Shown in pieces: positions 1-64,000 of a DNA stretch of 64,000 nt. The notes beneath the pieces were generated by a model, which did no database searches, was not told the origin of the DNA, and worked only from the letters and a program-made list of their open reading frames with translations. Both the position numbers and the translations under genes were made by a program. Position 1 is the first letter of the stretch; the number at the start of each line of letters is the position of its first letter. The stretch comes from Isoalcanivorax indicus (lineage in GTDB: Bacteria > Pseudomonadota > Gammaproteobacteria > Pseudomonadales > Alcanivoracaceae). The stretch lies in NCBI RefSeq assembly GCF_003259185.1, contig NZ_QGMP01000001.1, positions 2,480,001-2,544,000 of the forward strand, read 5' to 3'.

Positions 1-2860
1 GCAACGGCGTCGCAGGGCCATCCGTATCCGGCCCCAGCAGAACACCGACCCAGGCGCCGAGATCCAGCACCTCTGTCCGGCCATCCACCAGCACACCAGA
101 GGGCGGCAGGCCTGCCTCACGTTCACCGAAGCGAATCCCGCCACGCGTCAGGCCAGTGTCATCGTATTCCAGCCGCGCGGACAGCAGCGCCGGTATGGTC
201 AGCGACAGTCGCCCGGGGTCGCCGCCCTCAAGGATCAGCTGCAAACGCCGGGACGTGGAGGCGGTCTTGCCCAGCGGCGGCGGCAAGGCCACGGCCACGC
301 CCTGCAGGTCGGTGTTCACCGTAAGGCGCGGTGCACCGGCCCCCGCCCGACGGGGCAGACGCAGCCGGGCCCGGTAATCGGTCTCGCCGTCCAGCGGCGT
401 CAGCCAGGGCATGCGCAACCAGTCACGCAGCTGCGTCATGGTCAGTGCGCCATCGATATCCAGGTGTGTATAACGGCGATCGCTGGTGACGGATGCCGAC
501 ACCGGGGTATCGAACAGACGCCCACGCAAGGTCGGGAAATGCAGCCCGTCCTCCAGGGAGAAACGCCCCTCGCCCTGAACATCGCTGACCATGAGGCGAC
601 GGTCGGGGTTATGCAGGGTGCCCGCGTCAACCGCAGCATCCGCCTCCACGCGCAATGCCGGACTATGCGCGGCCAGCGGAATACCCAGCTCCAGACGCCC
701 CGCAAGCGTCCCGTTACGCACAGTCCAGTCGACGATTTCTTCCGGCAGCTGGGCACGCACCGGCGTACCCTGAAAAAGTCGCTGCAGCGCCGCCAGCGGT
801 CCATCGATATTGGCCGTCACCGTGAGCCGGGGCTGGCCGTCAGGCTCGGTCCCGAGCACATCGACATCGGCATCGCGGATCTCGGCATCCAGAAACCGGC
901 CGCGCAGATGGCGCCCATGCACCGTGACGCCGTCCACCAGCACCGTCCCCTGCACGGCTTCGACCTCGGGCCAGTCGGTCAGGAAGCGCAGACCAAAATC
1001 CTCCACCGCAAAGGTCATCTGGAAGGTGCGGTCCTGCTGACGCGCCGGATCAATCCCCACCGCGCCTTCATAAAGAAAACGGCCGCGCGTCACCTGGCCG
1101 CCGCTGAAGGCATGGCCAAACCAGTCACTGAGCGCCGGGGGCATGCGTTGTAGCGGTATGTAGCGACTGGCCTGGGCGGCCACGCCATCATGGATATCCG
1201 CCAGCAAGCGCAGACGCGGGCGGTAACCCGCCGCGAGATCGAGCCCGAACACTGCGGCACCGCGCGCATCGGCATTGGACGCCTGCAGCCGCCCACTCTC
1301 GATATGCCAGACCGGCACCTCGCCCTGATCAGCCTCTGTATCCTCATGGGTCTCCGTGACCCCGGGCATCGGCAGCATGCCGGCGCGACGCTCCTGCGCC
1401 GCGCTGCCGCTGTCGCGCTGCCAGCGCATCGCGCCCCCCATGGAGGCTGCCACCGGCTCGTCAAACAGGGTATTCAGTTCCAGTACCAGCGCAGGACTGG
1501 CCAGATGCAGTACCCCGGAAGCAGGCGTGCCCGCCGCCCAGCCCGACAATCCCTGCACGCCCGGCTGGGCCTCGTCGGCACTGATGGCCAGATCGACAAA
1601 CCGGGCGCTGAAGCGCGCCAGGCGAGCCCCTTCACCTTCCACATGCACCGCGCTGAGTTCACCCGCTGGCGCCAGATCGACCAGCCGCTGGCGCAGCGCC
1701 AACAGGTTCTCCGGCAGCGGAAACGGCCAGGCCACCAGTTGCTCGCGCAACCGTGTGGCATTGATCTGTTCGGCACGCACCGCCCAGCGGCTGTCTGCGC
1801 GGCGACGTCCATCCCAGCGCAGGGCCAGCGGCCCGGCCCGCAGGGCACCGGCAGCCTCTGTGCTGGCGCTGACCTCATCCAGGACCACCACATACTCGCC
1901 CCGCTCGCGGCGCACCGCCAGGCTGGCCTCCAGGCCATCAAGCAGCCAGCGCTCGTCAGCCTGCACATGGCGCAGGGCCACATCCCGGGTCGCCAGCACG
2001 ACGTTGGCCTGTTGCACGTCCCCCCTTCGCAACACAGCCCAGGCTTCCACCTGCCCGCTGGCGGTTTCCGGCTTCAGCGGCAGAGGCCAGTCCTCCGGCA
2101 GCCAGTATTCCAGGTTCTCGCCCCGCACCCGCACATAAGCGCTGCCATCCAGCTCCTCAAGCGAATAGGCGGTACCGCGCAGTCGCAGCCGCACGTCCAG
2201 TTCCAGGGGCCGGTCAGTGGCCGACAGGGTTACCGCCAGGCGGTGTTCACCCTCCTCCCTCACCAGCGCCAGCGTCAGGTCGTCGGTACGCAGCGGCGGC
2301 AACCCGGGCCAGTCGAAACGGGCGCTGACATCGTCCAGCACAATGCGCTGCTGACGATAGACGTGATCAAGCACTTCGCTGAGGCTGTCCACCGCGTCCA
2401 GCTGGTCCTGCTCGAAGGCTTCCAGGCCACGAAAACGGATGGCGCCCTCTTCATCGCGCACCAGATGCAGGTCCACGCCGCTGATCCACAACTGACGCAA
2501 CCGCAGGCCTCGGGCCAACAGGGAATCAAGGGGGGCGACGCTGATTTCCACGCGCCGCAGGGTCAGTGGTGCGGCATCGTCATCGGCCGGAGACAGCGCC
2601 ACATCATCGAACACGAAAACCGGATTCATGCCGTCCATGTGGCCATGGAACTTGCCGATGGTCACCGGCATGTCCAGCGCGCTGGCCAGATGGCTCTGCA
2701 CCGTATCGCGAAACTCCGGCAGCATGCTCATCAACTGCCTGGCGAGGACGATATACAGGGCCAGCAACAGCAACAGCGCCGTGGCACACCACCACACATG
2801 GCGGCGCCAGCGCGGCGAAACACGACGCCAGAAAGGCTGCGTGGGCTGCTGCTCAGTCAA
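1..2860 (-). CDS. yhdP: YhdP-family AsmA-like inner-membrane protein (3' end outside window)
   Basis: Large envelope protein of the YhdP/AsmA group (DUF3971), thought to form a periplasmic bridge that helps phospholipid transport to the outer membrane. The reading frame is open from the start to the window edge, giving about 953 residues; family members are around 1270, so the C-terminus lies outside. A basic cytoplasmic N-terminus (about 25 residues) is followed by one membrane helix (CATALLLLLALYIVLA), then a long periplasmic beta-rich region. I chose the TTG at 2860 because GGAG lies 6 nt upstream and it is the only start that keeps the basic anchor before the helix. It is the last visible gene of the mreB-mreC-mreD-maf-yhdP run, 18 bp after maf. 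In many relatives rng lies between maf and yhdP; here it does not. Confidence 0.85.
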   Translation of the reverse strand, partial: MTEQQPTQPFWRRVSPRWRRHVWWCATALLLLLALYIVLARQLMSMLPEFRDTVQSHLASALDMPVTIGKFHGHMDGMNPVFVFDDVALSPADDDAAPLTLRRVEISVAPLDSLLARGLRLRQLWISGVDLHLVRDEEGAIRFRGLEAFEQDQLDAVDSLSEVLDHVYRQQRIVLDDVSARFDWPGLPPLRTDDLTLALVREEGEHRLAVTLSATDRPLELDVRLRLRGTAYSLEELDGSAYVRVRGENLEYWLPEDWPLPLKPETASGQVEAWAVLRRGDVQQANVVLATRDVALRHVQADERWLLDGLEASLAVRRERGEYVVVLDEVSASTEAAGALRAGPLALRWDGRRRADSRWAVRAEQINATRLREQLVAWPFPLPENLLALRQRLVDLAPAGELSAVHVEGEGARLARFSARFVDLAISADEAQPGVQGLSGWAAGTPASGVLHLASPALVLELNTLFDEPVAASMGGAMRWQRDSGSAAQERRAGMLPMPGVTETHEDTEADQGEVPVWHIESGRLQASNADARGAAVFGLDLAAGYRPRLRLLADIHDGVAAQASRYIPLQRMPPALSDWFGHAFSGGQVTRGRFLYEGAVGIDPARQQDRTFQMTFAVEDFGLRFLTDWPEVEAVQGTVLVDGVTVHGRHLRGRFLDAEIRDADVDVLGTEPDGQPRLTVTANIDGPLAALQRLFQGTPVRAQLPEEIVDWTVRNGTLAGRLELGIPLAAHSPALRVEADAAVDAGTLHNPDRRLMVSDVQGEGRFSLEDGLHFPTLRGRLFDTPVSASVTSDRRYTHLDIDGALTMTQLRDWLRMPWLTPLDGETDYRARLRLPRRAGAGAPRLTVNTDLQGVAVALPPPLGKTASTSRRLQLILEGGDPGRLSLTIPALLSARLEYDDTGLTRGGIRFGEREAGLPPSGVLVDGRTEVLDLGAWVGVLLGPDTDGPATPL

Positions 2861-2878
2861 GACATGCTCCGTCTGTGG

Positions 2879-3499
2879 TCAGGGGCTGGCAGGTGCCTGC
2901 CATAGGGGCACCCCGGCGGCGGTCAGCAAGGACCGGGTTTCAGTCAGGGGCAGGCCCACCACACCACTGTAGCTGCCCGCCAGCGAGGCCACCAGCACGG
3001 CACCATAACCCTGGATACCGTAGCCCCCGGCCTTGTCGAACGGCTCGCCCGTGGCCAGATAAGCGTCGATGTCCGCCGCGCTCAGCACCACAAAGGTCAC
3101 CCGTGTGGTGGACAGAACCGTGCAAGGGTCGTTCCACTGTCCCTGCTCGTCCCGGCAGACCAGCGCCACCGCCGACAGCACCTCATGGGTCTGGCCGGAC
3201 AAGCGGCGCAGCATACCCGCAGCGTCATCGATGTCCGTCGGCTTGCCCAGAACAGCCCCGCCCAGCACCACGCTGGTATCGGCGCCGAGGACGGCGGCAA
3301 CCCCCGACCCGGACATGGCTGCCGCCCCGGCCAGCGCCTTTTCCCGGGCCATGCGCAACACGTAATCCGGCGCCGTCTTGTCAGGCGCCGGTGTTTCATC
3401 AATACCGGGGAAACGCAGTACCGAAAACGGCACGCCGATCTGGCGCAGCAGTTCGGCACGACGCGGCGAGGTAGACGCGAGAAAAAGCGGGGTCGCCAT
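2879..3499 (-). CDS. maf: Maf-type nucleoside triphosphate pyrophosphatase
   Basis: 206 residues, the usual size for a Maf/YhdE dTTP/UTP pyrophosphatase, a cytosolic house-cleaning enzyme that hydrolyses non-canonical or excess nucleoside triphosphates to monophosphates. Visible family motifs are the N-terminal substrate loop SPRR (residues 11-14), the catalytic-base region GADT (Asp74), GKP shortly after it, GQTHEV, and the C-terminal GYGIQG. The subfamily split (YhdE against YceF) is judged from this last motif and the mreBCD neighbourhood, so the exact substrate is inference. It lies 12 bp downstream of mreD and 18 bp upstream of yhdP and is probably co-transcribed with both. Confidence 0.93.
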   Translation of the reverse strand: MATPLFLASTSPRRAELLRQIGVPFSVLRFPGIDETPAPDKTAPDYVLRMAREKALAGAAAMSGSGVAAVLGADTSVVLGGAVLGKPTDIDDAAGMLRRLSGQTHEVLSAVALVCRDEQGQWNDPCTVLSTTRVTFVVLSAADIDAYLATGEPFDKAGGYGIQGYGAVLVASLAGSYSGVVGLPLTETRSLLTAAGVPLWQAPASP

Positions 3500-3511
3500 C
3501 AGCGGATCGCC

Positions 3512-4009
3512 TCAGCGCACCATGAACCGGCGCCGCACCCAACGGAGCAGGCCGAAAACCGGGCGCCAGATCAGTGCCGACACCAGCGCGGGCAGCAACA
3601 CCCAGACTGGCGGCACCAGCACCCGGCCCACCGCGCTCTGCACGGTGTAGGCAATCAGTGCTCCGGTACCGGTGAGCAGAAACACCACCACCGACTGCTG
3701 CAACGGCGGGAAGACACGAATACGCTTGTGGGCCGCCAGCGCGACATAGGCCACCACCGCCAGGGCCACCGCATGCTGCCCCAGCACCACGCCCGTCAGC
3801 ACATCCTGAAACAACCCGACGGCAAATCCCCACAACACGCCGATACGGTGCGGCAGGGCAATGACCCAGTAAATCAGCGCCAGGGCCAGCCAGGTGGGGC
3901 GGCCAAACTCGACGGCATCCGGTAACGGCAACACCGTCAGCCAGGCGGCCACCAGGAAGGTCCCGATAATGGCGGCAGTGCCCTGATGTTCACGCTCCCG
4001 CATTCTCAT
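3512..4009 (-). CDS. mreD: Rod shape-determining protein MreD
   Basis: 165 residues and almost entirely hydrophobic, with about five predicted membrane segments separated by short basic loops, the usual MreD form. MreD is an inner-membrane member of the elongasome, linking MreB filaments and MreC to peptidoglycan synthases. The start overlaps the mreC stop by 4 nt (ATGA type), so translation is probably coupled. A charged start (MRMREREHQ) precedes the first helix. Sequence conservation in MreD is low, so the call rests on size, topology and its position after mreC. Confidence 0.93.
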   Translation of the reverse strand: MRMREREHQGTAAIIGTFLVAAWLTVLPLPDAVEFGRPTWLALALIYWVIALPHRIGVLWGFAVGLFQDVLTGVVLGQHAVALAVVAYVALAAHKRIRVFPPLQQSVVVFLLTGTGALIAYTVQSAVGRVLVPPVWVLLPALVSALIWRPVFGLLRWVRRRFMVR

Positions 4010-4854
4010 TGCTCCGCGCCCTCCTGCTGACGGCGCACGGGCCGTTCCACCAGCAGCACATGGCTGGCGCGATCAATGCTTGCCGTGGGGCGCGCCTCGA
4101 CTATGGCAAAGGGCGCACCGGGATCATGATCCAGACGCACCACTTCGGCGACCGGATAACCGCGCGGAAAACGCTGATCCAGGCCCGTGCTGACCAGCAG
4201 ATCGCCTTCGATGATGTCGGCGGTGTCCGGCACAAACAGCAACCGCACCCGATCAGGTTGGCCGGTGCCGGCCAGGATGGCACGCACGCCATTGCGATTG
4301 ACCTGTACCGACAGCGCATGGCTGGCATCGGTAATCAGCAGCACCCGAGCCGTGAAGGGCCCGGCATCCACCACCTGGCCGAGCAGCCCCCCCGCATCGA
4401 GCACCGCCTGGCCACGATAGACGCCCGCGTGGGTGCCCTTGTTGATCACGAATTCCTGGCGGCTGGGGTCCGGCTCGATACCGATGATTTCGGCGGCCAG
4501 CACCCGGGCATCCAGTTCCGCAGATGAGTTGAGCAATTCGCGCAGGCGCACATTCTCGGCCTCCAGCACGGCCAGACGCTGGACGCGCTGCTGAAGTACC
4601 AGAATCTGACGCTCAAGATGCTGCTTGTCGGCCTGCAGGTCGGCGCGGGACACCGCCTGGCTGGACGCCCACTCGCCGATGGCGGAAGGCATATGGGCAA
4701 GATAATGAATGGGCGCAGTAATATAGCCGATGGCAAAGCGCACCGGCTGCACATGATCACTGCGCTGATCCAGCAACATCAGGGCAGCACCCACCACCAG
4801 CGCCAGGACCAGCCGGTATCCGGGATTGGGAGTGTCCGCAAACAGGCCTTTGAT
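4006..4854 (-). CDS. mreC: Rod shape-determining protein MreC, apparent AUC start
   Basis: Periplasmic elongasome scaffold with a short cytoplasmic tail, one membrane helix, a coiled coil (about residues 65-110) and the beta-rich MreC domain. Homologues begin with a sequence like MIKxLF...P, and the same reading frame here starts IKGLFADTPNPGYR. However, the codon in front of Lys2 is ATC (4854-4852), and an in-frame TAG ends at 4858, so no ATG, GTG or TTG is available there. A Shine-Dalgarno GAGGT sits 5 nt before the ATC. The first ordinary start is GTG at 4800 or 4797, which would remove the basic tail and half the membrane helix and has no ribosome site. I therefore place the start at the ATC, giving 282 residues. 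A sequencing error or strain mutation is the alternative. Located between mreB and mreD. Confidence 0.85.
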   Translation of the reverse strand: MKGLFADTPNPGYRLVLALVVGAALMLLDQRSDHVQPVRFAIGYITAPIHYLAHMPSAIGEWASSQAVSRADLQADKQHLERQILVLQQRVQRLAVLEAENVRLRELLNSSAELDARVLAAEIIGIEPDPSRQEFVINKGTHAGVYRGQAVLDAGGLLGQVVDAGPFTARVLLITDASHALSVQVNRNGVRAILAGTGQPDRVRLLFVPDTADIIEGDLLVSTGLDQRFPRGYPVAEVVRLDHDPGAPFAIVEARPTASIDRASHVLLVERPVRRQQEGAEQ

Positions 4855-4887
4855 GGTCTACCTCGTCTGTCTGCTGTCCGGCAGTGC

Positions 4888-4905
4888 GCCCGGGAGGTCC
4901 CGGGC
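4888..4905 (-). promoter_or_regulatory. GC-rich hairpin between mreB and mreC
   Basis: A perfect 8-bp inverted repeat (GCCCGGGA / TCCCGGGC, 2 nt between) lies 7 nt after the mreB stop and about 34 nt before the proposed mreC start. It has no T-run, so it is more likely an mRNA-stability or partial attenuation element that keeps MreB in excess over MreC than a terminator. Function is inferred. Confidence 0.35.
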
Positions 4906-4911
4906 TGCCAT

Positions 4912-6111
<1,200 letters not shown>

Positions 6112-6172
6112 TTAACCATTCATTACCTGTGGCGTCGCTTGATGGCGCCCTGCAACGGCCCCTGGAGAGATC

Positions 6173-6460
6173 ATGGCCCTTGACCCGAAGGCGCTGTCTG
6201 GCGTCGCCCATCTGGCGCGCCTGCACCTGGACCCGGCAGACACCGACGCCCTGACCGAGCGGTTGAACAGCATTCTAGGCATGGTGGACCGGCTGCAAGA
6301 GGCGGATGTCACCGACGTCGCCCCGCTGGCCCACCCGCTGGACGCCACCCAGCCGCTGCGCGACGACACCGTCAGCGAAGCGGACATCCGCGAACAGGTG
6401 CAGCCCCTGGCCCCCGCCACCGGGGACGGCTGCTACCTGGTTCCCCGCGTTATTGAGTGA
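6173..6460 (+). CDS. gatC: Asp/Glu-tRNA amidotransferase subunit GatC
   Basis: 95 residues. Small scaffold subunit that wraps GatA and GatB in the GatCAB complex, which converts misacylated Asp-tRNA(Asn) and/or Glu-tRNA(Gln) to the amide forms. The family pattern is visible: VAHLARL near residue 10, a central [12 protein letters not shown] helix, the APLAHPL turn and the C-terminal [12 protein letters not shown] lies 6 nt before the ATG. First gene of gatCAB; its stop overlaps a possible GTG start of gatA. Confidence 0.96.
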
Positions 6461-6483
6461 ACACTGCCGAGCCGGACATGCCC

Positions 6484-7944
6484 ATGCATCGCAAGACCCT
6501 GACCGAACTGAAGGCCGGCCTCGACGCCGGAGATTTCTCCGCCCGGGAACTGGCCGAACATTTCCTGGCGCGTATCGACACCCTGGACCCGCAACTGAAC
6601 AGCTTTATCAGCGTGACCCGGGACCAGGCTCTGGCCCAGGCCGACGCCGCCGATCAGGCCCGCGCAGCTGGCCAGGCCGGGCTGCTCAACGGCCTGCCCA
6701 TCGCCCACAAGGATATTTTCTGCACACGCGGCGTTCGCACCAGCTGCGGCTCGCGCATGCTCGACAATTTCATCTCGCCCTACGACGCCACCGTGGTCGA
6801 ACGCATGCAGGCCGCTGGCGCCGTGATGCTGGGCAAGACCAACATGGACGAGTTCGCCATGGGCTCGTCGAACGAAACCAGTTGGTATGGCCCGGTAAAA
6901 AATCCGTGGGATACCGCACGTGTTCCGGGCGGCTCTTCCGGTGGCTCTGCTGCCGCCGTCGCGGCACGCCTGGTGCCTGCGGCGACCGGCACCGACACCG
7001 GCGGCTCGATCCGCCAACCTGCAGCACTGACCGGCATCACCGGCCTCAAACCCACCTACGGCCGCGTGTCCCGCTGGGGCATGATTGCGTTTGCGTCGAG
7101 TCTGGATCAGGCCGGCCCGATGGCCACCAGCGCCGCCGATTGTGCGCTGCTGCTGTCCGCCATGTCCGGTCATGATCCGCGCGATTCCACCAGCGTCCAT
7201 CAGGCCGTGGAGGATTACAGCGCAGCACTGGATCAGCCCCTGAAAGGATTGCGCATCGGCGTGCCGGAAGAATTTTTCCCCGCCACACTTGACGACCGCA
7301 TCGCCAGCACCACCCGCGCTGCCATGGCTGAACTGGAAAAACAGGGCGCCACCCTCGTGTCCATTCGCCTGCCCAGTGTCGACCTGTCGGTACCGGCCTA
7401 TTACGTGATTGCACCGGCGGAAGCGTCCTCCAACCTGTCGCGTTTTGACGGCGTGCGCTACGGCTACCGCTGCGATGACCCGCAGGACCTGGAAGACATG
7501 TACAAGCGCTCCCGCTCCGAAGGTTTTGGTGCCGAAGTGAAGCGCCGCATCCTGGTCGGCACCTATGCCTTGTCGCACGGTTACTACGACGCCTATTACC
7601 TGCGCGCACAAAAGGTACGCCGCCTGATCAGCAATGATTTTGCCCGCGCCTTTGACGACGTGGATGTGATCATGGGCCCGACCTCTCCGGAGCAGGCCTT
7701 CGCCCTCGGCGCCAAGAGCGACGATCCGGTGACCATGTATATGGCGGATGTCTTTACCATTGCCGTCAACCTCGCTGGCCTGCCTGCCCTGTCCATGCCT
7801 GCGGGCATGATCGACGGCCTGCCTGTCGGCATTCAGGTGATCGGCAATTATTTCCGCGAAGGACAGATTCTGAATGTTGCCCACCAATTCCAGCAGGCCA
7901 CTGACTGGCATCAGCAGGCACCGGCATTCGGGGAGAGCGCATAA
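6484..7944 (+). CDS. gatA: Asp/Glu-tRNA amidotransferase subunit GatA
   Basis: 486 residues of the amidase-signature family. GatA hydrolyses glutamine and channels ammonia to GatB. The Ser-cisSer-Lys triad is intact: Lys76 in AHKD, Ser151 in the GGSSGGS stretch and Ser175 in DTGGSIRQP, the spacing known for GatA. Three starts are possible: GTG 6457 overlapping the gatC stop, ATG 6478 and ATG 6484. I use 6484 because MHRKTLTEL aligns best with the family N-terminus, but none has a strong ribosome site, and coupling from the 4-nt overlap at 6457 cannot be excluded. The stop codon directly abuts the gatB start. Confidence 0.95.
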
Positions 7945-9402
7945 ATGGAATGGGAAACCGTGATTGGCCTGGAAGTGCATGTACAGCTTTCCACCGCCAC
8001 CAAGATATTTTCCGGCAGCAGCACCGCCTTCGGCGCCGCGCCCAACAGCCAGGCCAGCCTGGTGGACCTGGCCATGCCCGGCACCCTGCCGGTGCTGAAC
8101 CGCGCTGCCGTGGAAAAGGCCGTCCTGTTCGGCCTGGCCATCAATGCCGAGATCGGCAAACGCTCCGTGTTCGAGCGCAAGAATTATTTCTATCCCGACC
8201 TGCCCAAGGGCTACCAGACCACACAGCTCGAAGCCCCCATCGTTGGCCGCGGCGACGTCGAGATACAACTTGAAGACGGCACCCGCAAGACCGTGCGCAT
8301 TCACCACGCCCATCTGGAAGAAGATGCAGGCAAGTCCCTGCATGAAGCCTTCCACGATGAACAGGGCCGGGGCATGACCGGCATTGACCTGAACCGCGCC
8401 GGCACCCCGCTGATCGAAGTGGTCACCGAACCGGACATGCGCAGCCCCGAAGAAGCCGTCGCCTTCGCCCGCAAGCTGCATGCCATCGCCACCACCCTCG
8501 GCATCTGCGACGGCGATATGTCCCAGGGCTCCATGCGTTTCGACGTCAATGTGTCCGTGCGCCCCAAAGGCGAGGAAAAACTCGGCACCCGCACCGAAAC
8601 CAAGAACCTCAACTCGTTCCGTTTCATGGACGCCGCCATCCGCCAGGAAATTCGCCGTCAAATAGAGCTGATCGAAGACGGCGGCAGCGTGGTCCAGGAA
8701 ACCCGTCTGTTTGACGGCGACACGCAAACCGCGCGTTCGATGCGCACCAAGGAAGACGCCAACGACTACCGCTACTTCCCCTGCCCCGACCTGTTGCCCG
8801 TGGAAGTCACCGATGCGGACATCGACCGACTGCGCGCCCAGCTGCCGGAACTCCCGGACGCCCGCGCCGAACGCTTCATGCAACAGTACGCCCTGTCTGG
8901 CTATGATGCGGGCCTGCTGGCCGCAGACCGGCATATCGCTGACTATTTCGAAGCGGCCGCAGCGGCCGCTGGCGACGCCAAACTGACCGCCAACTGGGTC
9001 ATGGGCGACGTCAGCGCCCGCCTGAACGCCGAAAACCTGGACATCCGCCAGGCGCCGCTGAGCGCCACCGGCCTCGGCCAGCTTATCCAGCGCATCAAGG
9101 ACGGCACCATTTCGTCAAAAATCGCCAAACAGGTTTTCGACGCCTGCTGGCAGGGCGAAGGCAGCCCGGACGAGGTGATCGACGCCAGGGGATTGAAACA
9201 GGTGTCCGACAGCGGCGAGCTGGAGAAAGTGGTCGATCAGATCATTGCCGATAACGCCGACCAGGTGGCCGCCTATCAGGCCGCCGAAGGCGCCAAGCAG
9301 AAAAAGATGTTCGGCTTCTTTGTCGGCCAGGCCATGAAGCTCACCCAGGGCAAGGCCAACCCGCAGCAGATCAATGCCTTGCTGCAGGAAAAGTTGCAAT
9401 AA
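7945..9402 (+). CDS. gatB: Asp/Glu-tRNA amidotransferase subunit GatB
   Basis: 485 residues, normal length. Kinase/transamidase subunit that activates the mischarged aminoacyl-tRNA with ATP and transfers ammonia. It shows the N-terminal [10 protein letters not shown], the [13 protein letters not shown] substrate loop, the HLEEDAGK motif, [11 protein letters not shown], and the C-terminal YqeY-like helical tRNA-binding tail ending in the region [14 protein letters not shown]. Third gene of the operon, with its ATG immediately after the gatA stop. Confidence 0.97.
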
Positions 9403-9440
9403 CACTGACGCCCCAGGGCACGCCACAGGAGCACACCAGC

Positions 9441-10259
9441 ATGGCCGAGCCACAACGTTTTCGCGACCGTATCAGTCTGCGTATCGAAGACAGTATTGCC
9501 TACGTCAGCCTGTCACGGCCGGAAAAGTACAACGGCCTCGATCTGGACATGCTCCAGGGGCTGGTAGACGCCGGCCGTTTTCTGAAAAAAGACCGTACCC
9601 TGCGCGCCGTCATCCTCCAGGGCGAAGGAAAGTCATTTTGCGCCGGGCTGGACTTTGCCACGGTGACCCGACAACCGGGCCGTATCCTGCGCAGCTTTCT
9701 CAGCCATCTGGGCATTCGCCGCGCCAACCTGTTCCAGTACTGCTGCTGGATCTGGCGCGAGTTACCGATGCCGGTCATTGCCGTGACACACGGCCACTGC
9801 TTCGGCGGTGGTCTGCAAATCGCCCTGGGTGCGGACTTCCGATTCAGCACGCCGGACTGTCAGTTTTCTGTCATGGAAATCAAATGGGGCCTGCTGCCGG
9901 ACATGAGCGGCACCGCCAGCCTGCGTGAACTGTTGCCGATGGATGTCGCCAAGGAACTGGCCATGACCGGCCGCGTCTTCGATGGCCGGGAGGCCCACGC
10001 CCTGCATCTGGTCACCGGCATCAGCGACGACCCGCTAGCCCAGGCCCAGGCCCTGGCCGCCGACCTCGCCACCCGCTCCCCGGATGCCCTGGCGTCCATC
10101 AAGACACTGTTCCAACGCAACTGGCTGGCCAGTGAACGCCGCGCCTTCCGTAACGAACGCTGGCTTCAGGTGGGTCTCTTCATGGGCAAGAATCAGCGGC
10201 GTGCCATGCAGGCGGCCATGAAAAAGGAACCGCCTGTTTTTGGGCCTCGTGGTCGGTAG
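9441..10259 (+). CDS. Crotonase/enoyl-CoA hydratase-isomerase family protein
   Basis: 272 residues with one crotonase fold. The oxyanion-hole signatures SFCAGLDF (about residues 68-75) and the longer GHCFGGGLQIALGADFRF (about 117-134) are clear, followed by MEIKWGLLPDMSGT, where hydratases and isomerases carry catalytic acidic residues. The PDMSGT form resembles dienoyl-CoA isomerases and related crotonases more than classic EchA, so the exact reaction (hydration or double-bond isomerisation of acyl-CoA in beta-oxidation) is open. The C-terminal GKNQRRAMQA helix is usual for the family. ACAGGAG lies 8-10 nt before the ATG. It starts 38 bp after gatB and could be read through, but has no functional link to it. 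Confidence 0.88.
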   Translation: MAEPQRFRDRISLRIEDSIAYVSLSRPEKYNGLDLDMLQGLVDAGRFLKKDRTLRAVILQGEGKSFCAGLDFATVTRQPGRILRSFLSHLGIRRANLFQYCCWIWRELPMPVIAVTHGHCFGGGLQIALGADFRFSTPDCQFSVMEIKWGLLPDMSGTASLRELLPMDVAKELAMTGRVFDGREAHALHLVTGISDDPLAQAQALAADLATRSPDALASIKTLFQRNWLASERRAFRNERWLQVGLFMGKNQRRAMQAAMKKEPPVFGPRGR

Positions 10260-10293
10260 CGTTGGGGGCCATTCTTTTTGTTGGGGTGGTTGT

Positions 10294-10322
10294 GGCCCTC
10301 GGGGGGCGTCACGCGCAGCCCG
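10294..10322 (+). repeat. Repeat remnant matching flank and arm of the 25.5-kb element
   Basis: The first 14 bases (10294-10307) are identical to the outer part of the left arm of the hairpin at 25496. The 16 bases from 10307 to 10322 (CGTCACGCGCAGCCCG) recur at 25614-25629, directly outside the right arm of that hairpin. Here the two pieces are fused with no hairpin between them, so this looks like an empty or collapsed copy. Confidence 0.6.
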
Positions 10323-10399
10323 ATCTTCAAGCGGGCAGATGGCCGATGGTGTTGTTCCTCCAACACGCGCTATAACCACTGAACGTAGAATCTCGCTCC

Positions 10400-10512
10400 G
10401 GCGTTGAGGCGGGGTGCGCCCTGGAGGGACATCTTTGCCCAGGGATGGGCAAAGAAAGAGCGCCCAGGGACGGCTTGAGCGGTCCCGGAAGGGCGCACCC
10501 CGCCTCAACGCC
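10400..10512 (+). repeat. Long-arm hairpin repeat, copy A
   Basis: Perfect 23-bp inverted repeat (10400-10422 and 10490-10512) around a 67-nt core. Part of the core (roughly GGGATGGGC ... AGCGCCCAGGGACGG) follows the same base pattern as the cores of the elements at 25496 and 25711 (GGATG, then AGC, CA-GGA-G, TT, GCG), although it is clearly diverged. It lies between a crotonase gene and a cNMP-binding gene. It could fold as a large RNA hairpin and act as a weak terminator, or be a non-autonomous mobile repeat. Confidence 0.7.
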
Positions 10513-10676
10513 TCTCTGCTGGAGAGACACCAACCCGACGAAGTGAGATCACTACAGTCAAAAAAGCCAACCTCGTTCACAGCACCATGCGCTCTGTGAG
10601 GCTGACACCCGCCACCAGCTAAGCCATACTCGAAGCTCTGCCCCCGAGACGCCGTATTCCGCCGGAGCATGCATCA

Positions 10677-11474
10677 ATGATTTCAATTGCCGAACCCACC
10701 AGCGGCTTCCCCACTCTGGTGCGCCAATACAAACGCCTGGTCATCGAACTCACCCGACACATTGAACTCGACGGCACGCCGCTGCACCTCGGCCCCACCG
10801 ATGATGCCACCCGCGCCGGCATGACCCCCGACAGAATCTGGCTGGTCAAAGGCGGCATGCTCAACATGAGCTGCCAGCAGCGCAAACTGTTCACCTGGGA
10901 TGAAGGTGATCTGATCCTCCCCGACGCCGTGGAAGAACCCCGCGCCCGGGATCGCATTACCTTTCACGCCGATGCCGCCGTGCTGCTGGTCGGCTATGAA
11001 ACCCTGCCACTGGTGCGCAGCCTGCTGGCCAACGAAGACAGCGCACGCCTCTGGACACAGCTGCTGATCACCCAGCAAAGCATCCTGCTACGCCTGCTGG
11101 CCGCGCATATAGAAGAAGACCTGCACCCGACACCCGGCTTCGCCTATTTTCAGCCCGGCGACATCATCATCCAGCAAGGTGACGAACCACGGCACGTATA
11201 CAGCCTGTTCGAAGGCGAAGCCGATGTGCTGGTCGACGGCGTCGAAGTGGGCAGCGTCAAGGAAGGCGAAGTGCTGGGTGCCCTGGCGCTACTGACACAT
11301 CAGCCCCGCACCGCCACCGTGCGCGCACGCAGCCGGTGTGCCGTGGTCAAGGTGCCCAAGGATCAGTTCCGCCAGCTGATCCGCTCCAACCCCGCCATGA
11401 TCCAGGGGCTACTCACCGACATGGCCCGGCAGATCGTCCAGCTGAACAGCCAGGTGGTGGCGCTAAAATATTGA
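10677..11474 (+). CDS. Cyclic-nucleotide-binding-domain protein without HTH
   Basis: 265 residues. The C-terminal part (about 150-255) is a cNMP-binding beta-barrel: FAYFQPGDIIIQQGDEPRH, LFEGEADVLVDG, then GEVLGALALLTHQPRTATVRA, which is the phosphate-binding cassette region, and VKVPKDQF. The N-terminal 145 residues also look like a degenerate second barrel (LVKGGMLNM, DEGDLILP). There is no helix-turn-helix after the barrel, so it is not a Crp-type DNA-binding regulator; a signalling or scaffold role is possible. GGAG lies about 9 nt before the ATG. A nearby ATG at 10671 is out of frame and closes at once. Confidence 0.75.
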   Translation: MISIAEPTSGFPTLVRQYKRLVIELTRHIELDGTPLHLGPTDDATRAGMTPDRIWLVKGGMLNMSCQQRKLFTWDEGDLILPDAVEEPRARDRITFHADAAVLLVGYETLPLVRSLLANEDSARLWTQLLITQQSILLRLLAAHIEEDLHPTPGFAYFQPGDIIIQQGDEPRHVYSLFEGEADVLVDGVEVGSVKEGEVLGALALLTHQPRTATVRARSRCAVVKVPKDQFRQLIRSNPAMIQGLLTDMARQIVQLNSQVVALKY

Positions 11475-11555
11475 AAAACAACGCCTTGAAAACTGGTGCC
11501 CGTCTGCGGCTGTGCTAGCCTTTAATGATATCCATAGCCGCACAGGACGCCGCTC

Positions 11556-11948
11556 ATGAAAACCAAGACGTTGATTGCCCGTTCTCTGGCCGTGATCTTT
11601 CTGGCCGTACAAACGCTGATGATGCCCGCCGCACACGCCGCCATGATTGGCACCGATCAGGTGCTGGCGCAGGAACAACGCAGCGCCTATGAAGAGCGCG
11701 TGCTGACGGCCCTCAGCCGCGACGATGCCGCCGATGCCCTGGGACGCTTTGGTGTCAGTGAAGAGCGCATTCAGGATCGTCTGGACCGACTCAGTGACGC
11801 CGAACTGGCCACGCTGGCACAGCAGGCCGATAACCTGCCCGCCGGTGAAGGCGCACTGGGTGTGCTGGTGTTCATTCTGGTCCTGCTGATCCTGCTTGAT
11901 CTGCTCGGCGTTACCAATGTCTTCCCGGCCATCAAGAGTGCCGGTTGA
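11556..11948 (+). CDS. PA2779-family small membrane protein
   Basis: 130 residues. An N-terminal signal sequence (positive MKTKTLIAR, hydrophobic stretch, AHA near residue 30), a charged helical middle with alternating acidic and basic residues (about 35-100), and a C-terminal membrane helix (GVLVFILVLLILLDLLGV). This layout and the neighbour below match the uncharacterised PA2779 family of Pseudomonas. Its stop overlaps the start of the next gene by 4 nt, so the two proteins are probably made together. Function unknown; envelope location is inferred. Confidence 0.8.
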   Translation: MKTKTLIARSLAVIFLAVQTLMMPAAHAAMIGTDQVLAQEQRSAYEERVLTALSRDDAADALGRFGVSEERIQDRLDRLSDAELATLAQQADNLPAGEGALGVLVFILVLLILLDLLGVTNVFPAIKSAG

Positions 11949-12901
11949 AATACGGAGCAGCCTTAACACTGCTGATCATGTTTGCGGCGCTGAGCGGCTG
12001 CCAGAGCCGCGCGCCGCTACCGGACGCAGCGTCGTCGTCCCGGCACATTGATGATGTGCCCTTCTTTCCGCAGGACGATTACCAGTGCGGCCCCGCAGCC
12101 CTCGCCACCGTGCTGGGCCATGCCGGCGTAGAGGTGTCCGCAACCGAACTGGTGGATGAAGTCTGGCTGCCCTCGCGTCAGGGCAGCCTGGCCATGGAGC
12201 TGGTCGCCGCCGCTCGCGCCCGTGACCGGCTGGTCTATCCGGTCACAGGCAGCGACACCCTTTTTGCATCACTGGATGCCGGGCTGCCGGTGCTGGTGAT
12301 GCAGAATCTGGCGCTGCCCCGCTGGCCGCAATGGCACTTTGCCGTGGTCACCGGGTACCGCGACGACGGCCGCACCGTGATCCTGAACACCGACACGCGC
12401 GAGGCACACCCGCAAGCCTGGAACCGTTTTGTGCGCACCTGGGCCCGGGCAGACTATCAAGGCTGGGTGCTGCCAGCGCCGGGGACGCTGCCGTCGTTCG
12501 CCAAACCCCTGACCACCGTGCAGGCCCTGCAGGATCTTTCCGGCAGCGCCGGGGCGGCGGCAGCTGATGCGCACTGGCATACTGCGGCGGCGCGCTGGCC
12601 GGATCATTATCTGGTGCAATTCGGTTACGGCAATCACCTGTGGCAACGTCGTGACCCGCACGCCGCCGTAGCAGCGTGGCAGGCCGCCGCCGAGGCCCGG
12701 CCGGACGCCTTTGCGCCCTGGCATAACCTTGCCCTGGCGTATGCGGGCCTGGGCTGCAGCGACGCCAGTCAGGATGCGCTGTTACAGGCAAGACGCGCCT
12801 CGACCAATGCAGAGTTGCTCGCTGCGCTGGAGCAACGTTTCGCCGACACGCCACCCGTGGACCCTCCACCCGCAGACCGGGGTGCCACGGCGTGCCCATG
12901 A
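11945..12901 (+). CDS. PA2778-like C39-type cysteine peptidase lipoprotein
   Basis: 318 residues, starting at a TTG inside the previous stop (TTGA overlap). A lipobox LSGC gives lipidation at Cys19. Residues about 38-155 form a papain-like C39 domain: catalytic Cys48 in DDYQCGPAAL, His131 in QWHFAVVTGY and Asp150 in LNTD. C39 domains usually cleave double-glycine leaders when fused to ABC exporters; here no exporter is present, so the enzyme is free in the envelope and its substrate is unknown. The C-terminal 110 residues contain helix-turn-helix repeats of TPR type. PA2779 next to it is the likely partner. Confidence 0.85.
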   Translation: MKYGAALTLLIMFAALSGCQSRAPLPDAASSSRHIDDVPFFPQDDYQCGPAALATVLGHAGVEVSATELVDEVWLPSRQGSLAMELVAAARARDRLVYPVTGSDTLFASLDAGLPVLVMQNLALPRWPQWHFAVVTGYRDDGRTVILNTDTREAHPQAWNRFVRTWARADYQGWVLPAPGTLPSFAKPLTTVQALQDLSGSAGAAAADAHWHTAAARWPDHYLVQFGYGNHLWQRRDPHAAVAAWQAAAEARPDAFAPWHNLALAYAGLGCSDASQDALLQARRASTNAELLAALEQRFADTPPVDPPPADRGATACP

Positions 12902-13017
12902 CAAGGTTTCCGAATTTTTGCAGGGCTTTACACCGGATGTGACCCGGATCACCCACAGCCCGTGCGGGCCTGCATAAAGTAGCGATCACAAAAAAGGACC
13001 AACCTGAGGATCACACC

Positions 13018-13812
13018 ATGAAGGTAAATCGCATTGCAGCCATAACGTTCGGCCTGACGGCAGGCGCCGCCGCAACGCTCGCCAGCACTTCAGCCCTGGC
13101 GCAGACCAGTGCCAGTGATGTGCGTCTGTTCCAGAACTACTACTTCGACGCCGTGATTACCGGTACGCCGTACATCGGCGGCCGCGTCTCCTATGTGGAC
13201 TATGACAATGGTCTGGACGCAACAGATATCGATGTCTTCGGTGGCTTCACCGTCAACCCGGACATGGAACTCGAAGCGCAGATCGGCCATCGTCGCGTGT
13301 CCAACGGCAGCAGCGAATCGGGCCTGAAGGATGCCTTCCTCACGGGGCGCTACATGCTCGATATCGACAGCCCGGCAGACGTGGCCATCGGTTCTTATGT
13401 GACCCTGCCGATCGGCAAGGAAGAAGTGGGCCAGGACCGCTTTGATGTCGGCGTCTACGCCGCCAGCCGCTATATCGTGTCACCGCGCGTGACGCTGACC
13501 GGTAATGCATCCTTCCATCTGTTTGATGGCACCGGCCCCGGCAATGACAGCCGCTACAGTGGCCTGCAACTCGGCGCTGGCATGATCTACGGCCTGAGCA
13601 ACGACACGCATCTGGTGGTGGAAGCAGCCTCCGGTCCCACCCGGGGATTCGGCGGCACGCCGACGGCAGGCACCTCGCTGGCGGGCGCCATCAGTGCTGG
13701 TCTGGACCACAACATCGGCGCAGCCCGTGTTCGCGGTGCCCTGATGGTTGGCACCGAAGACAGCCTGTTCGATGACGTCGGTCTGATTGCGGAATTCACT
13801 CTGCCGCTGTAA
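13018..13812 (+). CDS. Secreted outer-membrane beta-barrel-like protein
   Basis: 264 residues. A clear Sec signal peptide (about 28 residues, ending ALA before QTSAS) is followed by alternating polar and hydrophobic beta strands and Gly/Asp/Asn turns (YIGGRVSYVDYDNG, FGGFTVNPDMELEAQIG). It ends in a short amphipathic strand with a terminal leucine. This is the profile of a small outer-membrane barrel, but I recognise no named family. GAGGATC is near the start at the usual distance. Followed by a strong hairpin terminator, so probably a single-gene transcript. Confidence 0.7.
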   Translation: MKVNRIAAITFGLTAGAAATLASTSALAQTSASDVRLFQNYYFDAVITGTPYIGGRVSYVDYDNGLDATDIDVFGGFTVNPDMELEAQIGHRRVSNGSSESGLKDAFLTGRYMLDIDSPADVAIGSYVTLPIGKEEVGQDRFDVGVYAASRYIVSPRVTLTGNASFHLFDGTGPGNDSRYSGLQLGAGMIYGLSNDTHLVVEAASGPTRGFGGTPTAGTSLAGAISAGLDHNIGAARVRGALMVGTEDSLFDDVGLIAEFTLPL

Positions 13813-13843
13813 TGCCCCGCCTGCCCGATCAGGCATGAAAAAC

Positions 13844-13877
13844 AGACCGGCAGCGCCCTGTGGCCTGCCGGTCTTTT
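13844..13877 (+). terminator. Rho-independent terminator after beta-barrel gene
   Basis: A 10-bp perfect stem (13844-13853 with 13865-13874) with an 11-nt loop is followed by a T-run. An A-run precedes the stem. It starts 31 bp after the stop codon. Confidence 0.8.
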
Positions 13878-13951
13878 CATTGGTGTTCCCTGTCCCGATT
13901 TCTGCGATCATGAAGCCGCTGCGACGGATTTGTCAGCCACAGGGAGTTTCC

Positions 13952-16900
13952 ATGATCCGCGTTTCACCCACATCATTTCCGTACTCGCTGGCCTGCTGGC
14001 TCCCGATGCTGCTTCTGTGCCTGATGTCGACCACAGCATCAGGGCTGGGCAGCGAGGACGATTTGCCAGATCGTGATGCCGTGCAGGCGCAAATCGATAC
14101 GCTCGAAGAACGGGAACTGCCCGCTGCGCGCAAACGCCTGATCCAGGAAGATCTGGACCTTACGCTGCAACACCTGCAAGAACGCGCCGACTACCAGGCG
14201 CGGCTGACCCAGACCCGGGAGCGCGCCGAAGTACTGCCCCGGGAGATTCTGTCCACCCGCCAGGCGCTGGCCAGCTTTACCGCTACCGATACCGATGCCC
14301 TGACCGCCTCATTACAGGACGCCGACATCGGCGATGTGGCGGAAGCCCTGTTTTCTCGCCTGACGACGCTGGAACGCCTGCAAGGCGCCCTCGGGCAAGC
14401 CAATACCGATCTGGCCAGCAGCCAGTTATTGCCCGAGCGGGCCCAGGCGGACATCGCCAGCACACTGGCGCGCATGGAGATCGCCCGCGCGGATCTGATT
14501 CGCCTCAATATCAATGACGACGCGCTGGAAAATCAGGCGGCAATCCAGCGGCTGCGTGCAGAAATTGCCGCGCAGGATGCGCGACTGGCCCTGCGTCGTA
14601 CTGAATTGCAGAGCAATCCCGACCGCCAGTCGCTGGCCAACCGCCAGCGTGAACTCCTGCAACGGCGAATTGCCGATCAGGAGCGGGCCATGGATGCTGT
14701 GCAGGCGGTGCTGGATCAGAAGCGCCGCGAACGCACCCAGGCCATTATTCGTGAAGCCCAGGCGCCGCTGGCGAACCTGCCTCCCAGCCCGTTGCTGCAA
14801 GCTGAACTGCGCCGCAACACCCGGTTGGCCGAACGGATCATGGAGGTCACGGAGCAGGTCAATACGCTGATACGCGAAAACGTCTCCCTCGGCTCGCAAC
14901 TGGAGCGCGTCCGGCAACTGGAGCGCACCCTGGTCGAGCAGGTGGCGGCCCTGCAAGGCAGCCTGCTGCTGTCACGCATGCTCTACCAGCAACAACAACA
15001 GCTGCCCAAGCTGGACCCGCGCAGCGCCCGTCAGATCGATGTCGCCGACCTGCGCCTGGAACAGTACCAGCTGGGCGAACAGCGCGAGCAACTGATGCAG
15101 CCCTCGCAGCAAGCGGCGCTGATGTTGCGGCGCAGCGGCGAGACCGGCAATGAGGCGGTAGCTCAGGCGCTGGAGCAGATACTGACCACCCGACTGGAAC
15201 TGATCGAGCAGCTGGAGCCCGAACTGAACCGGCTGTTGAATCTGGCCATCAGTCATCAGGCCACCCACCGGCAATTGCAGTCGGCCAACCGTACCGCCCG
15301 CGACACCATCAGCGAGCAGCTGTTCTGGATGCCCAGCACGCGGCCGTTGAACACCGAAACACTTCGCGCCCTGCCCGCTGCCCTGGTCGCGCAGATCGGC
15401 AGCCTGCTGTCCGCCGAGCCCTGGGTGCAGGCCGCCGAACGCCTGCGGGCGCGCTGGCCCGCGCCAGCACTCGCCCTGATCATGGCCCTGGGCCTGCTGT
15501 GGCGTCGGCCCGCCTTTACCCGCGCGTTGCAAACGCTGAACGAACAGGTCGGCTACCTCAAGCATGACTCGCAGCAGCATACGCCCCGGGCGCTCGGCCT
15601 CATTCTGTTGAAGATCGCCCCGCTGCCGCTGGTTCTGGCGGTCACCGGCCTGACACTGCGCACCGACGACATGCTGGGCGCCACGGTCATTGGCGCCATC
15701 TTGCTGAAGATCGCCATGATCCTGCTGGTGTTCGGTCTGCTGCAACGCCTGCTGGGCAAGAGTGGCGTTGCCGCCAGGCACTTCCGCTGGCCCGACGACA
15801 ACGTGCGTGTGCTGCGCCGTACCATGGCCATGACCGCCCTGATTTTCATCCCGCTCGGCATGGTGATCGCCGTCGGTGAGCAGGCCCCGGAACTGCTCGC
15901 CGAGGACCGCCTCGGCCTGCTGATCATGCTGTGCAGCGGGCCGGCACTGGCCTGGTTGCTGGCGCGCGCCGCCCTACACTACCCGACGCGCCGGCAACTC
16001 AAGGGCGGCCTGGTGCGCGGCACGACGGCAGCGAGCATGGCCGCCATACCGCTGACGCTGACGGTCCTCAGTGCCATCGGCTACCACTACACGGCCATTC
16101 GTCTGGGCGGCCGCCTGGTGGATACTTTCTACATTCTGCTGTTGTGGATTCTGGTCGCCGCCACCGCACGGCGCGGCCTGGCCGTGGCCGCGCGGCGGCT
16201 GGCCTATCGCCGCGCCGTGGCGCGACGAGAGGAGTTGCGCCAGCAGCAACAGACCGCGCGCACCGACAGCGATGCCGGCGAGGCGGTGGAAGAGCCCCCC
16301 CTGGACATGGAGCAGGTCAGCGCCCAGTCATGGCGGCTGACCAATCTGTTCCTGCTGATCACGTTCGGTATCGCCATCTATCTGGTCTGGGCCGACCTGC
16401 TCGGTGCCATGGCCTACCTGGACAATATCGTGCTCTGGCAGCAGGTGATTGGTGAAGGCGAGCAGGCCATGTTCGTGACCACCAGCCTGCGCGACGTGAT
16501 TTTCGCCTTCGCCTTCCTGATGGTGGCGATGATGATGGCGCGCAACCTGCCCGGCTTGCTGGAGGTACTGGTACTGTCCCGGCTGGAACTGAAACCGGGC
16601 AGCGCCTACGCCATCACCTCGATGATGGCCTACACCCTGACCATCGTCGGTCTGGTGGTGGCGCTGGGCAATCTGGGCGTGTCATGGAGCAAGCTGCAAT
16701 GGCTGGTGGCGGCCCTGGGTGTGGGTCTCGGCTTCGGCTTGCAGGCCATCTTTTCCAACTTCGTTTCCGGGATCATCCTGCTGTTCGAACGCCCCATTCG
16801 TATCGGCGATGTCATCACCATCGGAGACTTGTCCGGCACCGTGATGCGCATCCGGATTCGCGCCACAACGATTCGTGATTTCGATCGCAAGGAAATCATC

Positions 16901-17323
16901 GTGCCGAACCAGAAGTTCGTGCAGGAACAATTGATCAACTGGTCACTGAGCGACAACGTCACGCGGCTGGTGCTGAAGATCGGCTTCGCCTACGGCAGCG
17001 ACCTGAAGCGGGCCCACGAAGTGCTGCTCCAGGCGGCGGGCGAAAACGAGCGCGTGCTGCGCGATCCTGCGCCCACCGCCTTTTTCCTCGGCTTCGGTGC
17101 CAGCACGCTGGATCATGAACTGCGCGTGCATGTTGCCGAGCTGGCCGACCGCCTGCCGGTGCAGGATGAGCTGAACCGGCGCATCGACCAGCTGTGCAAG
17201 GAAAACGGTATCGAAATTGCCTTCAGCCAGCTCGACGTGCACATCCGCACCCCGAAAGGCAAGGAGCTGTGCGTGCAGAAAGACGCCGGTCGCGAGCCGC
17301 CCGACGACAACGAGACCCGCTGA
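13952..17323 (+). CDS. Large MscS-type mechanosensitive channel (MscK/MscM-like)
   Basis: 1123 residues. A signal sequence (SLACWLPMLLLCLMSTTASG) leads into a long periplasmic coiled coil (about residues 30-475). After it come roughly ten membrane helices (from about residue 505 to 960) and a C-terminal MscS domain. The MscS pore helix and the linker to the beta domain are seen in the LGVGLGFGLQAIFSNFVSGI stretch, then RPIRIGDVITIGD, and the VPNQKF strand. Channels of this size open on hypo-osmotic shock to release solutes. The frame is open upstream, but ATG 13952 has AGGGAG 6 nt before it and begins the signal peptide. It converges with pbpC, leaving only 3 nt between stop codons. Confidence 0.93.
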   Translation: MIRVSPTSFPYSLACWLPMLLLCLMSTTASGLGSEDDLPDRDAVQAQIDTLEERELPAARKRLIQEDLDLTLQHLQERADYQARLTQTRERAEVLPREILSTRQALASFTATDTDALTASLQDADIGDVAEALFSRLTTLERLQGALGQANTDLASSQLLPERAQADIASTLARMEIARADLIRLNINDDALENQAAIQRLRAEIAAQDARLALRRTELQSNPDRQSLANRQRELLQRRIADQERAMDAVQAVLDQKRRERTQAIIREAQAPLANLPPSPLLQAELRRNTRLAERIMEVTEQVNTLIRENVSLGSQLERVRQLERTLVEQVAALQGSLLLSRMLYQQQQQLPKLDPRSARQIDVADLRLEQYQLGEQREQLMQPSQQAALMLRRSGETGNEAVAQALEQILTTRLELIEQLEPELNRLLNLAISHQATHRQLQSANRTARDTISEQLFWMPSTRPLNTETLRALPAALVAQIGSLLSAEPWVQAAERLRARWPAPALALIMALGLLWRRPAFTRALQTLNEQVGYLKHDSQQHTPRALGLILLKIAPLPLVLAVTGLTLRTDDMLGATVIGAILLKIAMILLVFGLLQRLLGKSGVAARHFRWPDDNVRVLRRTMAMTALIFIPLGMVIAVGEQAPELLAEDRLGLLIMLCSGPALAWLLARAALHYPTRRQLKGGLVRGTTAASMAAIPLTLTVLSAIGYHYTAIRLGGRLVDTFYILLLWILVAATARRGLAVAARRLAYRRAVARREELRQQQQTARTDSDAGEAVEEPPLDMEQVSAQSWRLTNLFLLITFGIAIYLVWADLLGAMAYLDNIVLWQQVIGEGEQAMFVTTSLRDVIFAFAFLMVAMMMARNLPGLLEVLVLSRLELKPGSAYAITSMMAYTLTIVGLVVALGNLGVSWSKLQWLVAALGVGLGFGLQAIFSNFVSGIILLFERPIRIGDVITIGDLSGTVMRIRIRATTIRDFDRKEIIVPNQKFVQEQLINWSLSDNVTRLVLKIGFAYGSDLKRAHEVLLQAAGENERVLRDPAPTAFFLGFGASTLDHELRVHVAELADRLPVQDELNRRIDQLCKENGIEIAFSQLDVHIRTPKGKELCVQKDAGREPPDDNETR

Positions 17324-17326
17324 GGC

Positions 17327-19714
17327 TCAACCGGCACCCGCCGTATCCCGGGCCAGCACCTGCACCCATTGCTCCAGGCGCTGGCCATGCTGGTCCACCA
17401 GCGTGATGCGATGCCAGCCTGGGGGCAGGCGCAAGGCCAGGTCATGGAAATGGCGAGTCTCGGCCTGGAAGCGGTCGTTGATATGCCAGCGCACCGTGGC
17501 GCGCGGGTCGCGGTGCACGGCGCGGAACAGCACCTTGCCCAGCCGACCATCCAGATCCACCGGCACCATCAGGCGGGTGCCGTCCTGTGGATAGAGCAGC
17601 CCCATGACCGGCTCATCGCTGTAATCTGCCAGCCCTTCCAGACAATCGCTGCGCCATGGCGGAGGCGGCGCGTAACCGGGGGTATGGCTGCGCCAGAAGA
17701 AGGCCTGCACCGGGGGCAACTGGAACCAGGCCCGGGGCTGCATATGGGCCGGGCGTTCGCAGCCCGCATGAACACGGTAGCCCTCGGCATCCAGATGCAG
17801 TGTCGTGTAATGCGGCGAGACGCGACTGAAGTGGCTGCCCCGTGGCGCCCGGGCCTCGCGGGTCGGGCAATCGGCCCGAACCAGATAGCCGTCGTCGGCA
17901 CACACCGTCAGTGTCTGCAGCGACTGCACCGGCTCGCGCAGCCACGGCACGGCACCAAGCAGCCCGAACACCTCCAGCATCAGCGGCGCCGCCGCCAGGG
18001 TGCCGGTCAGGTCGGGCACGCCCTGCCCTTCGGCATTGCCGGTCCAGACGCCCACCGTGTAGCGCCCGTTGCTGCCAATCGCCCAGCCGTCGCGCAAGCC
18101 GAAACTGGTGCCGGTTTTCCAGGCAATCGGCTGGCTGGCACCGAACTGGCGCCACAATCCTTCATGGCCAGGCCGCACCACATCGATCAACGCGTCGAGG
18201 GTCAGCCAGCTGGCGCCCTGGCTAAGCACCGGGGTAGTGAGCACCGGTACGTTCGGCGGCGCCGGGCCTGACGGTTGCAACAGTGTCGGCATACGCGGCG
18301 CGTGGCGCACGCCGTCACGGGCGGTGGCGGTCAGGTTCGCGTACAGGCCGGTGAGTTCCCACAGGCTGGCTTCCGAGCCACCGAGGATCAGCGTCAGACC
18401 GTAATCATCCGGCGCCCTGAACAGGGAGGTCAGGCCCAGTCGGCGCAACTGGTCATGGAAGCGGTCCACACCGTAGTCGCGCAGCATACGCACCATGGGC
18501 ACGTTCAGTGAGCGCGCCAGCGCCTCCCGTGCGGGCACGGCGCCGCGATGCAGGCGGTCGAAGTTTTCCGGGCTGTAACCGGCAAACTGGGTCGGGATAT
18601 CGGCCACCAGGGTCTCCGGCAGCAGCAGGCCCTCGTCCAGCATCAGGGCATACAGGAACGGCTTGAGCAGGCTGCCATTGCTGCGCGGACGGCGCACCAG
18701 ATCCAGCATGGCGCCCGGGCGATCTGCCACACCGGCACGATGATTGCCTACATAGGCCTGCACGGTCATGTCGCGGTGGTCCACCACCACCAGCGCCAGA
18801 TCCTGAATGCCCTCGGCCCCCAGTCGGCGGCCATGATGATCGGCCAGCGCACTGACCCGGCTCTGCAAACGACCGTCCAGCGTGGTGCGGTAAATGCCAT
18901 CGCTGGCCGCCGCACTGCGGGTCAGCGTGGCGAGCAGATGCGGCGCTTCACGGGGCAACGGCCGGGGTGCATCGGGCAGCGGCTCTGCCAACGCCAGGCT
19001 CAGTTCCAGATCATCCAGCGCCCCCTGGGCATGCAACCGCTGGAGCAGCCCATCGCGCCGCGCCGCCAGCGCGTCGCGATTGCGCCCGGGGTGCAGCAGC
19101 GCCGGATTATTCGGCAGCACGGCCAGCACCGCCGCCTCGGCCCAGCTCAGGGCTTCCGGCGGACGATCAAAATAACGCCACGCCGCTGCATTGAGCCCCA
19201 CCACATTGCCACCAAACGGCGCATGACTTGCGTACAGGGCCAGCAGCGTGTCCTTGTCATGCCGCCATTCCAGGCGCAGGGCCAGCCAGGCTTCGTACAC
19301 CTTGCTGCGCAGGGTGCGGGCACGCGGCGGGCCTATCTGACGCGCCAGTTGCATGGTCAGTGTGCTGCCGCCGCTGACGACGCGTCCCTGGCGGACGTTA
19401 TCGCGGGCCGCCCGCAGCACCGCCAGGGGGTCCACGCCCGGATGATGGCGAAAACGACGATCCTCGAAGGTGAGCAGTGCCTCGGCAAAGCGTGGCGGCA
19501 CCGACTGCACCGGCGCGAACCGCCATTGCCCGTCTGCCGCAATGGTGGCCGCCAGCAGGCGGCCATCGCGGTCCAGCACCGCTGTGGCATGGGGCGCCTC
19601 GAACAGCGGCGCAGGCAAGGGCCAGCCCAGCAGCACGCCCAGCGACACCAACACGGCCACCACGCCGATCAGCGCGCGGCGCCCCGGACAACGACGACGG
19701 GCCCGGTCAGGCAT
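17327..19714 (-). CDS. pbpC: Penicillin-binding protein 1C
   Basis: 795 residues with PBP1C order: basic tail, membrane anchor (about 14-32), glycosyltransferase domain with the catalytic Glu84 in FEDRRFRHHPG and the GGSTLTMQLAR motif, then a transpeptidase domain with Ser348-Leu-Leu-Lys351, SLN at 402-404 and KTG at 533-535, and the PBP1C-specific C-terminal beta domain (from about 690). All key residues are present, so both activities are predicted. PBP1C works at the inner membrane in wall repair. The ATG overlaps the stop of the alpha-2-macroglobulin gene by one base; this pairing is common, and the two proteins are thought to act together in defence of the periplasm. Confidence 0.96.
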   Translation of the reverse strand: MPDRARRRCPGRRALIGVVAVLVSLGVLLGWPLPAPLFEAPHATAVLDRDGRLLAATIAADGQWRFAPVQSVPPRFAEALLTFEDRRFRHHPGVDPLAVLRAARDNVRQGRVVSGGSTLTMQLARQIGPPRARTLRSKVYEAWLALRLEWRHDKDTLLALYASHAPFGGNVVGLNAAAWRYFDRPPEALSWAEAAVLAVLPNNPALLHPGRNRDALAARRDGLLQRLHAQGALDDLELSLALAEPLPDAPRPLPREAPHLLATLTRSAAASDGIYRTTLDGRLQSRVSALADHHGRRLGAEGIQDLALVVVDHRDMTVQAYVGNHRAGVADRPGAMLDLVRRPRSNGSLLKPFLYALMLDEGLLLPETLVADIPTQFAGYSPENFDRLHRGAVPAREALARSLNVPMVRMLRDYGVDRFHDQLRRLGLTSLFRAPDDYGLTLILGGSEASLWELTGLYANLTATARDGVRHAPRMPTLLQPSGPAPPNVPVLTTPVLSQGASWLTLDALIDVVRPGHEGLWRQFGASQPIAWKTGTSFGLRDGWAIGSNGRYTVGVWTGNAEGQGVPDLTGTLAAAPLMLEVFGLLGAVPWLREPVQSLQTLTVCADDGYLVRADCPTREARAPRGSHFSRVSPHYTTLHLDAEGYRVHAGCERPAHMQPRAWFQLPPVQAFFWRSHTPGYAPPPPWRSDCLEGLADYSDEPVMGLLYPQDGTRLMVPVDLDGRLGKVLFRAVHRDPRATVRWHINDRFQAETRHFHDLALRLPPGWHRITLVDQHGQRLEQWVQVLARDTAGAG

Positions 19715-22700
19715 CAGCGCGCCAGCACTTCGACCCAGCGACCGGCCAGCCGTCCCTGTACGGCGGCGTCATACATGTTCTCCACCTGCCAGCCCGGCAG
19801 ATAGAAACGACCCGCAAACGACGCGTTCAGTGACAGCTCCAGCGTCCGCTGCTCGCCCGCATTCAGGCTCAGGTAACTGAGCACCCGGTCATCACGAATA
19901 TCCTGATAATCCAGCACCGCCACCTCGTCTTCACCGGCCATGCGGGTGTTGTTCACCTGCCAGCCACTGGGCAGGATCTGCGTCAGCGCCAGTTCCGTCT
20001 GGCGGCGACCGCTGGTATTGGTCACCGTGACCCGGGCAACCAGGTCGGTGCCCTGCGGCAGGCGGCTGATGTCCAGCGGCTGCCCGTCCGTACCCAGGAA
20101 CCGGGTCTCCAGCCGCAGGCCTGCCGTGCGCGCCGTTTCCTGCCCGGCGGCGGGCACGCCTTCATTGGCGAACAACAGGTACAGAGGTTGTTTGCTGTCA
20201 TTACGCAGCGCGACTTCACCCGCTTCCGGCGTCACCGCCTGCTGTGTCATCACGCCCGGGAGATGCCGGGGTTGCCATTCGCTCTGGCCGGGCTCACGCC
20301 AGGCCCAGGACAGCGCAGGCGGCTCTTCATCGCCCTGACCTTCTATGCCCTGACCTTCTATGCCATAGAAGCGGCTCAACGCCAGCAAGGCCCAGGACAC
20401 CGCCTGGGTGCTGTGCCACTGATCGCCCGACAGACTGTCGGCCATCTGCCGGGCCAGCGTCTCGGCGGTGTCATGCGCGTCACGCGCCGCCAGCACCGGC
20501 AAGATCAGGGCCTGGTCACGCAGCGTCGAGGCAAAGGTCGCATCCGGTCGCGCCCGCTCCGGCGGGGAAGTCCCCAGGTCAGTCACCAGACGCTCCACCA
20601 CCGCGGGCATGCCGATCTGCTGATAGGCGGCCGCCAGTTGCCAGCGCGCCATCACGGCCAGCCCGGTCTCCTCGCGCAGCCGGTTCATGGCACCGGTTTC
20701 CGGCTGACCGGCCAGCGCCAGGGTGTACAGGCGATAGGCCTGAATCAGTTGCCCGGTTTCGTCACTGGCCACGTAGGCACGCGCCTGACGGCGCTGGTGC
20801 TCACGCCAGCCATCGAGCATTTCGGTCGGCACGGCATAGCCCAGACGCCGTGCTTCCAGCAGGAAGTGCCCGGCATAGCTGGTGCTCCAGTCGTTAACGC
20901 TCGCCGCGCCCGGCCAGTAAGCGAAGCTGCCATCCGCCAGCTGATAACCGCGCAACCGATCCACCGCCCGCTGGATATTGGCCCCGGTGCGCTCACGCTG
21001 GTCGTTGTCCAGCACCAGCAGACGCGGCAGATACAACTGCGGGAACGCCGCCGAAGTCACCTGTTCCAGGCAGCCATGCGGATAGCGGATCAGGTATTCG
21101 AGACGCTGACTCAGGTTCAGCGGTGGCACACTGCTCACCTCCAGGGTCGCCCGATTGGTGCCGGGCAGGCCGTGGGGGGTAAAGTCGTGCGTCCAGGTCT
21201 CTCCCGGCGCCACGCGCGCACGCACCTGGTCCAGCGACGGCGGATTCGGGCTGCGCACCGTCATGTGCACGGTCTCGCTGGCCTCATGACCCGCCCCGCT
21301 GGCGCGTACGGTAATGTCGCCCTGCCCCACGGCATCGCCCACCGCCAGGCCCAGACGCACGATGGCCTCACCAGGGCGTTCCAGGCGCACGTTCTGGCGC
21401 GCCTCGGTCACCCGGAACAGCTCGTCGGCCTCCAGCTCCACCTCGACCTCGTCGATGGCGGCATCCTGCACGAACAGGTTGACGGGCACCGTCAGCGTTT
21501 CCTGCGGCCCCAACACGCGCGGCAAGGTACTCAACAGCGACAGCGGGTCACGCACCAGTACGGTCCTTTCCGCCTTGCCGTAACGGCCATTGTCACCGGC
21601 CACCAGCATCACCCGCACGGCACCGAGATACGGCGGCAAGGTGACCTGATGCTCGCGGCTCTCGTTGCTCGCCAGCGGGAAGGCACCGAGGAAACGCACC
21701 ACCGGCGGGAAGCGCCGTCGACGACTGGCTTCATCATCCAGCTCCGCTTCATCACTGCCGCCGATGGCCACCAGACGTTCCAGCGTCCCGGCAAAGGCGC
21801 CCGCCACCTCATCAAACAGATCCCAGGTGCGCACCCCCAGCGCCTCGCGCCGGAAGAACTGGCGATGCGGGTCCGGCGTACGGTAGCCGGTCAGGCCAAG
21901 CAGGCCTTCGTCTACCACCGCCAGGGTATAGGTCATGGGGCGGCCATGGGTTTCCCGCACGGTAACCGTAAAGGTGCTGTCAGAGGTCACTTCTTCCGGT
22001 GCCTGCAACACCGGCTCCAGATGGGTGGCCGGGTCTGATACCGCCAGCGGCAGAATGCCGAACAGTCGCAGCGGCCGGTCGTTGCTGCGGCCGGCGTGGG
22101 GCTGCACCAGGGTCACGCTGACATAGACATTGGGCGCCATACTGGGGGTGATTGGCACCGCGAAACGACCCGGGCCATCTTCCAGATCCAGCCAGAACTG
22201 ACGCAGGATGCGGCTGCCGGTTTCCAGACTCACCAGCGCCCGGCCACCGCCTTCGACGTCCGGCAACTGCACCGTCGCCGTCTCGCCCACCTGGTAGTCG
22301 GTGCGCTCGCTGTACAGGGTCAGGCGCGCCGGACCTTCGCCGCGTTCCTCGCGGGCGCGGCCGGCCCAGCCCGGCCAGTCCATGTAGAACACTTCGCCGG
22401 TGCAGTGGCCACCCGCCGAATCGCACACCCGCAGCAGGTAACGGCCCCATTCCGGATGATTGATACGCAGGCTCCATTCGGCTTCGCCGTCAGCATTGGT
22501 GCTCACCCGACCGCGCTGCAAGGCCTCGTGCCCGGCGGCGCTGGCGTAACGCGCCAGCGACTCCCCGCTCTGGTCCCACCACCAGCGCCACTCGATCTTG
22601 TACAGCGACACCTCCAGATCACGCAGCGCCGCAGGCCGCCCGGTGTTGTCCAGCGCAGCAATGCGCACCCGGTGATCCGTATCGGTCAACAGCATGTTGC

Positions 22701-25290
22701 GGGCCTCGTCCCCCGCCGGCAGCCGCAGGCCCACATAATGGGGCCAGGGGTGATAATCCTGACGCTGGCTCTGGATACTGAACTGCCCACCCTGCTCGAA
22801 GACACGACTGGTGAACACCGCGCGCAACATGCCCGGGGCGGCCTCGTCATGGACCAGTTTCAACGGAAACGCCATGCGCCCCTGACTGTCCAGCCGCCCC
22901 TCATGCACCGTCTGCTCACCACTGCTGAAACTGCGTGCCGGGTCATCAAAGGTGTAATCGGTAAAGCGGTCGAAACGTGTCCGCGTGGGCACCAGCCGGG
23001 CCCGCACATCAGCGCGCAATCCCGACGCCGTCGCACCGCTGAGCCATTGCGCAGACAGCACCGCATCACGCGGCAGGGCATCCACGCGCAGCGCCTCGTC
23101 ACCGGCGTCCAGCTCCAGGCTCAGGCGGTTGGGCACCACCGTCTCGATCAGCAACGGGCGCTCGAAACGCATGCCCCCGAGACGCGCCACGGCCCGCCAG
23201 GTGCCGGTCGGCGCGTCCTCATCGGTGCGCAGGGTAAACGGATAGAACTGCCCCACCGGACGCGTGTGCGTGCGCCGCTGCACCACATTGCCGCGCGGAT
23301 CAATCAACTCCAGCGTGACCGGATGATCGGCGGGCAGCGTCTGCTGCCGATCCTCCAGTACAAAAGTCAGATAAATATTGTCACCGGGCCGCCAGACATC
23401 ACGCTCGCCGTACAGGAAGCCCTTTACCGCATTGCGCACCTCGACACCGCCCACATCATACTGACTGGTCGGCAGTGCCAGGCCGCGCGAGAGTTTCAGA
23501 TAGCCACGGTCATCGCCACGTTGCGCCACCATGTAGAAGGGCACGCCATCCAGCGGAATGACCGCCATGCCGGTGGCATCCGTCGTGCCACGGCCAATGC
23601 GTTGCTGCTGGTAATTGAACACCTCGACGTTCGTACCCGCCGCCGCACGGCCGCTGCGCAACAGCGTGGTCGCCACATGCAGGTTGCTGTCATGCCCCTG
23701 CTTGGCCAGCAGCCCCAGATTGGACGCCAGCAGGTTGCGTTCATCGCTGACGGCGTTGTCATGGCTGTAAACGTAATAGGCGGCATCACAGGGATTGTGG
23801 CGCTGGCTCCAGGCCACATAGCCACTGTTGTTGTACCACTGCTCGATGCCGTCCCAGCCACTGCCCTCAATCTGGCCACGGGCTTCCCAGTTGCCCAGCG
23901 GCCGTTCCGGATCCTGCACCGGACTGGTGTCCTCGCACCCGAACAGCGTCTGGTCCCGGTCGATGGACAGGGTCAGTTGATACAGCGCCCCCGGCGCCTC
24001 GCTCACCAGATCACTGACATCCAGCAGATAACGCTGCCAGCGGTCACGCGGCAGATCGTTGAGGGGAATTTCCCGGCGCCACAGATAGCGGCCCACGTTC
24101 TGCAAACCGTACTGCTGGTTCAGATCATTGTTCTGCAGGAACTGGCCAATGTTGTCGCGATAAACGCGCAGGGCGGTCACGGTCACCGCGCGCACGTTAA
24201 CCGCCTCGAACGGCACCGTCAGATGCTCGGTGTCCGGCAGCACCACGCCCTGCCCCACAAAGCGAACCCCGGGCCGCAGGCTGACAAACGTCAATTGCTC
24301 TTCATGCGCCTCACCCAGACGTCCGTTACCGGCGCTGCGCAAACCGCCTTCCAGCCGCAGGGTCACCGGCCCGGTATGCCGCTCGGGCGGATACACCTGC
24401 AAGGTGCTGCCTTCGATACGCGCCGTCGCATCCTGACTGTCCAGACGCACCAGCCCGGCCAGGTTCTGCCGGGCGTCCAACGGCTCACTGAACGTCACGG
24501 CGATGTACTGGCGTTCGGCCGCCGTAATGCGCACATCGGTAATGCTGAATTCATTCCGCGCCGGTACCCGCAGGCGTCGCTCACCGCGCTGATCGGTCCC
24601 CAGCGGGCGCCCGTCCCAGCGCAGCAGCACTTCACTGGCCGCTTCACCCCGGACAATCTCGTCCACCACAAAGGTATGCATGCGGCCACTGCTGTCCTGC
24701 TGCCAGGACAACGACAGGGCACGACCATCCTGCTCGGCGCGCAGCACCCGGGCGACCGTGTCCGGCGCCGCGCGATCGATGGTCGTCAACTCTCCGGACA
24801 GGCTCATGCGCTCGCCATCCGTCACCGGCACCAGCCCTTGCAGGCGCAGATCCAGGCGCTGGGTCAATGCTGCGGTGCGGAACTGCCAGCGACTGGTCAA
24901 CGGCAGCCCCGGCAGGGCGGCCCCGGCCAGCGACACGGTGTAGGTCTGCCCGGGGGTCAATGGCTGCGCCGGGGTAATCACCAGTTCGTGCTCGCGCACA
25001 AACACAGCCTCCACCGCCAGGGCGGGCGACACCGTCACCAGATCCTCGATGGGTTTGCCGACTTGCTCGCTGTCCACCACCGGGCGGGTAAAACGCACGC
25101 GCAGGGGCTCGCTGGCGGGCACCTGTGCAGGCGAATGGCTGGCAATGAACGGCGCCCAGGCGGCCTGGGTGGCTTCACTGGCGGGCTCATCGGCAGCGGG
25201 TTCCGGATCACGGTCACAGCCCCACAGCAGCAGTGCGGGCAACAGAAACAGCAATGCGCCGAGGCGGCGCCCGTGTGCAACAGTCTTCAT
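19714..25290 (-). CDS. Alpha-2-macroglobulin family lipoprotein (YfhM-like)
   Basis: 1858 residues, in the range of long bacterial alpha-2-macroglobulins. Lipoprotein signal with lipobox LLWGC (Cys25), followed by DRDPE; Asp after the Cys would favour inner-membrane retention by E. coli rules. A series of MG beta domains fills most of the N-terminal 1100 residues. The thioester motif CLEQ is intact at Cys1407-Gln1410, in YPHGCLEQ, so it can probably trap proteases covalently. The alpha-alpha toroid of the TED domain follows. At about residues 1643-1652 (DNA 20332-20361) a five-residue unit, GIEGQ, is repeated by tandem duplication. Its start is MKTVAHGRR with the signal helix right after. Co-transcribed with pbpC (1-nt overlap). 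Confidence 0.95.
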   Translation of the reverse strand: MKTVAHGRRLGALLFLLPALLLWGCDRDPEPAADEPASEATQAAWAPFIASHSPAQVPASEPLRVRFTRPVVDSEQVGKPIEDLVTVSPALAVEAVFVREHELVITPAQPLTPGQTYTVSLAGAALPGLPLTSRWQFRTAALTQRLDLRLQGLVPVTDGERMSLSGELTTIDRAAPDTVARVLRAEQDGRALSLSWQQDSSGRMHTFVVDEIVRGEAASEVLLRWDGRPLGTDQRGERRLRVPARNEFSITDVRITAAERQYIAVTFSEPLDARQNLAGLVRLDSQDATARIEGSTLQVYPPERHTGPVTLRLEGGLRSAGNGRLGEAHEEQLTFVSLRPGVRFVGQGVVLPDTEHLTVPFEAVNVRAVTVTALRVYRDNIGQFLQNNDLNQQYGLQNVGRYLWRREIPLNDLPRDRWQRYLLDVSDLVSEAPGALYQLTLSIDRDQTLFGCEDTSPVQDPERPLGNWEARGQIEGSGWDGIEQWYNNSGYVAWSQRHNPCDAAYYVYSHDNAVSDERNLLASNLGLLAKQGHDSNLHVATTLLRSGRAAAGTNVEVFNYQQQRIGRGTTDATGMAVIPLDGVPFYMVAQRGDDRGYLKLSRGLALPTSQYDVGGVEVRNAVKGFLYGERDVWRPGDNIYLTFVLEDRQQTLPADHPVTLELIDPRGNVVQRRTHTRPVGQFYPFTLRTDEDAPTGTWRAVARLGGMRFERPLLIETVVPNRLSLELDAGDEALRVDALPRDAVLSAQWLSGATASGLRADVRARLVPTRTRFDRFTDYTFDDPARSFSSGEQTVHEGRLDSQGRMAFPLKLVHDEAAPGMLRAVFTSRVFEQGGQFSIQSQRQDYHPWPHYVGLRLPAGDEARNMLLTDTDHRVRIAALDNTGRPAALRDLEVSLYKIEWRWWWDQSGESLARYASAAGHEALQRGRVSTNADGEAEWSLRINHPEWGRYLLRVCDSAGGHCTGEVFYMDWPGWAGRAREERGEGPARLTLYSERTDYQVGETATVQLPDVEGGGRALVSLETGSRILRQFWLDLEDGPGRFAVPITPSMAPNVYVSVTLVQPHAGRSNDRPLRLFGILPLAVSDPATHLEPVLQAPEEVTSDSTFTVTVRETHGRPMTYTLAVVDEGLLGLTGYRTPDPHRQFFRREALGVRTWDLFDEVAGAFAGTLERLVAIGGSDEAELDDEASRRRRFPPVVRFLGAFPLASNESREHQVTLPPYLGAVRVMLVAGDNGRYGKAERTVLVRDPLSLLSTLPRVLGPQETLTVPVNLFVQDAAIDEVEVELEADELFRVTEARQNVRLERPGEAIVRLGLAVGDAVGQGDITVRASGAGHEASETVHMTVRSPNPPSLDQVRARVAPGETWTHDFTPHGLPGTNRATLEVSSVPPLNLSQRLEYLIRYPHGCLEQVTSAAFPQLYLPRLLVLDNDQRERTGANIQRAVDRLRGYQLADGSFAYWPGAASVNDWSTSYAGHFLLEARRLGYAVPTEMLDGWREHQRRQARAYVASDETGQLIQAYRLYTLALAGQPETGAMNRLREETGLAVMARWQLAAAYQQIGMPAVVERLVTDLGTSPPERARPDATFASTLRDQALILPVLAARDAHDTAETLARQMADSLSGDQWHSTQAVSWALLALSRFYGIEGQGIEGQGDEEPPALSWAWREPGQSEWQPRHLPGVMTQQAVTPEAGEVALRNDSKQPLYLLFANEGVPAAGQETARTAGLRLETRFLGTDGQPLDISRLPQGTDLVARVTVTNTSGRRQTELALTQILPSGWQVNNTRMAGEDEVAVLDYQDIRDDRVLSYLSLNAGEQRTLELSLNASFAGRFYLPGWQVENMYDAAVQGRLAGRWVEVLAR
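20332..20361 (-). repeat. 15-bp in-frame tandem duplication in the macroglobulin gene
   Basis: Two identical 15-nt units (20332-20346 and 20347-20361) plus a partial third copy. They add one extra five-residue unit (IEGQG) to a Gly/Glu-rich loop of the protein and keep the frame. Confidence 0.8.
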
Positions 25291-25495
25291 GATCGGCTTC
25301 CAGGCCTGTTGTTCTGGGTTGGGAGGGTCACAGGCGTTGATTCATACACCCCGCAACGCCCTGTAACGGCAAGTAGGACAATAGCAAGAAGCCCGAGTGC
25401 TCTCTATCACCCGTGGTATCCGACCGATGGTGTCGCCCGGGCTGATGTCGGGGATCTGTTGAGCGGTTTGCCATTCTGCTCCTGTCGGAGATGTT

Positions 25496-25614
25496 GGCCC
25501 TCGGGGGGCGGGTAAGGGTTTTCTGGACACGCCGTGAATACATCCATGTAGGCTCTCGTTCGGCATCCATGCCTCTCGAAGGTCCAGAAAACCCTTACCC
25601 GCCCCCCGAGGGCC
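25496..25614 (-). repeat. Long-arm hairpin repeat, copy B
   Basis: Perfect 33-bp inverted repeat (25496-25528 with 25582-25614) around a 53-nt core. Read on the minus strand the core contains GAGGCATGGATGCCGAACG, then AGCC, CATGGATG and TTCACGGCG. The same words occur in copy C at 25742-25869. The arms share the word GGGTAAG with copy C but are otherwise different in sequence. A GTCACGCGCAGCCCG sequence follows on the right and recurs near 10,308. Confidence 0.85.
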
Positions 25615-25629
25615 GTCACGCGCAGCCCG
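25614..25629 (+). repeat. 16-bp repeat, second copy (see 10307)
   Basis: CGTCACGCGCAGCCCG, identical to 10307-10322, and directly outside the right arm of copy B. It may be part of the element's outer boundary or of its preferred target. Confidence 0.6.
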
Positions 25630-25710
25630 GTTAACCACTTCCAGCCCACCGAAAGTCTGGTTCCTGCGTCGAGCTACGAAGTGCTGAACTTGCAGTGACT
25701 ACGAAACTGA

Positions 25711-25900
25711 GGCCTTGGTGCGGGGTAAGCCCTTCCAGAAGTGTGTGAGGCAGGATGCCGAACGCAAGCCCCCATGGGTGAGACAAGCGTCTTGCGACGC
25801 ATGCGTCGCGCGCAGTCGAACGCCCGCCATCTGTGATGGCGGGCCGGGCCCGGAGGGGGTTCACGGCGGCTTCTGGAAGGGCTTACCCCGCACCGAGGCC
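25711..25900 (+). repeat. Long-arm hairpin repeat, copy C, with inserted palindromes
   Basis: 31-bp inverted repeat with one mismatch (25711-25741 with 25870-25900). The core starts with GAGGCAGGATGCCGAACG, AGCC and CATGGGTG, and ends with TTCACGGCG, as in copy B, but about 75 extra bases lie between. This extra part holds a perfect 16-bp palindrome (25794-25809) and a 9-bp hairpin (25823-25843). GAGCTACGAAG occurs at 25671-25681 and again immediately after the right arm at 25901-25911. Confidence 0.8.
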
Positions 25901-25997
25901 GAGCTACGAAGAACCCATCCCGGCAGCGCGGACGGAAACACCCTGACGGTGCTACACTGCCCGCCCTGCGTAACAACCTGATGATCCGGACCCGTTC

Positions 25998-27869
25998 ATG
26001 CCGCTGCTTACCCTGCGAGATATCCAGCTCAGTTTTGGCACCCATGCCCTGCTTGACCACGTTGACCTGAGCATCGACAAAGGTGAACGCCTGTGTCTGG
26101 TCGGTCGCAACGGAGCAGGCAAGTCCACCCTGATGAAACTCATCGCTGGCGAGATCCAGGCCGACGACGGCAGTATCGAGCAGGCTCAGGGGCTGCGCGT
26201 GGCGCGTCTGGTGCAGGAGGTACCCGGCGACACCGACGGCAGTGTCTTTGAAGTCGTGGCGCAGGGACTCGGTGAAGAGGGTCGTCTGCTGGCCGAATAC
26301 CAGCAACTGACGCGGCGTCTGGAACAGGGCGAGGATGTCATGGATGCCTTCAGCCGGGTGCAAGGCGCGATTGATGATCGTGGCGCCTGGGATGCATCGC
26401 AGCGCGTCGATACCGTGCTGTCGCGGCTGACGCTTGATGGCCATCTGGATTTTGCCGGGCTGTCCGGGGGCATGAAGCGCCGGGTGCTGCTGGCGCAATC
26501 TCTGGTACAGGCGCCGGACATCCTGTTGCTGGACGAACCCACCAACCATCTGGATATCGATGCCATCCGCTGGCTGGAAGAATTCCTGCGCCAGTATGAA
26601 GCGACGCTGGTCTTCATTACCCATGACCGCGCCTTCATTCGTGCACTGGCCACGCGCATCATCGAGCTCGACCGGGGCCGCCTGAGCAGTTGGCCCGGCA
26701 ACTATGACAGCTACCTGCGCGGCAAGCAGGCGGCGCTGGATGCCGAAGAAAAAGCCAATGCCGAGTTCGACAAGAAGCTGTCACGCGAGGAGGCCTGGAT
26801 TCGTCAGGGCATCAAGGCACGGCGCACCCGGAATGAGGGCCGCGTGCGTGCACTGAAAGCCTTGCGTCAGGAGTTCGCGGCGCGGCGCACCCGTCAGGGC
26901 AGTGTCACCATGAGCACCCAGGAGGTACAGCGTTCCGGCAAGCTGGTGCTCGAGGCCGAAGGTGTGTCGCAGCGTTACGGCGACCAGTCGATCCTGAAGG
27001 ACTTTTCGCTCACGGTGATGCGCGGCGATCGCATCGGCATCATCGGCCCCAACGGCTGCGGCAAATCGACGCTGCTGCGCATCCTGCTGGGCAAGCTGAC
27101 GCCGGATGCCGGCAGTGTGCGTGTGGGCACCAATCTGGACATTGCCTACTTCGATCAGCTGCGCAACACCCTGGATGAAAACAAATCCGTGATCGAGAAT
27201 GTCACCGAAGGCAGCGACATCCTGACCATCAATGGCGCGCCCAAACACGCGGTGGGTTATCTGCAGGAATTCCTGTTCGAGCCGCAGCGCATTCGCCAGC
27301 CGGTGAGTGCGCTGTCCGGGGGCGAGCGCAACCGGCTGCTGCTGGCCAAACTGTTCACACGTCCGTTCAACCTGCTGGTGCTGGACGAACCGACCAATGA
27401 TCTGGATGCGGAAACCCTCGACCTGCTGGAAGAGCAGCTGACGCAATTTACCGGCACGCTGCTGCTGGTCAGCCATGACCGCGCCTTCATTGATAACGTC
27501 GTCACGAGCACGCTGGTGTTCGAGCAGGGCACCGTCAACGAATATGTCGGTGGCTACGAAGACTGGTTGCGGCAGCGTCCTGATCCAGCGGCACGCGCCC
27601 CGGAAAAACCGGCCCCGGCAAAAGAAAAGCCGGCGGCGGCGAACGCTCGCAAGCTGTCCTATGCCGAGCGTCTGGAACTGGAGCGGTTGCCCGCAGAGCT
27701 GGAAGGCCTGGAAGCGCAAATCAGCGCGCTGGAGGCGCGTATGGGTGATCCTGATTTTTTCCAGCAGGACGCCGACGTGGTCGCTGACGCCACGCGTGAA
27801 CTGAATGCGCTTCAGGAACAGCTGGAAACCCGTTTCGCCCGCTGGGAAGCCCTCGACAACGCGTCATGA
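25998..27869 (+). CDS. uup: ABC-F family ATPase Uup
   Basis: 623 residues with two soluble ABC domains and no membrane segments. Walker A motifs are GRNGAGKST (36-44) and GPNGCGKST in the second domain; signature motifs are LSGGMKRR and LSGGERNR; Walker B are LLLDEPTNHLD and LVLDEPTNDLD. The linker between domains is basic (about 240-310). The C-terminal tail (about 535-620) is Ala/Pro/Lys-rich and then coiled-coil (LSYAERLELERLP, ending in LQEQLETRF), the Uup-type DNA-binding extension. Uup is tied to ribosome function and to stability of repeated DNA. Single gene in its direction after the repeat region. Confidence 0.95.
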   Translation: MPLLTLRDIQLSFGTHALLDHVDLSIDKGERLCLVGRNGAGKSTLMKLIAGEIQADDGSIEQAQGLRVARLVQEVPGDTDGSVFEVVAQGLGEEGRLLAEYQQLTRRLEQGEDVMDAFSRVQGAIDDRGAWDASQRVDTVLSRLTLDGHLDFAGLSGGMKRRVLLAQSLVQAPDILLLDEPTNHLDIDAIRWLEEFLRQYEATLVFITHDRAFIRALATRIIELDRGRLSSWPGNYDSYLRGKQAALDAEEKANAEFDKKLSREEAWIRQGIKARRTRNEGRVRALKALRQEFAARRTRQGSVTMSTQEVQRSGKLVLEAEGVSQRYGDQSILKDFSLTVMRGDRIGIIGPNGCGKSTLLRILLGKLTPDAGSVRVGTNLDIAYFDQLRNTLDENKSVIENVTEGSDILTINGAPKHAVGYLQEFLFEPQRIRQPVSALSGGERNRLLLAKLFTRPFNLLVLDEPTNDLDAETLDLLEEQLTQFTGTLLLVSHDRAFIDNVVTSTLVFEQGTVNEYVGGYEDWLRQRPDPAARAPEKPAPAKEKPAAANARKLSYAERLELERLPAELEGLEAQISALEARMGDPDFFQQDADVVADATRELNALQEQLETRFARWEALDNAS

Positions 27870-27977
27870 AACAGCCGCTATACTGACGGAACCTATGGCA
27901 AGGCCCGCCCTCAAACCGGCGAGCCTCACCCACCGGGAGGCCCCAACAGAACAGGCCCCACCAAAAAGGAGAGCACC

Positions 27978-29294
27978 TTGCCGCCGTTGCATCACGTTCA
28001 CCGCGCCCTCCACATGGCCGCCCTGCTATCCCTGCTGGCGGTAGCGCCATCGGGCGCCACCGAGGTGGAGGACGAGGACCTGCCCGCTCTGGAGCACGTG
28101 CATATCCTGCCCGTGGCACCCTCCCCCGCCACTGAAGACGAGCTGGCCGACGGTGACAGTCCGGTGCCGGTGGAAGCGGGTCGGCCGCTGCCGCTGCGCC
28201 TGCTGAGCGACGAGGTGCCTCCGGGCGAGATCAAGACACTCTACTGGATGCCGGAACAGTCCTTTGCCTCGATTGCCACGCCGGTGCCGGTGCTGGTGGC
28301 CCACGGCAAGCAGCCTGGCCCGGTGGTCTGCATGACAGCGGCCGTCCACGGCGACGAGCTCAACGGCATCGAGATGGTGCGCCGGGTGATGTACCAGCTG
28401 GAACCGGAGCGCCTGAACGGCACCGTGATCGGTGTCCCCATTGTCAATCTGGACGGCTTCCGCCGTGGCTCACGCTACCTCGCCGACCGGCGCGACCTGA
28501 ACCGCTATTTCCCGGGCCATCCGCAAGGCAGCTCTGCCGCCCGCATTGCGCATTCGCTGTTTACCGACATCATCCAGCACTGCCAGTTTCTGGCTGATCT
28601 GCACACCGGCTCGTTGCGCCGGGTCAACCTGACGCAGCTGCGCGGCGACATGACCGACCCGAATATCGTCGAGTTCGCCCGCAAGTTTGGCGGCATTACG
28701 GTACTGCACGGCCGCGCGGCCAGCGGCACCTTGCGGCGCGCGGCGTCGGAGGCCGGCATCCCCACCGTCACCATGGAAGCCGGTGGCCCCAATCGGCTGG
28801 AAGAAGACGCGGTCGACAGCGGCGTGCAGGCGATCGAGACCATGCTCGACAACCTCGGCATGCGCAAGACGCGGCGCTTCTGGAGTTCACCGCAACCGGT
28901 GTTCTATGAGTCCCAGTGGTTGCGCGCCGACCAGGGCGGCATTCTGATGTCGAAGGTAAAACTCAACGACAAGGTGCGCCCCGGCCAGGTGCTGGGCACC
29001 GTCACCGACCCGGTCACCAACACCGGCAGCGCCATCATCGCGCCGTTCGCCGGGCGAGTGCTGGGCATGGCGGAAAACCAGGTGGTGCATACCGGCTTCG
29101 CGGCGTACCACATCGGCATCGAGAAGGCGCCGGAAGAAGTGCAGGAAGAAGCGCGCCAGGAGGAGGAATCCCGCCAGGAGCCGCGCGAGGCACCGCGGCC
29201 GGACGAGGACGCACCGATCATGGAACCCGAACCGGGCGAGACCGATTCATCGGGTGGCGCTCTGCAGCCGCGCGACGACGAGCACGCGCACTGA
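27978..29294 (+). CDS. Periplasmic succinylglutamate desuccinylase/aspartoacylase-family zinc protein
   Basis: 438 residues. The TTG at 27978 is chosen because AAGGAGA lies 5 nt before it and it begins a signal peptide (MAALLSLLAVAPSGA). The M14-like zinc site is visible: His124 and Glu127 in AAVHGDE, His209 in DLHTG and the catalytic Glu267 in TMEAGG. After it, residues about 310-380 form a small beta domain (VRPGQVLGTVTDP, IIAPFAGRVLG) of the lipoyl-like kind seen in this family. The last 60 residues are rich in Glu, Arg and Pro and are probably disordered. Such enzymes remove acyl groups from amino acids or related amides; the substrate is not known. A signal peptide on this family is uncommon in classic AstE enzymes. 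Confidence 0.85.
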   Translation: MPPLHHVHRALHMAALLSLLAVAPSGATEVEDEDLPALEHVHILPVAPSPATEDELADGDSPVPVEAGRPLPLRLLSDEVPPGEIKTLYWMPEQSFASIATPVPVLVAHGKQPGPVVCMTAAVHGDELNGIEMVRRVMYQLEPERLNGTVIGVPIVNLDGFRRGSRYLADRRDLNRYFPGHPQGSSAARIAHSLFTDIIQHCQFLADLHTGSLRRVNLTQLRGDMTDPNIVEFARKFGGITVLHGRAASGTLRRAASEAGIPTVTMEAGGPNRLEEDAVDSGVQAIETMLDNLGMRKTRRFWSSPQPVFYESQWLRADQGGILMSKVKLNDKVRPGQVLGTVTDPVTNTGSAIIAPFAGRVLGMAENQVVHTGFAAYHIGIEKAPEEVQEEARQEEESRQEPREAPRPDEDAPIMEPEPGETDSSGGALQPRDDEHAH

Positions 29295-29378
29295 CCGCAC
29301 CTCCGCAGCGCGCTTTCACGGCGCCCTGTCATGGCACCCGGGATACTCGATCCCCTTCGACGATGTTCCGGAGTGCCC

Positions 29379-29978
29379 ATGTGTCACGGCTATCGAGTGT
29401 GTCACCGCTATCGAACCCTCTCCGCGCTGCCCCTGGTACTGCTGGCGCTGCTGCTCGGCGCCTGCCAGCGCAGCCATCTGCCCGAAATCCGCCATGCCGA
29501 GGCCGTGGAGCTGGAGCGCTTCATGGGGCGCTGGTATGTGATTGGCAATATCCCGACGGTATTCGAACGCGGCGCGCACAATGCCATCGAGCACTATGCA
29601 CTGCGCGACGACGGCCGCATCGATACCACGTTCAGCTTTCGCCGCGACAGCTTTGATGGGCGGGAGAGAGAAATGAATCCCGTCGCCACCGTGCGTGACG
29701 ATCCCAGCAATGCCCTCTGGGGCATGCAGTTCCTGTGGCCGTTCAAGGCGGACTTCCGCATCGTGCATGTGGACGAGGATTACCGCGAAACCATCATCGG
29801 CCGGCAGAAGCGTGACTACGTCTGGATCATGGCGCGCACCCCCACCCTCAGTGAGGTCGACTATCAACGTCTGCTGGCCTTGCTGGACGAGGAAGGCTAC
29901 GACATCAGCGCCATCCAGCGCGTGCCGCAATGCTGGCAGGACGAGTGCCCGGCCGGCGACCGGACGGCAATGCCCTGA
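29379..29978 (+). CDS. Lipocalin-family lipoprotein (Blc-like)
   Basis: 199 residues. The ATG at 29379 has GGAG 7 nt upstream; a longer frame to 29331 lacks this. The lipobox LLGAC places the lipid on the Cys about 31 residues from the start. The lipocalin signature GRWYVIGNIPT follows, then strands IEHYALRDDGRIDTTFSFRR and the late motif DYVWIMARTPTLSE. Bacterial lipocalins bind fatty acids or lysophospholipids at the outer membrane. A period-18 duplication near the start encodes the related units CHGYRV and CHRYRT. It follows the zinc deacylase gene and precedes DUF3080, all in one direction. Confidence 0.93.
   Translation: MCHGYRVCHRYRTLSALPLVLLALLLGACQRSHLPEIRHAEAVELERFMGRWYVIGNIPTVFERGAHNAIEHYALRDDGRIDTTFSFRRDSFDGREREMNPVATVRDDPSNALWGMQFLWPFKADFRIVHVDEDYRETIIGRQKRDYVWIMARTPTLSEVDYQRLLALLDEEGYDISAIQRVPQCWQDECPAGDRTAMP
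29381..29414 (+). repeat. 18-bp-period tandem duplication at lipocalin start
   Basis: Two 16-nt copies (29381-29396 and 29399-29414, one mismatch) with a period of 18, so the frame is kept and the N-terminus gains six residues. Confidence 0.75.
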
Positions 29979-30042
29979 CGGCCCCGCCCGTCGCCGGTGC
30001 TGATATGCTTGGAGAACGAGGGCCGGACGAGGGTGCACCCCC

Positions 30043-31113
30043 ATGACGCCGTTCAGAACCGCCGTTGACGTCAGCCTGCTAGTCGGCTTCGCTCTGCTGG
30101 CGAGCGCTTGCCAGCCTGGTGGGCCAGAAGCCCTGTGGCAAGACTATCTGCAACGGCTCGAACGACTGGCCGACCTGCGCGCCGAACCGGCGCCCCCGAT
30201 CTCCGCCACCCGCTACCCGCGCAGCCGTGACGTGCGCCAGCCGATCCCCGAACTGCGCACCGGCATGCGCCGCTATTTCGGCCTGGCCCAGTGCGACATG
30301 ATGGGCCTGGTCAGCGCCCGTAACAGTAGCCTGGGCCGCTTGCAGACGGCTTCGCTACGCTTTGCCTATGAGCTGGATTTCATCCGCCAGGCGGAGACCT
30401 GTCTGATCGAAGACCGGTTGGCCGAACGCGAAGACCTGGACGCCTGGCTGACGGAAATCAGTCGCCTGAAACGCGAATCCCTGCCTGCCCTGTACTGGAA
30501 TGCAACGCTGGGCAGTCAGGAGATGGCGAGCTTTTTCACCACCACCGCGCGGCCCGCCGACGCCGGCACCCTGGCCGACCTGACCACGGTTGAAACCCTG
30601 TTCGACCGAATGGCGCTGACCGCCAGCCAACTGACCGGCGACACACTGCCCGCCGACGTCGGGGTCCTGGAACAGGACATCGCCCACCTGGCTCACAGCG
30701 ACACCGGCGGACGTATCCTTCAGGGCCTGGCGCTGGCCACCGGTGAACTGCAACGCAGCGCCAGCCTTCTGGAGCAGGTAGATACCGCCCGCCTGTGCCC
30801 GGACCAGCGCCCCAGCGAACAGGCCCGCTATTTCAACAATGTCTTCACCGCCGTCTACGGCGAGCGGGTACAGCCGTGGCTGGCCGATCTGGACCGCGCC
30901 AACCGGCGCCTGGTGCAGGCGGTGGCCCGCCTGGCCGACGCCCTGCCCGCCGACAGCCCGGCCTTCGACGCCTGGCATCACCGCCATCTGGATCCCGACG
31001 GTCCGCTGCAACAGGCCTGGCATGCCGCCATGCAACGCCACACACGCGCCTGGCAGCACCTGCTGGGCGACTGCGGCATGCCGCCCGGCGCCCACCCAGC
31101 CCCTTCCGGCTGA
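30043..31113 (+). CDS. DUF3080-family lipoprotein
   Basis: 356 residues. Lipobox LLASAC about 23 residues from the start, then an all-helical protein. The DUF3080 hallmarks are recognisable: the early QDYLQRLERL helix, YFGLAQCDMMGLVSARNSSLGRLQ and FAYELDFI at about residues 85-120. No catalytic motif is visible and the function of the family is unknown. GAGGG lies about 10 nt before the ATG. Located 64 bp after the lipocalin gene; likely the same transcript. Confidence 0.85.
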   Translation: MTPFRTAVDVSLLVGFALLASACQPGGPEALWQDYLQRLERLADLRAEPAPPISATRYPRSRDVRQPIPELRTGMRRYFGLAQCDMMGLVSARNSSLGRLQTASLRFAYELDFIRQAETCLIEDRLAEREDLDAWLTEISRLKRESLPALYWNATLGSQEMASFFTTTARPADAGTLADLTTVETLFDRMALTASQLTGDTLPADVGVLEQDIAHLAHSDTGGRILQGLALATGELQRSASLLEQVDTARLCPDQRPSEQARYFNNVFTAVYGERVQPWLADLDRANRRLVQAVARLADALPADSPAFDAWHHRHLDPDGPLQQAWHAAMQRHTRAWQHLLGDCGMPPGAHPAPSG

Positions 31114-31157
31114 CCTGCGCAGCCCGCATAATGGCGCTGACCACAGGGAGACCACGG

Positions 31158-32486
31158 ATGACGGATTTTCTGCCGCAACGCATTCCACTGAGCATCTACG
31201 ATGAGCTGCTACTGCACCTGGACAAGCCTGGCTCGCCCCTGAGCCTGCAAATGGAAGTCCGGGTCAGCGGCCATCTGGATGAGGCCCGGCTAGTCGCCGC
31301 GATACGCACGGCGGCCGACCACCACCCGCTGATGCGCGCCGCCCTGGCCCCCCACAGCGACACCGACACCCAGTACTTCTGGCAGATTCAGGACAGCCTG
31401 ACGAGCGTGCCCCTGCGCATCATCACCTGCTGCGACGAAGAGGCGCTGCATGAGGCGCGCAGCGCCCTGCACAGCCTGTCGGTGCCGCTGGCAGAAGCGC
31501 CGCCCTTCCGCTGCGCCCTGGCGCATTGCGGCGAGAAAGGCGATTTCTTCATGATCAACATGAACCACACCGTCAGCGACGGCGTGGGCCTGTACAGCTT
31601 TATGGTGTCGATCCTGCGCGCCTACGCGGGGGTCGACGATCCGGTCCGCAGCCTGGACGTCATGCAGATGCGCAACCGCCAGCACGACGGCGATACCGCC
31701 CGGTTCGCCGACCACCTGGTGCGCATCAGCCGTCTGCTGAAGGTCATCGGCAGCACCCTGAACCCCCCGGCCCGCATCGCCGCCGATGGCCAGGAAGACC
31801 AGACCGGTCTGTCGTTCATGCCGGTACGCTTCAGCAGCGAGCAGACCCGCCGCCTGCAGCAGTTGCGCCACAACGGCGCCACCATCAACGACATTCTGGC
31901 CACCGCCCTGCACCTGGCCATCGACGAGTGGAACCAGTCCCACGACCAGCGCACAGACCGCATCAGCATGATCATGCCGATGAACATCCGCGAGGCCGCC
32001 CTGCGCAACAGCGTGGCCAGCAACCTGTCCGTCTGGGTCAACCTGGTGTCCCAGCCTGATGACCGCACCGACTTCCGCAGCCTGCTGAACGTACTCACAC
32101 AGCAGACTTCGGAGCTCAAGGAAAGCGGCACCATGGGCCTGCTGATCGACCTGATGCACGAGGTACGCGGCCTGCCCGCCTGGATTCGCAAGGCGGTCCC
32201 CGGTCTGCTGCCGCTGACCGGCAACCGGATCGCCAGCACCACGGTGCTCGGCAATCTGGGCCATGCCCGTTCGCCCCTGCCCGGCGACAGCGAGCTGAGC
32301 CTGAAGGAAATGTGGTTTTCACCGCCCTGCCGGATGCCCATGGGCCTGTCGCTGGGCGCGGTCACACTGCACGATCACCTGCATCTGTCGTTCCGCTACC
32401 ACCGCCAGCAGTTCAGCCGCGAGGGCGCCTGGGCTTTCGCGGAAACGTTCCTGGATGTGCTCAATCGGGAGGTACCGGGCGCCTGA
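31158..32486 (+). CDS. Condensation-domain-fold acyltransferase (WS/DGAT or PapA-like)
   Basis: 442 residues, one two-lobed CoA-dependent acyltransferase fold. The active-site motif HxxxDG is present as His137-Thr-Val-Ser-Asp141-Gly142. The preceding residue is Asn, so the double-His HHxxxDG of classic wax ester synthases is missing. Other family features are the N-terminal SIYDELLLHLDKP, VPLAEAPPFRCAL before the motif, and the second-lobe IMPMNIRE and ASNLSVWVNL region. It could join fatty acyl-CoA to alcohols (wax ester, triacylglycerol) or to another acceptor. GGAG lies 7 nt before the ATG. It follows DUF3080 by 44 bp. Confidence 0.8.
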   Translation: MTDFLPQRIPLSIYDELLLHLDKPGSPLSLQMEVRVSGHLDEARLVAAIRTAADHHPLMRAALAPHSDTDTQYFWQIQDSLTSVPLRIITCCDEEALHEARSALHSLSVPLAEAPPFRCALAHCGEKGDFFMINMNHTVSDGVGLYSFMVSILRAYAGVDDPVRSLDVMQMRNRQHDGDTARFADHLVRISRLLKVIGSTLNPPARIAADGQEDQTGLSFMPVRFSSEQTRRLQQLRHNGATINDILATALHLAIDEWNQSHDQRTDRISMIMPMNIREAALRNSVASNLSVWVNLVSQPDDRTDFRSLLNVLTQQTSELKESGTMGLLIDLMHEVRGLPAWIRKAVPGLLPLTGNRIASTTVLGNLGHARSPLPGDSELSLKEMWFSPPCRMPMGLSLGAVTLHDHLHLSFRYHRQQFSREGAWAFAETFLDVLNREVPGA

Positions 32487-32599
32487 GATGCAGGCATGGC
32501 GGGCTGAAACGCCATCCGGTTTACAGCGTGATTGGCTGTAACGCAAGGCGGAAATGTCAAGACAGCGAATCGCATCACAGCGCACAAGAGTACACTGAG

Positions 32600-32719
32600 T
32601 GCTCAGCTTCAGCATGGCTGAGGGCGCGGAAATTTGTCCCTTCCGGGCCTGGAGATCATTCTCCGGACAAGCTCTCCCGAGCAAAAACCTGCGGCGCCCT
32701 CCGGGCGCCGTTTTTTTTT
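32600..32719 (+). ncRNA. Candidate structured small RNA or structured 3' UTR
   Basis: About 120 nt with no coding capacity and a strong chain of predicted stems: CTCAGC/GCTGAG (32602-32607 with 32617-32622); TTGTCC/GGACAA (32634-32639 with 32665-32670) enclosing GGAGA-TCAT-TCTCC (32651-32664); GCTC-TCCC-GAGC (32671-32682); an A-rich single-stranded linker; then a perfect terminator. A TACACT box at 32591-32596 could be a -10 element, but no good -35 is seen. Alternatively it is the 3' untranslated end of the acyltransferase mRNA, whose stop is 114 nt upstream. No known RNA family recognised. Confidence 0.45.
32692..32719 (+). terminator. Strong rho-independent terminator
   Basis: Perfect 8-bp GC stem (32692-32699 with 32703-32710), 3-nt loop, then nine T. 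It is the best terminator in the window and reads in the plus direction, 19 bp before the end of the opposing HNH gene. Confidence 0.93.
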
Positions 32720-32738
32720 GGGTGGCGCGCGGCAGCCC

Positions 32739-33329
32739 TCAGACCACGAGCAACGGCGCCGCCCGCTGCAGACGCCCGTGACTGTGCCGGGAAAACTGCC
32801 CCCGCAGAAACTCCATCTGGTCACCGCGAATCCGGTGGCTGTTGATCAGCGCCAGGTACTCGGCCATGTTTGGCACAAACGGCAGCGCCAGCAGCTCCAT
32901 GTTGCACTCTTCCAGCAGCCGGTCACCCTTGTGCTGGTTGCAGCGACGGCAGGCCGCCACCACATTGAGCCAGTGGTCCCGCCCGCCCCGTGACGTCGGC
33001 ACGATATGATCCCGGGTCAGTTCGTGGTCGTGGAAATGCCGCCCGCAGTACAGGCAGATGTTCTGTTCGCGACGAAACAGCGCCCGATTGGTCAGCGGAG
33101 GACGAGAACGGGGATGGGGGTTGATACGCCCGTCGCAGGCGATGATGGAATGCAGATGCATCTGGGAGCGCTCGCCAGTGCAGCGGGAAATCCCGCCCTG
33201 CAGGCGATAGATGACATCCCCGAGCGTCCAGGTGACCAGACCGCGCGCGTACAGACAGGCGGCGTCCTGCCAGCTCAGCCACTCCACCGGCTTGCCCGCA
33301 ATATCCAGCCTGAGAATACGTTCAGACAT
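32739..33329 (-). CDS. HNH endonuclease
   Basis: 196 residues. The C-terminal two thirds carries a zinc-stabilised HNH (beta-beta-alpha metal) domain: CLYCGR (first Cys pair), ELTRDHIVPTSRGG (the catalytic His), WLNVVAACRRCNQHKGDR (the Asn and second Cys pair). The N-terminal 85 residues hold the LDIAGKPVEWLSWQDA start that this common chromosomal HNH group shares. Substrate is double-stranded DNA in the family; a role in restriction or repair is not shown. GGGAG lies 7 nt before the ATG. No methylase or toxin partner is next to it. Confidence 0.9.
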   Translation of the reverse strand: MSERILRLDIAGKPVEWLSWQDAACLYARGLVTWTLGDVIYRLQGGISRCTGERSQMHLHSIIACDGRINPHPRSRPPLTNRALFRREQNICLYCGRHFHDHELTRDHIVPTSRGGRDHWLNVVAACRRCNQHKGDRLLEECNMELLALPFVPNMAEYLALINSHRIRGDQMEFLRGQFSRHSHGRLQRAAPLLVV

Positions 33330-33490
33330 ATCAGCTCCCGATCAGCCCATCGACAGGTGCCCGATCTGTTCCGCAACAGTGAAGGGCACCGCATCTGTTA
33401 CCGGCAGGCGGCGGCATCAGGTTAGCCAGCCGACATGACCGGTGTGTTGCAGCGAAGGCACATGAGCCGCCGCTGCATTGGTTCTGTCGA

Positions 33491-33515
33491 GGCAGGGTGG
33501 TGTCACCACCCTGCC
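33491..33515. terminator. Long GC hairpin between HNH and DUF3047 genes
   Basis: Perfect 12-bp inverted repeat with a single central base (effectively a 10-bp stem and 5-nt loop). It lies about 80 bp after the DUF3047 stop in the direction of that gene. No T-run follows on either strand, so a terminator role is only likely, not certain. The rest of 33330-33591 shows nothing else. Confidence 0.45.
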
Positions 33516-33591
33516 CTGCAATTCGGGGCCGCGCGGGACTGCGGCTGTCGGGTATCAGGTTGCCGAAATAATAACCACCGGTGTCATGCCA

Positions 33592-34272
33592 TCACAAGTG
33601 CGGGGATGCATGCAGGCTGGGCAGCCGATAACAGGCACTGGCCTCACCGCGGGTATTGTCGGCATCGGTCATCACGGCGACGGCGGCGATCTCTTCGATG
33701 TCCAGGTCATGATAACGGCGGAAATCCTCCACCACGTTACGCTCGAACTCATGCCATGTGCCCAGCCCCTCATCACCGCTCTGCACCACCACCATGACGG
33801 CATTGCGGGTGAAGGGGTTGGCCCAGTGGCTGCCCACCGGGTGCTCGCGCGACCAGACATAGTTGATGGCACGGGTCTGCCAGAAGAAGCGCCCTTCATG
33901 CACCACGTAAACGCGGGTCACGAAGTCATCCCCGGCACGGCTGCGCTCGGCGGCCTCCTGACCGGGTTGCAGTGGCGCCTCGGCCTGCCAGGCCCAGCGC
34001 AACCAGGGGGTGACACTGGCCTCGGCGCGCACTTCGCGAACCAGTCCCGAGGCACTGTTGCGGGCCTCGGCGCGCACGCACTCCGCATCAGCATCCTGCC
34101 GGTAGCGGGTCCGCTCGTTGAAGATCACCTCATCCCAGCCCTCAATGGGGCTGGGCACGGTCTGCCGGGCCTGGGCAGGGGTCGCCAGCAGCAGGGCCAG
34201 CAGGCAGGCCAGCGGTACGCGGGCAGCAAGGGGGCGGCCGGCAACCGCGCGAAACAGGGACACAAACAACAT
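33592..34272 (-). CDS. DUF3047-family exported protein
   Basis: 226 residues. The ATG at 34272 has GGGAG 8 nt upstream and begins a signal peptide (LACLLALLLATPAQA, cleaved before RQ). A frame to 34305 exists without a ribosome site. DUF3047 features: IEGWDEVIFNERTRY, EARNSASGLVRE, TPWLRWAWQAEAP, GDDFVTRVYVV, FFWQTRAINYVWS, WANPFTRNAVMVVVQSG and AVAVMTDADN. The family is periplasmic and its function unknown. Divergent from the GMC oxidoreductase gene with a 139-bp shared upstream region. Confidence 0.88.
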   Translation of the reverse strand: MLFVSLFRAVAGRPLAARVPLACLLALLLATPAQARQTVPSPIEGWDEVIFNERTRYRQDADAECVRAEARNSASGLVREVRAEASVTPWLRWAWQAEAPLQPGQEAAERSRAGDDFVTRVYVVHEGRFFWQTRAINYVWSREHPVGSHWANPFTRNAVMVVVQSGDEGLGTWHEFERNVVEDFRRYHDLDIEEIAAVAVMTDADNTRGEASACYRLPSLHASPHL

Positions 34273-34411
34273 GGGCAAGGCTCCCGCCTGACAGGGGTGA
34301 CCCAATGGTCACAAATAGACTTCGGTGTTCGCTTGAGGTTTCCTACAATTGCAGCACGATTGTGGGCGGCACTGTGACAGTCCACAGCGATAACAACAGG
34401 ACACCCGCATT

Positions 34412-36001
34412 ATGTCTTTTGATTACCTGATCATCGGCGGCGGCTCCGCCGGTTGCGTGATGGCCAACCGCCTCTCCGAAAATCCGAATCACCGGGTCTG
34501 CCTGCTTGAGGCCGGCCCCGCCGACAACAGCCTGCTGATCAGCATACCAGCGGGCATCATCGCACTGATGCGCTCCAACAAGCGAAACTGGCGTTATTAC
34601 ACGGTGCCACAGAAGGCGTTGAACAACCGTGAAATCTATATCCCCCGGGGCAAGACCTTGGGCGGGTCCAGTGCCGTCAACGCGATGATCTACACCCGGG
34701 GCCACAAGTGGGACTACGACCACTGGGCCGAGCTGGGCAACACGGGCTGGGGCTGGGATGACGTGCTGCCCATCTTCAAGCGCAGCCAGAATCAGGAACG
34801 CGGTGCCGACGAGTTCCACGGCACCGGCGGTCCGCTGAACGTGTCTGACCTGCGTTACCAGCATCCGGTCAGCGGGGCCTTCATCAAGGCCTGCGTGGAA
34901 GCCGGGCTGCCGCCGTCCAACGACTTCAACAACGAGAAGCAGGAAGGCGTCGGCTTTTATCAGGTCACGCAGAAGGACGGCGAGCGCTGCGGTGTCGCCA
35001 AGGCGTATCTGCATCCAGCCCTGGAGCGCCCCAACCTGACCGTGATTACCGATGCCCGGGTCAGCCGTCTGATCCTTGATGGCAAGCGCGTCATCGGCGC
35101 CGAATACCAGCGCAAGGGACGCACCGAGCGGGTCGAGGCCGGAGAGACCCTGCTGTGCGGGGGCGCGATCAATTCACCACAGGTACTGCTGCTGTCCGGC
35201 ATCGGTCCGGGCGAGGAACTGCGCAAGCACGGTATTGCTGTGCAGCATGAGTTGCCCGGTGTCGGCGAGAACCTGCAGGATCACCCGGATATCCTGCTGG
35301 TCGCACGTTCGCTCAAGCGCGATACCCTGAGCCTGTCACCCGGTGCCCTGCCCAAACACATCAAGGCGCTGTACCAGTACCTGCGTTATCGCACCGGGCC
35401 GTTGACCTCCAACGTGGCAGAGTCCGGTGGCTTCATCAAGTCACGCCCCGAGGAACCGATTCCCGATCTGCAATTGCATCTGACGGCGGCCATGCTCGAC
35501 AACCACGGGCTGAATCTGCTGTTTGCCATGGGCTGGGGCTATTCGGCGCACGTCTGCATCCTGCGGCCCAAGAGCCGGGGCCGGGTGGCCCTGCACAGTG
35601 CAAATCCGGGCGACAATGCGCTGATTGATCCCAACTTCATGACCCATGAAGACGACATAGAGCGCATGGTGCGCGGTATGAAGATCATGGGCGATGTGAT
35701 GCAGCAACCGGCACTGACACCGTGGCGTGGCGCTAACGCTTTCCCGGAAAAAGTGCTGCAGACGGACGATGATTACCGCGATTTCCTGCGCCGCAAGTGT
35801 GACAACATCTATCACCCGGTGGGCACCTGCAAGATGGGTATCGATAACATGGCGGTCGTGGCGCCGGACAGCCTGCGTGTTCATGGGCTGGAGGGATTGC
35901 GTGTGGTGGATGCCTCGATCATGCCCACCCTGATCGGCGGCAATACCAACGCACCGACGGTCATGATTGCCGAGAAAGCGGCCGACATGATGCTGGGTTA
36001 A
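34412..36001 (+). CDS. GMC-family FAD-dependent alcohol/choline dehydrogenase (AlkJ-like)
   Basis: 529 residues. The FAD-binding GGGSAGC dinucleotide fold is at residues 9-15, the GMC signature 1 at PRGKTLGGSSAVNAMIYTRG and signature 2 at GAINSPQVLLLSGIGP. The catalytic pair is His468 (YHPVGTC) and Asn513 (in NTNAPT), spaced as in choline oxidase. The overall pattern is closest to AlkJ-type medium- and long-chain alcohol dehydrogenases, which pass electrons to ubiquinone; choline dehydrogenase is the main alternative. No betaine aldehyde dehydrogenase is adjacent, which favours alcohol oxidation. The stop codon shares TTAA with the stop of the opposing gene. Confidence 0.9.
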   Translation: MSFDYLIIGGGSAGCVMANRLSENPNHRVCLLEAGPADNSLLISIPAGIIALMRSNKRNWRYYTVPQKALNNREIYIPRGKTLGGSSAVNAMIYTRGHKWDYDHWAELGNTGWGWDDVLPIFKRSQNQERGADEFHGTGGPLNVSDLRYQHPVSGAFIKACVEAGLPPSNDFNNEKQEGVGFYQVTQKDGERCGVAKAYLHPALERPNLTVITDARVSRLILDGKRVIGAEYQRKGRTERVEAGETLLCGGAINSPQVLLLSGIGPGEELRKHGIAVQHELPGVGENLQDHPDILLVARSLKRDTLSLSPGALPKHIKALYQYLRYRTGPLTSNVAESGGFIKSRPEEPIPDLQLHLTAAMLDNHGLNLLFAMGWGYSAHVCILRPKSRGRVALHSANPGDNALIDPNFMTHEDDIERMVRGMKIMGDVMQQPALTPWRGANAFPEKVLQTDDDYRDFLRRKCDNIYHPVGTCKMGIDNMAVVAPDSLRVHGLEGLRVVDASIMPTLIGGNTNAPTVMIAEKAADMMLG

Positions 36002-36681
36002 CGCACGTGTAACTGCGCGCGAAAATCACTTTTCCACCAGAGCCACGCCACGCCCAGGGCGTGGCCGTTGATCAGCAGCGCCAGCACCCACTCGAAGGCA
36101 TCATCAATCTGACTGTACAGGCCATAGGCAAAGGTGGTGAGGATCACCGACAGGATGCCGATGGCCAATGCGGTCTGGCAGACACGGAAAAGTCGCCGGG
36201 CCCAGTCACGCCAGGCCGGGACATTCAACAAGGCGGCAGTGAGTAAAAGCTGGGCCAGAAAGGTCAGCGAGAAATACAGGATCACGCCCGTGCGGCGGAT
36301 AAAACGAAACAGGTCGCCGGCATGGCCCAGCGCCATGGTATAGGCGGCCAGAAACAGACAGGCCACCAGACCCAGCCAGGGCAACCAGGCGATGCCGCGC
36401 CCCGATGCACCCAGCTCACGCAACCAGCGGGCGTTGAGCCACCAGAACAGGATGCCCAGCAGGGCTGCCGGTAACATCGCACCCTTGAAAATAAAATAAC
36501 TGACGCCGTACCGGCCGGTGCGGCTGATGCTGGTGCAGCTGTCCCAGTACGGCATGCACCAGGGCACGTGACCTTCCAGTGCCGACACCAGGTACGTCGT
36601 ATGAATGGTCACCAGCGGAATGAGGCTGGCCGCCAGGGCGATGCCCCACAGGGGGAGTGCAGGCGAATGTTCGCGGTTCAT
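35998..36681 (-). CDS. Six-helix membrane protein, Frag1/DRAM-like
   Basis: 227 residues with about six membrane helices. After the first helix there is a luminal loop with Cys-Met-Pro-Tyr and the motif SCTSISRTGRYGVSYFIFKG, followed by LPAALLGILFW; this order resembles the Frag1/DRAM/Sfk1 group. Function in bacteria is not known. It converges on the GMC gene and overlaps it by four bases (TTAA, each strand's TAA). HtrA is next upstream in the same direction at a distance of 59 bp. Confidence 0.65.
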   Translation of the reverse strand: MNREHSPALPLWGIALAASLIPLVTIHTTYLVSALEGHVPWCMPYWDSCTSISRTGRYGVSYFIFKGAMLPAALLGILFWWLNARWLRELGASGRGIAWLPWLGLVACLFLAAYTMALGHAGDLFRFIRRTGVILYFSLTFLAQLLLTAALLNVPAWRDWARRLFRVCQTALAIGILSVILTTFAYGLYSQIDDAFEWVLALLINGHALGVAWLWWKSDFRAQLHVR

Positions 36682-36740
36682 GGCATTACCGTCGCGCGAT
36701 CCGGCGGGCGTGTCAACGCCCGCCGGAAAGGGTCCGGAGG

Positions 36741-38147
36741 TCAGCGAATCACGACGAAAAAGACGCCGCCGGCGCGATTCACGCGCAACAGCAGCGCCGC
36801 GTCCCGGTCGGGTACGGCCTGCCGCAACTCATCCAGCGTGGCGATATCCCGGCGATTCGCATTGATGATGACGTCACCGCTACGCAGCCCTGCACGCCAC
36901 GCGGCGGTGTTGCGCTCGACCTCCTCCACCAGTACGCCGTTGCTGGCGTGGTCCCGTTCCCCGTCACGCAGATCGCGCATCCGCGCGCCCTTGAGATAGC
37001 GGGACAACGCCTCGCCATCGGCACTGATGCCACCGGTCTCGCGAATGATCGCCAACACACTCATGGCGCTCCCGTCACGCAGGATATCCAGGCGGATATG
37101 CTCGCCCACCGGCGACAGCCCGACACGATTGCGCAGATCCGCCGCGCGAACCACCGGCCGACCGTCCACGGCGGTGACAATGTCGCCCGGTTGCAGGCCC
37201 GCCTCCGCAGCAGCGCTGTCTTCCAGCACCTGGGTAATGACCACGCCCCGGGTTTCCTTCACATCAAAGGCTTCCGCCAGTTCCGGCCCCAGGTCCTGGA
37301 TGCTCACGCCCAGCACCCCGCGACGCACCTCGCCGTGTTCGATCAACTGGCCCATGACGTTGGTGGCCATTTCGGTGGGAATGGCAAAACCGATGCCGAC
37401 ATTGCCGCCCGCTGGCGCAATGATGGCGGTATTGATGCCGACCAGTTCGCCGCGCAGGTTCACCAGTGCCCCGCCGGAATTACCCGGGTTGATGGAGGCG
37501 TCGGTCTGGATGAAGTTCTCGTAGCCGTCGAGTCGCAGGCCGGTGCGGCCCAGCGCGGAAACAATGCCCGAGGTCACGGTCTGGCCAAGCCCGAAGGGGT
37601 TGCCGATGGCAATCACGAAGTCGCCCACCCGCAAGGTGGTCGAGTCGGCGATCTCGATCTGCGCCAGGCCTTCCGCCTTGACCCGCAGCACGGCCAGATC
37701 CACCTGACTGTCCATGCCGACCATCTCGGCCTTGACGGTGCGCCCGTCCACCAACGTCACTTCGATCTCGTCGGCATTGCGCACCACATGGGCGTTGGTC
37801 AGCACATAGCCCTGGGCGGCATCCACGATGACACCCGAACCGGCACTGGTGGCTCGACGCTCCGGCATCGGCCCGCGTTGCTCCGGCACATTGAAGAAAC
37901 GACGAAAGAAGGGATCATCCATAAGCGGGTTGGGCTGACTGCGCACCCGCGTATGGGTGGCGATGTTCACCACCGCAGGCGACACCCGCTCCAGCATCGG
38001 TGCCAGCGATGGCAAGGGTTCACCGTCGCCCGTGGCCGCCGGGAGCATGGCGTGCGCCGGCAGGGCCATCAGCGCCCCCCAGACCAGCCCACCCTGGAAA
38101 AGTCCGATCAGCGGCGCCCACGCACGCCGCAACGCTGCGCTTCGCAA
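36741..38147 (-). CDS. Do-family periplasmic serine protease (HtrA/DegQ-like)
   Basis: 468 residues. TTG start with AGGAGG 8 nt upstream. A signal peptide (about 33 residues, cut after AHA) is followed by a trypsin-like domain with triad His120 (TNAHVV), Asp150 (VDLAVL) and Ser224 (GNSGG), then two PDZ domains (about 275-365 and 380-468). This is the DegP/DegQ/MucD layout: an oligomeric protease-chaperone for damaged envelope proteins. The second PDZ is complete. The LA loop (about 70-100) is short, more like DegQ than DegP. Confidence 0.95.
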   Translation of the reverse strand: MRSAALRRAWAPLIGLFQGGLVWGALMALPAHAMLPAATGDGEPLPSLAPMLERVSPAVVNIATHTRVRSQPNPLMDDPFFRRFFNVPEQRGPMPERRATSAGSGVIVDAAQGYVLTNAHVVRNADEIEVTLVDGRTVKAEMVGMDSQVDLAVLRVKAEGLAQIEIADSTTLRVGDFVIAIGNPFGLGQTVTSGIVSALGRTGLRLDGYENFIQTDASINPGNSGGALVNLRGELVGINTAIIAPAGGNVGIGFAIPTEMATNVMGQLIEHGEVRRGVLGVSIQDLGPELAEAFDVKETRGVVITQVLEDSAAAEAGLQPGDIVTAVDGRPVVRAADLRNRVGLSPVGEHIRLDILRDGSAMSVLAIIRETGGISADGEALSRYLKGARMRDLRDGERDHASNGVLVEEVERNTAAWRAGLRSGDVIINANRRDIATLDELRQAVPDRDAALLLRVNRAGGVFFVVIR

Positions 38148-38206
38148 GATGCAAGCCTCCTGTACGCGTTGATGTTGGTTCGCCGGTTTCGACCGGTGCA
38201 GCCGCC

Positions 38207-38887
38207 TCAGGGTTCCGGGAAGCGGAACAGCCGCACGCGATTGAACTGGGTGGACTCGCCCAGGTCCGGCCAGGTGGTGGCCGTGGCCTCTTGCATACGC
38301 TGGTAGCCCGGCGGGTTCAGGTCCGGCACCCGGGAGTCCGCCAGAATCACAGTGGGGACGGAACGAAAGGTCTCAAGCAGGCCCAGATTGTCCCGGTCGT
38401 AGAGGATGTCCGCCGCCAGCAACAGGTCCACCTGATCCAGCCGTTCCGGCAGGGCGGCCAGCACCTCCAGCTGCACATCGTTGCCGGCCGCATTGAGGGC
38501 GATGGCCGTGCGCGCCACCGGGTCCAGGTCGCAGGCCAGCACCCGTGCCGCCCCCGCCCTGGCGGCCGCAATCGCCACCACTCCGGAACCGCTGCCCACA
38601 TCCAGCACCGTGCGCCCGGCCACCTGTTCCGGGTGCGCCAGCAACCAGTCCGCCAGCACCTGGCCGGACGCCCAGCAGAACGACCAGTAAGGCGGCGCAT
38701 CCATCAGCGCATTGATGACCTCGGGCTCCAGCCGCTCCCCACCCAGGATGTCGTCGAGCAACCACAGCGATAACGACGGTGCGGCGGGCAGGGCCGTCCA
38801 GGCCAGCCGCGCCTGCGGCAGCAATGCTTGCAGATGATCGTGCAAGGCGGTCAACCAGGGTCCTGTCTTTCTCGCCTCAGGTGTCAT
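38207..38887 (-). CDS. Class I SAM-dependent methyltransferase (METTL20/PrmA-like)
   Basis: 226 residues. Motif I VLDVGSGSGVVAI (SAM binding), the acidic end of strand 2 ACDLDPVA, and post-motif DLLLAADILYD, the last typical of protein lysine methyltransferases such as the ETFB methylase group. Preceded by the PYWSFCWASGQVLADWLL helix found in that group. The target is inferred only: a protein lysine is likely. The ATG at 38887 fits the domain start; an upstream frame to 38965 is not supported. Divergent from the CoA-transferase gene. Confidence 0.82.
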   Translation of the reverse strand: MTPEARKTGPWLTALHDHLQALLPQARLAWTALPAAPSLSLWLLDDILGGERLEPEVINALMDAPPYWSFCWASGQVLADWLLAHPEQVAGRTVLDVGSGSGVVAIAAARAGAARVLACDLDPVARTAIALNAAGNDVQLEVLAALPERLDQVDLLLAADILYDRDNLGLLETFRSVPTVILADSRVPDLNPPGYQRMQEATATTWPDLGESTQFNRVRLFRFPEP

Positions 38888-38952
38888 ACGCTTTTCCGCC
38901 TCAAGTGAACGCCGCTGCGAGCATAGCAGCAAACCGGACCAGGGAGCCCAGC

Positions 38953-40155
38953 ATGTCCACCACACCGCGTCAGCCGCTCGCCGGCATTCGTGTCATCGAA
39001 CTCGGCCAACTGCTTGCCGGGCCGTTTACCGGCACCCTGCTGGGCTATTTTGGCGCCGAGGTCATCAAGGTGGAGCCGCCCGGCGGCGATCCGGTACGCG
39101 GCTGGCGGCAACTGGATGACAGCGGCACCTCCTGGTGGTGGCGCAGCCTGGGCCGCAACAAGAAGTGCGTGACCCTGGACCTGAAGCAACCGCAGGGCGT
39201 GGCACTGGCCCGCCAACTGATGGAAAGCGCCGACGTGGTGATCGAGAACTTCCGCCCCGGCACCCTGGAAAGCTGGGGCCTGGGCCCGGAGGATTTCAGT
39301 GAAACCGCGCCGCAGCTCATCTATGCCCGCATCTCCGGTTATGGCCAGACAGGCCCCTGGGCACACAAGCCCGGCTACGCCTCGGTCTGCGAAGGGGTGG
39401 GCGGTTTCCGCTACGTCAACGGCTTCCCCGGTGAGCGCCCGGTGCGCCCCAACCTGTCCATGGGCGACACGGTGGCCGGTCTGCACGCTGCCCTGGGCAT
39501 CATGCTGGCCTTGTTCGAGAGAGAGCGCGGCGGCCGCGGCCAGGTCGTGGACGTGGCCCTGTTCGAGTCGGTGTTCAACCTGCTGGAAGCCGTGATTCCC
39601 GAGTTCGACGCCACCGGCCTGGTGCGTGGCCCCTCCGGCTCGACGGTAACCGGCATCGTGCCCACCAATACCTATCTGTGCAGCGACGGCCGCTACGTCA
39701 TCATCGGCGGCAATGGCGACTCCATCTTCAAGCGCCTGATGCAGGCCGCAGGCCGACCGGACATGGCCGAAGACCCGCGCCTGGCCAGCAACGCTGGCCG
39801 CGTCGTCCACGAAGCCGAAATCGATGCTGCCCTGACAGACTGGTGCGCCGGATTGCCCAGCGAGCAGGTGCTGTCGATGATGGAAGACGCCAGAGTGCCC
39901 GCCGGGCCGATCTATTCCGCCGCTGACATGATGGCCGATCCGCACTTCCAGGCACGCGGCCTGTTCGAGCAGGTGGAGATCAACGGCAAACCCTTGAAAA
40001 TCCCCGCCATCCTGCCGCGCCTGACCGGCACGCCCGGCCGCACCCAGTGGCCCGGGCCGGAAGTCGGCGCGCACAACGAAGAAATACTCAAGCAGGGACT
40101 GGGGCTGAGCGACGAGGCCTTCGCCGCCCTGCAACAGCAGGGCGTGCTGGGTTAG
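38953..40155 (+). CDS. CaiB/BaiF family (class III) CoA-transferase
   Basis: 400 residues. The interlocked-dimer class III CoA-transferase fold is recognised from GIRVIELGQLLAGPF, the GAEVIKVEPPGGDPVR nucleotide loop, NKKCVTLDLKQPQG, VVIENFRPG, and the active-site Asp172 in MGDTVAG, which forms the aspartyl-CoA intermediate. The acyl substrate pair cannot be read from sequence. GGGAG lies 6-7 nt before the ATG; the frame is open further upstream but without support. Transcribed alone and convergent with the ankyrin gene. Confidence 0.93.
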   Translation: MSTTPRQPLAGIRVIELGQLLAGPFTGTLLGYFGAEVIKVEPPGGDPVRGWRQLDDSGTSWWWRSLGRNKKCVTLDLKQPQGVALARQLMESADVVIENFRPGTLESWGLGPEDFSETAPQLIYARISGYGQTGPWAHKPGYASVCEGVGGFRYVNGFPGERPVRPNLSMGDTVAGLHAALGIMLALFERERGGRGQVVDVALFESVFNLLEAVIPEFDATGLVRGPSGSTVTGIVPTNTYLCSDGRYVIIGGNGDSIFKRLMQAAGRPDMAEDPRLASNAGRVVHEAEIDAALTDWCAGLPSEQVLSMMEDARVPAGPIYSAADMMADPHFQARGLFEQVEINGKPLKIPAILPRLTGTPGRTQWPGPEVGAHNEEILKQGLGLSDEAFAALQQQGVLG

Positions 40156-40182
40156 CGGCCTCTGCGGAGCAATGACAATTCA

Positions 40183-43131
40183 TCAGCACTCGGCGCCGGT
40201 CACATCGACGATGACCTGCTCAGCAGGGCACGACATGGAACCCGGAATGCGGATGATGTCACCGACCCCCAGGCAACTGCCGCCAATGAAGTTGGACCAG
40301 GTTACGGCCACCCCCTGGCCCGCCAGGGTCCCGGGGCATCGCGCCTCAAAACTGACCCGGCAACCGGATGTGGACGGCCTGCTCGTCTGGATGAGGTAAC
40401 TCCCGTCGCACCTGACCGCTCGGGCGGACAACCCACTCACCAGATTACGCGCAGCCTGCTCCCTTTCCTGTTGTCGTTTCAATCGCGCCTGCTCTTCAGC
40501 CTGACGGCGCTCTTCTGCCTGTCGTTGACGATTCGCCTCTGCGGCTTCCGCTTGCCGTCTGCGCTCCGCCGCCTGCGCCGCAGCCAGCCGTTCCTGCTCC
40601 TGACGACGCAGCTCGGCTTCGCGGGCAGCCTGCGCCTGCTGCGCCTGGCTCTGGGCCTGCGCCACCTGCTGGTTGTAGGCGACAACCTGTTGCTGACGTC
40701 GGGCCTCTGCCTCGGCGTTCGCCGCCGCTTGTCGTTGCCGCTCCTGTTCTGCGGCTTGCTGCAGCAGCAGGTTATGCTGGCGCTGACGTTCCGCCTGGGC
40801 CTGGCGCTCCAGCTCCGCCTCCTGGGCAATCGTGCCGACGGTTTCAAACAGGGCGCCCATGAAGGCTGCCCGTTGCTGGGCCTTGCGTTGCCGTTCGGCT
40901 TCTTCTGCGGCGCGCTGTTGCGCCAGCCGTTCCTGTCGCGCCCGGATGATGTCATCGGCGGTCTGGTTATTCTGATTGCGCAGGCTTCGGTCGGCACCCG
41001 CAGCTACCAGCAGCCGATACCCTTCCATATAGTCATCCAGTGCGGCCTTGTGCAGCGGCGTCCATCCGCCTGTGGTGGTGGCGAGGTTCGGGTTGGCCCT
41101 GGCCTCAAGCAGACTGCGGGCCAAGTCCGGCCGCTTGAGCTGTATGGCAAGATACAGCGGCGTAAACCCGTCATTGTCGGCAAGATCCGGATTGGCCTTG
41201 CCCGCCAGCAGATCAACCAACGCCTTGTTGCCCGCCGCCACCGCCAACCTGAGCGCCGTATGGCCTTGCCCGGTGCGCAGGTCCGGGTCGGCGCCAGCCG
41301 CCAGCAGCGCACGCACCATGGCCACGTCATTCTTTAGCACCGCTGTATGAAGCGGCGTCCGGAGGCTGGTCGCCGAGACCACATCGGGTTTGGCGCCAGC
41401 CGCCAGCAAGGCCGCCAACAGCTCTGCATCCTGACGATCCGCCGCCAGGTGCAGCGCTCGCCACTGCTCTTCACCCAGCCCGCCCAGATTCGGGTCCGCA
41501 CCGGCCTCAAGCAAGCGCCGCACCATGCCGCCCTGGCGGTCACGCACAGCCACCAGCAAGGCGGTAAGCTGATCCGGCTCGGCAGCCCACTGTTCGTTGA
41601 CCTCGGCACCCGCCGCCAGCAATCGTTGCATCAGACCTTCGCGGTGATTCAGCGCCGTCATCGCCAACGGCGAGGGGCCCTCCAGCGGACGGCTGCTGCG
41701 CAGGCGGCCCGGATTCGGGTTGGCCCCGGCTTCCAGCAGCATGGCCGTCAACTCCAGATGATCCTGTTCGATCGCGACTTGCAACGGTACCCAGGCCTTG
41801 CCCTCCTCCTGCACCCGGTTGGGGTCGGCGCGCGCGGCCAACAGGCGTTGCGCCAGGGCGGGTCGGCGCGCCGCCACGGCGCGCTGCAATGCCGTGTTGC
41901 TGCCCGGGGCCACCAGATCCGGGCGCGCGCCCGCCTCCAGCAACGCCTGCACCATCGCTTCCTGATTGTGCTCCACAGCCACCAGCAAAGGCGTCAACCC
42001 CGACTGCATCACCGTATTGGGGGTGGCCCCGGCGTCCAGTAATTGCCGGGCAATCTCCAGATGGCCCGCAGAAACCGCTGCTATCAACGGTGTATTGATA
42101 TCACCCGATCCACCCGGGCGTGCCCCGGCACGCAGCAACTGCGTCACGATCTCACCGTGCCCCGCAGCCGCAGCCAACGTCAGCGCCATAAGCCCGTCCT
42201 CGCCCGTCGCGTTGGCGTTGGCCCGCGCGGCCAGCAATGCGGCCACCACCGACGCATGGCCCGCTTCGGCGGCCTCGAACAAGGGCGTGCCACCACGGGC
42301 GTCCGTCACCTCAGTGCGTGCACCCTGCGCCAGCAGCCATTCGACCAACGGCAGGTTATCGTGCGCGGCGGCAGCATGCAGGGCCGAGGGCCTCCGGGGT
42401 ACCTCGCCCAGGTGGTTGACGACGTCCCGCGCGACCGCCGCAGGATGAAGCGACCGAATCGCCGCCATCAGGACGGCTGCCGTGCCCATGATGTCCGCAT
42501 CGGGACCTGGCGCAGCGTTATTCGCCAACAGGCTCAAGGCAGTCTGTTGCAGCGCATCCCGGGCCAGTGGGTCAGCACCGCGAGCCAGCAAATATTCACT
42601 CAGGTCACGATAGCCCAGACCTGCCGCCAGCAGCAGCGGCGTCAGAGCCTGATCGGTATTGCGGCTTTCGATGTCTGCCCCCGCCGCCAACAGTGCTTCC
42701 GCACTGGCGCGCTGGTTGGCCTGCGAGGCCACCGCCAGCGGCGTCATATCCTCGGTGTAGCCGTGCGCACGACGTCCCACCACGGCCTCCAGCGCGGACT
42801 GGCTTCGCCAGGCCCATTGCTGCAACACGGGGCGCGCCGCGCCGGATTCCTGCGCCGAGATATCCCGCACCTCCACGTCGGCCCCGGCGGCCACCAGTTG
42901 GCGTACCACCTGGTCATGGCCATTCTCGGCCGCCAGCGATAACAGCGTGCGACCCGTCCGGTCGTTACGATCCAGGTCCTGGACGGCTGCCAGCTTCTTT
43001 TCCACCCTCTCGGTATTGCCGTCCTGCACCGCTCTGTGAAGCCCGGTGGAGGCGCAGGCCACAAGAACGCCGGTGACCCACAGCAGCACGCCCACACGGG
43101 AACACCGCATCAACCAGATACGCCCCTTCAT
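40183..43131 (-). CDS. Giant ankyrin-repeat lipoprotein with coiled coil and Cys-rich tail
   Basis: 982 residues. The ATG at 43131 is preceded by GGGGA at 8 nt; an in-frame ATG at 43146 lacks a ribosome site. Signal with lipobox LVAC (lipid Cys about residue 26). Then about 19 ankyrin repeats (about residues 28-690; consensus TPLxxAAxxGxxxxVxxLLxAGADPNxxx), one of them (about 195-240) degenerate. Residues about 700-895 are a long Gln/Glu/Ala/Arg coiled coil (QERLAQQRAAEEAERQRK and similar). The final 80 residues contain six Cys and a small beta-like domain (CDGSYLIQTSR, FIGGSCLGVGDIIRI). Ala after the lipid Cys allows sorting to the outer membrane. Function unknown; a periplasmic protein-binding scaffold is plausible. 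A 22-bp palindrome lies about 55 bp before the start. Confidence 0.88.
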   Translation of the reverse strand: MKGRIWLMRCSRVGVLLWVTGVLVACASTGLHRAVQDGNTERVEKKLAAVQDLDRNDRTGRTLLSLAAENGHDQVVRQLVAAGADVEVRDISAQESGAARPVLQQWAWRSQSALEAVVGRRAHGYTEDMTPLAVASQANQRASAEALLAAGADIESRNTDQALTPLLLAAGLGYRDLSEYLLARGADPLARDALQQTALSLLANNAAPGPDADIMGTAAVLMAAIRSLHPAAVARDVVNHLGEVPRRPSALHAAAAHDNLPLVEWLLAQGARTEVTDARGGTPLFEAAEAGHASVVAALLAARANANATGEDGLMALTLAAAAGHGEIVTQLLRAGARPGGSGDINTPLIAAVSAGHLEIARQLLDAGATPNTVMQSGLTPLLVAVEHNQEAMVQALLEAGARPDLVAPGSNTALQRAVAARRPALAQRLLAARADPNRVQEEGKAWVPLQVAIEQDHLELTAMLLEAGANPNPGRLRSSRPLEGPSPLAMTALNHREGLMQRLLAAGAEVNEQWAAEPDQLTALLVAVRDRQGGMVRRLLEAGADPNLGGLGEEQWRALHLAADRQDAELLAALLAAGAKPDVVSATSLRTPLHTAVLKNDVAMVRALLAAGADPDLRTGQGHTALRLAVAAGNKALVDLLAGKANPDLADNDGFTPLYLAIQLKRPDLARSLLEARANPNLATTTGGWTPLHKAALDDYMEGYRLLVAAGADRSLRNQNNQTADDIIRARQERLAQQRAAEEAERQRKAQQRAAFMGALFETVGTIAQEAELERQAQAERQRQHNLLLQQAAEQERQRQAAANAEAEARRQQQVVAYNQQVAQAQSQAQQAQAAREAELRRQEQERLAAAQAAERRRQAEAAEANRQRQAEERRQAEEQARLKRQQEREQAARNLVSGLSARAVRCDGSYLIQTSRPSTSGCRVSFEARCPGTLAGQGVAVTWSNFIGGSCLGVGDIIRIPGSMSCPAEQVIVDVTGAEC

Positions 43132-43182
43132 CTGCCCCTTCCCCATTAGATTTTTGCCGCCAGCCTAATCGCAACACCGTGC

Positions 43183-43214
43183 GGCGCTCATACCCCATTT
43201 TGGGTATGAGCGCC
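43183..43214. promoter_or_regulatory. Palindromic operator-like site 1 (ankyrin/luxR intergenic)
   Basis: Inner 22-bp site at 43188-43209: TCATACCCCA, two bases, TTGGGTATGA. It extends to a 13-bp perfect inverted repeat (43183-43195 with 43202-43214). The same half-sites, again with only one mismatch from a perfect palindrome, occur at 45869-45890. Placed between the divergent ankyrin gene and luxR-type gene. Confidence 0.65.
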
Positions 43215-43321
43215 TGCTCCCCCGTGATGTCGCGGACTTTACTTTTGCCCGGGCATCCGTAAATCTTCCGGAATAATCGTGTGACAGAGTTGTCACCATA
43301 AATATGACTGGAGTCCCACAG

Positions 43322-44437
43322 ATGCTGAAAGATGATCAGCACTGGCTGTCGGTAGTGGAAAACTTCAGCGCCGCAGCACTGGGCACTGGCACCTGGATCA
43401 CCGCACTGGAAAACATGGCTGACGTCACCGGATCGCGCGCCGGTGAGTTGATTGGTCTGGGTGCCGACAATGCCGTGCCGTTCAACTGGCTGACCGATCT
43501 GGGGCAGGACTGGGCCGACGACTTCATCGCAGCAGACGGCGGGAACCCCGAGGTCAATCCGTATGTACGCCACGGCGCCGGACTCAGCGAATTGCAGGTG
43601 GCCAGCAGCGCGGAGATCGTGACGCCCGGAGAGCGCCGCACTACCCCCTTCATGATGGAATTCCTGGCCCATTACGACGTGCCCTATATCTGCCTGTCGC
43701 CGCTGGTCAAGGAACCGGGGCTGCTGGTCGGGCTGGCCGTAGTGCGCAGTCAGGGTCAGGGCGAGATCACTGCTGCGCAACGAGCCGTTTTCAGCTCATT
43801 GGCCCCACACGTCCGTTCTGCCGTCAAAACACAGATGGCTCTGGAGCATCAGGGGGCTGATCTGGTGGCTGGCACGCTGGAAGCGCTGTCGTTCGCGGCC
43901 TTCGTCTGCGACCGTCTTGGCGTGGTGCGCTCCATGACGCCCCTGGCGGAACAGCTGGTGTCCGAAGGCGGCCTGCTGAAACTTCGCCACGGCGTGCTGA
44001 CCGGGCCGTCGCGCCACGAAAGCCGTCGTCTCGCTGCTCTGATTGATCGTGCAGCGCTGGGGCTTGTCGTGCCCGGTGCGCCGCTGACACGTACCTTGAT
44101 TCTCAACGCCGGGGCCTCGGCACCTCTGGTGCTGGACGTGGTCCCCCTGCCCAGGCAGGACTATGCATTCAACTTTCGCCCGCGCGTACTGGTGATCGTT
44201 CGTGCCCGGCAGTCCAATCCCGACCATGTCTGCACGCTACTGCGCATGGCACACGGCCTGACTCAGGCTGAAGCCGATGTCGCGGTGCGCCTTGCCGCGG
44301 GCGAGTCGCCGGAGCACATCGCTATGGCGCGCGGCGCCAGCATCGCAACGGTAAGGGTGCAGATCCGCGCGGTCTACCAGAAACTCGGGGTCCACCGGGC
44401 CGGTGAACTGGCGGCACACCTGAAAGGTATCGGCTGA
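43322..44437 (+). CDS. LuxR-type HTH transcriptional regulator
   Basis: 371 residues. The C-terminal 60 residues are a LuxR/GerE helix-turn-helix: GLTQAEADVAVRLAAGES, then ATVRVQIRAVYQKLGVHRAGELAAHL. The rest shows a possible GAF-like sensor region (about residues 90-190, including a PFMMEFLAHYDVPY strand-helix pair) and a PAS-like part (about 195-290). It has no phosphoacceptor domain and no obvious autoinducer-binding motif, so the signal is unknown. ATG 43322 has GGAG 8 nt upstream and is preferred over ATG 43304. Divergent from the ankyrin lipoprotein and convergent with another lipoprotein; both flanking targets have the same palindrome in front. Confidence 0.88.
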   Translation: MLKDDQHWLSVVENFSAAALGTGTWITALENMADVTGSRAGELIGLGADNAVPFNWLTDLGQDWADDFIAADGGNPEVNPYVRHGAGLSELQVASSAEIVTPGERRTTPFMMEFLAHYDVPYICLSPLVKEPGLLVGLAVVRSQGQGEITAAQRAVFSSLAPHVRSAVKTQMALEHQGADLVAGTLEALSFAAFVCDRLGVVRSMTPLAEQLVSEGGLLKLRHGVLTGPSRHESRRLAALIDRAALGLVVPGAPLTRTLILNAGASAPLVLDVVPLPRQDYAFNFRPRVLVIVRARQSNPDHVCTLLRMAHGLTQAEADVAVRLAAGESPEHIAMARGASIATVRVQIRAVYQKLGVHRAGELAAHLKGIG

Positions 44438-44452
44438 GAAAAGGTGGGGGTA

Positions 44453-44475
44453 GCGGCGGCGACATTTGCCGCCGC
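44453..44475. terminator. GC hairpin between convergent genes
   Basis: 8-bp GCGGCGGC/GCCGCCGC stem with a 7-nt loop, 16 bp after the luxR stop and 13 bp after the opposing lipoprotein stop. It lacks a T-run in the plus direction and has a short, distant one in the minus direction. Possibly a shared barrier to read-through. Confidence 0.4.
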
Positions 44476-44487
44476 CGCCTCACAGGG

Positions 44488-45780
44488 CTATCCGTTCTTC
44501 GCCAGACAGTCGCCCGTGGCATCAGGAATCGGCGCGAAAAACATCACCACGTCCTCGTCGTCAGGCTCCAGCACCAGGCAGCCTGATTCATCCACGCTCA
44601 GTATGATGCTGGCCTTTTCCCCGGTCTCCGGATCGTGCAATCCGGTGTCGTCGTTGGTATCGGTGTAGATCTCATCGGGCGTCAGCACACCGTTACTGAG
44701 CAGGTAGCTGCCCACCTCCACACCGGCATCCTCGTCCAGCTGTGCCACCATGTAGGTGCCGTCAGCCAGAATCGTGAGCACCGCCGTCAAGGTATCTTCC
44801 TGCTCTTCAGCGATGGCCCAGCTGCCGTAAATACCGTCGTTAACAATCCGGTTCAGGAACATCGGCGGATCTTCCAGCTCTTCGGGGTGCCGCGACACCA
44901 GCATGAACCGGTTTTCATTCACCAGAGCGAAGCCGCTGATGTTGTTTGCCGCATCGTTTTCGTAGTGGAGGCCGCAATCGCCGTTCACGCCGGTGGTATC
45001 CGGGCTGGCACCCGTGGTGCGCAGTTCACCGGCCAATGCATCCAGCTCGAAGGTGCCGTACTCCACGCCGTCAAAACATTCCGGGTCATCACCGTGGTTC
45101 ACACCCAGCACATAACGACCACCAGGAAAGAATGAAACGACGGCCATGAGCGCCTCAGCGGTTTCATCTGTCTCCAGACGCCAGCTGCCGTACAGCTTGC
45201 CCAGCACGGTATTGTTCACGTGCTCTTCGGCGTCGGCAGGTGTCACGACCGTGTAATCGTCCCCGGCCAGATTCAGCAGTTCCGCGTCTGCGGCAAACGC
45301 GGTTGGAAGCTGGAGGAAATTCAATGCCGTTGTCGCCGCCCCCGCCACCGCCGGGTCGATGCGAATACCGTCACCCTGCTCGCTGTCGAAGGTCTGCAGG
45401 AAAATGGCAATATTCAGCGCCACGTCAGCGGCCGTCACGCCGGCCTGCAACAGGGTGTCGGCATCCATCGCGCTGGCCAGGGTCTGCGGCGTCATGATGC
45501 CAACCGCTGGCGCCGAACCCAGCAGGATCGCGCCCACGGAGAAGCTCACCGTGTCACCGTCCCGGTACAGGAACTCACCCGCAGCATTGGTCGTGCCCGC
45601 CAGTCCCGATGGCGAGGCGTGCCAGGTCAGCCCCTCGACCTCGGCATCCAGAAACACACCCGTACTGGTGGTGCCACCACCACCCTTGCCACCGCCACTC
45701 CCTCCTCCGCCACAGGCGGCGATCAACAGCACCGCCGCCAGAACCGTCCAGCCTCGTGCAAACCCGATTCGTTTTTTCAT
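44488..45780 (-). CDS. Gly-rich lipoprotein with two GSW-type repeat domains
   Basis: 430 residues. Lipobox IAAC (Cys23) followed by a Gly-rich flexible linker (about 24-37), typical of surface-exposed lipoproteins. A beta domain follows (about 40-105: GVFLDAEVEGLTWHAS, AGEFLYRDGDTVSFSVG). Two related domains then appear, one from about residue 197 (YGSWRLETDE ... AVVSFFPGGRYVLG) and one from about residue 320 (YGSWAIAEEQ ... AVLTILADGTYMVAQ), suggesting an internal duplication. The protein is very acidic. Function unknown; adhesion or ligand binding is possible. A palindrome matching the one before luxR lies about 90 bp before the start. Confidence 0.75.
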   Translation of the reverse strand: MKKRIGFARGWTVLAAVLLIAACGGGGSGGGKGGGGTTSTGVFLDAEVEGLTWHASPSGLAGTTNAAGEFLYRDGDTVSFSVGAILLGSAPAVGIMTPQTLASAMDADTLLQAGVTAADVALNIAIFLQTFDSEQGDGIRIDPAVAGAATTALNFLQLPTAFAADAELLNLAGDDYTVVTPADAEEHVNNTVLGKLYGSWRLETDETAEALMAVVSFFPGGRYVLGVNHGDDPECFDGVEYGTFELDALAGELRTTGASPDTTGVNGDCGLHYENDAANNISGFALVNENRFMLVSRHPEELEDPPMFLNRIVNDGIYGSWAIAEEQEDTLTAVLTILADGTYMVAQLDEDAGVEVGSYLLSNGVLTPDEIYTDTNDDTGLHDPETGEKASIILSVDESGCLVLEPDDEDVVMFFAPIPDATGDCLAKNG

Positions 45781-45866
45781 GTGATATCCCCTTTTCAGAC
45801 AGGTCGACCACCCCCGTCAAAAGGGGTGGAGCCATTGGCAAGGAGATTAGAGGGACAGCATGATCC

Positions 45867-45892
45867 GTTCATACCACAACTGGGGTATGAAC
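45867..45892. promoter_or_regulatory. Palindromic operator-like site 2 (upstream of Gly-rich lipoprotein)
   Basis: Inner 22-bp site at 45869-45890: TCATACCACA, two bases, TGGGGTATGA. It has one mismatch from a perfect palindrome and the same length and half-sites as the site at 43188-43209. It lies 89 bp before the ATG of the lipoprotein gene, in a position suitable for activation. Confidence 0.65.
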
Positions 45893-45921
45893 CGGGCAGG
45901 AGGCCAGCAGACCGACGCCTG

Positions 45922-46242
45922 TTACCAGTCGATACGGCGGGTAAGAATGTCTTTCCACATGACGAAGTCACCCGCCAGGCTGTACCACGGGTGTTTGAAG
46001 GTGGCCGGGCGGTTCTTCTCGAAGAAGAAGTGGCCCACCCAGGCGAAGCCGTAGCCGATCACCGGCAGCCCGAACAGCCACCAGGCGCTCAACGGCCCCA
46101 GCACCACGGCCAGCAGCAAGGCGATCACCAGGCTGGTGCCGATGAAATGCAGGCGCCGACAGGTGCTGTCACTGTGCTCCTGCAGATAATAGGGATAGAA
46201 CTCCGCGAAGCTCTGGAAGCCCGACTGCTTGATGGTGGTCAT
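45922..46242 (-). CDS. Mpo1-like/DUF962 membrane protein
   Basis: 106 residues. Contains the family pattern FAEFYPYYLQEHSDSTCRRLHFIGTS, with the conserved His pair, a hydrophobic hairpin (VIALLLAVVLGPLSAWWLFGLPVIGYGFAW), then HFFFEKNRPATFKHPWYSLAGDFVMW. In yeast Mpo1 is an Fe-dependent dioxygenase that alpha-oxidises 2-hydroxy fatty acids; the bacterial role is inferred. The ATG at 46242 has AGGAG 7 nt upstream; the longer frame to 46311 has none. Confidence 0.88.
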   Translation of the reverse strand: MTTIKQSGFQSFAEFYPYYLQEHSDSTCRRLHFIGTSLVIALLLAVVLGPLSAWWLFGLPVIGYGFAWVGHFFFEKNRPATFKHPWYSLAGDFVMWKDILTRRIDW

Positions 46243-46450
46243 GGCGCACTCCTGTGTTGTTCTCATGGGGGCCAGTATCCGCGCTGCCTGGCTCTGGCGG
46301 CTTGTATGCAACCGCTACCTGTATGGCGCATGATGAATTGTGCAATGACGTCAGCGCAAGCCAGGCTGACGTCAGGCGCCATTGACCCGGCATGGCGCCT
46401 GCGCACAATAGCATGCAGATATCCACATAAGACTGGAGCGCTCTCTGCCC

Positions 46451-47677
46451 ATGGCCCTGTTACCACACCTTGCCGCGCCTGCTTATACCACCACGCCGTT
46501 GACGCGCCGCAGTGATACGGGCGCCGAAGCCGCGCCCGGTGAGACCGGGCTGTCGCTCGACGCCCTGAGCGCCATTGAGCGCGATCTGGGGCGCCTCTAT
46601 GGCACCGGCATGAGTCCGGGGGTGGCACTGCACTTGCGCCACAAGGGGCAGACGGTGTTCGACCGGGCCCTCGGCTATGCCGACCCGGACACGGGGACGC
46701 CCCTGACGGTGGACACTCCCGTCTGTCTGTTCTCTGCCTCCAAGGCCGTCACCGCGATGCTGGTGCATCACCTGGCCGAGCAAGGCGTGCTTGATCTGCA
46801 CCAGCGCGTCAGCCACTACTTGCCGGAGTATGGCCAGGCAGGCAAGCATCGCACCACTCTGATGCATGTGCTGACCCATCGTGCCGGGGTGCCGCGCATC
46901 CGTGAGCCGGTGACGCCGGAGGACCTGTTCGACTACGAACGCATCATGACGCTGATGAGCCGGGCCCGACCGGAAAAACCCGGCCGCCAGCAGGCCTACC
47001 ACGCCATCACCGCCGGCTTCGTGCTGGGTGAAGTCATTCGCCGGGCGACCGGCGAATCCATCGACGCGCTGCTCGATCGCGTTATCCGCCAGCCCATGGG
47101 GATGCGCAATTTCACCTTCGGCCTGTCGCGCCCTGCGGTCGCGCCAGCGCGCAATGTAGCCACCGGGTTGCAACTGGCGCCCATCGACAGCTTCCTGCGC
47201 CATGCTGTCGGCGGCGGGCTGCAAGAAGTGGTGGACGTGTCCAATGATCCGCGCTTTCTGGAGGCCACCATTCCGGCAGGCAATCTGTACGCCACTGCAG
47301 AGGAAGCGAGCCGCTTTTTCCAGATGCTGCTGGATGATGGTCGCTACGGCGACACCCAGCTGTTCCATCCGGATACGGTGCGGCGTGCGGTGGGACGCAC
47401 CGGGCGCGGCGGTCGTATTGATCGCACACTGATGCTGCCACTGGAATTTTCACCGGGCTTCATGCTGGGCGCCAAACGAATCAGCCTGTATGGGCCGGGC
47501 ACGCAGAGCGCCTTTGGCCACCTGGGCTTCATCAGTATCTATTGCTGGGCCGACCCGGACCGCGACCTGTCCGGTGCCCTGCTGACCACCGGCAAGGCGG
47601 TGATCGGTCCGCATTTCCCCGCGTTGCTGAAATTGCAGTACACCATCAACAAGGCCACAGCACGTCAGCGAAACTGA
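46451..47677 (+). CDS. Serine hydrolase of the class C beta-lactamase/esterase family
   Basis: 408 residues. The nucleophile motif SxxK is Ser95-Ala-Ser-Lys98; a second motif with Tyr is at AYHAITAGFVLGEV; and a Gly-rich third motif may be GHLGFISIY near residue 358. The fold also shows the common EQGVLDLHQRVSHYLPEY and LMHVLTHRAGVPR. No signal peptide is obvious, so this is more likely a cytosolic esterase or lipase-like enzyme than an antibiotic-resistance enzyme. It starts divergently from the Mpo1-like gene and converges with the BCCT transporter. Confidence 0.85.
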   Translation: MALLPHLAAPAYTTTPLTRRSDTGAEAAPGETGLSLDALSAIERDLGRLYGTGMSPGVALHLRHKGQTVFDRALGYADPDTGTPLTVDTPVCLFSASKAVTAMLVHHLAEQGVLDLHQRVSHYLPEYGQAGKHRTTLMHVLTHRAGVPRIREPVTPEDLFDYERIMTLMSRARPEKPGRQQAYHAITAGFVLGEVIRRATGESIDALLDRVIRQPMGMRNFTFGLSRPAVAPARNVATGLQLAPIDSFLRHAVGGGLQEVVDVSNDPRFLEATIPAGNLYATAEEASRFFQMLLDDGRYGDTQLFHPDTVRRAVGRTGRGGRIDRTLMLPLEFSPGFMLGAKRISLYGPGTQSAFGHLGFISIYCWADPDRDLSGALLTTGKAVIGPHFPALLKLQYTINKATARQRN

Positions 47678-47691
47678 GTGACGCGGGCCGG

Positions 47692-49287
47692 TTACGGCCC
47701 GCCCGATCCGTTGCCATCCCGGAACCGCGACAGGCGCCCCTTCTGCCAGAGAAATTCCGGCTCATCGCCAGCGCCTCGTAATTCAAGCCACTCTTCGTGC
47801 AGGCCCCGGCGCAGGCTGTAGCACATCACCAGCAGCACCACCGCAAAGGGCAGCCCCGTCAGCACCGAACCGGCCTGCAACGCTTTCAACCCACCGGCCA
47901 GCAACAGTGCCCCGGCCACCACACCTTCGGCAATCACCCAGAACACCCGCTGGATGACCGGCGAATTCTCCGCGCCGCCGGAGGTGATGGTATCCACCAC
48001 CAGCGAACCGGAATCCGAGGAGGTGACAAAAAAGCTGACGATCACCACCACGGCCACGCCAGAGGTCAGCAACACGGCGGGGTAGCGTTCCAGCAGCGCA
48101 AACAGCGCCAGGGCATAATCTTCACTGACCACTTCGGCAATCCCCCCCGCGCCGAAGACCTCTTCATGCAACGCCGAGCCACCGAACACCGTCATCCACA
48201 CGGCGGTAATCAGCGCAGGCACCAGCAGCACCGCCGTAATGAATTCCCGCACCGTGCGCCCCTTGGAAATGCGCGCGATGAACATTCCCACAAAGGGACT
48301 CCAGGCAATCCACCAGGCCCAGTAGAAAATGGTCCAGGTGTGCTGCCACTGGGTATTGCCGTAGGACTCTGTCCAGGTACTCAGTTCGATCAGCTCACGC
48401 AGGTAGCCGCCAAAGTTCTGGATCACGGAGTTCAGAATGAACAGGGTCGGCCCGAGTGCGAAGATGAACAGCATCAGCAGCGCCGCCAGCACCATGTTCA
48501 CCTCGGACAGACGCCGGACACCGCCATCCAGACCGTTGATTACCGACACCAGCGCAATGAAGGTGATGACGGTAATGATGATCAGCTGGGCGCCCGTGCC
48601 CTGCTCAATGCCCATCAGGGCGCCCAGCCCGGCGTTGACCTGCTGGGCACCCAGCCCGAGCGAGGTGGCCAGACCAAACATGGTGGCCACCACCGCAAGC
48701 ACGTCGATGGCATGGCCGATGGGGCCATGGATACGCTCACCGAGCAACGGGTAGAACGCCGAGCGCACCGTCAGCGGCAAGCCACGGTTATAGGCAAAAA
48801 ACGCCAGCGACAGGCCGACCACGGCGTATATGGCCCAGGCATGGAATCCCCAGTGGAACAGGGTGATGGTCATGGCGCGCTTGGCGGCATCGACCGTGGC
48901 GCCCTCCAGCCCCTGCGGGGGCGACGTATAATGGTAGATCGGTTCGGCCACCGCCCAGAACACCAGCCCGATCCCCATGCCGGCCGAGAACAGCATGGCC
49001 AGCCAGCCACGCGTGGTGAACTCCGGTTCCGCGCCCTGGCCGCCGAGACGAATGCGCCCGTAGCGGCTGAACAGCAGGCTGACGACAAAGATCAGGAAGA
49101 TATTCACGCAGATGACGTAAAACCAGCCGGCGTAGGTCGCGAAGGCCTTCTGGGCCGCATTGAAGGTCTCCCCCATTTCTGCGGTGTAGAGAAAACTCAG
49201 CACCACAAACACCAGGATCAGGGCCGCAGAGGCGCCGAACACAAACGGCTGGATGGTCAACTTCAAGGGATTCGAGAAGGGCTTCAA
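47692..49287 (-). CDS. BCCT-family betaine/choline/carnitine transporter
   Basis: 531 residues with about 12 membrane helices. The BCCT substrate and Na/H site region is seen at WTIFYWAWWIAWSPFVGMFIARISKGRT, and the earlier GMGIGLVFWAVAEPIYHY stretch is also family-specific. BCCT carriers import trimethylammonium compounds for osmoprotection or catabolism. The C-terminal tail is short (about 40 residues), unlike the long osmosensing tail of BetP or BetT, so constitutive substrate uptake is more likely. The TTG start has AGGAG 7 nt upstream. The porin gene precedes it in the same direction, 47 bp away. Confidence 0.94.
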   Translation of the reverse strand: MKPFSNPLKLTIQPFVFGASAALILVFVVLSFLYTAEMGETFNAAQKAFATYAGWFYVICVNIFLIFVVSLLFSRYGRIRLGGQGAEPEFTTRGWLAMLFSAGMGIGLVFWAVAEPIYHYTSPPQGLEGATVDAAKRAMTITLFHWGFHAWAIYAVVGLSLAFFAYNRGLPLTVRSAFYPLLGERIHGPIGHAIDVLAVVATMFGLATSLGLGAQQVNAGLGALMGIEQGTGAQLIIITVITFIALVSVINGLDGGVRRLSEVNMVLAALLMLFIFALGPTLFILNSVIQNFGGYLRELIELSTWTESYGNTQWQHTWTIFYWAWWIAWSPFVGMFIARISKGRTVREFITAVLLVPALITAVWMTVFGGSALHEEVFGAGGIAEVVSEDYALALFALLERYPAVLLTSGVAVVVIVSFFVTSSDSGSLVVDTITSGGAENSPVIQRVFWVIAEGVVAGALLLAGGLKALQAGSVLTGLPFAVVLLVMCYSLRRGLHEEWLELRGAGDEPEFLWQKGRLSRFRDGNGSGGP

Positions 49288-49305
49288 GCGTCAGCTCCTT
49301 TCAGT

Positions 49306-49341
49306 CAGTGTCTCGGTCAGAAACAGTGTCTCATTCAGAAA
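49306..49341 (-). repeat. 18-bp tandem duplication at porin stop codon
   Basis: Two 18-nt copies (49306-49323 and 49324-49341, two mismatches). The right copy contains the last two codons and stop of the porin; the left copy is intergenic, in front of the BCCT ribosome site. Confidence 0.75.
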
Positions 49342-50477
49342 TAGAAGTCTGCGGTCAGGTAGACGGCATCGAAATCGCCTTCCACGATATCACCGGCGCG
49401 GTCGATATCGCCGTCCTGCCACAGGTATTCCAGATAGATCCAGCCCGGCCCGTACTGGTATCGGGCTCCCGGCGACCAGGCATACACCCGGCCCGTGTCC
49501 GCGCCCCGGGTCCGGCTTTTGGCGGTGCTCCCCTCAACAAAGAAAAACCATCGATCCCGGTGATACCCGGTGGTCAGCACCTGACGGCCATTGCGCACCG
49601 GATCATCAAACCGCGGCAGATCGCGACGCACTTCAATATGCTGGGCCGCCACCTGCCAGGCCCCGCGCCGGTACTGATAGTTGAGGGCCAGCGCCTGATG
49701 ATCGCCGTTGACCCGGCTGTTGCCGGTGATGGTGCCGGAGACATCCACCAGCGGTGCCAGATCCTGCAATCGCCCCCATTGGGCGCCCAGGCCCAGGGTA
49801 TGATGCGCGTGGACCTGCCAGTCCAGCGTGCCGGCCAGGGTCTGCACCTTGCGATAGGCCAGATCGCAATCCGTCGCCGCCAGCGCATCACAGACTGACT
49901 GGCCCCAATGGCCATTGTCATCCATGGTGTCGGTGCTGGTGCCGCCGAAATCGTCGGCGTGAAAGTACCCCACGGCATAACTCAGGGCCCCGGCGCTGTC
50001 CTCGAAACGCACACCGACATCCTGTACATCACCATAACCGCCACGCAGCATCTCGCCAGGCCAGAAATTCAGACGCGGCACACCAAAAGGCACGGCCACC
50101 TTGCCAAACTGCACCAGCGCCGTGTCACCCCACTGGCGGCCGACCCAGGCATATTTGAAACCGAAATTGTCGCCGGTGTGGTTGTTCTCCGGCTGTGTGA
50201 AGGAGCCATCGCCCAGGCGAAATTCAACACCGAGGCGATAATCTCCGAACCGACCCTCATCGTCGGCGTAAAGTATCAGTGCCACATCACCCAGTTCACC
50301 GCCGGTCTGGCGATCCACGGGGTTATTGTCATCAAAGGCATGGTTGAACCAGACGCCGCCACTCAAGGCGGCTGACTCGGCGAACCCGTGAGCGGGAATA
50401 CCGAGCAGGCAGGCGAGCGTCGCTGTACGGCACAGGCCCCGGCACAAGTACAAGACAGACACATGGCGATCAGACAT
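49335..50477 (-). CDS. Outer-membrane porin
   Basis: 380 residues. A signal peptide (about 34 residues, ending GFAES region) is followed by alternating beta strands with Gly/Asp turns, early ALSGGVWFNHAF and GDVALILYADDEGRFGDYRLGVEF, a mid region FGKVAVPFGVPR as found in porins of the OprO/OprP-like and related classes, and the C-terminal aromatic strand AVYLTADFYF ending in Phe, which is the outer-membrane assembly signal. Substrate unknown; being next to a BCCT carrier suggests quaternary amines or small zwitterions. GGAGG lies 8 nt before the ATG. Confidence 0.85.
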   Translation of the reverse strand: MSDRHVSVLYLCRGLCRTATLACLLGIPAHGFAESAALSGGVWFNHAFDDNNPVDRQTGGELGDVALILYADDEGRFGDYRLGVEFRLGDGSFTQPENNHTGDNFGFKYAWVGRQWGDTALVQFGKVAVPFGVPRLNFWPGEMLRGGYGDVQDVGVRFEDSAGALSYAVGYFHADDFGGTSTDTMDDNGHWGQSVCDALAATDCDLAYRKVQTLAGTLDWQVHAHHTLGLGAQWGRLQDLAPLVDVSGTITGNSRVNGDHQALALNYQYRRGAWQVAAQHIEVRRDLPRFDDPVRNGRQVLTTGYHRDRWFFFVEGSTAKSRTRGADTGRVYAWSPGARYQYGPGWIYLEYLWQDGDIDRAGDIVEGDFDAVYLTADFYF

Positions 50478-50581
50478 CGGGCTGCCTCCGTTCCGTAGAG
50501 TCAGTGTCCTCAGTTGTTCGTCGTACCAGTGTCTGGTGGATGAGGGACAAATAGCAAGGGGTGTTCAGTAGGTGTCCTGTA

Positions 50582-51865
50582 TCAACCGGGATTGTCCGCC
50601 GGTTCCGTGGTGTGCTGGTCAATGACGCTGGCCGCGATCAGATCACCCGTGACATTGAGGGTGGTGCGGCTCATGTCCAGAATGCGGTCTACACCGATAA
50701 TCAGGGCGATTCCTTCCGCCGGGATGCCAACGGTACCGAGGAGCAGTGCCAGAATCACGATACCGATACCCGGCGTGCCAGGGGACCCGATTGACGCCCC
50801 CACGGCCAGCACCACGACAACCAGCAACCCCGACAACCCTACATCCACGTGAAAGACCTGCGCCAGAAACAGCGTGGCAATGACCTGATAAAGCGCCGTG
50901 CCTGCCATATTGATGGTCGTACCCAGCGGAATCACGAAGCGGGCGACGCTTTTTCTGACGCCCAGCTTTTCTTCGGCCGTGCGGATGGTCAACGGCATCA
51001 CCGCCGCCGAACTGGAGGTGGAAAAAGCCAGCAGCAGCACGTCCCGGCTCTCGCGCAAGAACTGCCAGGGAGAACGCCGACGCAGGCACGCATAGAGCAG
51101 CAGGTAGAACACAAACGCCAGCAGCAGCGCCAGCAGAACGGTGATCACATAGACCCCCATGCCCACCAGCGCATCGAGCCCCATGCGCGCGGTCAACTGG
51201 GCCATCAGACCAAACACCGCGACGGGCACCAGATACATGGCCCAGCGCACAACAACCATGCTCACTTCCTGAATCGCCCCCAACAGATCAATCAGGGGCC
51301 CGGCCTGTTTCGGCGCCATGGTCACCAATGCCACCCCGACAAAGATCGCAAAGACCACGACCTGCAGCATGTTCTGCTCGACACTGGCCCGTAACGGATT
51401 GGTGGGAATGATGCTGACAATGTGGGCGGGCAGCTCCGCCAGCATCGGCGTCCGGGCCTCTGCGGTAGCCACCAGGTCAGGCGTCACCTGGGTCATGTAC
51501 TGACCCGGCTGGATACTCAACGCCACCGCAAGGCCGATCATGACCGCCACCAGGGTGGTCACCAGGAAGAACAAGGCGGCGCGCCAGCCGATACTGCGCA
51601 ATTGCTGCGTGTCGCCACTGCTGGTCATGCCGAGGATGATTGAGGCGATCACCAGCGGGATAACAATCATCTGCACCATAGACAGAAACAGGTATCCCGG
51701 TATGGCCAGCCAGTTGGCCACCAGGTGCGCGGCCTGTGGCTCCAGCCAACCCACCGTCGGCCCGATGGCCATACCGACCGCCATCCCGGCAAACATGGCC
51801 ACAAGGACCTGCAGCCAGAGGCGGCCACGGACGAAGCCACTCAGCCGGAACGCCAGTCTGCGCAT
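50582..51865 (-). CDS. DAACS-family dicarboxylate/amino acid:cation symporter
   Basis: 427 residues from ATG 51865, eight membrane helices plus two re-entrant loops. Family motifs: the Ser-rich AFSTSSSAAVMPLTI hairpin, TINMAGTALY (variant of NMDGT), GTPGIGIVIL and VDRILDMSRTTLNVTGD, where the conserved Asp and Asn bind substrate and sodium. Substrate could be glutamate/aspartate, C4-dicarboxylate or serine/threonine; the Ala in NMAGT in place of Asp is worth noting. An in-frame GTG at 51907 would add 14 residues; neither start has a good ribosome site. Confidence 0.93.
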   Translation of the reverse strand: MRRLAFRLSGFVRGRLWLQVLVAMFAGMAVGMAIGPTVGWLEPQAAHLVANWLAIPGYLFLSMVQMIVIPLVIASIILGMTSSGDTQQLRSIGWRAALFFLVTTLVAVMIGLAVALSIQPGQYMTQVTPDLVATAEARTPMLAELPAHIVSIIPTNPLRASVEQNMLQVVVFAIFVGVALVTMAPKQAGPLIDLLGAIQEVSMVVVRWAMYLVPVAVFGLMAQLTARMGLDALVGMGVYVITVLLALLLAFVFYLLLYACLRRRSPWQFLRESRDVLLLAFSTSSSAAVMPLTIRTAEEKLGVRKSVARFVIPLGTTINMAGTALYQVIATLFLAQVFHVDVGLSGLLVVVVLAVGASIGSPGTPGIGIVILALLLGTVGIPAEGIALIIGVDRILDMSRTTLNVTGDLIAASVIDQHTTEPADNPG

Positions 51866-51972
51866 GGAAGGATGAGTGGAGATGGGCAAGGATGACACGG
51901 CAGGCACCTGATGAGCGACGAAACGGTCTGGCTACAGTCTCCGAGTCGGAAGCACAGACCGCAAGCCGGATA

Positions 51973-52380
51973 TCAGTAGGCTTCGCTTATCAGCCTGACA
52001 CCAGGCGCCAGCACCCGGCGCCACTGGTCTCCCAATGTGGCGCTGTACTGCAAATCGTGCCGGGCCACGGCTTCCACCAGGGCATCCAGCCACTGGCCGT
52101 ACCAGGCCGGGTTGATGTTGTAGCCATGGCGATTGTGAGTCCGCCCGAGATCACGCAGCTTGCCACCGGAAGCGCCACGGGCGTACATGATCAGCCACAT
52201 GACCCCGGCACGCAGCAGGCGCCGCTGTTCGGGCATGTCGGTATTGGCAAACACGGCGCTGATCGCCTCGGACTTGCTCATGAACAGCTCATAGAAGTCC
52301 GCAAAGAAACGGTCATTCCGGCAGCAGCGGCCGTAGCTCTGGAAGACGGCGTCGGTATCAGCAGAAGGCAGGGAATGCAT
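51973..52380 (-). CDS. Single-domain globin-like protein
   Basis: 135 residues, all helical. The pattern FFADFYELFMSKSEAISAVF then RLLRAGVMWLIMYARG, and RTHNRHGYNINPAWYGQWLDALVEAV resembles bacterial globins, with the proximal heme-ligand His in the THNRHGYNI segment (F helix) and a conserved YxxWLDALV helix after it. No partner reductase is adjacent. Roles could be oxygen or NO binding. Stands alone between the DAACS symporter and thrC. Confidence 0.75.
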   Translation of the reverse strand: MHSLPSADTDAVFQSYGRCCRNDRFFADFYELFMSKSEAISAVFANTDMPEQRRLLRAGVMWLIMYARGASGGKLRDLGRTHNRHGYNINPAWYGQWLDALVEAVARHDLQYSATLGDQWRRVLAPGVRLISEAY

Positions 52381-52414
52381 GGTCGGCTCGCAACTCAGAT
52401 GATGAATGCAGGCA

Positions 52415-52434
52415 GCCCGGCCCGCAGGCCGGGC
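52415..52434 (-). terminator. Hairpin after thrC
   Basis: Perfect 8-bp stem (GCCCGGCC/GGCCGGGC) with a 4-nt loop, 27-46 nt after the thrC stop. No T-run; it may be a 3'-end stabiliser or a weak terminator of the xerD-to-thrC run. Confidence 0.4.
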
Positions 52435-52460
52435 GTATCCCTCGCCCGAGGTGCTGAGTA

Positions 52461-53603
52461 TTACATGTGCGTGAGAATGGCTTCCTTGACCGAGGTCAAT
52501 TGTGCGTCGATGGTCACCATCCGTGCATCACGGCATTGCGCGATGGCCGTATCCGGATCTTTCAGTCCGTTACCGGTCAGTGTGCAGACCACGGTGGAGC
52601 CCTCCGGGATGCGGCCGCTGCGAATGTCACGCATGGCGCCGCCGATGGACGCCGCAGAGGCCGGCTCGCAGAAGATGCCTTCTTTTTCCGCCAGCAGTTT
52701 TTGCGCCGCCAGAATGTCGTCGTCGCTGAGTTCATCAAACCAGCCGCCAGACTCTTCCTTGACCTTCAGCGCCTGCTCCCAGCTCTGCGGATTACCGATG
52801 CGGATCGCCGTGGCCACCGTTTCCGGGTTCTTCACCGCGGCACCACGCATGAACGGGGCAGAACCTTCCGCCTGGTAGCCGACCATGACCGGGCGGTTGC
52901 CCACAACCGGCCCGCCAGCATAGCGGCAATTGCCGCCGCAGAAGGTGCAAGACTGGGTAACATCAGAGCCGCGCGCCGCCGAGTACTCGCAGTAGCCGAT
53001 CCAGTGCGCTGTGATGTTGCCGGCATTGCCGACCGGCAGGCAGTGGTAATCCGGTGCCCGGCCGAGTTCCTCGACGATCTCGAAAGCCGCCGTCTTCTGC
53101 CCCTGCAACCGATACGGGTTGACCGAGTTCACGATGGTCACCGGCGCTTCCGCCGCCACCTGCTTGACCAGCTCCATCCCTTCATCGAAGTTGCCGCGAA
53201 TCTGCATGATCACAGCGCCATACATCATCGCCTGAGCCAGCTTGCCCATGGCAATCTTGCCTTCCGGGATAATCACGAAGGCAGTGATGCCAGCCCGGGC
53301 AGCATAGGCTGCCGCTGCCGCCGAGGTATTGCCGGTGGAAGCACAGATGATGGCGTTGCTGCCCTCTTCCACCGCCTTGGTCACGGCCATGGTCATGCCA
53401 CGGTCCTTGAACGAGCCGGTCGGGTTCAGCCCCTCGTACTTGACGTAGATGTCTACGTCCTTGCCGAGGTGACGCGGAATGTTCTTCAGGCGGATCAGCG
53501 GGGTGTTGCCCTCGCCCAGGCTGATGATCGGCGTGTCATCATTGACCGGCAGGTGGTCACGGTAGCGGTTGATCAGGCCGGTGTAGCGGTCACGAAATGG
53601 CAT
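52461..53603 (-). CDS. thrC: Threonine synthase with cysteine-rich insertion
   Basis: 380 residues, PLP fold type II. Converts O-phosphohomoserine to threonine. The PLP lysine is Lys66 in GSFKDRG; the phosphate-binding loop is in PVGNAGNITAHW; substrate-binding STGNTSAA and the C-terminal VCTLTGNGLKD are clear. Between GYCEYSAA and VGYQAEGSAP, where I recall homologues having a short loop, there is a longer segment with Cys219-x2-Cys222-x3-Cys226 (CTFCGGNC), and Cys205 just upstream. Such a cluster might bind a metal or form a redox switch; this is inference. Last gene of the alaC-hom-thrC group, 32 bp after hom. Confidence 0.94.
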   Translation of the reverse strand: MPFRDRYTGLINRYRDHLPVNDDTPIISLGEGNTPLIRLKNIPRHLGKDVDIYVKYEGLNPTGSFKDRGMTMAVTKAVEEGSNAIICASTGNTSAAAAAYAARAGITAFVIIPEGKIAMGKLAQAMMYGAVIMQIRGNFDEGMELVKQVAAEAPVTIVNSVNPYRLQGQKTAAFEIVEELGRAPDYHCLPVGNAGNITAHWIGYCEYSAARGSDVTQSCTFCGGNCRYAGGPVVGNRPVMVGYQAEGSAPFMRGAAVKNPETVATAIRIGNPQSWEQALKVKEESGGWFDELSDDDILAAQKLLAEKEGIFCEPASAASIGGAMRDIRSGRIPEGSTVVCTLTGNGLKDPDTAIAQCRDARMVTIDAQLTSVKEAILTHM

Positions 53604-53635
53604 AACGGGTCTCGGTATCTCGGTGTCGTCAGGGC

Positions 53636-54958
53636 TCAGGCGTCGAGCATTTCCACGCGAATGCGCATTATATCGTCAAGCACTGCCTCCAGGGCAGCTA
53701 TCTGTTCCAGCGCCTCCCGCAGGGCGCTCTCGCGGATGCGATGCGTCATCAGCACAATGGGCACGGCCTCGCCGTCGTCCACGTCCTTCTGATACATGGC
53801 TTCGATGCTGACGCCCTTGTCGCTGAGAATGCGGGTGATGTCGGCCAGCACGCCGGTGCGATCCTGCACGTGCAGACGAATGTAGAAGGAGCACTCGACA
53901 TCGTCCATCGGCAGTACCGGCGCTTCGGACATGGACTCGGCGTGGAAGCCGAGGTAAGGCACGCGCTCATCGTGATCCACGGTCAGGGCGCGCCCCAGCT
54001 CGACGATATCGGCCACGACGGCAGAGGCTGTCGGCTCTGCGCCGGCCCCCGCGCCGTAGAACAGGGTCGGGCCCACCGCATCGCCGTCTACCATCACGGC
54101 GTTCATGACACCATTGACCGAAGCCAGCAGCACTTCCTTGGGGATCAGGGTCGGGTGCACGCGCAGCTCGACACCGTTACCGGTGTCCTTGGCAATGCCG
54201 AGGTGCTTGATGCAGTAGCCGAAGTAATCGGCGGCCTTGATGTCCTCGGCGGTGATGCGGCTGATCCCCTCGGTGTAGACCTTGCTGAACTGCAGCGGAA
54301 TACCGAAAGCAATGGATGCCAGAATGGTCAGCTTGTGCGCGGCGTCGATGCCTTCCACGTCGAAGGTCGGGTCTGCCTCGGCATACCCGAGGGCCTGGGC
54401 TTCCGCGAGCACGTCGGCAAAGTCACGGCCCTTGTCCCGCATCTCGGTGAGAATGAAATTGCCGGTGCCGTTGATGATGCCCGCCACCCAGTGAATGTGG
54501 TTGGCCGCCAGGCCTTCGCCCAGCGCCTTGAGAATCGGGATCCCCCCCGCCACCGAGGCTTCGAACGCCACGTCCACACCGTTCTCGTGGGCCGCATGGA
54601 AAATCTCGTTGCCGTGCTCGGCAATCAGCGCCTTGTTGGCCGTCACGATATGCTTGCCGTTGCGGATCGCGGCCAACACCAGTTCGCGGGCCGTATCGGT
54701 GCCGCCGATCAGCTCCACCAGGATATCCAGCTCCGGATCGGCGGCCAGGGCGAAAACATCGCGGGACACACGAATGCCGCCGATGTCGCAGGCCGGGTTG
54801 TCACGGCGCGCACCAATATGGGCGATCTCGATCGGCCGACCGATACGGCGCGCAATCTCGCTGGCGTTGCGTTTGAGCACATTCACGGTGCCGCTGCCGA
54901 CGGTCCCGAGACCGGCGATACCCACCTTTACAGGTTTCACTTGCTTGACCTCGCTCAT
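53636..54958 (-). CDS. hom: Homoserine dehydrogenase
   Basis: 440 residues. Reduces aspartate semialdehyde to homoserine, the branch to threonine and methionine. NAD(P) fold GIAGLGTVGSG near the N-terminus, TANKALIAEHG, the catalytic region AGIINGTGNFILTEM, EADPTFDVEGIDAAHKL (catalytic Lys), and a C-terminal ACT domain (from about 355: YIRLHVQDRTGVLADITRIL) for threonine feedback. Start ATG 54958 has GAGG nearby but close; GTG 54970 and ATG 54967 are alternatives. Starts 17 bp after alaC. Confidence 0.96.
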   Translation of the reverse strand: MSEVKQVKPVKVGIAGLGTVGSGTVNVLKRNASEIARRIGRPIEIAHIGARRDNPACDIGGIRVSRDVFALAADPELDILVELIGGTDTARELVLAAIRNGKHIVTANKALIAEHGNEIFHAAHENGVDVAFEASVAGGIPILKALGEGLAANHIHWVAGIINGTGNFILTEMRDKGRDFADVLAEAQALGYAEADPTFDVEGIDAAHKLTILASIAFGIPLQFSKVYTEGISRITAEDIKAADYFGYCIKHLGIAKDTGNGVELRVHPTLIPKEVLLASVNGVMNAVMVDGDAVGPTLFYGAGAGAEPTASAVVADIVELGRALTVDHDERVPYLGFHAESMSEAPVLPMDDVECSFYIRLHVQDRTGVLADITRILSDKGVSIEAMYQKDVDDGEAVPIVLMTHRIRESALREALEQIAALEAVLDDIMRIRVEMLDA

Positions 54959-54975
54959 AACCCTCATCACCCGAG

Positions 54976-56169
54976 TCAGTCGCGCAGCAGGCCATCCTGA
55001 CGGAACATCTTGCGAATGCCCCGGATCGCCTGCCGCGTGCGGTGTTCGTTTTCGATCAAGGCAAAGCGCACATGATCATCCCCGTATTCCCCGAAACCGA
55101 CACCCGGCGACACGGCCACCTGGGCTGCCTCCAGCAGTTTCTTGCTGAATTCCAGCGAGCCCATGGCGCGGTAGGCTTCCGGAATCTTCGCCCAGACGAA
55201 CATGGTGGCACGCGGTGGTGTCACGGCCCAACCGATATCATTGAGCCCCTGACAAAGCACATCGCGGCGCCGCTGATACATGTCGCGGATATCGCTGACG
55301 CACTGCTGGTCACCCTCCAGCGCGGCAATGGCTGCCACCTGGATGGGGGTGAAGGTGCCATAGTCCATGTACGACTTGATGCGTGCCAGGGCACTCACCA
55401 GCTCAGCGTTGCCACAGCAAAAGCCGACCCGCCAGCCGGGCATGTTGTAGCTCTTCGACAACGAGAAGAACTCCACCGCCACGTCGCGGGCCCCGGGCAC
55501 CTGCAGAATCGACGGCGCCTGATAGCCATCAAAGACGATGTCGGCATAGGCGATGTCCTGCACCACCCAGATCCCATGCTCCCGGGCGATGGCCACCACA
55601 CGTTCGAAGAACGGCAGGTCGACGCACTGCGCTGTCGGATTGCCGGGAAAATTCAGCACCAGCATTTTCGGTTTTGGCCAGGACTCTTTCAGTGCCCGTT
55701 CCAGTTCCTCGAAGAAATCCATCCCTTCCACCATGGGCACATGGCGGATATCGGCGTTGGCAATGACAAAACCGTAAGGATGAATCGGGTAGCTGGGATT
55801 GGGCACCAGCACCGTGTCACCGGGGCCCATGGTGGCCAGCGCCAGATGCGACAGGCCCTCCTTGGAGCCGATGGTGACAATGGCTTCGCTCTCCGGGTCC
55901 AGCGTCACATCATAACGGCGCTGGTACCAGTCGCAGATCGCCTTGCGCAGGCGTGGAATCCCCTTGGATTGCGAGTAGCGGTGGGTGTCGCCACGCTGCA
56001 CCGTCTCGGTCAGCTTGGCCACGATATGCGGCGGCGTCGGCTGATCGGGGTTACCCATGCCGAAGTCGATGATGTCTTCCCCCCGCGCACGGGCGGCCTT
56101 CTTCAAATCGCCAACGATATTGAAGACGTAGGGGGGCAGACGCCGGATGCGCTGGAATTCAGCTTCCAC
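54976..56169 (-). CDS. alaC: Alanine transaminase AlaC-type aminotransferase
   Basis: 397 residues, class I/II PLP aminotransferase. GTG start with GAGG 6 nt upstream; the residues after it ([12 protein letters not shown]) match the family start. Visible sites: [33 protein letters not shown], and the PLP Lys in [15 protein letters not shown]. AlaC makes alanine from pyruvate and glutamate; some members act on other 2-oxo acids. Placed between dsbC and hom, where many relatives have dsbC directly followed by hom. Confidence 0.93.
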
Positions 56170-56290
56170 GAAGGGCCTCGGGGTTCATCAAGGGTGTAAA
56201 CGGAAAGCGGGACACCTTACTTGGGTGCCCCGCTGGCGTCAATCGGCGCGAGCCAGTAACGACGCGGCTTTCAGCGCACCGGCAGCGCGC

Positions 56291-57052
56291 TCAGCCGCCC
56301 AGCCCCAGGGTCTCTATCAGGCGATCTGCGGGCATGTACCCTCCCAGCTGACGGCCATCCAGGGTAAAGACGGCCGGGGTGCCACGCACACCGGCCCGGG
56401 CGCCCAGGCGGTACTGCTCGGCCACGGTATCACCGCAACCGCCACGCACCTGCACCCGCTCACTGACCCGGCCGCGCAGTTTGGCGTCGGTCATGGCCTT
56501 CTGCCGGTCGCTGGCGCACCAGATCTGCTGCATCTGCTCACCCGGCTGGGAGTCGGCCCCGGCACGCGGATACGCCAGATAGTGCACGGTCACCCCGGCC
56601 CGATTCAGGGCCTCCATGTCTTCATGGAGACGCCGGCAGTAGCCGCACGACGGGTCCGTAAACACGATGAGTTGGGCCTTTTCGTCCTTGGCGGCAAAGC
56701 TCACCAACTCTGCCGCATCCAGATCCTTGAACAGCGCTTCACGCACGCTCTCCAGGCGCTTGTCGATCACATTGACCGGGCCGCTCGCCTGCATCTCGTA
56801 CATGTCACCGGCAATCAGGTACCGGCCATCGGCCGAGGCGAAGAACCGCTCGGCCCCGTTGACCACCACCTCGACCACCCCGGGAATCTGCGAGGGCGCG
56901 ACATCGGTCACCCGCACCGGCTGGCCACTGCTGCCCAGGCTGGCCTCGATACGGCGCTTGAGTTCAGCATCATCGCCTGCCGCCACCGCCGCTGGCAGGA
57001 TCAGGGACAGCATCAGCGACGATGCCAGCAAGCCGGCATGAAACAGTTTCAT
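56291..57052 (-). CDS. dsbC: Disulfide isomerase DsbC
   Basis: 253 residues. Signal peptide of 24 residues ending AVAA before GDDAE. N-terminal dimerisation domain (about 26-85), linker helix, and a thioredoxin domain with active-site Cys136-Gly-Tyr-Cys139 and the cis-proline TPAV at about 227. A second Cys pair (about 179 and 201) matches the structural disulfide of DsbC. Repairs wrong disulfides in the periplasm. Its ATG overlaps the xerD stop by one base (TAATG). Confidence 0.96.
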   Translation of the reverse strand: MKLFHAGLLASSLMLSLILPAAVAAGDDAELKRRIEASLGSSGQPVRVTDVAPSQIPGVVEVVVNGAERFFASADGRYLIAGDMYEMQASGPVNVIDKRLESVREALFKDLDAAELVSFAAKDEKAQLIVFTDPSCGYCRRLHEDMEALNRAGVTVHYLAYPRAGADSQPGEQMQQIWCASDRQKAMTDAKLRGRVSERVQVRGGCGDTVAEQYRLGARAGVRGTPAVFTLDGRQLGGYMPADRLIETLGLGG

Positions 57053-58044
57053 TATGGTTCTCCGTCTGTGTCGTGCTTGTCAGACCCCATCTTCGGGCGC
57101 GGGTTTCCCGCCCGGGGGTGATGTATCGCATGCAGTTGCCGCAGCCGCTGCTGGGCAACATGCGTGTAGATCTGCGTCGTCGACAGATCACTGTGCCCCA
57201 GAAGCAACTGGACCACCCGCAAATCGGCGCCATGGTTGAGCAGATGGGTGGCGAACGCATGCCGCAGTGTATGGGGCGACAGCGGTTTGTGCACCCCCGC
57301 CTGCACCGCCAGCTGGCGCAGCCGATGCCAGAAGGTCTGGCGCGTCATCACCGCCCCGCCCCGCCCGGGAAACACCTGCTCGCTGGCACAACCGCCCAGC
57401 AGCACCGCACGCGCTTCGCGCAGGTAGCGCTCCAGCCAGGCCAGCGCCTCTTCACCCAGCGGCACCAGCCGTTCCTTGTTGCCCTTGCCGACAATGCGCA
57501 CCAGGCCCTGGCGCAGGCTGACCTGGGTCAGGGTCAGCCCGACCAGTTCGGACACCCGCAGCCCGGCGGCGTACAGGACCTCGAGCATGGCCCGGTCGCG
57601 CAGCCCGAGCGGCGTCGCCGTGTCCGGCGCGCGCAACAGGGCATCGACATCCGCTTCGGTCAGGGTCTTCGGCAAGGGACGACCCAGTTTCGGCCGCTCC
57701 ACCCGCAGGGTCGGATCTTCACTGATGCGGCCCTCGCGCAGCAGCCAGCGGTAGAAACCGCGCAGGGCGGAAAGCTGGCGGGCCACGGAGCGCGCGCTCA
57801 CCCCCTGCTTCTGACGATCGGCCAGATAGTCGTACAGGTCACCACGATGGCAGCCCGCAAGTCCATACTGGCGCTGTGCCAGCAACCACTGCGCCAGTTG
57901 CAGCAGATCCCGCCGGTAATTGCTCAGGCTGTGGTCGCTGAGCCCCTTTTCCATCCAGCTGGCGTCCAGCCACTGCTCCACCAGGGCCGTTTCGGCGGCC
58001 AGTGCTGCGGGATCTGCGGAAGAAACGGGAGACGTCATGGGCAT
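57052..58044 (-). CDS. xerD: Tyrosine recombinase XerD
   Basis: 330 residues from the longest start; ATG 58038 (two codons later) is equally possible. Chromosome-dimer resolution at dif with XerC. N-terminal core-binding SAM-like domain (about 20-110), catalytic domain with Arg163 (GLRVSEL), Lys187, His258 and Arg261 (HTLRHAFATHLL), His284 (LGHSDLSTT) and the nucleophile Tyr293. The C-terminal tail carries a 15-residue extension (NPRPKMGSDKHDTDGE). First gene of the xerD-dsbC-alaC-hom-thrC run. Confidence 0.95.
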   Translation of the reverse strand: MPMTSPVSSADPAALAAETALVEQWLDASWMEKGLSDHSLSNYRRDLLQLAQWLLAQRQYGLAGCHRGDLYDYLADRQKQGVSARSVARQLSALRGFYRWLLREGRISEDPTLRVERPKLGRPLPKTLTEADVDALLRAPDTATPLGLRDRAMLEVLYAAGLRVSELVGLTLTQVSLRQGLVRIVGKGNKERLVPLGEEALAWLERYLREARAVLLGGCASEQVFPGRGGAVMTRQTFWHRLRQLAVQAGVHKPLSPHTLRHAFATHLLNHGADLRVVQLLLGHSDLSTTQIYTHVAQQRLRQLHAIHHPRAGNPRPKMGSDKHDTDGEP

Positions 58045-58097
58045 GCATGATCGCAGTTGCCGGGCCGGGCCGCCACATGCTCTATTTGGCAGGGCGC

Positions 58098-58127
58098 CAT
58101 CTAACAGGACATCATCTAGCAGGACAT
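58098..58127 (+). repeat. 15-bp tandem duplication before the GlsB gene
   Basis: Two 15-nt copies (58098-58112 and 58113-58127, one mismatch), 21 nt before the ATG and just outside the ribosome site. Confidence 0.75.
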
Positions 58128-58148
58128 CGTTACCAGGGAGAACGGAGC

Positions 58149-58403
58149 ATGGGTATTCTGTCGTGGATCATTCTGGGGCTGATCGCCGGCGTACTGGCCA
58201 AATGGATCATGCCGGGCAAGGACCCGGGCGGGGTCATCGTAACCATCCTGATCGGCATTGCCGGGGCCTTCGTCGGCGGCTGGCTGGGCAGCGTCACCGG
58301 GCTGGCCGGGCCTGTGGACCGCTTCAGTCTGGGCGGTATTGTCACGGCCACGCTAGGCGCCATTGTACTGCTGGCGCTGTATCGGGGCCTGAAGAACGCC
58401 TGA
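58149..58403 (+). CDS. GlsB/YeaQ/YmgE-family small membrane protein
   Basis: 84 residues with three hydrophobic stretches (ILSWIILGLIAGVLAKWIM, VIVTILIGIAGAFVGGWLG, IVTATLGAIVLLALY). Matches the transglycosylase-associated GlsB/YeaQ/YmgE group: PGKDPGG at the loop after helix 1 and GGWLG in helix 2. Often stress-induced; the molecular role is not known. The frame is open upstream, but ATG 58149 has GGGAG 8 nt upstream. Divergent from xerD, convergent with rplS. Confidence 0.9.
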   Translation: MGILSWIILGLIAGVLAKWIMPGKDPGGVIVTILIGIAGAFVGGWLGSVTGLAGPVDRFSLGGIVTATLGAIVLLALYRGLKNA

Positions 58404-58428
58404 ATCGGCACACCTCTCGACACAACGC

Positions 58429-58453
58429 AAAACGGCCACCCGAGGGTGGCCGT
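58429..58453 (-). terminator. Terminator of the rpsP operon
   Basis: Perfect 9-bp stem (58432-58440 with 58445-58453) with a 4-nt loop; on the minus strand it is followed by TTTT. It starts 22 bp after the rplS stop. Confidence 0.75.
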
Positions 58454-58474
58454 GCGTGATACGGCAACAACGCC

Positions 58475-58843
58475 TTATTTGGCGGTGGTGCGTACCTTTT
58501 CCTTGATCCGTGCGGATTTGCCCGAACGGTCGCGCAGGAAGTACAGCTTGGCGCGGCGCACGTCACCACGACGCTCTACCTTGATGCTGTCTACCAGCGG
58601 GCTGTGGGTCTGGAACACCCGCTCGACGCCCACGCCGTGGGACACCTTGCGCACGGTGAACGCAGAGTTCAGGCCGCGGTTGCGCTTGGCAATCACCACA
58701 CCCTGGAACGCCTGCAGACGCTCACGGTTACCTTCTTTCACCTTCACCTGCACGGTGACGGTGTCACCGGGTGCGAAGTCGGGCACATCGCTTTTCAGCT
58801 GGGCCTGTTCGATGTCCTGCACCAGGGGTTTCTTGCCGCTCAT
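58475..58843 (-). CDS. rplS: 50S ribosomal protein bL19
   Basis: 122 residues. Start at 58843 ([12 protein letters not shown]) with AGGAG 9 nt upstream; a frame to 58885 has no support. Clear bL19 blocks: [47 protein letters not shown] and [30 protein letters not shown]. It lies at the 30S-50S interface. Last gene of rpsP-rimM-trmD-rplS. Confidence 0.98.
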
Positions 58844-58881
58844 GACTGCCTGCTCCTGTAATCTCAAGCTTACTGGTCCGG

Positions 58882-59664
58882 TCAATCGCGACCATCACCA
58901 GATCCGGTTTCCTGCTCGCGGATGAATTCCGCCAGCAGTGTCTGTTCTTCATCACTCAGTCCCGGCGACGCCTTGCGGGCCGCGAGCAAGTCGGGCCGGC
59001 GTTGCCAGGTGCGTCCCAAAGCCTGCTTGAGACGCCAGCGGCGCACTGCCTCGTGGTGACCACTGAGCAGCACATCCGGTACACGTCGGCCGGCAAATTC
59101 CACCGGGCGCGTGTAGTGCGGACAATCCAGCAGGTTCTCCAGCTCACCGCTGAAGGAATCCTGCTCTGCCGAGCCCTCATGCCCGAGCACACCGGGCAAG
59201 CGGCGCGCCATGGCATCCATCAGCACCATGGCCGGCAGTTCGCCGCCGCTGAGCACATAGTCACCAATCGACCATTGCTCATCCACTTCCGCGTCCACGA
59301 ACCGCTCGTCGATCCCTTCGTAGCGGCCCGCGATCAGAATCATCGCTGGCTCCCTGGCCAGGCGTTCAACCGCCGGCTGGTCAAGCCGTTTGCCCTGGGG
59401 CGTCAGGTACACCACCCGGGCCTGCTCACCGACCCGTTGCCGGGCGTCGCTGAGCGCCGCCATCAGCGGCTCCATCTTCATCAGCATGCCGGGGCCACCA
59501 CCAAAAGGGCGATCGTCCACAGTGCGATGCCGGTCAACGGTGAAATCCCGGGGATTCACCGTGGTCACCGAGAGCAGCCCGCGTTCTGCGGCCCGCCCGG
59601 TCACGCCATGGGCGGTAATGGCCTGGAACATGTCCGGAAACAGCGTCAGCACGGCAATGTTCAT
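58882..59664 (-). CDS. trmD: tRNA (guanine37-N1)-methyltransferase TrmD
   Basis: 260 residues, SPOUT fold with the trefoil knot. Methylates G37 of tRNAs that read CUN, CCN and CGG, preventing frameshifts. Motifs: LTLFPDMF at the N-terminus, [52 protein letters not shown] and [16 protein letters not shown]. The C-terminal tail (from about 245) is short and acidic. Starts 13 bp after rimM. Confidence 0.98.
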
Positions 59665-59677
59665 CGCGGCCTCGCGC

Positions 59678-60208
59678 TCAGAAGTCCGGGTCCCAGTCTA
59701 CCTCGACCAGCCCTGCCGACAGGTCCACCCGGATGACCACCTGCTCCATGATCCATGGCACCAGGCGTTCCTTGCGGTCGATACTGTCAGCGTTCCCCTG
59801 CACCACCATCACGTCGTTGGCGCCGGTTTCCAGCATGCGGCGTATCACGCCAATGAGGCGACCATCGGTCAGTCTGACTTGCAGACCCACCAGGTCGCTC
59901 CAGTAATACTCACCTTCTCCGGCCGGCGGCAAGGCCGAGCGGGGAACGGCAATCTCGCGGCCCACCTGGGTGGTTTCCGCGAGTGTGCGGTCGTCACAGG
60001 CATCGATCCGGGCCACCAGGCCCTTGCCCTGCGGGCGACCGTTGGTCAACTTGACCGCCTGCCAGCCATCCGGGCCTTTCAGATACCAGGGCCCGTAGCT
60101 GAAAATATTCTCTCTCGGGTCGGTGAAGGAAACGACCTTCACCCAGCCCTTGATGCCATGGGCCGCCGTGACGCGACCCACTACCAGGGCATCGTCGTCT
60201 GCCAGCAT
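59678..60208 (-). CDS. rimM: Ribosome maturation factor RimM
   Basis: 176 residues. N-terminal RimM barrel ([22 protein letters not shown]) and C-terminal PRC barrel ([45 protein letters not shown]). Assists 30S head assembly, binding uS19. The ATG overlaps the rpsP stop by one base. Confidence 0.97.
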
Positions 60209-60459
60209 CAGCCGTTCTGCTTGCGGTATTCCTTGATCAGCGCGCTGACGCGATCGGACGGGTTCGCACCCTGGCCCAGCCAGTGCTCAATGCGCTCCAG
60301 CTCCAGCTTGAGGGGGATCTCACCGCCACGGGCGATCGGGTTGAAGTAACCCAGACGCTCGATGAAACGGCCGTCGCGGGCATTGCGGCTGTCAGTCACC
60401 ACAACGTGATAGAAAGGGCGTTTCTTGGAGCCACCACGGGCCAGACGAATCACTACCAT
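60208..60459 (-). CDS. rpsP: 30S ribosomal protein bS16
   Basis: 83 residues. [25 protein letters not shown] block, then [11 protein letters not shown] and a C-terminal [18 protein letters not shown]. First gene of the rpsP operon, with a candidate promoter about 165 bp upstream and a long leader that may carry regulation. Confidence 0.98.
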
Positions 60460-60624
60460 GCTTCAGATACCTTCGTTCAATCCGGTTTCCCGGCCCGATG
60501 CGCACTGGCAGCAGGCCTTCGTATCCGCTTGAAAATGGTCTCACCCGCCATGTGATGCAGGGAAACCGCCGTTTCGCGCCGCCTTCAGGGCCATCTCGGG
60601 CCGGGCCGACTGCGAAGGGTGCGC

Positions 60625-60653
60625 ATTGTAGCCATGTCAAGATGACTTTTAAA
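60625..60653 (-). promoter_or_regulatory. Candidate promoter of rpsP-rimM-trmD-rplS
   Basis: On the minus strand TTTAAA (60653-60648), 17 nt, TACAAT (60630-60625). Five of six -10 bases and four of six -35 bases match. A perfect TTGACA also lies inside the spacer but is not at a suitable distance from a -10 box. Confidence 0.55.
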
Positions 60654-60677
60654 GAGGTTTCTGGCGCTGCAGCCCGC

Positions 60678-62105
60678 TTACAGCCCCGGGAAGCCGCCGG
60701 GGGGCAGGCCACCGGGACCGCCCATGCCGCCGCCAGGGCCGCCCTGACCTCCGCCCTGGCCGCCCATCATGCCGCCCATGCCCCTCATCATGTTCTGCAT
60801 GCCGCCCTTGCCTTTCATCTTCTTCATCATCTTGCCCATCATCTTCTGTTGCTTGATGAGCCGGTTCAGATCCTGAATCTCCAGACCTGCGCCCGCCGCG
60901 ATACGGCGCTTGCGGGACCCCTTGATGAGTTCCGGGTTGCGTCGCTCACCCGGGGTCATGGAGTCGATCAGTGCTTCCATATGCTTGAACTGCTTCATGG
61001 CCGCCTGGTCCTCGGTCATCTTGGCCAGGCCACCCATGCCGGGCAGCTTGTCCAGCAGCGAGGCCATGCCGCCCATGTTGCGCATCTGCTGGAACTGGTC
61101 CTTCAGATCCTCGAAGTCCATGGCCTTGCCTTTCTTGAACTTCTTCGCGATCTTCTCGGCCTTGCCCTTGTCCAGCTTGCGCTCGGCTTCCTCCACCAGC
61201 GACAGGACATCACCCATACCCAGAATGCGTGAGGCAATCCGCTCAGGGTGGAACAGCTCCAGCGCATCGGTCTTCTCACCCATACCGATGAACTTGATCG
61301 GCTTGCCGGTGATCGCCCGCACCGACAGCGCGGCACCGCCACGGGAGTCGCCGTCCGCCTTGGTCAGCACCACGCCGGTCAGCGGCAGCGCCTCGTTGAA
61401 GGCGCGCGCCGTGTTGGCCGCATCCTGACCGGTCATGGCGTCCACCACGAACAGCGTTTCGGCCGGTTGGATGGCCGCGTGCAGGCGACGGATCTCCGCC
61501 ATCATCTGCTCATCGATGGCCAGACGACCGGCGGTATCCACGATCAGCACATCGGCAAAGCGGCGCCGCGCCTCGGCCAGCGCCGCGTTGGCAATGGCCA
61601 CCGGATCCTGATCTGCCGTGGAGGGGAAGAAGTCGACACCCACTTCCTCCGCCAGGGTGCGCAACTGCTCGATCGCCGCCGGGCGATAGACGTCGGCGGA
61701 CACCACCATGACTTTCTTCTTTTCGCGCTCTTTCAGGTGACGCGACAGCTTGGCCACCGACGTGGTCTTGCCCGCCCCCTGCAAGCCCGCCATCAGGATG
61801 ATCGCTGGCGGCTTCACCGCCAGATTCAGCCCGACATTGGCATCGCCCATGACATGCACGAGCTGATCGTTGACGATCTTGACGAAGGCCTGGCCGGGAT
61901 TGAGGCTCTTGAGCACGTCCTGCCCGAGCGCCAGTTCCTTCACCTGGTCGGTGAAATCCTTGACCACCGGCAGCGCCACGTCCGCCTCCAGCAGCGCCTT
62001 GCGCACCTCGCGCAGGGTGTCGCGGATGTTGTCCTCGGTGAGCTGGCTCTGGCCTGTCAGACCGCGCAGGGAATCGCCAAGGCGCTCGCTGAGATTCTCG
62101 AACAT
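60678..62105 (-). CDS. ffh: Signal recognition particle protein Ffh
   Basis: 475 residues. N and G domains with the GTPase P-loop GLQGAGKTTS, the insertion-box DVYRPAAIEQL, DTAGRL (G3), TKADGDSRGG (G4) and GMGEK; then the Met-rich M domain (QQMRNMGGMASLLDKLPGMG, RRIAAGAG) that binds 4.5S RNA and signal peptides. The last 45 residues are Gly/Met/Pro-rich (GGQGG and similar). Start MFENLSERLG at 62105; frames upstream to 62615 have no family match. Confidence 0.98.
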   Translation of the reverse strand: MFENLSERLGDSLRGLTGQSQLTEDNIRDTLREVRKALLEADVALPVVKDFTDQVKELALGQDVLKSLNPGQAFVKIVNDQLVHVMGDANVGLNLAVKPPAIILMAGLQGAGKTTSVAKLSRHLKEREKKKVMVVSADVYRPAAIEQLRTLAEEVGVDFFPSTADQDPVAIANAALAEARRRFADVLIVDTAGRLAIDEQMMAEIRRLHAAIQPAETLFVVDAMTGQDAANTARAFNEALPLTGVVLTKADGDSRGGAALSVRAITGKPIKFIGMGEKTDALELFHPERIASRILGMGDVLSLVEEAERKLDKGKAEKIAKKFKKGKAMDFEDLKDQFQQMRNMGGMASLLDKLPGMGGLAKMTEDQAAMKQFKHMEALIDSMTPGERRNPELIKGSRKRRIAAGAGLEIQDLNRLIKQQKMMGKMMKKMKGKGGMQNMMRGMGGMMGGQGGGQGGPGGGMGGPGGLPPGGFPGL

Positions 62106-62142
62106 GACTGTCTCCGGGTAAGACCGTTTATCGCGGCCGCGC

Positions 62143-62171
62143 AGTATAGCGCGCTCCTGCCGTTCTGTGCA
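62143..62171 (-). promoter_or_regulatory. Candidate sigma-70 promoter of ffh
   Basis: On the minus strand TGCACA (62171-62166), 17 nt, TATACT (62148-62143), about 38 bp before the ATG. The -10 box matches five of six positions and the -35 box four of six. Confidence 0.5.
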
Positions 62172-62301
62172 GGCATCCGACGCGGCGCGGGCATCCGGCA
62201 TGGCGCCCGGGGCAACCGTTTCGCAGCGGCGAACGGCTCCCGCTTCAAAACCGCCCGCCGCTGTGACACACTTCGTCGGTTTCCCGCTAAAACAGACACT
62301 T

Positions 62302-63102
62302 ATGGGCACTGCAACCTGGGCCGGGCTGGCCGCGATGACGCTGTATCTGGTCGCCTCCGTAGTGGTACTGCGGCGGCTGCGCGGCGCCGCCACCGATAAC
62401 CGACGCCTGCTGCTGGTGCTTGGCCTGGCCGCCGTGACCCTGCATGCACTCTGCTTGTGGCTGACCATCGTCACCACCGACGGCGTGCATCTGGGCCTGT
62501 TCCCCATGGCGTCGATGGTCACCGGCACCGGTGCCGCCCTGGTCGCCGTCACCAGCCTGTACCGACGGATCGAATGGGTCAGCGCGCTGGTCTTCCCTCT
62601 CAGCGCCCTGAGCATTCCGCCACTGCTGTGGGCCGAATCCGGCTACCCGCCGCACCCGTTGGCCCATGGCATGGCCATCCACGTGCTGCTCTCGATTCTG
62701 GCCTATGCCGTGCTGGCCATTGCCGCCGCCCAGTCGCTGCTGCTGCTGATCCAGCATCGGCAGCTCAAGAGCGGGCATATCCGCGGCGTGATGCGTGTTT
62801 TTCCGCCCATTCAGGTCATGGAGACGATGCTGTTCGAGCTGCTCTGGGCCGGTGCGCTACTGCTCACCGCCGCCATGGTGGCCGGTTTCCTGTATGTCGA
62901 TGACCTGCTCGCCCAGCGCGTCGCTCACAAGACGCTGCTCACCCTGCTGGCCTGGGCCCTGTTTGTCACCCTGCTGGCCGGACGGCACTTCCTGGGCTGG
63001 CGGGCCGTGACCGCTATCCGGCTGACACTGGCGGGATTTGTGCTGCTGGTGGTCGCCTTTTTCGGCTCGCAGCTGGTCATCGAGTACATCGTGCGTGGTT
63101 GA
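62302..63102 (+). CDS. CcsA/YpjD-family cytochrome c assembly membrane protein
   Basis: 266 residues with eight membrane helices. Conserved histidines at helix ends suited to heme handling occur in LHALCLW, AHGMAIHVLLSILAY and AHKTLLTLLAW; a short periplasmic loop replaces the long WWD loop of full CcsA. These YpjD-type proteins are commonly coded next to ffh, as here (divergent, 196 bp apart). Function beyond the family name is not established. Start ATG 62302 precedes the first helix directly. Confidence 0.88.
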   Translation: MGTATWAGLAAMTLYLVASVVVLRRLRGAATDNRRLLLVLGLAAVTLHALCLWLTIVTTDGVHLGLFPMASMVTGTGAALVAVTSLYRRIEWVSALVFPLSALSIPPLLWAESGYPPHPLAHGMAIHVLLSILAYAVLAIAAAQSLLLLIQHRQLKSGHIRGVMRVFPPIQVMETMLFELLWAGALLLTAAMVAGFLYVDDLLAQRVAHKTLLTLLAWALFVTLLAGRHFLGWRAVTAIRLTLAGFVLLVVAFFGSQLVIEYIVRG

Positions 63103-63126
63103 CACCCGGGAGTTGACACCCGGGAA
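63099..63126 (+). repeat. 14-bp tandem duplication at the ccsA-like stop codon
   Basis: Two copies of TTGACACCCGGGA(G/A) at 63099-63112 and 63113-63126. The first copy contains the stop codon. Confidence 0.75.
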
Positions 63127-63176
63127 CACCGCTTCCCAGAATAGCTGTTCGTCCATAACCGGGGTCGGCCCCTGCC

Positions 63177-64000
63177 TTGAGTGATATTCCCGAAACCTTT
63201 CTGATCACCGCGTTGGTGATCCTGATCTTTGCTTCTGCATTTTTCTCCGGCAGCGAAACCGGCATGGTGGCGCTCAACCGCTATCGCCTGCGCCATCTGG
63301 CCCGCCATGGGCACAAGGGCGCGCGCCGGGTAGAGAAACTGCTCAAGCGCATGGACCGCTTGCTGGGCGTGATTCTGATCGGCAACAACTTCGTCAACAA
63401 CTACGCCGCCACCATCGCCGCACTGCTGGCACTGGCCTGGTTTGGCAATGCTGGCGCGGCGGTGGCGCCCATCGTCTTTACCATCGTCATGCTGGTGTTT
63501 GCCGAAGTCACACCCAAAACCTATGCGGCGCGCAAACCCGAGGGCCTGGCCTTTTTTGCCAGCCTGATACTGAAACCATTACAGGTCATCTTTGCACCGC
63601 TGGTGTGGGCGGTCAGTGGCATCAGCAATGGCATCCTGCGCCTGCTGGGTGTGCGCGAACCGGAAGACGGCGCTGACGACCTGAGCCCGGAAGAGCTGCG
63701 CACGGTGGTGAATGAAGCCGGCGGCCTGATTCCGAAACGACACCAGAAAATGTTGCTCAACATCCTTGATCTGGAAAAGGTAACGGTCGAGGACATCATG
63801 ATTCCGCGCAGCGAAATGGTGGGCATCGATCTGGATGCGGACATGAGCGACATCATCAGCATGCTGCGCAATTCCCAGCATACCCGCCTGCCGATCTACC
63901 GTGGCGACCCGAACCATATGCTCGGCGTGCTGCACCTGCGCAAGATCAACCGGCTGCTGATGCGCCAGGAGATCAACAAGGCCGAGCTGATGCAGTTTTC
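63177..64000 (+). CDS. CorB/CorC-family (CNNM-type) transporter, 3' end outside window
   Basis: 274 residues visible. The TTG at 63177 gives LSDIPETFL, then helix ILIFASAFFSGSETGMVALNRYRLRHL, which is the CNNM/DUF21 hallmark; the frame has no ATG before this helix. Further DUF21 features: VILIGNNFVNN, VMLVFAEVTPKTYA. The CBS pair begins near residue 200 (VEDIMIPRSEMVGID). Homologues such as E. coli YfjD act in Mg2+/Co2+ export. No strong ribosome site is seen before the TTG. Confidence 0.9.
   Translation, partial: MSDIPETFLITALVILIFASAFFSGSETGMVALNRYRLRHLARHGHKGARRVEKLLKRMDRLLGVILIGNNFVNNYAATIAALLALAWFGNAGAAVAPIVFTIVMLVFAEVTPKTYAARKPEGLAFFASLILKPLQVIFAPLVWAVSGISNGILRLLGVREPEDGADDLSPEELRTVVNEAGGLIPKRHQKMLLNILDLEKVTVEDIMIPRSEMVGIDLDADMSDIISMLRNSQHTRLPIYRGDPNHMLGVLHLRKINRLLMRQEINKAELMQF

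Follow-up and report, generated by a model that had tools for sequence, protein, structure and literature searches.

Paired dyads before two lipoprotein genes of Isoalcanivorax indicus very probably belong to an uncharacterised circuit of a LuxR-type regulator and surface proteins

A 22-bp dyad occurs twice in a 64,000-nucleotide stretch of the Isoalcanivorax indicus genome (the window), in each case upstream of a lipoprotein gene. Together with a LuxR-type regulator gene, and with the same promoter position found in relatives, these dyads very probably represent an uncharacterised circuit of regulator and surface proteins. The sequence shows directly that the dyads exist and are unique in the genome, how their -10 elements are spaced, and that the same architecture precedes lipoprotein genes in many relatives. 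It is likely that the regulator binds the dyads as a dimer, and activates the ankyrin and Gly-rich lipoprotein genes through class II promoters.

In each dyad (Table 1), 2 bp separate two half-sites of seven bases (TACCCCA), and a single position is unpaired, as the sequence-only reading had described; each is one base off TCATACCCCANNTGGGGTATGA. Dyad 1, whose 20-mer core fits the generalised dyad CATMCCCMANNTKGGGKATG exactly, and whose base pairing is extended beyond the 22 bp by GGCGC/GCGCC, occupies the divergent gap of 157 bp that separates the ankyrin lipoprotein ORF from the LuxR-type gene, while dyad 2 is found directly past the stop of an Mpo1-like gene, 88 nt upstream from the start of the Gly-rich lipoprotein ORF, so that both of the placements given in that reading hold. 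Shuffled versions of the window contained 0.01 matches to the motif on average, and none of 100 shuffles reached two. The absence of a third copy, noted earlier by eye in the window, extends to the whole 3.44-Mb genome, where the two dyads are the only places within three mismatches of the TCATACCCCANNTGGGGTATGA motif (reversed-pattern control: 0). The 16-bp core alone, at up to two mismatches, is not significant in the genome (five places vs. six in the control). When the dyad is combined with a -10 element at +21 (up to three mismatches over the whole pattern), the same two dyads are again the sole places in the genome, with one match to the reversed control, and the best score at each dyad faces its own lipoprotein gene (1 and 2 mismatches).

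Table 1. Features of the window discussed in the text, with positions counted from its first nucleotide.
Feature	Position	Strand	Remarks
Ankyrin-repeat lipoprotein gene	40183-43146	-	Presumed target 1; lipobox by reading of the sequence
Presumed -10 of the ankyrin lipoprotein promoter, TAGGCT	43162-43167	-	+22 to +27 past the 20-bp dyad core; dyad centre about -43.5
Dyad 1	43188-43209		TCATACCCCATTTTGGGTATGA; presumed regulator operator
LuxR-type regulator gene	43304-44437	+	377 aa; C-terminal LuxR/GerE HTH, residues 319-370
Gly-rich lipoprotein gene	44488-45780	-	430 aa (...AACGGGGSGGG...); presumed target 2; lipobox by reading of the sequence
Presumed -10 of the Gly-rich lipoprotein promoter, TAATCT	45844-45849	-	+21 to +26 past the dyad core; dyad centre -42.5
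Dyad 2	45869-45890		TCATACCACAACTGGGGTATGA; presumed regulator operator
Mpo1-like gene	45922-46242	-

Translation of the ankyrin lipoprotein probably begins at its second ATG, at 43131; a good ribosome-binding stretch directly precedes this codon. Lipoprotein P0002 returned no Pfam match, and its single-sequence fold model reached a pLDDT of only 34.

At both dyads, a presumed -10 element lies at +21 or +22 in the direction of the lipoprotein gene, and not of the luxR gene, with inferred transcription starts at about 43155 (dyad 1) and 45837 (dyad 2); the -10 place of dyad 1 is also matched by the pattern set at +21, with two mismatches. The control of the ankyrin lipoprotein through dyad 1, proposed earlier, agrees with this promoter geometry, which dyad 1 does not have toward the luxR gene. 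The spacing recurs in relatives: of 73 non-redundant CATMCCCMANNTKGGGKATG sites, 48 have a sigma70-like -10 (TAnnnT) 21-22 nt downstream, compared with a mean of 4.9 and a maximum of 12 in shuffles. A plain scan for matches to TATAAT gave a weak peak only; the TAnnnT rule came from a later per-position profile, and was then tested without choice of target, and subsequently on other genomes. In 146 flanks, with neither orientation nor target chosen, TAnnnT occurred 36 times at +21 and 13 times at +22, against 0.73 per other offset. In 15 further genomes, whose dyads had not been used for the rule, the -10 was present at 14 of 26 dyads (mean of 0.5 at control offsets), facing a lipoprotein at eight dyads, and was absent from the other 12. 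When 44 non-redundant dyads are aligned toward lipoprotein or LuxR genes, the T, A, and T of the -10 are enriched at +21, +22, and +26, and the -35 place reads ATGYGC rather than TTGACA. A -10 spacing of 21-22 nt sets the dyad centre at -42.5 or -43.5, the lux-box position of a class II activator, and this fixed spacing, combined with the missing -35 consensus, is characteristic of promoters that depend on an activator. Judged from the -10 spacing, these promoters would therefore have the dyad of about 20 bp at -42.5, and the lack of a -35 consensus, that characterise class II LuxR-type promoters.

The C-terminal domain of the regulator is a GerE HTH (PF00196; 27.3 bits vs. a cut-off of 23.5), which places it among the LuxR/GerE-type factors, and the hits among PDB sequences at an E-value under 0.001, which are VraR, DesR, VpsT, NarL, GerE, RcsB, and similar regulators, cover this HTH end only. 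At E <= 0.1, Pfam recovered GerE alone, with neither the autoinducer-binding domain of an AHL quorum-sensing LuxR protein nor the phospho-receiver domain of a NarL/FixJ response regulator, and the TraR, QscR, and RhlR structures listed by the fold search with the regulator model all had low TM-scores, so that a very distant relation to the AHL type is conceivable. The N-terminal half can tentatively be read as GAF-like and PAS-like regions, which would make the whole a GAF-PAS-HTH protein; the PAS-like region, at about residues 198-300, comes from the predicted model and fold matches, and Pfam gives no PAS match.

Orthologs of the regulator range from Marinimicrobium to the Caulobacterales; a scan of genome contigs with the single protein recovered nothing, and one with an alignment as the query recovered 16 loci. 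In Asticcacaulis, which belongs to another class, a perfect dyad separates the ortholog from a divergent RTX-repeat protein gene, although this dyad has no -10 at +21/22. By reading of the loci, Gly-rich lipoprotein genes adjoin two Marinimicrobium orthologs and the Steroidobacter ortholog. Seventeen further loci from the clade of the regulator were compared (L196-L211 and G363). Four have a dyad within 2 kb of the gene, with 0, 2, 2, and 3 mismatches; a fifth shows a match with three mismatches at a distance of 7 kb, and the remaining 12 have none (reversed control: 0 in 264 kb). In L197, from Marinimicrobium sp., the dyad sits between convergent gene ends. A motif-free palindrome test on these orthologs and the window was mostly not significant: Asticcacaulis was clear (0 of 400 shuffles), followed by L211 (0.015, with a different palindrome), the window (0.045), L205 (0.05), and L207 (0.06), and the remaining 13 loci were not significant.

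Of the 46 family genomes, 35 contain the dyad at up to one mismatch, and the reversed control gives 0 in every one of the 46. Lipoprotein or LuxR genes, assigned by simple rules, lie downstream of 50 of 84 dyads, but of only 4.2% of positions drawn at random from those loci. The earlier proposal of a LuxR-type regulon with a shared dyad and two lipoproteins is well supported by the -10 spacing, by dyads before lipoprotein genes and LuxR operons in other genera, and by the Asticcacaulis ortholog beside its perfect dyad. The predicted occurrence of the motif in promoters of relatives was likewise found, but its strict co-occurrence with one regulator group was not: 26 genomes have both the dyad and the LuxR group, nine the dyad alone, five the LuxR group alone, and six neither. 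The sequence-only reading had itself counted the motif in genomes lacking the regulator as evidence against it, and this is partly what was observed, given that the 20 family genomes searched other than the source contain no close ortholog, only LuxR-type relatives with about 23-31% identity across longer stretches, and that a second LuxR group (E <= 1e-15) is absent from nine of the 35 dyad-bearing genomes. From these comparisons, the dyad is not private to the regulator of the window.

It is conceivable, then, albeit improbable, that the dyads serve both lipoprotein genes as class II activator sites, but for another LuxR-type homolog, such as that encoded at G000:C2:67762-68898 in the source genome. 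Many family genomes with such dyads yielded only the more distant LuxR group, and a TMCCCCANNTGGGGKA-type dyad lies directly past this homolog gene and past its relatives in two congeners. Against this, among the seven genus genomes, the close match to TCATACCCCANNTGGGGTATGA (up to two mismatches) is limited to the source species and the regulator itself to the source genome, dyad 1 lies within the regulator's own upstream gap, and four of the 17 clade orthologs have a dyad nearby. Repressor operators overlapping the promoters would also account for dyads at the -35 position, where operators are common, but this is very unlikely, given the fixed spacing at 48 of 73 sites and the absent -35 consensus. 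Very little credence can be given to RNA hairpins (terminators or attenuators), even though a 13-bp stem is possible at dyad 1, with z of -5.9 on one strand and -6.7 on the other: this reading was rejected because the terminator scan was negative at both dyads and the stability of dyad 2 is unremarkable (z of -1.8 and -1.6), and the dyads, being upstream of the inferred starts, would not be transcribed from their own promoters. The chance resemblance of two unrelated palindromes, with which a mere two copies per genome would agree, is negligibly probable in the light of the shuffle and reversed-pattern controls, the -10 geometry, and the recurrence of the dyad before lipoprotein genes elsewhere.

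The preferred reading, activation by the regulator of the window, can be set beside known systems. In LuxR class II promoters, the lux box is an inverted repeat that spans 20 bp and has its centre at -42.5 (PMC3376562). The dyad of this size and position (the centre here being inferred from the -10) and the LuxR-type HTH are shared, whereas the present regulator has no autoinducer-binding family match, a tentative GAF/PAS-like sensor, another half-site, and presumed lipoprotein targets. The PAS-LuxR regulators PimM and PteF of Streptomyces combine a PAS sensor with a LuxR HTH outside two-component systems, and their operator, CTVGGGAWWTCCCBAG, lies at the -35 hexamer (PMC4700089); it can be divided into two halves of 7 bp with a 2-bp space between them. 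The HTH and the 7-bp half-sites with this spacing at -35 are alike, and the PAS-like sensor may be, but the TACCCCA letters, the phylum, the extra, tentative GAF-like region, and presumed lipoprotein instead of antibiotic targets are not.

The NarL consensus, TACYYMT, resembles TACCCCA. The 7-2-7 sites of this protein are two inverted 7-base elements with 2 bp between them (PMC7419079), and NarL itself, a response regulator, is phosphorylated and carries a receiver domain (PMC4549865). The HTH homology (PDB 1je8 was matched) and the 7-2-7 layout recur here, whereas the receiver domain was not found in the present regulator. VqmA of Vibrio joins a PAS domain to a LuxR-type HTH, and we know of no lipoprotein regulon under its control. 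This protein activates a small-RNA gene, and its dyad, AGGGGGGATTTCCCCCCT (PMC8284805), is G/C-rich, like that of the window, but differs in sequence and in having a small-RNA gene as its target.

In the proposed mechanism, the product of the regulator gene would act as a one-component LuxR-type activator, with the GAF/PAS-like N-terminal half sensing a signal, and a dimer of the C-terminal HTH binding the 20-22-bp dyad of two TACCCCA half-sites. The dyad, centred at -42.5/-43.5, would substitute for the -35 element in both target promoters, and binding of the regulator would bring in sigma70 RNA polymerase for the leftward transcription of the ankyrin and Gly-rich lipoprotein genes, the products of which are presumed to be located, and to function, at the cell surface.

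A broader and more tentative possibility, which we hold at somewhat below even chances, is that GAF/PAS-LuxR one-component activators of this kind make up a class, widespread but unnamed, that is dedicated to turning on large surface proteins. They would do so by way of a single conserved dyad at -42.5, retained despite a deep divergence among the regulators, from the Alpha- to the Gammaproteobacteria, as a general surface-remodelling regulon. Its candidate targets might include Gly-rich lipoproteins, TSP3-repeat lipoproteins, RTX giants, and, in some genomes, a minor-pilin-like operon. A literature search of limited coverage (titles and the starts of abstracts, among the matches listed) recovered no description of the operator or the regulon. 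The finding provides a concrete operator and promoter architecture for a family of LuxR-type regulators, and for a class of lipoproteins without a function in the searches made, and permits the candidates of the regulon to be listed in each genome by sequence, as a dyad followed by TAnnnT at 21-22 nt. If true, it would make it possible to test which cue triggers the remodelling of the surface in these bacteria.

The two 22-bp palindromes of the sequence-only reading, one mismatch each, were recovered at their positions, and its impression that there is no third copy in the window holds for the whole 3.44-Mb genome, in which only these two places match at up to three mismatches, and the reversed-pattern control none. 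Shuffled windows gave a mean of 0.01 matches to the 22-bp motif. The 16-bp core alone, TACCCCANNTGGGGTA, is not significant at up to two mismatches, since it occurs at five places in the genome, against six for the control; one of the three additional places (G000:C2:68906) is directly 3' of a second LuxR-type gene. A genome search for the dyad plus a -10 element, at up to three mismatches, found the two window sites only, with one match for the control. Each window dyad has a -10 at +21 or +22 on the side of its lipoprotein, and neither has one at that spacing on the opposite side. Both presumed targets encode lipoproteins, one with ankyrin repeats and the other, of 430 aa, rich in Gly and without a Pfam family; the lipoprotein assignment was made from the lipobox by inspection rather than with a dedicated predictor.

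Coordinates of the dyads, genes and related features (window positions unless a contig of the own genome, G000, or a locus of another genome, L, is named)
Feature	Position	Strand	Remark
Ankyrin-repeat lipoprotein gene	40183-43146	-	
Dyad 1	43188-43209		-10 TAGGCT at +22, ahead of ankyrin-repeat lipoprotein
LuxR-type regulator gene	43304-44437	+	377 aa
Gly-rich lipoprotein gene	44488-45780	-	430 aa
Dyad 2	45869-45890		-10 TAATCT at +21, ahead of 430-aa lipoprotein
Second LuxR-type gene	G000:C2:67762-68898		
Second LuxR-type gene together with its dyad (locus L050)	G000:C2:67762-68922		own dyad just 3' of stop
Stretch resembling 430-aa lipoprotein	G000:C3:32062-32544		34% identical, inside a 1947-residue open frame
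Perfect CATACCCCATATGGGGTATG dyads, genus g2	L051 8330; L053 8897; L054 8332		
Dyad with CTACAA/TTGTAG halves, Brevundimonas	L207 6478-6497; L211 near 7940		
CATCACCCAAATGGGTGATG dyads, Pseudomonas sp. MYb185 and Halopseudomonas	L240 2568-2587; L242 2640-2659		-10 at +21

Exact copies of a generalised form of the dyad, CATMCCCMANNTKGGGKATG, are present in 13 of 390 genomes from the order, with no reversed-control hit among the matches listed, and, at up to one mismatch, in 35 of the 46 genomes of the family, the control being zero in all 46. From the loci fetched, 84 distinct sites with up to one mismatch were collected, a subset of all sites. The promoter placement that the sequence-only reading had suggested looking for is seen in this collection: 65 of the 84 dyads fall outside the longest-ORF calls (18% for random positions), and 50 have the start of a lipoprotein (41) or LuxR gene (9) close by in the correct direction, against background rates in these loci of 4.2% at random positions and 7.1% at random intergenic ones. 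The fractions are approximate, given the simple rules used to call ORFs and lipoboxes. Where loci were fetched by the pattern alone, such a target was found for 34 of 64 dyads. Ten dyad-adjoining proteins searched against Pfam included two with thrombospondin-type-3 repeats (one just below the cut-off), one with TPR below the cut-offs, one TraF-like outer-membrane protein, and six without any match.

Relatives of the 430-aa lipoprotein are present in 27 of the 46 family genomes, and several of these loci combine a dyad ahead of the lipoprotein with a LuxR-type gene that is a distant relative of the regulator, the LuxR operon often being preceded by a dyad as well. In five loci (L100, L101, L109, L173, L181), two to five LuxR-type genes are clustered with Gly-rich lipoproteins, and most units are preceded by a dyad; several of the clusters adjoin a ferrochelatase-like gene, by inspection. 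The perfect CATACCCCATATGGGGTATG copies in three genomes of genus g2 are flanked, by inspection, by an ABC transporter and a lipoprotein operon, and tblastn recovered no relative of the regulator within the 16-17 kb around them.

The dyads also share a promoter geometry. It was derived by aligning the 50 target-bearing dyads along the direction of their genes; window site 1 was turned by hand to face the ankyrin gene, since the rule's choice was the LuxR gene. Removal of near-duplicates (at least 80% identical) left 44. After the 20-mer, T occurs at +21 in 26, A at +22 in 31, and T at +26 in 29 of the 44, with ATGYGC at the -35 place. The three enriched letters are the best conserved ones of the sigma70 -10 element, which puts the dyad centre at -42.5. 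When neither orientation nor target was chosen, 36 of 146 flanks had TAnnnT at +21 and 13 had it at +22, compared with a mean of 0.73 at other offsets. Counted over +20 to +22, it is present at 48 of the 73 non-redundant sites, whereas shuffles average 4.9 and reach 12 at most. The -10 is as common at dyads for which the rule gives no lipoprotein or LuxR target (23/34) as at those with one (30/50), so either dyad promoters serve other genes too, or the gene rules miss targets.

A further test covered 15 ortholog-bearing genomes whose dyads were not among the 84, at up to two mismatches. Dyads were present in 11 of these (30 sites, against two in the control), and, of the 26 sites read, 14 have a -10 at +21/22, while control offsets average 0.5 with a maximum of 2. 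For ten the rule gives a lipoprotein target (random rate 5.8%), and eight have a -10 facing such a target; the 12 without a -10 include several inside genes. The 26 are not all independent, as at least three pairs from related genomes look orthologous (L240/L242, L239/L241, L228/L234), and the sites in L196, L197 and L208 had been examined previously. The CATCACCCAAATGGGTGATG dyads stand ahead of PilV/PilW-like minor pilin genes, by inspection.

The dyad is not exclusive to one regulator. The sequence-only reading had proposed checking its co-occurrence with this regulator; with the tested LuxR homolog, co-occurrence was found in part: the dyad and the tested homolog are both present in 26 of the 46 family genomes, nine have the dyad without it, five the homolog only, and six neither, a split that makes regulator exchange or cross-binding among homologs likely. 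The dyad following the second LuxR-type gene is itself followed by a gene for a protein of some 105-115 aa, resembling, by inspection, a fragment of sigma-factor region 2, and the same arrangement is present in two congeners (L065, L066).

In the regulator (377 aa), the sole Pfam match is a GerE HTH at residues 319-370, where PDB sequence matches (E < 0.001) include VraR, DesR, VpsT, NarL and GerE. A structure model (17-sequence alignment, pLDDT 84, pTM 0.60) tentatively suggests a GAF-like region, a long linker helix, a PAS-like region and the HTH; the domain names are tentative because the best Foldseek matches (phytochrome PAS-GAF, DhaR and FixL sensor regions, and TraR/QscR/RhlR-type regulators) have low TM-scores. 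Among 390 genomes sampled from the order, 150 have some match at E ≤ 0.001, and the closest relatives in this sample are 57%, 38% and 36% identical. A close ortholog is absent from all six other genomes of the genus, where the match of lowest E-value has 30% identity (residues 116-369) and a 37%-identical match covers the HTH alone, and no other close ortholog was found in the 21 of 46 family genomes searched with the protein. An alignment-based scan recovered 16 named loci, from Marinimicrobium (57%, 54%, 36%) to Caulobacterales and sphingomonads, including loci in Steroidobacter, an Ectothiorhodospiraceae MAG, Pseudomonas sp. MYb185 and Halopseudomonas.

In a tree of 58 proteins, with several long branches that leave its details unsure, the regulator groups with three Marinimicrobium proteins (100/99) inside a clade of 18 (100/100), and the other 40 form a separate group of the remaining LuxR proteins, mostly of this family, including the own-genome homolog. 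In Asticcacaulis, a perfect dyad separates the regulator ortholog from a divergently encoded RTX protein of 1584 aa. Among the Marinimicrobium loci, those with the 57% and 54% proteins each have a dyad with two mismatches, one ahead of a lipoprotein with a -10 at +21 and one between convergent gene ends, and the third has a three-mismatch dyad ahead of a divergent lipoprotein, again with a -10 at +21. The other 13 of the 17 clade loci besides the window yielded one three-mismatch match, 7 kb away, and 12 have no dyad (reversed control: 0 in 264 kb). Motif-free statistics alone would not reach this pattern. Two Brevundimonas orthologs have a different, related-looking dyad, and the Marinimicrobium site CATACCCAATATTGTAGATG seems to mix the two types. 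The genes next to clade members often encode large surface or secreted proteins: RTX repeats were found in L203, L208 and L211, L205 has PKD domains, and Gly-rich lipoproteins are present, by inspection, in L196, L198 and L205; none was seen adjoining the genes in L197, L200 and L201.

The simplest account of these sequences is that the regulator would be a dimeric LuxR-type activator and its operator the dyad, whose two half-sites occupy the lux-box position; both lipoprotein genes would be targets, and its own gene would not be a target of the same geometry. The arrangement has close parallels in several papers, in the lux box at -42.5 (PMC3376562), the NarL 7-2-7 sites (PMC7419079), and the PimM operator CTVGGGAWWTCCCBAG at -35 (PMC4700089), with VqmA named as a further parallel (PMC8284805). 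Among the matches listed in a literature search of titles and abstract openings, none describes this operator or regulon, and the terms lipoprotein, GAF and Alcanivorax are all absent from a LuxR-solo review (PMC10134790). The mechanism itself is of a known type; what would be new, if confirmed, is a regulon of this breadth that leans to surface proteins.
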